DNA of 35,419 bases from Bacteroidales bacterium (GTDB taxonomy: Bacteria > Bacteroidota > Bacteroidia > Bacteroidales > UBA7960), in contig SKYG01000243.1 in NCBI GenBank assembly GCA_007128045.1, positions 1-35,419 of the forward strand. The letters are read 5' to 3'. The notes beneath the pieces are model-generated. The model saw nothing but the letters and a program-made list of their open reading frames with translations, was not told the DNA's origin and made no database searches. Of this stretch, positions 1 to 35,419 are shown in pieces. The translations under genes and the position numbers were made by a program. Each line of letters opens with the position of its first letter. Within the stretch, counting starts at the first letter, position 1.

Positions 1-2
1 CC

Positions 3-90
3 TTCAGACTTTCAGACTTTCAGACTTTCAGACCTTCAGACCTTCAGACCTTCAGACTTTCAGACTTTCAGACCTTCAGACCTTCAGACT
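3..90 (-). repeat. Octamer array TTCAGAC(C/T) x11 downstream of the Omp85-like gene
   Basis: 11 perfect units in 8-nt phase; truncated by the window edge. Confidence 0.95.
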
Positions 91-96
91 TTCCGA

Positions 97-1455
97 TTAA
101 AAAAGAAAGTTTAACCCGATATACAACCCGCCGCCGCCATCGCGTTCGTCAAGCGCCTTACCATAATCAACAGATACAATAAAGTTTTGGTTCAGTACGA
201 TCTTCAATCCGGCACCAACAGACGTATGGAGGGCCTCTTCATCGGTTAAGAAATAATCCGTATTGCCGGCCAGCGACTCGCTGGGAATATCAATTTTCTT
301 CAACACCTTACCAGCATCAACAAATGGATTCAGGGCAAGGTATATATCCTGATTCAAGAGAATGGTATTGAAAAACTTCCAGCGCAACTCAATATTTCCA
401 AAAGCAAACGCATCCCCTACCACGCGGTTGCGCACCACCCCCCTGAGGGTTTTTGAGCCACCCAGGCCATCAGTATTCGAAGAGTTAGAGAAGGAATTGA
501 TCATGTATGGCTGCATAAAAAATGGCACCGTGCCGCTGATAGTGCCCTGGTAATTTAACCTGTAGGCCAAAGACAGCCTGTCATCTATCAACGTAAAATA
601 CTGCCGGTGTGTTGCCGATATCTTGTTGTAGCCAAAATCACCGTTACCAAAAAATTTGGGAGCGGCAAACAACACCACCTCACTCCAAATACCTTTCATG
701 GGATTGGGCTCGAAATCGCGGGTATCATACACCAGGCCAAGCTTGATATTGTTGGCCCATCCACCGTCTTTCTCATTCTCACCTATAACGCCCCAGGATA
801 CATATTCATCATAGAGCCCTGGCACGTCAGGGAGTAAATCGGAATCTTTTCCCTTATTTAACCGATCAATATCAACGGAACCAACGCGGTTATGCAATAT
901 ACCAAACCCAGCCACCCACCTGAGTTCACGTCCAGATAACGAACCCTGAAAATCAACCATGGTGCGAAACATACTGCGATCATGCCTGTAAAACATACGC
1001 GTTTTGTAATCACCAGACTCATCATCTTCCCAGGCAGGGTTGTACACCGCATCATAGCCATTGAACCCATAAAAATCAAGTGCTTTTTCAGTAAGGTAGC
1101 TGATGTCGGCTGTAACACGGATATTCGGGATCAGGTATTCGGAATCATAGAAAAACCTATTAATGCCACTGCCTTTGGTGTAGCGCGACACCTCTCCGTA
1201 TAACGAATGCATATACTTGGGATAGGTCGTCCCGTCTCCGAAATAGTACAAATTGATCAGCCCGCCATACTGAAAACCAAGGTCCGAGTTATAGGAAATA
1301 GCCGGCAAAGCACCAAATGTCCATCCCTTCTTGACTACACCATCTGCCGGTTCAGCACCACCATCCTGGGCTATCAGGCTCACAGGTACCATTAAAATAG
1401 ACACCAATAGCATACTGCCTGCCAGATAACAGAAAAATAAATGAATACCTTTCAT
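97..1455 (-). CDS. Outer-membrane beta-barrel protein, Omp85/BamA (D15 surface antigen)-like
   Basis: 452 aa ORF; N-terminal signal peptide; barrel-like C-terminus (GLKIVLNQNFIVSVDYGKALDERDGGGGLYIGLNFLF) ending in Phe; GLVYDTRDFEPNPMKGIW motif typical of Omp85 barrels. Confidence 0.8.
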   Translation of the reverse strand: MKGIHLFFCYLAGSMLLVSILMVPVSLIAQDGGAEPADGVVKKGWTFGALPAISYNSDLGFQYGGLINLYYFGDGTTYPKYMHSLYGEVSRYTKGSGINRFFYDSEYLIPNIRVTADISYLTEKALDFYGFNGYDAVYNPAWEDDESGDYKTRMFYRHDRSMFRTMVDFQGSLSGRELRWVAGFGILHNRVGSVDIDRLNKGKDSDLLPDVPGLYDEYVSWGVIGENEKDGGWANNIKLGLVYDTRDFEPNPMKGIWSEVVLFAAPKFFGNGDFGYNKISATHRQYFTLIDDRLSLAYRLNYQGTISGTVPFFMQPYMINSFSNSSNTDGLGGSKTLRGVVRNRVVGDAFAFGNIELRWKFFNTILLNQDIYLALNPFVDAGKVLKKIDIPSESLAGNTDYFLTDEEALHTSVGAGLKIVLNQNFIVSVDYGKALDERDGGGGLYIGLNFLF

Positions 1456-1578
1456 GCTTTTACATGTTTTAGTTACTGTTTAAGAACAAAATATTTAATG
1501 GGAATGCAAATTAAGCTTATTTTTGAATCTTATTTACAATTTTTTTGAATTGTTTTAAGGTAAGGTTGCCGGTTTCGG

Positions 1579-1659
1579 GGTTACCAGGTTACCGGGTTAC
1601 CGGGTTGCGGGTTGCTGGTTGCTGGTTGCGATTAAACCTTAAACATTAAACCATAAACT
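1579..1659 (+). repeat. GGTTACCR octamers x3, GGTTGCK heptamers x4, then TTAAACC-type heptamers x4
   Basis: Direct reading; the last heptamer ends 5 nt before the MDR gene ATG. Confidence 0.85.
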
Positions 1660-1664
1660 GAATC

Positions 1665-2696
1665 ATGAAGGCTTTAGTTCTCGAACGTTACAACGAATTA
1701 ATATACAAAGATGTAGAAGAACCCTCTATCGAACCCGGTGAAGTCCTGGTGAGGGTCAAGGCATGTGGCATCTGCGGCTCAGATGTGCACGGAATGGATG
1801 GAAGTACCGGCAGAAGGCAGCCACCACTGATCATGGGCCACGAAGCAGCGGGGGAGATCGTTGCCACCGGAAGTGCTGTAACACAGTGGGAAAAGGGAGA
1901 CAGGGTAACCTTCGACTCAACCGTATACCCATTAAACGACTGGTACACGCTGCAAGGAAAATACAACCTCAGCGACAACCGTGAGGTGATGGGTGTTTCA
2001 GCCAATGAGTTCAGACGGCATGGCGCATTTGCAGAATATGTTGCCGTACCCGCACATATCCTTTATAAAATCCCGGAAGGGGTTAGCTATGAAGAGGCAG
2101 CCATGGTAGAGCCCGTTGCTGTAGCATTGCATGCCATCAGGATTGGAAAGCCTCAGCTTGCCGGGTCATGCGTGGTGGTTGGTGCCGGAATGATAGGTAT
2201 CTTCCTCGTAAAGTTATTATCTAAAGCAGGGCTGTCAAACCTCATTGTAGTGGATATTAACAGCAAAAAAAGAGAACAGGCACTAAGGTGCGGTGCACAC
2301 CTCGCCTTCGATCCCGGCGACGAACATATGATCAGCAGCATGATGAAAGTAACAAACAGCAGGGGTGCGGACATCTCATTCGAAGCTGTAGGAATAACTG
2401 CTACTGTTAACATAGCGATCGATTCGCTGAGGAAAGGAGGAAAAGCGGTACTTCTGGGAAACCTTACGCCCACCATTGATTTCCCATTACAGAAAGTGGT
2501 TACCCGTGAATTAACCATACTGGGTAGCTGCGCTATAAAGGGAGAGTATGAGGCAGTACTGAACCTCCTGAGTAAAAAAGATATCCACGTACGGGATCAA
2601 ATATCAGAAATTGCGCCCCTGTCGGATGGGGCCTATTGGTTTGGCCGGCTCAGACAAAACAATAACGGACTTAACAAGGTCATCCTGGTACCTTAA
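1665..2696 (+). CDS. Zinc-type medium-chain dehydrogenase (sorbitol / galactitol-1-P dehydrogenase-like)
   Basis: GICGSDVHG, GHEAAGE and MVEPVAVALHA catalytic-zinc/MDR motifs; Rossmann VVVGAGMIG. Confidence 0.88.
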   Translation: MKALVLERYNELIYKDVEEPSIEPGEVLVRVKACGICGSDVHGMDGSTGRRQPPLIMGHEAAGEIVATGSAVTQWEKGDRVTFDSTVYPLNDWYTLQGKYNLSDNREVMGVSANEFRRHGAFAEYVAVPAHILYKIPEGVSYEEAAMVEPVAVALHAIRIGKPQLAGSCVVVGAGMIGIFLVKLLSKAGLSNLIVVDINSKKREQALRCGAHLAFDPGDEHMISSMMKVTNSRGADISFEAVGITATVNIAIDSLRKGGKAVLLGNLTPTIDFPLQKVVTRELTILGSCAIKGEYEAVLNLLSKKDIHVRDQISEIAPLSDGAYWFGRLRQNNNGLNKVILVP

Positions 2697-2723
2697 TGAA
2701 GATAACCTTATCAATACCAGATT

Positions 2724-3854
2724 ATGATGAGATCACCAATTAATATCGCCATAGCAGGATGCGGAAAAGTAGCTCATCTGCACGCGAAAGCAGTAATGCA
2801 AGTAAATCATGCTTGCTTAAAGGCAGCCTGGAGCAGAAGCAAGGACTCAGTCTTAAAGTTTGCCAGTCAATATCAGATCGCTGCCTATCAGGATATTGAA
2901 GATATGGTAAAAACACACAACATAGACCTGGTCATCGTATGTACCCCCCACCCCTTTCATCGAGAGGTGTGCGTTGCTGCCGCCACAGCTGGTGCTCATG
3001 TACTGGTGGAAAAACCTCTGGCAGCAACATTGGAAGACTGCGACCTGATGATCCATGCTTGCAAGCAGAACCAGGTGAAGCTGGGTGTAATTTCACAAAG
3101 GCGTTGGTATGAGCCCGTAAGACGTGTCAAAGCAGCGATCGATACAGGCAAGATAGGTACACCGGTATTGGGTACCATCAATATGCTGGGATGGCGCGAC
3201 AAAGATTACTATGACGCAGATGAGTGGAGAGGCACCTGGGCCTTGGAAGGTGGCGGTGTTTTGGTTAACCAGGCACCCCACCAGCTAGATATCCTGTTGT
3301 GGTTCATGGGCGATATAGATGAACTGGTTGGCATCTGGGATAACCTGAATCATCCCTATATAGAAGTTGATGATACCGCTCTCGCTATAATCCGGTTCAA
3401 AAATGGTGCCATCGGAAACATCATTGTCAGCAACTCTCAAAAGCCCGGCATCTATGGAAAGGTACATGTTCACGGCATGAATGGCGCTTCGGCAGGTGTA
3501 CAGACAGATGGTGGGGCCATGTTCATCGCAGGAAAGACCGGAATAGCAGAACCTCCTGAAAATGATCTCTGGAGTATACCAGGAGAAGAACATCTTGTTG
3601 ATACATGGAAACAAGAAGATGCCGCATTTTTTTCATCGATAGACCCCACGGTATATTTTATGAAATGCCAGATTGAAGACTTCAGGGATGCCATTCTTGA
3701 ACACAGGGAACCTCAGGTTGATGGACATGCCGGAAGAAAGACTGTAGAACTGTTTACAGCCATATACCGATCAACCAGAGATAAAGGATGGATCAAATTT
3801 CCTCTACAACCGGAAACAAACCGTAATGATATGGATGGAAGGAAATCATCATGA
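2724..3854 (+). CDS. Gfo/Idh/MocA family oxidoreductase
   Basis: N-terminal IAIAGCGKVAHLHAKAV Rossmann; VCTPHPFHREVCVAAATAGAHVLVEKPLA signature. Confidence 0.9.
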   Translation: MMRSPINIAIAGCGKVAHLHAKAVMQVNHACLKAAWSRSKDSVLKFASQYQIAAYQDIEDMVKTHNIDLVIVCTPHPFHREVCVAAATAGAHVLVEKPLAATLEDCDLMIHACKQNQVKLGVISQRRWYEPVRRVKAAIDTGKIGTPVLGTINMLGWRDKDYYDADEWRGTWALEGGGVLVNQAPHQLDILLWFMGDIDELVGIWDNLNHPYIEVDDTALAIIRFKNGAIGNIIVSNSQKPGIYGKVHVHGMNGASAGVQTDGGAMFIAGKTGIAEPPENDLWSIPGEEHLVDTWKQEDAAFFSSIDPTVYFMKCQIEDFRDAILEHREPQVDGHAGRKTVELFTAIYRSTRDKGWIKFPLQPETNRNDMDGRKSS

Positions 3855-5212
3855 CAACCGCATATATCATTAGTATTGTAATTGCAGGAGTAACACTACT
3901 ATTATTGATGGTGCTGAAGTTAAAAATCAGCGCATTTATCGCCCTGCTTATTACCTCCATGCTTGTTGGTGTCATGGCAGGGATGCCCCTCGATGGCATA
4001 CTGGAAAGTATGCAGGAAGGGATGGGAGGTACCCTGGGGTTCGTAGCTATAGTCGTAGGGCTGGGAGCGATTTTCGGGCAGATACTGGAAAGCTCTGGCG
4101 GTGCCGAATCTCTTGCGCATCATCTGATTAAAAAGTTTGGTAAAGACAAGGCCTCATGGGCTATGATGGTCACCGGATTTATCGTAGCCATACCAGTATT
4201 TCTCGATGTGGGGCTGATCATCCTGGTGCCAATAGTGTATGCACTCTCCAGAGATACAAAAAAGTCCTTATTATACTATGGAATACCTCTATTGGCCGGA
4301 TTGGCGGTGACACACAGCTTCATGCCCCCTACACCAGGCCCCATTGCTGTTGCCAAAATTCTTGACGCCCAACTCGGATGGGTCATTTTCTTTGGTTTTA
4401 TCATGGGCATACCAACAGCCATCATCGCAGGTCCAATATTTGGAAAATATATAGCCAAAAAAATTCATGTCGACCCACCGCAATGGATCCCTGCTGAGAA
4501 CATATCGGATAGCAATTCAACATCATGCCCTCCATCATTTTTTATCATCGTACTGCTGATTGCCATCCCCTTACTGTTAATTCTGATAAATACATTTACG
4601 GGCATGGCTGTCGACACCGGACTCATAAGAAAAACCATCTTAACAGATATGTTGGTTTTCCTGGGACACCCCTTTAGTGCCCTGATCATAGCCGCCCTGC
4701 TGGCCATATATTTTCTTGGCGTAAAACGAGGCAAATCCAAACAAGAGCTTTTAGATTTGAGCACCAAGGCGTTAGGACCGGCAGGAATCATCATATTGGT
4801 AACAGGCGCCGGAGGCGTATTGAAACAAATCCTTGTCGACAGTGGCATTGGTGCGATGATGGCTCAATCTATTTCTGACTCAGCCATGCCTCCCATCTTC
4901 CTTGCCTGGCTGCTGGCAGCAATCGTCAGGGTAACGCAGGGATCCGCCACAGTAGCCATGATCACCGCTGCTGGCATTATGGCTCCCGTGCTGACCGTTT
5001 TTAACCTGGGCGCACCTGAAACAGCACTGATCGTGATCTCGATCGCATCTGGTGCAACACTACTGTCGCACGTGAACGATAGCGGCTTCTGGCTGGTAAG
5101 CAAATACTTTGGCATGGATGAAAAACAAACCCTGAAATCCTGGACAGTTATGGAAACCATTATCGCACTCTGTGGCCTCGTCTTTACCATGCTGGCCAGC
5201 TTGTTCATCTGA
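3851..5212 (+). CDS. GntP-family gluconate/sugar-acid permease
   Basis: 453 aa polytopic membrane protein; HSFMPPTPGPIAVAKILDAQLG and RVTQGSATVAMITAAGIMAP motifs of GntP; overlaps the upstream gene by 4 nt. Confidence 0.88.
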   Translation: MTTAYIISIVIAGVTLLLLMVLKLKISAFIALLITSMLVGVMAGMPLDGILESMQEGMGGTLGFVAIVVGLGAIFGQILESSGGAESLAHHLIKKFGKDKASWAMMVTGFIVAIPVFLDVGLIILVPIVYALSRDTKKSLLYYGIPLLAGLAVTHSFMPPTPGPIAVAKILDAQLGWVIFFGFIMGIPTAIIAGPIFGKYIAKKIHVDPPQWIPAENISDSNSTSCPPSFFIIVLLIAIPLLLILINTFTGMAVDTGLIRKTILTDMLVFLGHPFSALIIAALLAIYFLGVKRGKSKQELLDLSTKALGPAGIIILVTGAGGVLKQILVDSGIGAMMAQSISDSAMPPIFLAWLLAAIVRVTQGSATVAMITAAGIMAPVLTVFNLGAPETALIVISIASGATLLSHVNDSGFWLVSKYFGMDEKQTLKSWTVMETIIALCGLVFTMLASLFI

Positions 5213-5234
5213 CAAACAAATAATCATCAAACAA

Positions 5235-5258
5235 CTCAACAACTCAACAACTCAACAA
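5235..5258 (+). repeat. Octamer array CTCAACAA x3 upstream of the FAD/Fe-S gene
   Basis: Three perfect units, 9 nt before the ATG at 5268. Confidence 0.9.
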
Positions 5259-5267
5259 TTGAAAATA

Positions 5268-8210
5268 ATGCCCGCTTCATCATCCGTGTTCCCTTTCGAA
5301 AACTTAGAGTCGCAACTCGACGGAGATCTGTTCTACGACATCAAATGGAGAATGTTGTACGCCACCGATGCATCAGTGTACAGAGAGCTCCCCGCCGCTG
5401 TTTGCAGGCCAAAGCACGAACAGGATATGGGTGTCATTCTGTCCTTCTGCAGGGAATACAAACTACCTATCATACCACGAACAGCAGGCACATCGCTGGC
5501 CGGGCAGGTAGTTGGTCCGGGACTGGTGGTAGACGTCTCCAAATATATGAATAACATCCTGGAGGTTAATGAAGCAGAGAAATGGGTAAGGGTACAGCCA
5601 GGTGTAATCCTTGACGACCTGAATGACTACTTAAGGCCTTATGGCCTGTTTTTCGGACCGGAAACATCCACCTCAAACCGCTGTATGATCGGCGGCATGG
5701 TTGGGAACAATGCCTGTGGTTCACACTCCCTGGTCTATGGAAGCACCCGCGACCATACCCTGGAAATCAGGGCCTTGCTAAGCGATGGGTCAATTGCAAC
5801 TTTCTCCGAACTGGATAATAATGAATTCCGAAACAAGTGCGTTGGCAACAAACTTGAAAACAGGATTTACAGTCAACTATTTGGCCTGCTGTCTGATAAA
5901 AAAAACCAACAGGAAATACTGGAACAATATCCCGATCCCCGGTTAAATAGACGCAACACCGGTTACGCATTGGACATACTCCTTAACACAGATGTATTTG
6001 GAGACAACAGCAATGGGTTCAACCTTTGTAAAATCCTTACCGGATCGGAAGGTTCTCTCGCCATATTTACAGAGATCAAACTCAACCTGGTGTCATTGCC
6101 TCCACCTGAAAAAGCATTGGTCTGCGTGCACTTGAACGATATAAATGAAGCCCTTGAAGCAAACCTGATCGCCCTGGATTATAGACCTGTAGCCGTTGAG
6201 TTAATCGACAGAATCGTTCTTGAATGCACCAAATCAAACCTTCTGCAACAAAAAAACCGCTTCTTTCTGAAAGGTGACCCCGGGGCAATCCTGGCAGTAG
6301 AATTTGCCGCCAATAGTCGTGAAGAGATTCTCAACGCTGCAAAAGCAATGGAGAAAAGCATGCGTGGGAAAGGACTGGGTACACACTTTCCGGTATTGTT
6401 TGGCAAGGATATATCCAGGGTATGGTCTCTTAGAAAAGCAGGTCTCGGACTATTATCAAATATCCCGGGAGATGCAAAACCAGTAGCTGTTATTGAAGAT
6501 ACTGCCGTACATGTTACCGCGCTTCCTGCTTTCATCAGGGAGATGCAAGCCATCCTAGAACGCCTGAAACTGGAGTGTGTTTTCTATGCTCATATTGGCA
6601 CCGGCGAACTGCACCTGAGACCGGTACTCAACCTTAAAAACCCGGCCGATGTGGAAAGATTTTATCAGGTAGCCAAAGAAACTGCCGTGCTGGTAAAAAA
6701 ATACCGCGGTTCATTGAGCGGAGAACATGGAGACGGACGCCTGAGGGCCGAATTTATCCCGATCATACTGGGGAGCAGGGTGGTTGATATGATGCGGGAA
6801 ATAAAGCATACATGGGACCCACTAACGATCCTGAACCCAGGGAAAATCATCGACCCACCTTCCATGAAATCGTCATTAAGGTATACGCCCGGACAAAAGG
6901 AAAAGAAATTTACCTCGTTCTTTAATTACCCGGAAGCAGGTAGTTTCCTTGCCGCCGTAGAGAAATGCAACGGCTCGGGCGATTGTCGAAAACCACATAG
7001 TCAGGGAGGCGTCATGTGCCCTTCTTATCAGGCGACCCTCGATGAAGATGCTTCTACACGCGGACGGGCAAATATTCTTAGGGAGTTTATATCACATTCT
7101 AACGAAAAGAACCCCTTTAACCACATACAAATCCTCGAAGTCCTTGACCTGTGCCTTTCCTGTAAAGCATGCAAGTCAGAGTGTCCTTCAAACGTTGATA
7201 TGGCTAAATACAAGGCTGAAGCATTACAGCAGTATTACCTGACCAATGGCATTCCTTTAAGGGCAAAACTCACCGGTGCATTTGCACGCATGTATCAATT
7301 TGGCAGCCTGACACCCTCTGTATTTAACTTCTTTGCATCCAATAAACATACCAGGGCCGTCATATTGGCCTTGTCCGGATTTACAACAAAACGAAGAATG
7401 CCACTTCTGGGCAAACTAAGTCTGAAAAAATGGATGACGAAAAACCTCCGACAGCTAAACGAATCATCTGCACTAACGAAAGATGTATACTTCTTTTGTG
7501 ATGAGTTCACCAATTATAACGATACCACAACAGGGATTCATGCCATTTTACTGCTAAACAAACTCGGTTACAGGGTCAACTATACACATCACGCCGAAAG
7601 TGGCAGAGCCGCGATATCAAAGGGCTTACTGATAAAGGCTAAAAAGCTGGCTGCAAAAAATGTTGGTATTTTTACTTCTATTGTTGATGATACTAAACCC
7701 CTTATTGGAATAGAACCTTCAGCAATTCTGTCATTCCGGGATGAATATCCATTGTTGGTTGAGCCAGCAGAAAGAGAAGATGCACAATTACTGGCTAAAC
7801 GTATATTTACCATAGAAGAGTTTATGAACAGGGAGTATGAGCTTGGAAATATCGATCAATCGGTGTTCTCCGATATACCAAAAACAATATATTTTCATGG
7901 CCATTGCCACCAAAAAGCACTCTCATCAACAAGTCATTCTGTGAACATGCTTTCCATCCCACCCAACACCACCGTAAAAGAAATTGACTGTGGTTGTTGC
8001 GGCATGGCAGGCTCTTTTGGATATGAAAAAGAGCACTACGACCTGAGCATGGCCATCGGAGAGTTGCAACTCTTTCCTGCCATCAGAAATGCAGAACGAA
8101 ACGCTCTCATTGCGGCATCCGGAACCAGCTGCAGGGCACAAATACTCGACGGCACCGGAAGACCTGCACTGCACCCGGTCGACATACTGTACAACATGCT
8201 GAAGGATTAA
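5268..8210 (+). CDS. FAD-linked oxidase / 4Fe-4S / CCG-domain protein (D-lactate, glycolate or D-2-hydroxyglutarate dehydrogenase-like)
   Basis: FAD_binding_4 N-terminus (PRTAGTSLAGQVVGPGLVVD), SGEHGDGRLRAEF, Fe-S CLSCKACKSECP, CCG domain CGCCGMAGSFGYEKEHYDLS. The listed ORF starts at 5172 inside gntP; ATG at 5268 (MPASSSVFPFENL) preferred. Confidence 0.88.
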   Translation: MPASSSVFPFENLESQLDGDLFYDIKWRMLYATDASVYRELPAAVCRPKHEQDMGVILSFCREYKLPIIPRTAGTSLAGQVVGPGLVVDVSKYMNNILEVNEAEKWVRVQPGVILDDLNDYLRPYGLFFGPETSTSNRCMIGGMVGNNACGSHSLVYGSTRDHTLEIRALLSDGSIATFSELDNNEFRNKCVGNKLENRIYSQLFGLLSDKKNQQEILEQYPDPRLNRRNTGYALDILLNTDVFGDNSNGFNLCKILTGSEGSLAIFTEIKLNLVSLPPPEKALVCVHLNDINEALEANLIALDYRPVAVELIDRIVLECTKSNLLQQKNRFFLKGDPGAILAVEFAANSREEILNAAKAMEKSMRGKGLGTHFPVLFGKDISRVWSLRKAGLGLLSNIPGDAKPVAVIEDTAVHVTALPAFIREMQAILERLKLECVFYAHIGTGELHLRPVLNLKNPADVERFYQVAKETAVLVKKYRGSLSGEHGDGRLRAEFIPIILGSRVVDMMREIKHTWDPLTILNPGKIIDPPSMKSSLRYTPGQKEKKFTSFFNYPEAGSFLAAVEKCNGSGDCRKPHSQGGVMCPSYQATLDEDASTRGRANILREFISHSNEKNPFNHIQILEVLDLCLSCKACKSECPSNVDMAKYKAEALQQYYLTNGIPLRAKLTGAFARMYQFGSLTPSVFNFFASNKHTRAVILALSGFTTKRRMPLLGKLSLKKWMTKNLRQLNESSALTKDVYFFCDEFTNYNDTTTGIHAILLLNKLGYRVNYTHHAESGRAAISKGLLIKAKKLAAKNVGIFTSIVDDTKPLIGIEPSAILSFRDEYPLLVEPAEREDAQLLAKRIFTIEEFMNREYELGNIDQSVFSDIPKTIYFHGHCHQKALSSTSHSVNMLSIPPNTTVKEIDCGCCGMAGSFGYEKEHYDLSMAIGELQLFPAIRNAERNALIAASGTSCRAQILDGTGRPALHPVDILYNMLKD

Positions 8211-8261
8211 GAGGCTGACCCCAATGTCCAATGATGTTGGATCATTTGAGCCAGCCTCTTA
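8208..8261. terminator. Bidirectional terminator-like hairpin between convergent genes
   Basis: Perfect 10-nt inverted repeat TAAGAGGCTG (8208-8217) / CAGCCTCTTA (8252-8261), with an inner TCCAA-tgatg-TTGGA hairpin; includes the stop codon of the FAD protein. Confidence 0.7.
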
Positions 8262-8281
8262 CAGCTTATCGCAATAAATAA

Positions 8282-10921
8282 TTATTCAGATTCCGGAGCA
8301 GCCTCTTCCCCTTTATCATCATCCTTCTTTGTGGCTTTCTCCTTTTTGGCAGCCTTTGGCTTGGTCTCTTTCTTCTCAGACTTCGCTTTAGAACCCTTTG
8401 CAGCCGCTTTTGGCTTCTCAGCTTCCTCCCCGGAGTCATCTTTATCATCGGACACAGCAACTTCAGCTTTCTTCTCATCAATTCCTTCAGCAACTTGATC
8501 AGTATCAGCCTCCGATACCTGCTCAACTTCAGCTTTGTCTTCGCTATCATCAACAGCTTTATCCTCCACGACAGCCGACTCTTCTGCAGCAACTTCAGGT
8601 GTCTCCTCTACAACAGCTTCAGCTTCCTTTTCAGGCTTTTCTTCAGCTTTTTCTTCAGCACCTTTCTCCTCTTTCTCTTCCTCTTTCTTCTTCTTTGCTG
8701 CCTCCTCCTTAGCACGCTGCTGCTTCTCGAACTTCTCCAGCTTGGCAGTACGCTCAGTTTCCTCGCTCTTCTCTATCTCGGATTTAAGGTTTGCCAATAC
8801 ATCGATATCTCCCAGGGTGGTTTTCTCCATTGTCTCCTTCATCTTCTTAACAACCTTGCTGGGTGATGTTTTCTCACGAGCTTTACGATCAGATGATTCT
8901 TCAAGCCTTTCAGAAGGTTTTCCATCCTGGTAAACCTTTGTATGGGAAACGACAATCTTTTTACTCTCCTTATTAAACTCAATCACTTTGAAGTCTAGTG
9001 TTTCATCCATCTTTGCAGGAGAGCCGTCTTCCTTGACAATATGACGTGTGGGCGCAAAACCTTCAACACCATATGGCAACGATACGATTACGCCTTTATC
9101 GGATGTACCTACAATGGTACCCTGATGTACAGACTCTATCGTGAATACAGTCTCAAAAACATCCCATGGATTTTCTTCCAGTTGCTTATGACCAAGACTT
9201 AACCTGCGGTTTTCCTTGTCAACATCAAGAACAACAACCTCGATACTTTCACCAATCTTGGTGAACTCAGCAGGATGCTTGATCTTTTTACTCCACGACA
9301 GGTCGCTGATATGGATCAATCCGTCAACACCTTCTTCTAATTCAACAAAGATGCCGAAATTGGTGAAGTTGCGCACAGTGGCAGTATGCTTAGACTTGGC
9401 AGGATATTTCTCATGAATATTTTCCCATGGATCAGGAATCAGTTGCTTAATGCCTAACGACATTTTTCTGTCTTCACGATCGAGTGTCAATATGACACCT
9501 TCAATCTCATCACCTACTTTCAGGAAGTCCTGAGCAGTACGCAAATGCTGCGACCATGACATTTCAGATACGTGAATAAGGCCTTCTACACCCGGAGCAA
9601 TCTCAATAAATGCACCATAGTCAGCAATCACAACGACTTTTCCTTTTACCTTATCGCCCACCTTCATATTGGTATCCAGCGAATCCCACGGATGAGGTGT
9701 AAGTTGCTTCAAGCCAAGGGCTATACGTTTCTTATTTTCATCAAAGTCAAGAATAACCACGTTAATTTTTTCATCCAGCTTGACAATCTCTTCAGGATGG
9801 TTTATACGTCCCCACGACAAGTCTGTGATATGGATCAGACCATCAACACCGCCTAAATCAACAAACACACCATAGGAAGTGATATTCTTCACAGTGCCTT
9901 CAAGTATCTGTCCCTTCTCAAGCTTGGAAATAATCTCTGCTTTCTGTATCTCAAGCTCTGCCTCGATAAGTGCTTTATGAGACACGACAACGTTTTTGTA
10001 TTCGTGATTGATCTTAACCACTTTAAACTCCATGGTTTTTCCTACATATATGTCGTAATCACGAATTGGCTTCACATCAATCTGTGAACCCGGCAAGAAT
10101 GCCTCAATGCCAAATACATCTACAATCAAACCACCTTTGGTACGGCATTTTACATAACCGTTAATCACTTCGTCATTGTCCATCGCCTTGTTGATACGCT
10201 CCCAGGAACGCAATGTTCTTGCCTTCTTGTGAGATAAAACCAGCTGGCCGCTAGTGTCTTCCTGACTTTCAACATATACCTCAATGACATCACCAGGTTT
10301 CAGGTTCGGGTTGTATCTGATTTCACCGGCAGGAATAACACCGTCCGATTTAAACCCAATATTTACAACAACCTCACGTGTATTAATAGACACTACTGTC
10401 CCGTCAATCACTTCACCTTCTCCAATAGACTTGAGCGTCTCATCATATATGCTTTCCAAACGTTTCCGCTCAGATTCAGAATATGCATCCTGCTTTTTCC
10501 CTACTGAGTCCCAGTCAAAATCACCTGGAACCTGCGCAGAAAATGCATCCTCCGGTTTTCCATCATCACTATCGGCAGTTACGTCTTCAATCGCGACCTC
10601 CTCAATAGGTTCCTCCGTCTGAGGTGCTTCAGCAGTTGCCCCAACAGGATCATCAGCGATCACTTCTTCCGGCTTGGTATCCGCTACAGGATCGGTTGCC
10701 GGTTCATTGTCCGGTACAGTGTCTTCTGTATCGTCAGCTTTCTGATCTTCGGTATCAGATGCTTTGGCTGAACCATCTTCTGTGTTGGACTCAGCAGCAA
10801 CATCATTATCTACTGTCTCATTATCAGACTGCTCTGTTTTATTGACTTTGGATGTGCTTTCTTCTGCCGGTGATTCATTTCCGAGTTCATCCGGATGTAC
10901 GTTTTTGTTTTCTTCTGACAT
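8282..10921 (-). CDS. rpsA: 30S ribosomal protein S1 with acidic N-terminal and charged C-terminal extensions
   Basis: Six readable S1 repeats (e.g. GTVKNITSYGVFVDLGGVDGLIHITDLSW); 879 aa because of low-complexity ends. Confidence 0.93.
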   Translation of the reverse strand: MSEENKNVHPDELGNESPAEESTSKVNKTEQSDNETVDNDVAAESNTEDGSAKASDTEDQKADDTEDTVPDNEPATDPVADTKPEEVIADDPVGATAEAPQTEEPIEEVAIEDVTADSDDGKPEDAFSAQVPGDFDWDSVGKKQDAYSESERKRLESIYDETLKSIGEGEVIDGTVVSINTREVVVNIGFKSDGVIPAGEIRYNPNLKPGDVIEVYVESQEDTSGQLVLSHKKARTLRSWERINKAMDNDEVINGYVKCRTKGGLIVDVFGIEAFLPGSQIDVKPIRDYDIYVGKTMEFKVVKINHEYKNVVVSHKALIEAELEIQKAEIISKLEKGQILEGTVKNITSYGVFVDLGGVDGLIHITDLSWGRINHPEEIVKLDEKINVVILDFDENKKRIALGLKQLTPHPWDSLDTNMKVGDKVKGKVVVIADYGAFIEIAPGVEGLIHVSEMSWSQHLRTAQDFLKVGDEIEGVILTLDREDRKMSLGIKQLIPDPWENIHEKYPAKSKHTATVRNFTNFGIFVELEEGVDGLIHISDLSWSKKIKHPAEFTKIGESIEVVVLDVDKENRRLSLGHKQLEENPWDVFETVFTIESVHQGTIVGTSDKGVIVSLPYGVEGFAPTRHIVKEDGSPAKMDETLDFKVIEFNKESKKIVVSHTKVYQDGKPSERLEESSDRKAREKTSPSKVVKKMKETMEKTTLGDIDVLANLKSEIEKSEETERTAKLEKFEKQQRAKEEAAKKKKEEEKEEKGAEEKAEEKPEKEAEAVVEETPEVAAEESAVVEDKAVDDSEDKAEVEQVSEADTDQVAEGIDEKKAEVAVSDDKDDSGEEAEKPKAAAKGSKAKSEKKETKPKAAKKEKATKKDDDKGEEAAPESE

Positions 10922-10989
10922 TAATCTTCATAAAAATGTGGTTCCATCACCCTTTCAGTTGCTGGTGTTGGTAACCGGGTTAAACAATC

Positions 10990-11039
10990 AGTGAATTATG
11001 CCCCGTAAACGGGACTGCAAAAGTATGAAATAATTCACT
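10990..11039. promoter_or_regulatory. 10-nt inverted repeat bracketing the rpsA promoter/leader
   Basis: AGTGAATTAT (10990-10999) and ATAATTCACT (11030-11039), with an inner CCCGT-aa-ACGGG hairpin. Confidence 0.6.
11018..11025 (-). promoter_or_regulatory. Bacteroidetes-type -7 element (TACTTTTG) upstream of rpsA
   Basis: Sense strand TACTTTTGCAGTCC matches TAnnTTTG; no clear -33 element confirmed. Confidence 0.5.
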
Positions 11040-11081
11040 AATAAAAAAAGATTAAGCTGATTTTTAGGAAACTACCTGTTC

Positions 11082-13571
11082 TTACGAAAGTACAGGGTCA
11101 CCCACTGTCTCATGAAGCATCACTTTATCAACCACCTCAATCATAAATTTCACATATTGAAATTCTAACCCCTTCAAATATAATTGGTTGATTTGCTCAA
11201 CATCCTTACGATTCTCCTCAGACAACACGATCTGCGTTATACCGTTTCTTTTGGCTGCAAGTATCTTTTCTTTAATCCCTCCTACCGGCAATACCTTGCC
11301 CCTTAACGTGATTTCTCCTGTCATGGCAACGCGTGGTCTGACCTTTCTCCGGGTAAAGGCAGACGCCAAAGCAGCAAACATGGTGATACCCGCAGATGGA
11401 CCATCTTTGGGTGTTGCACCTTCAGGAATATGCATATGCACATTGTATTTCTCAAATATGGCGGAATCGATATCCAATAAGGGTGCATTAGACTTCAGGT
11501 ATTCATATGCCAAAGTTGCAGACTCCTTCATTACATCGCCCAGGTTACCTGTCATGGTAAGCACTCCCTTCCCTTTACTGATCGTTACCTCAATAAACAA
11601 CACCTCCCCCCCGGATTGAGTCCACGCCAGGCCGGTCATCACACCTGCCAAATCTTTCAGGGGAGCCTCTTCTCTGTTGTATACAGCGGGGCCCAGAATC
11701 GTTGAAATATCATGCGTGGTAAGTGCTGGCTTCTTCTGCTCGCCCATCACCACAGATCGGGCCCGGGAACGTATTAACTTGGCAATAACCTTCTCCAGGC
11801 TACGAACCCCCGACTCACGGGTATAGTCCTGAATAATACTTTCCAGTATGGGCTTGCTGAACTTAAGCTGCGTCTTTTTCATGCCATGAGCATCAAGCTG
11901 CCGCGGAATCAGGTGTTTCTTCGCGATCTCTATTTTCTCCTCGACGATATAACCGCTGAGGTCAATCACCTCCATCCTGTCTCGCAAGGCTGGCTGAACG
12001 CCAGCCAGGGTGTTGGCTGTAGCTATGAACATGATATTCGACAGGTCGTAATCAACCTCAAGGTAGTTGTCATAAAAAGTATTATTCTGTTCAGGGTCAA
12101 GCACTTCAAGCAATGCAGATGATGGATCACCACTAAAGCTCTGATGTCCAACCTTGTCGATCTCGTCTAACACAAAAACAGGATTGGAAGACCTGGCTTT
12201 CTTCAGGTTTTGTACGATGCGTCCGGGCATGGCTCCCACATAGGTCTTCCTGTGCCCCCTGATCTCCGCCTCATCACGAAGTCCACCCAACGACATTCGA
12301 ATATATTTCCTGCCAATAGCCGTGGCAATGGAACGCCCCAAAGAGGTCTTGCCAACCCCGGGAGGGCCTACAAAGCAAAGAATTGGTGACTTCATATCCC
12401 CCTTTAACTTCAACACTGCCAAGTATTCAATAATTCGTTCCTTAACCTTTTCCAACCCATAATGGTCGCGATCAAGAATGGACTGTGCCTTCTTCAAATC
12501 AAAACGATCGGAAGTGTACTCATTCCAGGGTAACTCCACAAGGGTCTCCAGATAATTTAAATGAATGGAGAACTCCATGGCAGCAGGATTGATACGTTGC
12601 AACTTGGCAACCTCCTTTTCAAACACTGCCGCAACCTGCTTGCTCCACTTCTTATTTTTGGCGCGCTGCTTCAGATCATTGACCTGCTGGTCGTGCGGAC
12701 TGCCACCGAGTTCTTCCTGGATGGTCTTCAATTGCTGACCAAGAATATAATCACGCTGCTGTTTGTCTATGTCAACTTTTACCTTCGATTGTATCTGATT
12801 CTTTAACTCTACAACCTTGAGCTCCCTGGTCAGGTGGCTCAGAACGATGTTTGCACGGGTATTCAGATCAAACACCTCCAACAGCTTTTGCTTCTCTTCT
12901 ACTTCAATGTTAAGGTTGGCAGATATGAAATTGACCAGAAACACCGGACTTTCAATATTTTTGATGGCAAATGCCGCTTCGCTTGGCACGTTGGGTGACA
13001 GCTTCACGATAGAAATAGCCAGATCTTTTATCGTTGAGATCAAAGCTTTAAAACGTTGGGAATGTTTTAGTTTTTCACCTTTGTCGAATGAACTCACCCT
13101 GGCCTTAAAATACGGTTCCGTCTCCATTAATTCATGAAGCATAAAACGCTTTTTCCCCTGAATGATCACGGTAGTATTGCCATCGGGCATTTGCAATATC
13201 TTGATGATATGAGCTACCGTACCAATTTTATTAAGATCATTAAAAGAAGGATCTTCAACATTCGCATCTTTTTGCGACACCACGCCAATAATGCGCGAGT
13301 CCTTATACATGTCGCGTACCAGCTTGATAGACTTATCGCGGCTTACTGTAATGGGGATAACCACCCCGGGAAATAAAACAGTATTCTTCAACGGAAGTAT
13401 GGCAAGCACCTCAGGGATCTCCTCTGCTGCCATTTGTTCCTGTTCTTCATTGGAAAGAAGGGGTATAAATTCACTGTCCCCTTCCATTATATCAGTAAAA
13501 CCTATCCCCACTCCATCAAAAAGCTTATCCATAAAAATTATATGTGTCAAATTGTCATTTAATCCGGGCAT
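11082..13571 (-). CDS. lon: ATP-dependent protease Lon
   Basis: Walker A GPPGVGKTSLGRSIA; catalytic DGPSAGITMFAAL; ITLRGKVLPVGGIKEKILAAKR. Start may be internal (e.g. MEGDSEFIPLL at 13487). Confidence 0.96.
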   Translation of the reverse strand: MPGLNDNLTHIIFMDKLFDGVGIGFTDIMEGDSEFIPLLSNEEQEQMAAEEIPEVLAILPLKNTVLFPGVVIPITVSRDKSIKLVRDMYKDSRIIGVVSQKDANVEDPSFNDLNKIGTVAHIIKILQMPDGNTTVIIQGKKRFMLHELMETEPYFKARVSSFDKGEKLKHSQRFKALISTIKDLAISIVKLSPNVPSEAAFAIKNIESPVFLVNFISANLNIEVEEKQKLLEVFDLNTRANIVLSHLTRELKVVELKNQIQSKVKVDIDKQQRDYILGQQLKTIQEELGGSPHDQQVNDLKQRAKNKKWSKQVAAVFEKEVAKLQRINPAAMEFSIHLNYLETLVELPWNEYTSDRFDLKKAQSILDRDHYGLEKVKERIIEYLAVLKLKGDMKSPILCFVGPPGVGKTSLGRSIATAIGRKYIRMSLGGLRDEAEIRGHRKTYVGAMPGRIVQNLKKARSSNPVFVLDEIDKVGHQSFSGDPSSALLEVLDPEQNNTFYDNYLEVDYDLSNIMFIATANTLAGVQPALRDRMEVIDLSGYIVEEKIEIAKKHLIPRQLDAHGMKKTQLKFSKPILESIIQDYTRESGVRSLEKVIAKLIRSRARSVVMGEQKKPALTTHDISTILGPAVYNREEAPLKDLAGVMTGLAWTQSGGEVLFIEVTISKGKGVLTMTGNLGDVMKESATLAYEYLKSNAPLLDIDSAIFEKYNVHMHIPEGATPKDGPSAGITMFAALASAFTRRKVRPRVAMTGEITLRGKVLPVGGIKEKILAAKRNGITQIVLSEENRKDVEQINQLYLKGLEFQYVKFMIEVVDKVMLHETVGDPVLS

Positions 13572-13714
13572 ATTCCTACATTAGGTATGCTTCAAGTGTA
13601 TAGTACAAGCATTATGCCATAGGACTAACATGGCACATTGGCATATGTTCAAAACTATTAAACAATTAGGTTGGTTAACAGGTCACCGGATAGATGGGCT
13701 GATGGCCATGCAGG

Positions 13715-14902
13715 TCATACCTTTCTATAAGAAACAGTATTCTCGAAAACATACCGCAGAATGTCCTCATCAACTTTTTTAAATTCCATATTTCGCCTGC
13801 CGTAAACAAGACGGGCAGTCTGGATGGCCTTTTCGATCTTGACAGGTGTAAATCCGGCAACGCTGCCCCAGGTGAATGAAGGTATGAAATTGCGCATGTA
13901 ACCTGAGCCAAACACCTGTGCGTTAATACCAATTACAGTACCGGTATTGAACATGGTGTTAATGCCGCATTTCGAATGATCGCCCATGAATGTACCGCAA
14001 TATTGCAAACCGGTCGTTACAAAAGCTTCTTCTGCATAATCCCAAAGCCTGATATCATTGTAATCGATCTTTAAATTGGATGTGTTGGTGTCGGCTGCAA
14101 TATTGCACCACTCACCGACCACACTATGACCCAGAAAGCCATCATGGCCTTTATTAGAATATCCAAAAATTACTGAATTGCTCACCTCTCCCCCAACTTT
14201 TGATACCGGTCCGATGGTGGTATTACCATAAATCCTGGCACCCATCTTCACCATAGAACCTTTGCCAATGGCTACGGGGCCCCTGATCATCGCCCCATCC
14301 ATAATAACCGCATCCCGACCAATATATACCGGACCTTCTGAAGCATTGATCATGACATGTTCCAATATTGCGCCTGCTTCAACAAAAATATTCTCAGGCG
14401 CTACAACACGGACATGTGATGGCAAAGGCTGACTCTCCCTGCCGCTTGTCAGCAAAGTATAGTCTTCAATAATGGCAGAACCATTCATTGTGATGAAATC
14501 CCACAAGTAAGAAAGCTTGCGTATGCTGGTGGTAGTCTCAATCGGAGTCACAGCATCAAGAATTTCACCATCCAAATTATCAATATCCGAATCACGCAAC
14601 CTGTGAGCAATTAAAACATCTCCGGATACGAGTGTCTGATTGGGTAACAGCAGCGATAGCTCATTAACAAGCTCCGAGGTGGGAAAAACACTCGAATTGA
14701 TCAACACATTGTCTTCCTCCTTAACAAGTGGGTACTTCTGCGACAGGTAATCGACCGTCAGGCTGGACGTCTTCGCCTGCAAAAGCATCTCCCACTTTTC
14801 GCGCATGGTCAGAATACCCACACGAACATCGGCCAGAGGTCGTATAAATGTAAATGGCAAAAAATGATTACGTGCCTGATCTCCAAATAGTATATAGTTC
14901 AT
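13715..14902 (-). CDS. GlmU-like sugar nucleotidyltransferase/left-handed beta-helix protein
   Basis: N-term NYILFGDQARNHFLPFTFIRPLADVRVGILTMREKW; hexapeptide-repeat C-terminus (IYGNTTIGPVSKVGGEVSNSVIFGYSNKGHDGFLG). Confidence 0.85.
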   Translation of the reverse strand: MNYILFGDQARNHFLPFTFIRPLADVRVGILTMREKWEMLLQAKTSSLTVDYLSQKYPLVKEEDNVLINSSVFPTSELVNELSLLLPNQTLVSGDVLIAHRLRDSDIDNLDGEILDAVTPIETTTSIRKLSYLWDFITMNGSAIIEDYTLLTSGRESQPLPSHVRVVAPENIFVEAGAILEHVMINASEGPVYIGRDAVIMDGAMIRGPVAIGKGSMVKMGARIYGNTTIGPVSKVGGEVSNSVIFGYSNKGHDGFLGHSVVGEWCNIAADTNTSNLKIDYNDIRLWDYAEEAFVTTGLQYCGTFMGDHSKCGINTMFNTGTVIGINAQVFGSGYMRNFIPSFTWGSVAGFTPVKIEKAIQTARLVYGRRNMEFKKVDEDILRYVFENTVSYRKV

Positions 14903-14995
14903 TAATTGCAGCGTTAATGATCATGAATAAAATAGTTACATCTTATTTAAACCAGATAACTATACAGGCGAAGATAAAAAAAATAAATAAAAAAA

Positions 14996-15011
14996 GCCCT
15001 CCGATGAGGGC
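14996..15011 (-). terminator. Rho-independent terminator downstream of rpmE2
   Basis: Stem GCCCTC-cgat-GAGGGC followed on the minus strand by a T-tract (CTTTTTTTATTTATTTTTT). Confidence 0.8.
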
Positions 15012-15045
15012 CAATTTTATATGCTAACAAAAGTAGTTGCTGATT

Positions 15046-15306
15046 TTATTTTTTCGACAAATGCTTTTGATACTTTGTACGGAACTTGTCAACACGTCCG
15101 GCTGTATCAACGAGCTGCTGCTTGCCGGTATAAAAAGGATGAGACGTGTGTGATATCTCAAGTTTAATTTGCGGATACTCTTTGCCATCTTCCCACTTGA
15201 TGGTTTCCTTACTGTTGGCTGTAGAGCGGGTTAAAAAACTATAATCATTCGACATGTCGGTAAAAACGACAAAACGATAATTCGAAGGATGGATTTCTTT
15301 CTTCAT
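15046..15306 (-). CDS. rpmE2: 50S ribosomal protein L31 type B
   Basis: 86 aa; [20 protein letters not shown]... and [25 protein letters not shown]. Confidence 0.93.
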
Positions 15307-15385
15307 CAGAAACGTGTTTTAATATGTTATGACACTATGGGTGCCTCGCAATCACTGTAATGACATGGGCCATTTTTTCGGACTG

Positions 15386-15393
15386 CAAAGATA
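15386..15393 (-). promoter_or_regulatory. Bacteroidetes-type -7 element (TATCTTTG) upstream of rpmE2
   Basis: Sense TATCTTTGCAGTCCG; same TTTGCAGTCC context as the rpsA promoter. Confidence 0.5.
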
Positions 15394-15435
15394 ACATATA
15401 TATATTTTAAAAAAAAGCCGTTTTGTCAATTTTTT

Positions 15436-16680
15436 TTAATCTAAGGTGTGAACTACCAGTCCACTTCTGAGTTTAGGTTCAAACCAGGTAGTCTTGGGAG
15501 GCATGATATTCCCGGTATCAGCAATGTCTATCAACTGTTGCATAGAAACAGGATACATAGAAAATGCAACAGCCATCTCCCCACTGTTCACACGGCGTTC
15601 CAACTCCACAAGACCCCTGATGCCGCCAACAAAATCAATGCGCTTATCAGTACGCATATTCTTTATTCCAAGAATCTCATCCAGAACCAGGTTCGACAAA
15701 ATCGTCACATCTAACACACCAATGGGGTCTGAATCGTCAAAAGTTCCTGATCTTGCCTCCAAAGAATACCAGGTACCTTCAAGATACATCCCAAACGTAT
15801 GCAGTCTGTCAGGCTTGTAAGCAATGCTTCCCTCCTCTTTTACTACGAAATGCTTGTCCAAAAGGTTAAGAAACTCTGTCTTTGACAATCCGTTAAGATC
15901 CTTAACTACCCTGTTGTAATCAATGATCGTAAGCTGGTTATCGGGAAACACCACCGCCATAAACAGGTTGTATTCTTCATCACCGGTGTGACCAGGGTTT
16001 TTCTCTTTCTTTTCATTGCCAACCAAGGCAGCTGCAGCGGTACGATGGTGACCGTCAGCAACATAAAATGCAGGCACTTCAGAGAACAATTGTTCCAGCC
16101 GGGTGATCACAGCATCATCGTCAATTACCCAAAACTGATGACCAAACCCGTCGTCAGCAACAAAATCATAAACAGGGGCATCTTTAACCAGACCGGAAAC
16201 GATGGCATCTATCTGCTGATTGGAAGGATAGCTAAAGAATACAGGCTCAGCGTTGGCATTTAACTCACGAACGTGTTTCATCCGGTCTTCTTCCTTATCA
16301 GGTCTGGTAAGCTCATGCTTCTTAATGTTGTTGTTCAGATAGTCTTCCACACCGGCACAACCAACGATGCCATATTGGGTCTTTTCACCCCATCGTTGAG
16401 CATACACATAAAAATGACGTTTCTTGTCCTGAACCAGATAACCCTTTTCAATAAACACCTGAAAATTAGCCTTGGCCTTGTCGTACACCTCCTGCGAATA
16501 CAGGTTAGTGCCCTTCGAAAGTTCAATTTCGGGTTTAACCACCCGCAAAAAACAATATGGATTGTCGCCGGCCTCGGCACGTGCCTCTTCAGAATTTAAA
16601 ACATCATATGGTCTGGATGCCAATTCCTTGACAATTTCCGCTGGAGGGCGATAGCCCTGAAATGGTTTGAATATAGCCAT
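15436..16680 (-). CDS. DUF1015 family protein
   Basis: IFKPFQGYRPPAEIVKELASRPYDVLNSEEAR and YVADGHHRTAAA motifs; follows serC-serA as commonly seen in Bacteroidota. Confidence 0.9.
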   Translation of the reverse strand: MAIFKPFQGYRPPAEIVKELASRPYDVLNSEEARAEAGDNPYCFLRVVKPEIELSKGTNLYSQEVYDKAKANFQVFIEKGYLVQDKKRHFYVYAQRWGEKTQYGIVGCAGVEDYLNNNIKKHELTRPDKEEDRMKHVRELNANAEPVFFSYPSNQQIDAIVSGLVKDAPVYDFVADDGFGHQFWVIDDDAVITRLEQLFSEVPAFYVADGHHRTAAAALVGNEKKEKNPGHTGDEEYNLFMAVVFPDNQLTIIDYNRVVKDLNGLSKTEFLNLLDKHFVVKEEGSIAYKPDRLHTFGMYLEGTWYSLEARSGTFDDSDPIGVLDVTILSNLVLDEILGIKNMRTDKRIDFVGGIRGLVELERRVNSGEMAVAFSMYPVSMQQLIDIADTGNIMPPKTTWFEPKLRSGLVVHTLD

Positions 16681-16684
16681 TTTG

Positions 16685-16740
16685 TTGTTGAATTGTTGAA
16701 TTGTTGAGTTGTTGAATTGTTGAGTTGTTGAATTGTTGAG
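16685..16740 (-). repeat. Octamer array, sense (C/T)TCAACAA x7, upstream of the DUF1015 start codon
   Basis: Seven contiguous TTGTTGAA/TTGTTGAG units on the + strand; ends 4 nt before the ATG. Confidence 0.95.
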
Positions 16741-16797
16741 TTGTTACTTTAACCGCAGAGTCTCGCGATGTGATGCGCAAAGTCACACAGAGACATT

Positions 16798-16819
16798 GAG
16801 ACAAGGCATACCTTGTCTC
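16798..16819. repeat. REP-like palindrome GAGACAAGG-cata-CCTTGTCTC
   Basis: Perfect 9-nt inverted repeat with 4-nt loop between two octamer arrays. Confidence 0.7.
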
Positions 16820-16841
16820 TACTTCCTTCGACTTTTTGATC

Positions 16842-16961
16842 TTCAGACTAATAGACCTTCAGACTTTCAGACTTTCAGACCTTCAGACCTTCAGACTTTC
16901 AGACCTTCAGACCTTCAGACTTTCAGACCTTCAGACCTTCAGACCTTCAGACCTTCAGACC
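16842..16961 (-). repeat. Octamer array TTCAGAC(C/T) x15 (one diverged unit) downstream of the serA stop
   Basis: 120 bp in strict 8-nt phase; unit 2 is AATAGACC; last unit ends 2 nt before the serA TAG. Confidence 0.95.
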
Positions 16962-16963
16962 TT

Positions 16964-17887
16964 CTATTTATTCACCCTAAACGTCTCGTCGCCTTTCTCA
17001 AAAAAGTTTACGATCTGCTGTGCGGCGGCGATACCTGCGTTAATGTTTGCCTCTGATGTTTGCGCACCCATCTTCTTGGCGGTAAATACAAACCTGCCGG
17101 GGTATTTCGATTGAAACTCCCCCAGGCAATCAGGAGCGATGTCAGACAAATATTTGAAGTCACTACGATCTTGCATGATCTTCATCAAGTCATCTTCATG
17201 AATAACTTCCTTTCTTGCAGTGTTTACCAGCATACCTCCCTTGGGAAGCAATGAAAGCAGTTGGTAATTGATCGACTTCTTTGTCTTGTCGTTGGCGGGA
17301 ATATGCAACGACACAAACTTACATGTCTTATACAACTCCTCCACACTATCGAGAGCGATCACACCATCCTTTTTCATATCTTCTTTCGAGACAAATGGAT
17401 CAAACCCATACACATCCATCCCAAAGCCTTTGGCAATCAGGGCAACGTATTTCCCCACATTGCCATAGGCGTGAATTCCGATCTTTTTACCACGTAACTC
17501 AGAACCCGATGTACCGTTGAACCCATTGCGGAGGGCATAAATCATCATTCCGAAGGCCAGTTCTGCAACGGCATTCGAGTTTTGCCCGGGGGTGTTCATG
17601 GCTACCACACCATGGTCGTTACAAGCTGTCAGATCAATATTGTCGTATCCGGCACCAGCACGAACCACGATTTTGAGGTTCGGTGCCGATTCGATCACCT
17701 CCCGGCTGGCCTGATCACTTCTTATTATCATGGCATCTGCCGATGCAGCAACCTCTTTAAGCTCGTCAACAGAGGTATACTTCTCCAGCAAGATCATGGT
17801 GTATCCAGCCTCATCCAGTACATTTTTTATACCATCTACTGCCACCGGCGCAAAGGGCTTCTCAGTAGCAACCAATACTTTTTTCAT
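16964..17887 (-). CDS. serA: D-3-phosphoglycerate dehydrogenase (short, no ACT domain)
   Basis: 2-hydroxyacid dehydrogenase motifs (IVVRAGAGYDNIDL, GKKIGIHAYGNVGKYVA); adjacent to serC. Confidence 0.88.
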   Translation of the reverse strand: MKKVLVATEKPFAPVAVDGIKNVLDEAGYTMILLEKYTSVDELKEVAASADAMIIRSDQASREVIESAPNLKIVVRAGAGYDNIDLTACNDHGVVAMNTPGQNSNAVAELAFGMMIYALRNGFNGTSGSELRGKKIGIHAYGNVGKYVALIAKGFGMDVYGFDPFVSKEDMKKDGVIALDSVEELYKTCKFVSLHIPANDKTKKSINYQLLSLLPKGGMLVNTARKEVIHEDDLMKIMQDRSDFKYLSDIAPDCLGEFQSKYPGRFVFTAKKMGAQTSEANINAGIAAAQQIVNFFEKGDETFRVNK

Positions 17888-17941
17888 GTTATATATGATT
17901 TAAGTGTTCATTAAATAGTTCATTGTGAGCAACTCTCAGAG

Positions 17942-18081
17942 GTTTGCGAGTTACGGGTTGCGGGTTGCGGATTCTCATTTCTCACCGCTCAGCGCTAAAT
18001 TCTCACCGCTCAGGGCTAAACTCTCAGCGCTAAACTCTCAGGGCTAAACTCTCACCGCTAAACTCTCACCGCTCAGCGCTC
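17942..18081 (-). repeat. Heptad array, 20 consecutive 7-nt units between serC and serA
   Basis: Units such as GGTTGCG, ACCGCTC, AGCGCTA, AACTCTC, AGGGCTA in unbroken 7-nt register for 140 bp, ending at the serC stop. Confidence 0.92.
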
Positions 18082-19154
18082 TATTTACCGTGGAGACGTT
18101 CAAATTCCTGCATGGCTTCAATCAGTGCGACAACACTCTCACGTTCCAGCGCATTGTAGGTGGAGGCCCTGAATCCGCCCACCGACCGGTGACCTTTCAG
18201 GCCTGACATGCCCCTTTCGGCAGTAAACTTAAGGAAGTCTTGTTCCAGTTCTTTATATTCGGGCTGCATCACGAATACCACGTTCATGATCGAACGGCTT
18301 TCTCTTTCCACAGGAGTGGTAAACAGGGTATTGCGCTCAATCTCGCTATACAGCAGGGCCGCTTTCTCCTGATTCATTTTGTGCATTACTTCCACGCCAC
18401 CGAGCTTCTTGATCCAGCGAAGCGTTTCCATACAGGTATAGATGGGCAGACACGGAGGGGTATTAAACATCGACCCATTGTCAATATGTATTTTATAGTC
18501 TAACATGGATGGAATCTTCCGGTCTACCTTACCCAGGATATCTTCTCTGATAACCACAAAGGCAACCCCGGCGGGACCCAGGTTCTTCTGTGCACCACCA
18601 TAAATGATCCCATATTTGGACACATCCACAGGCCGGCTGAAAATATCAGACGACATGTCGGCAACCAGTGGCACAGGGCTGTCGATATCCTCCAATATCT
18701 CGGTGCCAAAAATGGTATTGTTGGTAGTGATATGGAAATAATCTGCATCAGCAGGAATCGTGAACCCCTTGGGTATATAGGAAAAATTCTTATCGGATGA
18801 TGAGGCAACCACCTCTACCTCACCAAATAATTTGGCTTCTTTTATCGCCTTCTTGGCCCAGGTGCCTGTTTCCAGATAGGCAGCCTTTTTATTCAACAAA
18901 TTGTAAGGCACCATACAGAATTGCATGCTGGCACCACCTCCCAGGAACAACACCTGATAACCATCAGGAATGTTTAACACCTCCTTAAACAAGGCAACAG
19001 CTTCGTCCATTACAGCCTGAAAATCCTTACCACGGTGCGATATCTCCATAACAGACAAACCTATCCCATTTAGGTCGAGAACTGCTTTAGCAGTATTCTC
19101 AATTACTTCTCTGGCCAGCACTGAAGGGCCTGCACTAAAATTATGCTTCTTCAT
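18081..19154 (-). CDS. serC: Phosphoserine aminotransferase
   Basis: [65 protein letters not shown]; listed ORF extends to 19184, ATG at 19154 preferred. Confidence 0.95.
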
Positions 19155-19346
19155 GATTTTTTGGTTTTTATTTAAGTTTGACACAGTCTGCTATGCGTAC
19201 CCTACCCTCTGAAAATCCATCACGGTTTTCCGGCAAGAAAAAAAACACCTTAAAAAGCGTAATTAATAAAAGAAAACCCTATAAGAGTAGCGAATGCAAA
19301 TTTGAGAAATTATTCTCATAGAAAAAAGAAAATAATTCAAAAACAA

Positions 19347-20501
19347 TTATTCATGTTTATCTTGCTGCTTTCTGTTCCTGGCATCCACATCTTCCTCCAA
19401 CAACCATTTCCCATCCCTGAAGATCAGTCCGTCGAAGACTTCTCCCTCAGGTACATAGTGCTGGTGCTGTCCTTTCAGGTTTTTTTGCATGGGCATCAGG
19501 CGGTCAAATACGATCATGGGCGTCATCGCCTGGCGTGTTTTGCTGTACAACTCATCATACAACAATCCCATAGACACCCTCACTGAATACTCAAACACCA
19601 GACGGTATGGCTCATGGCCCTCCAGGTCAAACACCGGCGCACCAAACACCGGCTCCCCATCCCGGAACGATAAAGGTTCGACAATCCGCTTCCTGCTATA
19701 AGCATTGTCTCCACGCCACCCCAGCAACACATAATGATCCTCGCCTGCATGCCGGTTGGTGATCAGTTCATAGTAATAACTGCCATACCAATTACTCCCT
19801 GTAAATTCGACAGATGTCACATCTCCGGCAAACCTGGCATCCTCTCTCAATTTAAAAATCATACCACTCTTATGATTTCGGCCTTCAGTCAATTCACCAG
19901 GGTATCCATTTTCATATTCAGCAAAAACAGTTGCAGAATCATCGTGAGTTGGATTCAGGTTATCATCGTGGGATGGATGTATCTGATCATCATGGGATAT
20001 ATCTGTTTTCTCATCGTGGGATGGGCCTGTACCGCTTTCATGGTATGGCATTTCAACTGAACCGGCAAATGTATCTCCATACTGTATATAGCCAAAGTAA
20101 CGAAATTGCTGATTCGACAAGGGCACATACCAGGTGATGATCCGAAAGCTTGAGTCGGAGGGCTGCAACATTGAAACAGTGATCAGCGAATCGAACGGAT
20201 GGTGCATGGAGCACTCTTCGTAGAGCACCTCAAGCAGGTAATTTGCGAACAGTTGGTTGTTGGCCAAACGGACAGAGTCCTCTGTGGGCCTCACTATATT
20301 CAGCGACAGGATCTTTAATGAATCTTCAGCCAGTACAAAGAAACCAGGAGGCTCCAGCGCATCAACAGCGAGCGTATCTGCCTTCAGGGTATCCAACGAC
20401 ATGACATCAGGCCTGTCTGCCGGCATGGAACTGCCCGAGAAGGCCCATGGCCATAGCACTAACCATACAGACAACGCAATCAGGATACGCATCGACAACA
20501 C
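19347..20501 (-). CDS. Exported hypothetical protein with SHDD repeats
   Basis: Signal peptide MLSMRILIALSVWLVLWPWAFSGSS; 384 aa; no family recognised with certainty. Confidence 0.7.
   Translation of the reverse strand: MLSMRILIALSVWLVLWPWAFSGSSMPADRPDVMSLDTLKADTLAVDALEPPGFFVLAEDSLKILSLNIVRPTEDSVRLANNQLFANYLLEVLYEECSMHHPFDSLITVSMLQPSDSSFRIITWYVPLSNQQFRYFGYIQYGDTFAGSVEMPYHESGTGPSHDEKTDISHDDQIHPSHDDNLNPTHDDSATVFAEYENGYPGELTEGRNHKSGMIFKLREDARFAGDVTSVEFTGSNWYGSYYYELITNRHAGEDHYVLLGWRGDNAYSRKRIVEPLSFRDGEPVFGAPVFDLEGHEPYRLVFEYSVRVSMGLLYDELYSKTRQAMTPMIVFDRLMPMQKNLKGQHQHYVPEGEVFDGLIFRDGKWLLEEDVDARNRKQQDKHE
19939..20034 (-). repeat. In-frame 24-nt imperfect tandem repeat (4 units) encoding SHDD-type octapeptides
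   Basis: Units begin TCATCGTGRG..; protein SHDEKTDI-SHDDQIHP-SHDDNLNP-THDDSATV. Confidence 0.8.
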
Positions 20502-20556
20502 TTTTTGTTATAACTTTACAGAGCGGAATTTATTGCACAATCATGATCACGAAGTT

Positions 20557-21762
20557 ATGAATTCAAAAAACCGACAGCAAATAAAACACATCAAAGCATT
20601 TATACAGCTGGGCGAATACCTTAATGACATTGTCACTGCACTCGACCACCACGATCTTTCAGCTTTAAACAGTGATGCCTTACGAAATATGTACCATGCA
20701 GCCGTCAAGGCGGGTGAAGAGAATGCCTGGTTCACAAGAGAGTCTGTGATCAAGGCGCTGAAGTCACTGACATATATGCTGAGACCAGGTGCATTCGACA
20801 CATGGCTCACCAGCTACCAGGAGCTCAACAACCCAACCACTGAACCACCTTCCCGGATATTGGTGATCATGGCAGGCAATATCCCACTGGTAGGGTTTCA
20901 TGATATGCTATGTGTGCTTATTAGTGGTCACCACCTTACAGCAAAACTTTCCTCACAAGACACCAAGCTCCCTCAAGCATTGGGAGACCTTCTCATCAAC
21001 ATTGAACCATCACTGGCACACCAAATCACCTTAATGGAAGGCCCGGCCACCCATTTCGACGCCGTTATCGCCACAGGCAGCAACAATTCATCCCGCTATT
21101 TCGACTATTACTTTGGCAAATATCCCCACATCATACGTAAAAACAGAAGCTCCATGGCGGTGCTCTCCGGCAGGGAGTCTGCAATGGAACTCTCATTCCT
21201 TGGCGATGATGTATTCTCCTATTTCGGCCTCGGATGCCGTAACGTATCCATGATCTTTATTCCTGAACAGTTCGACCTGCAGATTCTGACCGATGCCTGG
21301 CAGAGCCATAACAGGCTCCGGATGCACTCAAAATACATAAACAACCATGATTACCAGAAGGCCATCATGATAGTAAATAAAGTTCCTTTTACCGACACAG
21401 GGTTTTGTTTGCTGAAAGAAGATCCCAGTCTACACTCACCTGTTTCGGTGATCCACTATCAACGGTATCGACACAAAGACGAGGTCTTGCGCTTTATCAA
21501 AAGACACGAGAACGACCTGCAATGCGTGGTGGCAAGTCCACATACAAACCTATCCCAATTCTCATCAAAAAAAGATATTGCAGCAGATGGCGTTCAGAAT
21601 GAGCCAACTGACAGCCCCCTGACACAACAGCTTACTACTATACCACCCGGATCTGGCCAGAAACCCGAACTATGGGATTATCCCGATGGCGTGGATACCA
21701 TGAAGTTTTTAAGTGAGTTGCGGGCCTGTCTCGAACGAAGTGAGAGCCCCCCTACGGATTGA
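20557..21762 (+). CDS. Acyl-CoA reductase (LuxC/aldehyde dehydrogenase-like)
   Basis: RILVIMAGNIPLVGFHDMLCVLISGHHLTAKLSSQDTKLPQ and YFGLGCRNVSMIFIP; ORF listed from 20257, ATG at 20557 (MNSKNRQQIKHIKAF) preferred. Confidence 0.8.
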   Translation: MNSKNRQQIKHIKAFIQLGEYLNDIVTALDHHDLSALNSDALRNMYHAAVKAGEENAWFTRESVIKALKSLTYMLRPGAFDTWLTSYQELNNPTTEPPSRILVIMAGNIPLVGFHDMLCVLISGHHLTAKLSSQDTKLPQALGDLLINIEPSLAHQITLMEGPATHFDAVIATGSNNSSRYFDYYFGKYPHIIRKNRSSMAVLSGRESAMELSFLGDDVFSYFGLGCRNVSMIFIPEQFDLQILTDAWQSHNRLRMHSKYINNHDYQKAIMIVNKVPFTDTGFCLLKEDPSLHSPVSVIHYQRYRHKDEVLRFIKRHENDLQCVVASPHTNLSQFSSKKDIAADGVQNEPTDSPLTQQLTTIPPGSGQKPELWDYPDGVDTMKFLSELRACLERSESPPTD

Positions 21763-21773
21763 GGGTTGCCAGG

Positions 21774-21889
21774 TTACCAGGTTGTGGTTGATTTTCTGTA
21801 AGTGCGACCCTTGTGGTCGCCCGTTGCCGAATTACCAGGTTGTGGTTGATTTTCTGTAAGTGCGACCCTTGTGGTCGCCCGTTGCCGGA
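21774..21889. repeat. 58-bp tandem duplication with REP-like palindrome GCGACC-cttgt-GGTCGC (plus partial third copy)
   Basis: Copies at 21774-21831 and 21832-21889 nearly identical; third copy begins at 21890 (TTACCAGGTTG). Confidence 0.92.
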
Positions 21890-21904
21890 TTACCAGGTTG
21901 CGGG

Positions 21905-21995
21905 TTTTCTCAGTGCTCATTGCTCAACGCTCTGTGCTCAGTGCTCATTGCTCAGTGCTCATTGCTCAACGCTCTGTGCTAGTTTCTCACCATTC
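21905..21995 (-). repeat. Heptad array (AGTGCTC/ATTGCTC/AACGCTC/TGTGCTC) x13 downstream of the decarboxylase stop
   Basis: Unbroken 7-nt register; the terminal unit overlaps the stop codon. Confidence 0.92.
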
Positions 21996-23454
21996 ACCGC
22001 CTGGCTTCCAGAAGCAACTCCCAAGCCTTCTTCACGTGTTTCAGTTTTGTGTTGGCCTGCCCCACAGCCAGTCTTATAGAATATTTCCCATTCAATACAG
22101 TATGGGTCAGATATACCGATCCAGCATCGTTAACGGTTTCCAGCAGTTGTTTATTGATTTGGGTGAGTTCCTCTTCCGAATGCGTTCCTGGGTTATAGCG
22201 GAAACATACCAGGCTTAGCTGAGGAGGTGCTGTAAGCTCAAATCCGGGTTCTTCCTCAACCCATGTAGCAAATTGTCTCGCCAGGTCTACGTGGCCCCTT
22301 ACCATCTGTTGCAGTCCTTCCACACCGTAGCTTCTGATCACGAACCACAGCTTCAACGCCCTGAATCTTCTACCAAGCTGAATACCCCAGTCGCGGTAGT
22401 TTTTAACCTGTCCGTCGGCAGCTGTCTTCAGGTATTCCGGGTTTATGCTGAGTGTTTGAATGAGCGTTTCGGGATCTTTTACGAAATAGGCTGAGCAGTC
22501 GAAGTTGGTAAGCATCCACTTATGGGGGTTAAAGACGAAAGAATCGGCTTGTTCCACCCCGTGCATAAAGTGCCTGAGCTCGGGCACGATAGCCGCCGTG
22601 CCTGCAAAGGCAGCATCTATGTGCAGCCAAACAGAATATTTTTTGCAGATGGCAGCGATGGAGTATACAGGATCCATGGCCATCGACGAGGTAGACCCCA
22701 GGGTGGCCACCACACAGGCAGGTGCCATGCCACTGTCGATATCCTTCTGTATAGCTGCCTCCAGCTTCTCAGGTATCATAGCAAAAGCTTCGTTGGTATC
22801 AATATAACAGAGGTTATCTTTTCCGTACCCTGCGATCTTGACACCCTTTTCGATGCTGGAATGTGCTTCGCGAGAAGCATATACCCGGAGAGGCTGTCGC
22901 ACGCCACTTTCATTCGATGCGAAGCCGGTAGCCTTTTCCCTGGCCGACAGCAGGGCACATAGTGTGGCTGTAGATGCGGTATCCTGTATTACGCCCTTCA
23001 TATGGGATGACAACCCAAGCATCCGGCCAAGCCATTCCATCACCCGCTCTTCCAGCTCTGCCGCAGCGGGTGAAGTCTGCCATATCATACATTGTGCCCC
23101 CAGCCCAGCCGTCAGCAACTCAGCAAGTACCGACTCCGGACTGTTGTTCGCCGGGAAGTAGGCAAACCATCCGGGGTGTTGCCAGTGTGTGATACCCGGC
23201 ATGATGATGCGTTTAAAGTCGGAGAAGAGCACGTCTATGGGTTCTCCGACAGTGGGGGGCACTTCAGGAAGCTGGTATAGTATGTCGCCCGGCTCAACCC
23301 TTGCCTTCAACGGCAGACCTTCTACCTGTTCAAAATAATCTGCCAGCCAATCAATAAAATCATAACCTGCCTGCCTGAATGCTTCCTTATCCATACCATA
23401 TACATTATCTTGTATGATGTCCGGCAAATATCTGACAATTTCAGTACCAGACAA
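21994..23454 (-). CDS. PLP-dependent aromatic-L-amino-acid decarboxylase family protein
   Basis: HIDAAFAGTAAIVPELRHFMHGVEQADSFVFNPHKWMLTNFDCSAYFVKD motif of group II decarboxylases; start may be 23394 (MDKEAFRQAGYDF). Confidence 0.9.
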   Translation of the reverse strand: MSGTEIVRYLPDIIQDNVYGMDKEAFRQAGYDFIDWLADYFEQVEGLPLKARVEPGDILYQLPEVPPTVGEPIDVLFSDFKRIIMPGITHWQHPGWFAYFPANNSPESVLAELLTAGLGAQCMIWQTSPAAAELEERVMEWLGRMLGLSSHMKGVIQDTASTATLCALLSAREKATGFASNESGVRQPLRVYASREAHSSIEKGVKIAGYGKDNLCYIDTNEAFAMIPEKLEAAIQKDIDSGMAPACVVATLGSTSSMAMDPVYSIAAICKKYSVWLHIDAAFAGTAAIVPELRHFMHGVEQADSFVFNPHKWMLTNFDCSAYFVKDPETLIQTLSINPEYLKTAADGQVKNYRDWGIQLGRRFRALKLWFVIRSYGVEGLQQMVRGHVDLARQFATWVEEEPGFELTAPPQLSLVCFRYNPGTHSEEELTQINKQLLETVNDAGSVYLTHTVLNGKYSIRLAVGQANTKLKHVKKAWELLLEARR

Positions 23455-23469
23455 CCCTTCAATCTTAAA

Positions 23470-23553
23470 CCTTCAACCTTCGACCTTCGACCTTCAACCT
23501 TCAACCTTCGACCTTCAACCTTCGACCTTCGACCTTCGACCTTCGACCTTCGA
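23470..23553 (-). repeat. Heptamer array CCTTC(G/A)A x12
   Basis: 12 units in 7-nt phase, flanked by a diverged CCTTTTA unit; lies after the peptidase stop. Confidence 0.95.
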
Positions 23554-23587
23554 CCTTTTATATGCCTATCCCATGATAGACACCTTA

Positions 23588-24262
23588 CTACCGCCGTCCT
23601 AAAAATATCATGATATAGTAGAGCAATGTTGCCAGGGAGCCCAATGCGGCCACAACATAAGTCAGTGAAGCCCACTTGAGGGCATCTTTAGCATGAACAT
23701 GCTCCTGACCGCTTGTCATACCGGTATCTGTTAGCCAGACCAGGGCGCGTTTGGTGGCGTTAAACTCTACAGGCAGGGTGATGAAGCTGAACAGGGTGGT
23801 CATGGCAAACATGATGATGCCTGCGAGGAGTATCCCAGGCATGGTTTCTACAGTGAATATGCCCGCCAGAAGGATCCATTGCATATACCTGGAGCTGATG
23901 CTTACCACGGGTACCAGTTTGGAACGCATTTGCAGGAATGCATAGGCCTTTGCATGCTGCACAGCATGACCACATTCATGGGCAGCAACAGCAGCTGCAG
24001 CAATGCTGCGACCAGAATACACCTCCGGGCTGAGGTTTACCGTACGATCCATCGGGTTGTAATGGTCTGTAAGACGACCAGGTGTGGAGATGACCCGCAC
24101 TCCACCAATTCCATTGTCAGACAACATCTTCATGGCCACCTCACGCCCTGTAAGGCCGGTACGAAGCGGTATCCTTGAATATTTTGCGAAACGGGATTTT
24201 AACTGATTGGAAACCAACCAGCTGATAAGCATAAAAACCCCAAAAATGATGAAAATTCCCAT
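23588..24262 (-). CDS. YugP-like membrane zinc metallopeptidase
   Basis: AAVAAHECGHAVQHAKAY (HExxH-like); TM N-terminus MGIFIIFGVFMLISWLVSN; listed ORF extends to 24388. Confidence 0.85.
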   Translation of the reverse strand: MGIFIIFGVFMLISWLVSNQLKSRFAKYSRIPLRTGLTGREVAMKMLSDNGIGGVRVISTPGRLTDHYNPMDRTVNLSPEVYSGRSIAAAAVAAHECGHAVQHAKAYAFLQMRSKLVPVVSISSRYMQWILLAGIFTVETMPGILLAGIIMFAMTTLFSFITLPVEFNATKRALVWLTDTGMTSGQEHVHAKDALKWASLTYVVAALGSLATLLYYIMIFLGRR

Positions 24263-24410
24263 ATAAGTAAAATTTAAGTATTCAGATTTTAAACAATTAA
24301 ATGCCGCCAAATGTTTCTCAAAAAGTAAGCCACCTTGTTGTTCCTTGCCAAATTGACACCAGTTAAAAAAAGTTAATCCGGAATACATGGTATAATCACG
24401 GCTATTGCAC

Positions 24411-24418
24411 TACCTTTG
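24411..24418 (+). promoter_or_regulatory. Bacteroidetes-type -7 element (TACCTTTG) upstream of the DUF502 gene
   Basis: Matches TAnnTTTG 53 nt before the preferred ATG at 24471. Confidence 0.45.
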
Positions 24419-24470
24419 TTATACAAACATACATTCTGTAACTATTTTTCAGATTATCCAGCTACATCCT

Positions 24471-25049
24471 ATGAACAGAAAACATATTCCCTTCAGGCGA
24501 ATGGTGCGTAAAATAATTAACGCTTTTTTTCAGGGACTGTTATTTATCGCTCCCGTTTCGATAACCATTTTTGTCATCTATAAGGTGTTCGTATTTATCG
24601 ACAACCTGATTCCCGTAAATATCCCGGGGTTGGGTATGTTGATTGTATTGGCAGCTATTACAATGATTGGTATGGCAGGCTCGTTCATCATCAGGACACC
24701 CCTGTCGATGTTGCTGAACAGGCTACTCGAAAATATACCGTTGGTGAAGATACTTTACTCTGCCATAAAAGACCTGATGTCGGCCTTTGTGGGTCAAAAG
24801 AAAAAGTTTAACAAGCCGGTAAAAGTACTGATGAACCGCGAAAGCAACATCTACAAGCTTGGCTTTATGACCCTCGAAGACCTTTCTTCTATCGGGGTCG
24901 GCAGCGACATGGTGGCCGTATATCTTCCACATTCGTATAACTTCTCCGGCAACCTGTTCCTGGTGCCTGCCAGCAGCGTGGAACCACTAAACGCCCCCGC
25001 CACGGAAGTGATGAAGTTTATCGTATCAGGTGGCGTCACCAGGGTGTAA
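24471..25049 (+). CDS. DUF502 family membrane protein
   Basis: FFQGLLFIAPVSITIFVIYKVFVFIDNLI and IPLVKILYSAIKDLMSAFVGQKKKF motifs; ATG 24471 preferred over 24405. Confidence 0.88.
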   Translation: MNRKHIPFRRMVRKIINAFFQGLLFIAPVSITIFVIYKVFVFIDNLIPVNIPGLGMLIVLAAITMIGMAGSFIIRTPLSMLLNRLLENIPLVKILYSAIKDLMSAFVGQKKKFNKPVKVLMNRESNIYKLGFMTLEDLSSIGVGSDMVAVYLPHSYNFSGNLFLVPASSVEPLNAPATEVMKFIVSGGVTRV

Positions 25050-25095
25050 CCTATCACACAAAATGACAGGTTAAGCACCAATTACCCGTAAATGT

Positions 25096-25134
25096 CTCAA
25101 CAATTCAACAACTCAACAACTCAACAACTCAACA
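25096..25134 (+). repeat. Octamer array (C/T)TCAACAA (4 perfect units plus partial) upstream of surE
   Basis: CTCAACAATTCAACAACTCAACAACTCAACAACTCAACA in 8-nt phase. Confidence 0.93.
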
Positions 25135-25142
25135 TTTTTTTC

Positions 25143-25150
25143 TAGTTTTG
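25143..25150 (+). promoter_or_regulatory. Possible -7 element TAGTTTTG upstream of surE
   Basis: Matches TAnnTTTG 17 nt before the ATG, just downstream of the octamer array. Confidence 0.35.
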
Positions 25151-25167
25151 ACAAAAAAAACATTGTA

Positions 25168-25938
25168 ATGAAGAAACCTATTATATTAGTTACTAACGAC
25201 GATGGCATTATGGCTCCGGGTATAAGACACCTGGTAGAATTTATGTTAGAGATTGGCGATGTGGTGGTAGTAGCGCCCGATAAACCTCAGAGTGGGATGG
25301 GTCATGCCGTCACCATCGTAAACCCTATCAGGCTGGAAAAAATCACTGGCAACGGAGCACACGATGAGTACAGTTGCAGTGGCACACCTGTCGACTGTGT
25401 AAAGCTGGCTGTCAACAAGGTATTGCACCGAAAACCTGACCTTCTGGTGTCAGGGATCAACCACGGCTCCAATTCCTCCATCAATGTGATTTACAGCGGT
25501 ACCATGTCGGCAGCTATTGAAGGTGCCATGGAAGACATCCCTGCCATCGGATTCTCTTTGCTCGATTATAGCTATCACGCCGATTTTGTTTCAGGCAAAA
25601 AATACGTGCAGCAAATCGCCAGAAACGTACTGAAACAAGGCCTGCCCAAAGGTATATGCCTGAATGTGAACATCCCGGCCGTTTCGGAAACAGAATTACA
25701 AGGCCTGAAGGTCTGCCGCCAGGCAAGAGGCAACTGGCAGGAAGAATTTGACCACCGGAAAGACCCCAGAGGTAAAGATTACTTTTGGCTTACAGGTCAC
25801 TTCCGCCTGCATGAAGATAGCAACGAGACGGATGAGTGGGCACTGAAACAAAACTATGTGTCGGTAGTGCCTATACAGTTTGACTTTACCGCACACGGAC
25901 TAATCCCGGAACTAAAAAAGTGGACAAATAATGCTTAA
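25168..25938 (+). CDS. surE: 5'-nucleotidase SurE
   Basis: ILVTNDDGIMAPGIRHLVEFM; VAPDKPQSGMGHAVT; SGINHGSNSSINVIYSGTMSAAIEG. Confidence 0.96.
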   Translation: MKKPIILVTNDDGIMAPGIRHLVEFMLEIGDVVVVAPDKPQSGMGHAVTIVNPIRLEKITGNGAHDEYSCSGTPVDCVKLAVNKVLHRKPDLLVSGINHGSNSSINVIYSGTMSAAIEGAMEDIPAIGFSLLDYSYHADFVSGKKYVQQIARNVLKQGLPKGICLNVNIPAVSETELQGLKVCRQARGNWQEEFDHRKDPRGKDYFWLTGHFRLHEDSNETDEWALKQNYVSVVPIQFDFTAHGLIPELKKWTNNA

Positions 25939-26206
25939 AAAAGACAACTGGTGGCTCGGGGCCGCTTTAGGAGCCTTACTTCCCATTGCGTTTTATGGCA
26001 TCATCATGCTCATCCTGAACCAGTGGGGAACCATTGCGGAAGGAACCTATGTACTAAAACCATCCACCAGCAAATTGCTGGCCCTTTTTGCAAATTTCAT
26101 CAGCTTCAGATACTATATGGTAAACCTGAAATATGACAAAACCGGACGGGGCATCTTGCTTGTTACATTTGCCTATGCCGCTGTGTATTTCTATCTTTAC
26201 CTTTAG
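25931..26206 (+). CDS. Small membrane protein, hypothetical
   Basis: 91 aa, overlaps the surE end by 8 nt, two or three hydrophobic segments. Confidence 0.75.
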   Translation: MLKKDNWWLGAALGALLPIAFYGIIMLILNQWGTIAEGTYVLKPSTSKLLALFANFISFRYYMVNLKYDKTGRGILLVTFAYAAVYFYLYL

Positions 26207-26220
26207 GCAACCCGCAACCC
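26207..26220 (+). repeat. Minimal heptad pair GCAACCC x2 forming the whole gap before lpxB
   Basis: TAG-GCAACCC-GCAACCC-ATG. Confidence 0.8.
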
Positions 26221-27450
26221 ATGAAATACTACCTAATAGCCGGCGAGGCATCTGGCGACCTGCACGCGTCAAACCTGATGGCAGAATTAAAGCATATTGA
26301 TGACTCTGCAGAGTTCAGGTTCTGGGGTGGCGACCGTATGCAGACACAGGGCGGTACAATGGTGAAACACATCAGGGAGCTGGCCTTTATGGGTTTTCTA
26401 GAGGTGCTGATTAACATCCGCACCATCCTGCAAAATATAACCTTATGCAAGAGAGACCTGATCGAATACAGACCCGATGTATTAATACTTATCGATTATC
26501 CTGGATTCAACCTGCGCATGGCTTCCTTTGCCAAAAAGAAAGGGATCAGAACGGTCTATTATATATCCCCCCAAATATGGGCCTGGAACCAGTCGCGCGT
26601 CTATAAGATCAAACGCGACGTGGATAAGATGCTGGTGATCCTTCCCTTTGAAAAGGACTTTTACAAGCGGTTCGGATATGAAGTGGTATATACAGGCCAT
26701 CCACTGCTGGATGCCCTGGCTCAGAATCAGATGCAGAGCCCCGCAGAAGATACCCTACAGCCTCTTCCTCAAGCAGAAATGGGACAGAACACGGAACCGG
26801 TTCAACACAGGAGAACAAACAACCCTAAAAGCCCATCGAGCAAAACCAAAAATAGCTTTCTTGCCACCCACAAACTCCCTGACAAGACCCTGGTAGCCGT
26901 GTTGCCAGGAAGCAGGAAACAGGAAATATCACGCATGCTCAAGGTGATGCTTTCGGTAAGTCAGAGGTTTTCTGACTGCCATTTTGTGGTAGCCGGCTTG
27001 TCAGGTCTTCAAAACATATATAACCAAACCCTGATCAACACCTCTAACGTTTCCATCGTATTCGACCAGACCTACGAACTACTGAAACATACACATGCTG
27101 CCATGGTGGTCTCAGGCACAGCAACACTGGAAACAGCCCTTCTCAGAGTGCCACAGGTAGTCTGTTATAAGTCGAATACCATATCCTATATGATTGCCCG
27201 CAGGGTGGTCAAGGTGCCCTATATCTCACTAGTCAACCTAATCATGGATAAACCTGTGGTGACAGAACTCATACAAGACCAGTGCAATGACAATACCCTG
27301 GCCAAAGAGCTTGACAAACTGATCAATGATAAGGAAAACCGGCAACGCATAGTATCAGACTATGAGATGCTACATCATAAACTCGGTGCTGGCGGTGCCA
27401 GCAAACGAGCAGCAAAAGAAATCTACCGGCTTTCGACCTTCGACCTTTGA
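26221..27450 (+). CDS. lpxB: Lipid-A-disaccharide synthase
   Basis: MKYYLIAGEASGDLHASNLM; FMGFLEVL; YYISPQIWAWNQSR; VVYTGHPLLDAL; VAVLPGSRKQEISRML. Confidence 0.95.
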   Translation: MKYYLIAGEASGDLHASNLMAELKHIDDSAEFRFWGGDRMQTQGGTMVKHIRELAFMGFLEVLINIRTILQNITLCKRDLIEYRPDVLILIDYPGFNLRMASFAKKKGIRTVYYISPQIWAWNQSRVYKIKRDVDKMLVILPFEKDFYKRFGYEVVYTGHPLLDALAQNQMQSPAEDTLQPLPQAEMGQNTEPVQHRRTNNPKSPSSKTKNSFLATHKLPDKTLVAVLPGSRKQEISRMLKVMLSVSQRFSDCHFVVAGLSGLQNIYNQTLINTSNVSIVFDQTYELLKHTHAAMVVSGTATLETALLRVPQVVCYKSNTISYMIARRVVKVPYISLVNLIMDKPVVTELIQDQCNDNTLAKELDKLINDKENRQRIVSDYEMLHHKLGAGGASKRAAKEIYRLSTFDL

Positions 27451-27556
27451 CCTTCAAACCTTCAAACCTTCAAACCTTCAGACCTTCAGACTTTCAGACT
27501 TTCAGACCTTCAAACCTTCAGACTTTCAGACTTTCAGACTTTCAGACCTTCAAACT
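27432..27556 (-). repeat. Mixed heptamer (x3) to octamer (x13) array between convergent lpxB and comEC
   Basis: TTCGACC, TTCGACC, TTTGACC, then TTCAAACC/TTCAGACY units; both genes' stop codons lie inside. Confidence 0.95.
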
Positions 27557-29865
27557 TTCCCCACATACCCCCCCCTCTCACTTACCGCCCAGAATTTTAC
27601 ACCCAGAGACTCACAGGCTTCCTTCCAGCGGAAAACATTTCGGGTACTATTCGAAGCATCAATGATCACCTTCGAAGGTCTGAACACACGCAAATATGTC
27701 TCAGGATCACCTCCGGGGTTGGAGCAAATGATCAGGTAGTCGACCGGCACTTCTATGCAGGTAAAGTCATTGTGCCAGATAGGGGTATGGCTTTCGGTTA
27801 AAAGCACAAAGAGTTTCTCTTGAAAATAGATGTAGTGTCCAGACAGAAAGTTGTCATCCGGATAGTGGTAGTGGATTTCACATCCGACAAGTTTTTTTTT
27901 ATCCGAAATACCAAGTGCTAAAGGTGGACGCACAAAACTGTACGTCAGCAACCAGGGCAGCCCCCTTTCTATATCAGTACCGGAATGAACCTGCGAATGC
28001 TTCAATGGCCTGTTAATGATGGTGATTGCCGGCAAGCCACTGTATAACATCAGACTGGGCCGGGGTACTCCCCTGCTGACACGGTATCCCGTTGTCTGAA
28101 ATCCAGCTCTATCCGGATCGGTTAAAAGTTGTCTGCTGACAAATACGGCTCTTTCTTTGCCCTGAATAAAATCGATTGCAGTAGCCTGGTTCACATGATA
28201 CACCACAAATTGCTTTTGACGATGTAGCTGTATGCTTCTATATGAAAAACATGCTGATATCACCAATGAGGCAACCAAAGCAATCCGTAAGTACATGTAA
28301 CGTTTGACAGCAAAATACAGAAAACCAAATACCAAAAACATAAACATCAGCAATGTGTCTGGCAAACCAATATAGATGTTACCAGAAGTGGAAAAGGGTA
28401 ACCCTTCGATTTGTTTTACGGAAGTATGCAGTGCAAATAACAGCCCATGCAGTAGTTTCCCGGCAATATATCCCAGCCATGGAACCTGGTGCACCAGCAA
28501 GGTAAACAATCCACCGTAAATGATCATCCCCGACAAAGGGATTACGATCAGGTTGGTAAGCAAAAAATAGTTAGGAAACTGATGAAAGTAAAACAACGAC
28601 AAGGGCCCTGTGGCCACCTGAGCAGCAATGGATACGGTGACAATGCCCCACGCCTTATCCAGAATGGCATTCTTCACCTGTACCCGCTTGTATAGCATTG
28701 GCTGTATACTGACAATACTCACCACAGCGAGATACGACAACTGAAACCCAATGCGCGTGATGATATAAGGATCGATGATCAACAAAAGTATAGCTGAGGC
28801 CGCAAGGGTGTTGTAAATGTTCGCACGTCGATAAAAAATTTGCCCGGCAGCCACAAAAGAGAACATCGTTGAAGCACGAAGTACCGAAGGAGAAAAACCT
28901 GTGATGGAGGCGTACAGCCATATCAATACCAGCACCAGAAAGGTCTGGATGTATAACCCCCCGGGTATTCGTCTCAAAAACAACAACATTGTTTTCAGAA
29001 TCAGATAGATAACGCCAACATGTAAGCCTGAAACGCATAATATATGCATAGCACCTGCACCTGCAAACTCACGTTGCAAATCTTCATCCAGGTATTCTCT
29101 GTAACCAAGGAGCAAGGCCGAAATGACAGCAAACTCCCTGTCTGGCAAGCCCTTATCAGAAAACACTCTCAGAGCTTGTTCCCTGAGCTGAAGAGACCAT
29201 CGTACCAATGAACTGCCTTTGTCAGTATCTATGCGATACCAACTTCCAGACTGCCGGTAGGTCGAGTGAAAAACTTGTTGATTGATCAGGAACCGCTTGT
29301 AGTTAAACTGCCCCGGGTTCTGTGGAGGCCTGACCTCCTCGTAGAGGTTTTCAATGATAACGACGTCACCATATCTCAAAGTCCCGGCCAGGCTGTCCTT
29401 CTCAAGATACACGATGATGTTGCCCTTTACACGGATTGGATCAGATTGCCCGATCACTGCCTCTTCCGTAGAATCCAGATTACCCCGACGCAATGACTTA
29501 TAGGGATTAAAACACGACACCTTTCCTAAGAGCTGGTAAGAGTTGGTTTTTTCTGCAACGGGTTCATAGATACGCAAAAATAGTACACCTTCCTGGTCAC
29601 TATAGCGACTGAAGTGATCCTTAACGTATCGATGATCATGGTTTTGGGCCAGGTGATACGCCATAACAAAAAACACTGTCGAGGCCAACAGCCCAAACAC
29701 CCACCGCAGGCCGAAGTGTGATAACCAGTACCTTTTCAACACCAGCCATACAACGACCAGGATAAGATATAGCGCGGCAAAAACTGGAATCGGAATATAG
29801 ACCTGGGCTACCAGATACGTCAATATCCCAAATATGAAAGGCAATACCAACTTTACCAAAGGCAT
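27550..29865 (-). CDS. comEC: ComEC/Rec2 family DNA internalization protein
   Basis: GAGAMHILCVSGLHVGVIYLILKTMLLFL; ASITGFSPSVLRASTMFSFVAAGQIFYRRANIYNTLAASAILLL. Confidence 0.92.
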   Translation of the reverse strand: MPLVKLVLPFIFGILTYLVAQVYIPIPVFAALYLILVVVWLVLKRYWLSHFGLRWVFGLLASTVFFVMAYHLAQNHDHRYVKDHFSRYSDQEGVLFLRIYEPVAEKTNSYQLLGKVSCFNPYKSLRRGNLDSTEEAVIGQSDPIRVKGNIIVYLEKDSLAGTLRYGDVVIIENLYEEVRPPQNPGQFNYKRFLINQQVFHSTYRQSGSWYRIDTDKGSSLVRWSLQLREQALRVFSDKGLPDREFAVISALLLGYREYLDEDLQREFAGAGAMHILCVSGLHVGVIYLILKTMLLFLRRIPGGLYIQTFLVLVLIWLYASITGFSPSVLRASTMFSFVAAGQIFYRRANIYNTLAASAILLLIIDPYIITRIGFQLSYLAVVSIVSIQPMLYKRVQVKNAILDKAWGIVTVSIAAQVATGPLSLFYFHQFPNYFLLTNLIVIPLSGMIIYGGLFTLLVHQVPWLGYIAGKLLHGLLFALHTSVKQIEGLPFSTSGNIYIGLPDTLLMFMFLVFGFLYFAVKRYMYLRIALVASLVISACFSYRSIQLHRQKQFVVYHVNQATAIDFIQGKERAVFVSRQLLTDPDRAGFQTTGYRVSRGVPRPSLMLYSGLPAITIINRPLKHSQVHSGTDIERGLPWLLTYSFVRPPLALGISDKKKLVGCEIHYHYPDDNFLSGHYIYFQEKLFVLLTESHTPIWHNDFTCIEVPVDYLIICSNPGGDPETYLRVFRPSKVIIDASNSTRNVFRWKEACESLGVKFWAVSERGGYVGKV

Positions 29866-29942
29866 GTCATCCCAATATATATGATTATCGCATAAATATA
29901 GGATGATTTAGGATTAAATACGAATCAGGCGTAGGCAAATCC

Positions 29943-29960
29943 GGCGAACGGTTTCTCGCC
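29943..29960. repeat. Possible REP-like hairpin GGCGA-acggtttc-TCGCC
   Basis: 5-nt stem near a hybrid octamer array; G/C-rich REP-like context. Confidence 0.4.
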
Positions 29961-29970
29961 CCTGCAGATG

Positions 29971-30019
29971 TATAGACTTTCAGACTTTCAAACAATTCAA
30001 CAACTCAACAATTCAACAT
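29971..30019. repeat. Hybrid octamer array (TATAGACT, TTCAGACT, TTCAAACA-a, TTCAACAA, CTCAACAA, TTCAACAT)
   Basis: Direct reading; one family changes into the other with a single-nt slip. Confidence 0.85.
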
Positions 30020-30022
30020 ACT

Positions 30023-31012
30023 TCACCGTCTTACTCTTCCCCGAAGCAGCAGTCGTTGGCCTGGGACTGGCTGTTCACCCTGTTCCATGGCATTGCGTCG
30101 ATACAGTTGATCCAGGCGAATGCCATATTGCTGTGAGATGATATACATAGTCTCACCAGTTCTGACATCATGATAATCGAATGCGCCGCGACGTCTTTTG
30201 GGTTGGAGATAAATGAACTGGCCGGCAAGGATCTGTTGTCCGTCTTCCAGTTCATTATATCGAATGATCTGCCAGGGCCGCATGTCAAGCTCTCTGGCCA
30301 GCGACTCGGGTGAATCGCCCCGGCGGGCTACTACATATCTGATCCTGTTGTTGGTAGATTCAACACGCGGACCGATGGTTACCGGGGTAAAGTCATAGCT
30401 TCGAAGGCTATCACTATTAACCATGGCATATCCCTCAATGCTGAGCACACTGGGTGGCAGATCTGCCGTCATATCCATGGCCCAACGGTCATATTCAGCC
30501 AAATTGTATTCTTCGATGACCCGAATGAGCTTGGCAGGATAGTTGGGATTGGTCGCATAACCAGCCGTACGTAACCCGTGTGCCCAGGCAGAATAGTCTG
30601 TCGGGCTAAGATCGAACAGAAAGGCATACCGTGGCCTGCTTCTCAAAAATTGCGTGTGATCCAGGAATGACTCTACCGGATTGGCATACTTTCTGAAGCA
30701 CTCATTGAGGGCATCATCATCATATAGGTAGCCACGACCATGCCAGCCATGACATTTGATACCAAAGTGATTGTTGGCTTTGAGGGCCAACTCGCTGTTG
30801 CCAAACCCTGACTCCAGAATGCCTTGCGCCAACTTGATGCTTGCAGGTACACCATAGCGGCGCATCTCCTGCATGGCAATAGTACGGTAGGTCTCAATAT
30901 ATTCCTGAATGGTCATTGGCGACTGAGAAGCAGAAACCTCGGGCAGCAATACCAGGGAAAGAATGGTTGATATAACCCAAATTGACAGTTGCCTTTTTAA
31001 TGCTAATCCCAT
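30023..31012 (-). CDS. Glucosaminidase-domain protein with C-terminal LysM repeats
   Basis: SIKLAQGILESGFGNSELALKANNHFGIKCH; two LysM-like segments (YVVARRGDSPESLARELDMRPWQIIRYNEL; YHDVRTGETMYIISQQYGIRLDQLYRRN); signal peptide from ATG 31012. Confidence 0.92.
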   Translation of the reverse strand: MGLALKRQLSIWVISTILSLVLLPEVSASQSPMTIQEYIETYRTIAMQEMRRYGVPASIKLAQGILESGFGNSELALKANNHFGIKCHGWHGRGYLYDDDALNECFRKYANPVESFLDHTQFLRSRPRYAFLFDLSPTDYSAWAHGLRTAGYATNPNYPAKLIRVIEEYNLAEYDRWAMDMTADLPPSVLSIEGYAMVNSDSLRSYDFTPVTIGPRVESTNNRIRYVVARRGDSPESLARELDMRPWQIIRYNELEDGQQILAGQFIYLQPKRRRGAFDYHDVRTGETMYIISQQYGIRLDQLYRRNAMEQGEQPVPGQRLLLRGRVRR

Positions 31013-31019
31013 AGTCGAG

Positions 31020-31067
31020 GTATTAAGATGTTGAAGTGTTGAGTTGTTGAAGTGTTGAGTTGTTAAG
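31020..31067 (-). repeat. Octamer array, sense CTCAACAC/TTCAACAA type (about 6 units), upstream of the glucosaminidase gene
   Basis: GTATTAAG-ATGTTGAA-GTGTTGAG-TTGTTGAA-GTGTTGAG-TTGTTAAG on the + strand. Confidence 0.9.
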
Positions 31068-31132
31068 GTATTTGGTTCCCGGGTTATTATTTGATTTTCA
31101 AAGCAGCAAAAATAATAAAAGATATTTAATAA

Positions 31133-31202
31133 TTCGACCTTCAACCTTCAACCTTCAACCTTCGACCTTCGACTTTCGACCTTTGACCTTCGACCTATGA
31201 CC
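31133..31202 (-). repeat. Heptamer array TTC(G/A)ACC x10 at the trmH stop
   Basis: 10 units in 7-nt register; the stop codon lies at the boundary of units 9 and 10. Confidence 0.95.
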
Positions 31203-32004
31203 TTAACTGTTTTGCCTTCCTCTGCCTTACCGCTTCAAAAACCAGTACAGCTACTGAGGCGGCAATATTCATAGAGTCGATATGACCTGACATGGGGATT
31301 TTGATTATTCTGGTGGCCTGGTGGCGCCAAGCTTCACCCAGACCTTTGTCTTCAGCCCCAAAAACCAATGCCGTAGCACCCCGCATGTCGACGCCATAGT
31401 AATAGGTATCGGTTTGCAGGGCCGCAGCATAAATGGATATATGCTTGCTGTTCAGCCATTCGACGGCATTCTCTGTGGTACAGGATATGACTGGCAGCGT
31501 AAACAGACAGCCCAGGCTGGCCCTGATCACGTTAGGGTTGTAAATATCTGTTACGGGGTCGGTGAGTATCACGGCATCTACCCCTGCAGCATCGGCGGTA
31601 CGCAGTATGGCACCCAGGTTGCCTGGCTTCTCTACCTTCTCCAATACCAGTATCAGCGGGCGATCCTTCAATTCCAGACCCGACAGACCCCTGACAGGAA
31701 CATGCCCAACAAGAATAACGCCTTCAGCATCTTCGCGGTAGGCAATCTTGTTGTAAACCTGACGTGCGACATAGGTTACATGATTGCACGTCGATGCATC
31801 CATATCAATTGGGTAGGATGGGTCAGCCCTGTACATGTCCAGGCAAACCAGCAAATGCGATGCCTGTATGCCGGCCGCCAGGGCCAGCGACACTTCGCGA
31901 CGGCCTTCTGCAACAAACAATCCGGCCTTTTTCCGAACAGCAGCCTTCTGCTGAAGCTTCAGGATCATCTTTACCAAAGGGTTTTGAAGGCTGGTGATGT
32001 TCAT
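31195..32004 (-). CDS. TrmH/SpoU family RNA 2'-O-methyltransferase
   Basis: VLEKVEKPGNLGAILRTADAAGVDAVIL; ALVFGAEDKGLGEAW; IPMSGHIDSMNIAASVAVLVFEAVRQR. Confidence 0.95.
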   Translation of the reverse strand: MNITSLQNPLVKMILKLQQKAAVRKKAGLFVAEGRREVSLALAAGIQASHLLVCLDMYRADPSYPIDMDASTCNHVTYVARQVYNKIAYREDAEGVILVGHVPVRGLSGLELKDRPLILVLEKVEKPGNLGAILRTADAAGVDAVILTDPVTDIYNPNVIRASLGCLFTLPVISCTTENAVEWLNSKHISIYAAALQTDTYYYGVDMRGATALVFGAEDKGLGEAWRHQATRIIKIPMSGHIDSMNIAASVAVLVFEAVRQRKAKQLRS

Positions 32005-32007
32005 GTC

Positions 32008-32055
32008 TTGATGAGTTGATTTGTTGATTTGTTGATTTGTTGATTTGTTGATTTG
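32008..32055 (-). repeat. Octamer array, sense CAAATCAA x5 plus one variant unit, directly upstream of trmH
   Basis: TTGATGAG then TTGATTTG x5 on the + strand, ending 3 nt before the trmH start codon. Confidence 0.95.
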
Positions 32056-32059
32056 TCAT

Positions 32060-32094
32060 ATTCACCATTCACCATTCTCAATTCTCAATTCTTC
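32060..32094 (-). repeat. Heptad array ATTCACC x2, ATTCTCA x2, ATTCTTC overlapping the stop of the 32085 gene
   Basis: Strict 7-nt phase; TGA stop (32085-32087) lies inside unit 4. Confidence 0.85.
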
Positions 32095-34559
32095 GTACCG
32101 TGTGTGAAGCTCCATCTGTGCCATACAAAAACCAGTGTTGCCAACAGGTAACACACCATGGCAATAAGCATGACCGTCATAAAACCCGCTTCTACAGCAA
32201 TCAGCGTGGCAAACGAAGTACTGATCACCGATACAGACCCGTTGATACCCCAAGCCCAGGGTATCTGCGTCTGGTCGTATCCAGACAAGTACCGTACACC
32301 CAGCGGAAACATCATCCCCTTCATGAATGAGGGAACGCCAATCATAATCAAGCTGATCAGTATCTTCCAGTGCAGGTTCATGGCTATGCTGCCCTGAAGA
32401 ACTGGTGTCAGGGCAAAGGCATAGGCCACAAGCATCAGCGTAATCAGCGCACCCGTGAAGGCAAGCACTTTCGGAACGGCTTTAAGCCTTTCAGAAAGAA
32501 GGCTGCCACCCCCACTGGCAATAAGCATGGTGCTGATTACCGCCGATATGGCATAAACCGGTTGTCCGAAGTACAGAACAAATCGCTGTATCAGGATGAT
32601 TTCCACAAACATATAGCCTACTCCCAAGGCGGCAAAATACATTAGCGTACCTCTTTTTTTGTATTGGCTCTTCCTGAGCTTGAACAGTGGCAGCAGTATA
32701 AACAGAAGGGAAAGAATGGTGCTTTGCACCAGGGTGACCACCACGATCAACAGGCCAAGCTCCAGAAACGGAAGCTGTCCCTGGCCAAATGTTTCAGCCA
32801 TATGCCTGATATTGCTCAATCTCAGATACTGTGAAAAGTAAGGCTTGTCGTCGGATGCCGGACTGATCATAAATCCATATCCTTCAAAAAAAGCCTCATT
32901 CCCTGCAATAATCTCATCCATATATTGAAATAACGACTCATCCTCCAAATGGTTGTACTGCATCCGTTCTCCCGGTTTTAAGCCGGGAAGCAACAAGGGG
33001 TCAAAACTCATGTTGTCGGTAAACTCCCTGACCAATGTCTGCTCCCTGTCATTGATGGGACTTCTTTTCAGCACAAAACTAATGGTTCCCCACGACCTGA
33101 TGGCTGCAATATGGTTTGTGGGATGCTCTACTCCTTTGCTTCTGGCTGTCTCTGTCAGACTGGCCAGAATCTTCAAGCTGGCACGAGAAGGATAATCAAG
33201 CCACGTGGTAACCGCAATTACACCATTATCCGACAAATGATCCCACATCAAAGAAAACGCTTCCAGCGTCATGGAGTAGTCTTCCCTTAGGGCGTTGATG
33301 CCTGCCGAACCACCGAACGACTCCTGCATCGGCAGAACGATCAGGTCATAGCCACCCCTGCCGTGTTGGTTGCCCGGCAATACCTTATCGCCTCCCGGAG
33401 CAGTTCGTTCTTTAGCAGGTTGTGCACCCCCTGAAGCCAGGAAATTCCGGGGCTCCTGCTGATGTAAATGGATGGCCGGATGATGAAACAAATGACCCGA
33501 CTCTTCGGCAAAGGTGGTTTTCATCAGCTCGATGATACCCCGGTTTTCTATCACAGCGTCGACATGCGTAGCACCCCTCGACAGGGCATGCGACAGGGCA
33601 CTGCCTGTGCCGGCATTTAATACCAGCACCCGCCCCCGCTTTCCAAGGATATACGGAAGCGCCTGGGTGGTATGGTCATGGATATGCACGGTAGCATGGG
33701 GTTGTGGTATCACCCCGTAGAAGTCTCCCCTGACGAACACACTTTTCTTTACCGGCACGGGCTCTGCATACGACAGGCTTAAGGCCGGGGCATACCTTAA
33801 TGCTGGTGATTCTACCACCTGTATCAGGCCGTGGAGGTTGGGACGGGCGTGTATGATCTCTGCCTCTGGAAGGTTCAGCGTACGTGCCAGGTCTTTGTAC
33901 TCCGACAGTGGGATGTCAGATGGCCGGAATATCATGATGGTTGCCACGGCCGTGGCCACAAACCCTACTGCAATGTGAGGAATGCGTAATGATCGCGATA
34001 TGCTTATCATTCCGGCTATAACAGACAGCAAGCCTATGAGCGGGGGCATCTGTTGTGGCAGCAACTTGCCAAACACCAGTAAAAACATGATACCACCCAC
34101 ACCAGACCCCAACAAGTTGGAAAAATACCAGGTACCTATCGCTGAAGCATATTTAATAAAGATGATGCCAATAGCCAAAGCTCCGGCAAAAAATGGTATA
34201 AAGAAGATGATGTAGTTGGCCAGAAGCACTGGAAACTGCATCCACTCAACAAACAACAGGTAGGCGTCAAACTCGAAAAGTCCGAATCGGGTAATATGAA
34301 AAGCCACCATCATAAACAATCCGCTCACAGTCATCAGCAGTGGAACAAGCCATTCTGACCATAGCAAAAGCCTTTCGCGGTTCAGTGCCAGCAGTGTTCC
34401 GCCGGCTCCAAAACCAAGCATGGCAACAGAAATGATCATATAGGCAAAATGATGCCACTGCACCACCGATATCAACTGCATCAACGATAACTGAAAAGCG
34501 ATGATGGCCGAAGAATGTATGCCCAATGACAGCAACAAGCGTTGATTCATGATCTGCAC
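32085..34559 (-). CDS. Polytopic membrane protein with spermidine-synthase-like domain
   Basis: Multiple TM segments flanking a methyltransferase-like core (RVLVLNAGTGSALSHALSRGATHVDAVIENRGIIELM; LREDYSMTLEAFSLMWDHLSDNGVIAVTTW). Confidence 0.8.
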   Translation of the reverse strand: MQIMNQRLLLSLGIHSSAIIAFQLSLMQLISVVQWHHFAYMIISVAMLGFGAGGTLLALNRERLLLWSEWLVPLLMTVSGLFMMVAFHITRFGLFEFDAYLLFVEWMQFPVLLANYIIFFIPFFAGALAIGIIFIKYASAIGTWYFSNLLGSGVGGIMFLLVFGKLLPQQMPPLIGLLSVIAGMISISRSLRIPHIAVGFVATAVATIMIFRPSDIPLSEYKDLARTLNLPEAEIIHARPNLHGLIQVVESPALRYAPALSLSYAEPVPVKKSVFVRGDFYGVIPQPHATVHIHDHTTQALPYILGKRGRVLVLNAGTGSALSHALSRGATHVDAVIENRGIIELMKTTFAEESGHLFHHPAIHLHQQEPRNFLASGGAQPAKERTAPGGDKVLPGNQHGRGGYDLIVLPMQESFGGSAGINALREDYSMTLEAFSLMWDHLSDNGVIAVTTWLDYPSRASLKILASLTETARSKGVEHPTNHIAAIRSWGTISFVLKRSPINDREQTLVREFTDNMSFDPLLLPGLKPGERMQYNHLEDESLFQYMDEIIAGNEAFFEGYGFMISPASDDKPYFSQYLRLSNIRHMAETFGQGQLPFLELGLLIVVVTLVQSTILSLLFILLPLFKLRKSQYKKRGTLMYFAALGVGYMFVEIILIQRFVLYFGQPVYAISAVISTMLIASGGGSLLSERLKAVPKVLAFTGALITLMLVAYAFALTPVLQGSIAMNLHWKILISLIMIGVPSFMKGMMFPLGVRYLSGYDQTQIPWAWGINGSVSVISTSFATLIAVEAGFMTVMLIAMVCYLLATLVFVWHRWSFTHGTKN

Positions 34560-34622
34560 ATTACAGTGGTTCTACAAAGGTGTCGGAATCATTTGCAAAA
34601 TTTTCAGGGATAATTAGCCTCT

Positions 34623-35354
34623 TCACTCCCGTGTGAATGGCACAAACCTTACCGGCATCAGACTCCGGGTGGTGGTCCTTTCACCCCGCTTTTCGACCAG
34701 CATCAGTTGCTGCACCTGGAAGGGCGATCCGACAGGAATGATCATCTTACCACCATCCTTAAGCTGATCGACCAATGGTGGCGGAATATACTCGGCAGCA
34801 GCAGTCACCACAATGGCATCGAAAGGAGCATGTTCCTCCCATCCGTAATAACCATCAGCGATCTTAACATGTACATTGTCGTATTGATCTTCCAGTACTG
34901 TTTTCGCTGTGTTACCCAGTTCACTCACGATCTCAATGGTATATACCTGGTCGACGATCTCTGCCAGTACTGCAGCCTGATAGCCTGAGCCTGTACCTAT
35001 CTCGAGCACCCTATGGCTCGACGATGGGTTGATGATCTCCGTCATATAGGCTACGATATATGGCTGAGAGATGGTTTGCCCAAAACCAATAGGAAGGGGT
35101 CTGTCATAATAGGCAAACCGTCGCTGCCCGAACGGCACATAGAGATGTCGCGGCACGGTGCGCATGGCTTGCAGGGTTGACCGGTGTGAGATGCCACGAG
35201 CCTGTATCTGACTGGATACCATGTCATGGCGATCCCGTTCAAAAATATCTGACTGTGCTTGCAACACTGTCATTCCTGCAAAGCTTAGCAGGAAAAATAA
35301 ACATACATATCGTGAAACTAATTTGATCAGAATGGTGTTAACATCATTTTTCAT
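34623..35354 (-). CDS. pcm: Exported protein-L-isoaspartate O-methyltransferase
   Basis: VLEIGTGSGYQAAVLAEIVDQVYTIEIV; FGQTISQPYIVAYMTE; signal peptide MKNDVNTILIKLVSRYVCLFFLLSFAGMTVLQAQS; ORF listed to 35417. Confidence 0.9.
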   Translation of the reverse strand: MKNDVNTILIKLVSRYVCLFFLLSFAGMTVLQAQSDIFERDRHDMVSSQIQARGISHRSTLQAMRTVPRHLYVPFGQRRFAYYDRPLPIGFGQTISQPYIVAYMTEIINPSSSHRVLEIGTGSGYQAAVLAEIVDQVYTIEIVSELGNTAKTVLEDQYDNVHVKIADGYYGWEEHAPFDAIVVTAAAEYIPPPLVDQLKDGGKMIIPVGSPFQVQQLMLVEKRGERTTTRSLMPVRFVPFTRE

Positions 35355-35371
35355 GTGTTTATTTTTTTCCC

Positions 35372-35399
35372 TTTGACCTTCGACCTTCGACCTTTGACC
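35372..35399 (-). repeat. Heptamer array TTYGACC x4
   Basis: TTTGACC, TTCGACC, TTCGACC, TTTGACC. Confidence 0.9.
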
Positions 35400-35419
35400 C
35401 CCATGAAAAACAATCATGC

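Follow-up and report, generated by a model that had tools for sequence, protein, structure and literature searches.

A compound heptamer-octamer tandem array between lpxB and comEC in an uncultured Bacteroidales genome, and the orientation of such arrays towards genes

The array between lpxB and comEC

The window, by which we mean the whole 35,419-nt stretch of DNA that was analysed, belongs to the MAG of an uncultured Bacteroidales bacterium (389 contigs, 84% complete). Within it the genes lpxB and comEC converge on a short tandem array, and the features concerned are as follows.

26221..27450, plus strand: lpxB (Pfam LpxB, 4.5e-88; 409 aa)
27432..27452, plus strand: heptamer part of the array, TTCGACC TTCGACC TTTGACC, coding for STFDL and the lpxB TGA
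27448..27450, plus strand: lpxB TGA, within the heptamer TTTGACC
27453..27556, plus strand: octamer part of the array, 12 TTCARACY units and TTCAAACT, containing the comEC stop codon (minus strand)
27550..27552, minus strand: comEC TGA, within the last unit TTCAAACT
27550..29865, minus strand: comEC (Pfam Competence and DUF4131; 771 aa), inverted with respect to relatives

The original prediction was that the heptamers pass straight into octamers, the TGA of lpxB falling in the third heptamer and that of comEC in the last octamer. A unit-by-unit parse of 27432-27556 bore out the first point, the change of period being seamless, and the coordinates listed above confirm both stop codons. The octamers at 27453-27548 run in the order TTCAAACC three times, TTCAGACC, TTCAGACT twice, TTCAGACC, TTCAAACC, TTCAGACT three times and TTCAGACC, and are followed by TTCAAACT at 27549-27556. 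TRF gave the array a score of 152 with 89% matches, and a three-unit pattern allowing at most 2 mismatches was found 32 times in the window as against none in 100 dinucleotide shuffles; a chance origin is thus ruled out.

The gap between the two genes is 99 nt long and consists entirely of array, of which about 20 nt more overlap the end of lpxB. Among 206 arrays this is the only one that holds the stop codons of two genes, and 26 hold or touch one. Stop codons inside such arrays are to be expected, because a period of 7 or 8 passes through all reading frames and the units carry TGA (TTTGACC on the plus strand, GGTTTGAA and GGTCTGAA on the minus strand); reading frames that enter are therefore closed within a few units. 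All three frames were closed on the G-rich strand of 117 of 192 arrays, compared with 35 of 192 for the C-rich strand. The plus-strand RNA of the lpxB/comEC array is less structured than that of shuffled sequences (z +3.7), for which reason a hairpin terminator was rejected, and Rfam gave no match above gathering score within the window.

The C-terminus of LpxB reads ...EIYRL-STFDL, and the codons of STFDL lie within the first three heptamers; the array contributes to ComEC only the final valine and the stop. Beyond the conserved ..ASxxAAxxI, the LpxB tail is short and variable in all of the 56 aligned sequences, none of which has STFDL. The proposal that these residues are repeat-encoded is upheld. 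Since the tail is naturally unconserved, the alignment suggests that the array-coded residues are probably without consequence. ComEC ends where its orthologs usually end, and together with the variable LpxB tail this indicates that the array fills the space up to the last important residues. LpxB also has some 35-40 additional residues around positions 170-210 (QSPAEDTLQPLPQ...SKTKNS), which are missing in the aligned relatives shown and cut the homology matches into two.

Related arrays across the genome

To place the locus in its genome, arrays were sampled over about 640 kb of the 3.14 Mb. Contigs that had not been selected for their arrays, 441 kb in all, gave 101 arrays of period 7 or 8 (35 heptamer and 66 octamer; periods 9-12 together gave 11), as compared with 5 in 358 kb of relatives. 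This corresponds to about 23 per 100 kb versus 1.4 in the relatives (20 loci), and the density in 80 other Bacteroidota loci was 2.5. The octamers comprise the families TTCARACN, CAACnnnn, TAAACTnn and AACCnnGT, and the heptamers TTYGACN, TTAAACN, ATTCWCN, CCYRCAA and GCTCANN. Three copies of TTCAGACN in tandem match this genome 188 times; elsewhere in the order they occur in 3 of about 392 other genomes, with 9 matches altogether. The arrays are intergenic, 17 of 206 lying within predicted genes, and about a third of the gaps of at least 30 nt bear one (107 of 312, in a sample that includes 20 contigs chosen for arrays). A preference for convergent gaps was rejected, as arrays were present in 12 of 43 convergent, 77 of 217 codirectional and 18 of 52 divergent gaps. 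The lpxB/comEC array is therefore not a special locus; it is ordinary within its own genome, and a function specific to this locus is not supported. The window holds further arrays:

3..93, plus strand: octamer array of the TTCARACY family at the contig start, separated at its 3' end by 3 nt from the stop of the gene at 97-1455 (minus strand)
16853..16964, plus strand: octamer array of the TTCARACY family, reaching with its 3' end the stop codon of the gene at 16964-17887 (minus strand)
23456..23557, plus strand: TTCGACC/TTCAACC heptamer array
29974..30018, plus strand: close to the right-hand edge of the inverted segment with comEC, a short run of TTCAGACT (29974-29990) followed by an octamer array of AACAATTC (29991-30018), with the C-rich strand directed towards the stop codon that ends the gene at 30023
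31133..31204, plus strand: array of the TTCGACC heptamer family, overlapping the stop codon of the gene at 31195-32004 (minus strand)

An all-against-all comparison traced most of the repeated segments in the window to the arrays themselves. A 58-bp tandem duplication (2.2 copies, 98%) was also seen at 21774-21900, adjoining a 7/21-bp CTCAGTG array. A larger dispersed element (MITE or IS) was rejected as carrier, the flanks of octamer arrays that precede start codons being dissimilar except for a short upstream motif. This motif, TTTGACACAnnnnnGCATGATTA(TGGGC), lies 5' of several leader arrays (L167 at 7603 and 8955, L171 at 10959, L173 at 2199, L182 at 763 and L187 at 5492) and is possibly a promoter or regulator site. 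At two loci (L134, 3016-3085; L157, 6346-6424), heptamer arrays stand head to head (GGTCGAA..TTCGACC) only 3-8 nt apart and could form long hairpins between genes.

The original prediction also held that the heptamer and octamer classes are linked. Gapless, in-register runs of TTYGACN and TTCARACN units were found at other loci as well, for example L138, L141, L146, L154, L155 and L157; we counted 33 mixed 7/8 runs, many of them with only an edge unit. When runs of at least two units each were required, TTYGACN abutted TTCARACN five times and never CAACnnnn, although CAACnnnn runs are more frequent, and TTAAACN preceded TTCARACN within 4 nt four times. Octamers intermediate between the 7-mer and the 8-mer are also present (TTTCGACC, TTTAGACC, TTCCGACC, TTTAGACN). 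Resemblance of the units was rejected as proof by itself: with about ten families per side, a match by one insertion is expected by chance (a rough estimate), and hence only adjacency counts. The recurring mixed runs and the adjacency of 5 versus 0 support the link, on modest numbers.

Position of the arrays relative to gene edges

For this analysis the C-rich strand of each array was written 5' to 3'; the gene calls were our own, and the choice of start does not affect stop-side distances. The results showed that in 119 of 155 arrays (p=7e-12) it is the 3' end, of the two ends, that is closer to the gene, whichever strand the gene is on. A gene is found no more than 16 nt from the 3' end of 100 arrays and from the 5' end of 18, where random placement gives 31.9 +- 4.0. 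The polarity persists in the contigs not chosen for arrays (62 of 83), with one array per intergenic region (75 of 103) and among arrays lacking GGG/CCC (105 of 136). By family, it is clear in the CAACnnnn and TTCARACN octamers and weak in TTYGACN heptamers alone (19 of 30). Where two neighbouring arrays point in opposite directions, they are turned outward, towards their genes, in 29 cases and inward in 1. The distance from array end to ATG peaks at 12-14 nt, and that to an opposite stop codon is mostly 0-8 nt. Thus the units occur genome-wide, keep a fixed polarity to genes, and halt about 12 nt before starts and at stop codons. A Rho-site or terminator role was rejected, because C-rich arrays seldom adjoin a co-oriented stop codon.

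Other Bacteroidota loci with unrelated units display the same polarity (28 of 39, p=0.009). The relative G006 (loci L222-L261) carries sparse period-7/8 arrays of other units (CATCTTCT, GTGAGAAG, GATTGATGA), which mostly obey it.

A gene-facing polarity had so far been described only in bacteria that are unrelated and carry another repeat. The heptamers GGGAATC and GGGGA(C/T)T of Xanthomonas and Nostoc, which form G-quadruplexes, follow the same rule, which was left unexplained (Rehm et al. 2015, PMC4692102): the G-rich strand starts near the ORF edge and points away, on either ORF strand, just as in the 119 of 155 arrays here. Unlike those GGG-run units, the TTCAGACC and TTCGACC arrays have no GGG run and are not quadruplex-capable, and the main units here (GGTCTGAA, GGTCGAA, TTGTTGAA) are without G-runs; the present arrays moreover have both periods, 7 and 8, and a precise 12-14 nt to the ATG. 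The gene-facing polarity therefore holds without any need of quadruplex-capable units.

TAACTGA direct repeats have been described in Beggiatoaceae, Cyanobacteria and some Bacteroidetes (MacGregor 2015, PMC4679880). Like the arrays reported here, they are heptamers close upstream of start codons that close relatives do not have, and in some Bacteroidetes they are mixed with other heptamers (PMC4679880). In contrast, the units of this genome are unrelated to TAACTGA, which is absent from the array units listed for it; octamers dominate, and the arrays lie equally at stop codons.

Cyanobacterial STRR are short tandem units in intergenic DNA, of which one genome holds several families; they have been described solely as heptamers, and to our knowledge no gene-facing polarity is known for them. 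The present arrays share the broad features of this class, namely head-to-tail units of about 7 nt, several dispersed families and intergenic placement. They are not exclusively heptameric, as octamers outnumber heptamers (66 versus 35) and the lpxB/comEC array has both; they therefore work like STRR but fall outside the strict definition of that class. Among the repeats that PMC4692102 cites are heptamers of Calothrix.

The distances to gene edges bear on a possible function. In Bacteroidetes mRNAs an A-rich/bS1 zone at -11 to -14 matters for SD-less initiation, which relies on an A at -12/-13 and on little structure (PMC6847099), and the halt of the arrays about 12 nt before the ATG coincides with the edge of this zone. 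C-rich unstructured leaders might accordingly aid SD-less translation through bS1 contact, while G-rich trailers behind stop codons would serve as stops in any frame or as RNA contacts, the lpxB/comEC array being a comEC trailer. The end of the leader arrays 12-14 nt before the ATG, usually with TTCAGACA as last unit, and the low structure of the lpxB/comEC plus-strand RNA fit such a role, as do the initiation requirements just mentioned, and MacGregor's suggestion that TAACTGA repeats preceding start codons act in a comparable way offers a parallel (PMC4679880). However, about two thirds of the gaps that measure 30 nt or more lack an array, the orthologous genes of relatives have almost none, many unit families are interchangeable, and the lpxB/comEC array lies downstream of both genes. 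We consider this explanation unlikely.

Inversion of comEC and proposed growth of the array

In 16 of 20 loci from relatives in the same family and order, lpxB and comEC are both on the plus strand, and comEC is on the minus strand only in this genome. The relatives' glucosaminidase gene (ortholog of 30023-31012) is on the minus strand in the loci reaching that far. The convergent order of lpxB and comEC is thus derived in this assembly; since the two genes are co-stranded in relatives, it is comEC alone that has been inverted in this genome, with the array at the seam.

This arrangement might have arisen by exchange between inverted arrays flanking comEC, in which case the heptamers would be the former comEC leader, the octamers its trailer, and the 7-to-8 switch the crossover. 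Besides the strand of comEC, which sets this genome apart, arrays lie at or near both of its edges, the last heptamer TTTGACC is one of the usual last units of heptamer leader arrays, and outward-facing arrays flanking a gene constitute inverted repeats. On the right side, however, there is no G-rich remnant, and about 110 nt of ordinary DNA separate comEC from the right-hand arrays. Of the 28 gene pairs adjacent both here and in G006, 1 of 5 with arrays showed a flip versus 0 of 23 without, which is not significant. Further, pyrH is flipped at L150 (3428-6989; frr(-) pyrH(+) tsf(-) rpsB(-)), whereas G004 and G007 keep the same-strand order, and this flip is common to G002 and G008, in which searches found no array units of these families. 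On these two grounds the idea that arrays cause gene flips in general was rejected, the link between array and inversion being a single case, comEC. Misassembly through repeats would also give the same picture, and we judge such an exchange to be quite improbable.

The array or the convergent junction might itself stem from collapsed or mis-joined repeats. The MAG is fragmented, the gene order is unique among the compared relatives, and arrays are enriched at contig ends (12 within 30 nt, 3.2 expected); array lengths are accordingly only as reliable as the assembly. Against an artefact, the order of the units is specific, the window contains no N, the same period classes turn up at numerous further loci, and the ends of both genes agree with those of orthologs. 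We regard it as very unlikely.

The explanation that we favour, and hold to be probable, is that of a compound, microsatellite-like short tandem array, similar to the STRR heptamers of cyanobacteria, grown by slippage and bounded by gene edges, one member of a lineage-specific period-7/8 set that occupies the DNA at the edges of genes. The array would have grown by slippage or unequal exchange, and growth would halt where the translation-initiation zone or a conserved C-terminus would be damaged. We infer that the 7-to-8 step was a one-base insertion in a unit, TTCGACC to TTCAGACC, which was later amplified, possibly via TTTCGACC, TTTAGACC or TTCCGACC; alternatively, two arrays may have been joined when comEC turned round. 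Plain slippage fails to explain the polarity at gene edges and the recurrence of unit families at dozens of loci, so that dispersal or selection is needed too. Simple loss of mismatch repair was rejected as the cause, because MutS and a MutL homolog are encoded.

A general rule for bacterial 7/8-nt arrays might be that the G-rich strand leads away from the neighbouring gene, whichever side the array is on and whichever strand the gene is on, with no need of quadruplexes. Its cause would be a directional, strand-specific addition or insertion of units at gene boundaries, leaving genes between inverted arrays and thereby free to flip in place, as comEC may have done; we put this forward as a doubtful conjecture. 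The lpxB/comEC locus provides a case of an array at the seam of a one-gene inversion. The polarity pattern is here extended to octamers and to another phylum, and it argues against quadruplex formation as the cause of the strand polarity reported in 2015. The distances to the ATG and to opposite stop codons are testable quantities.
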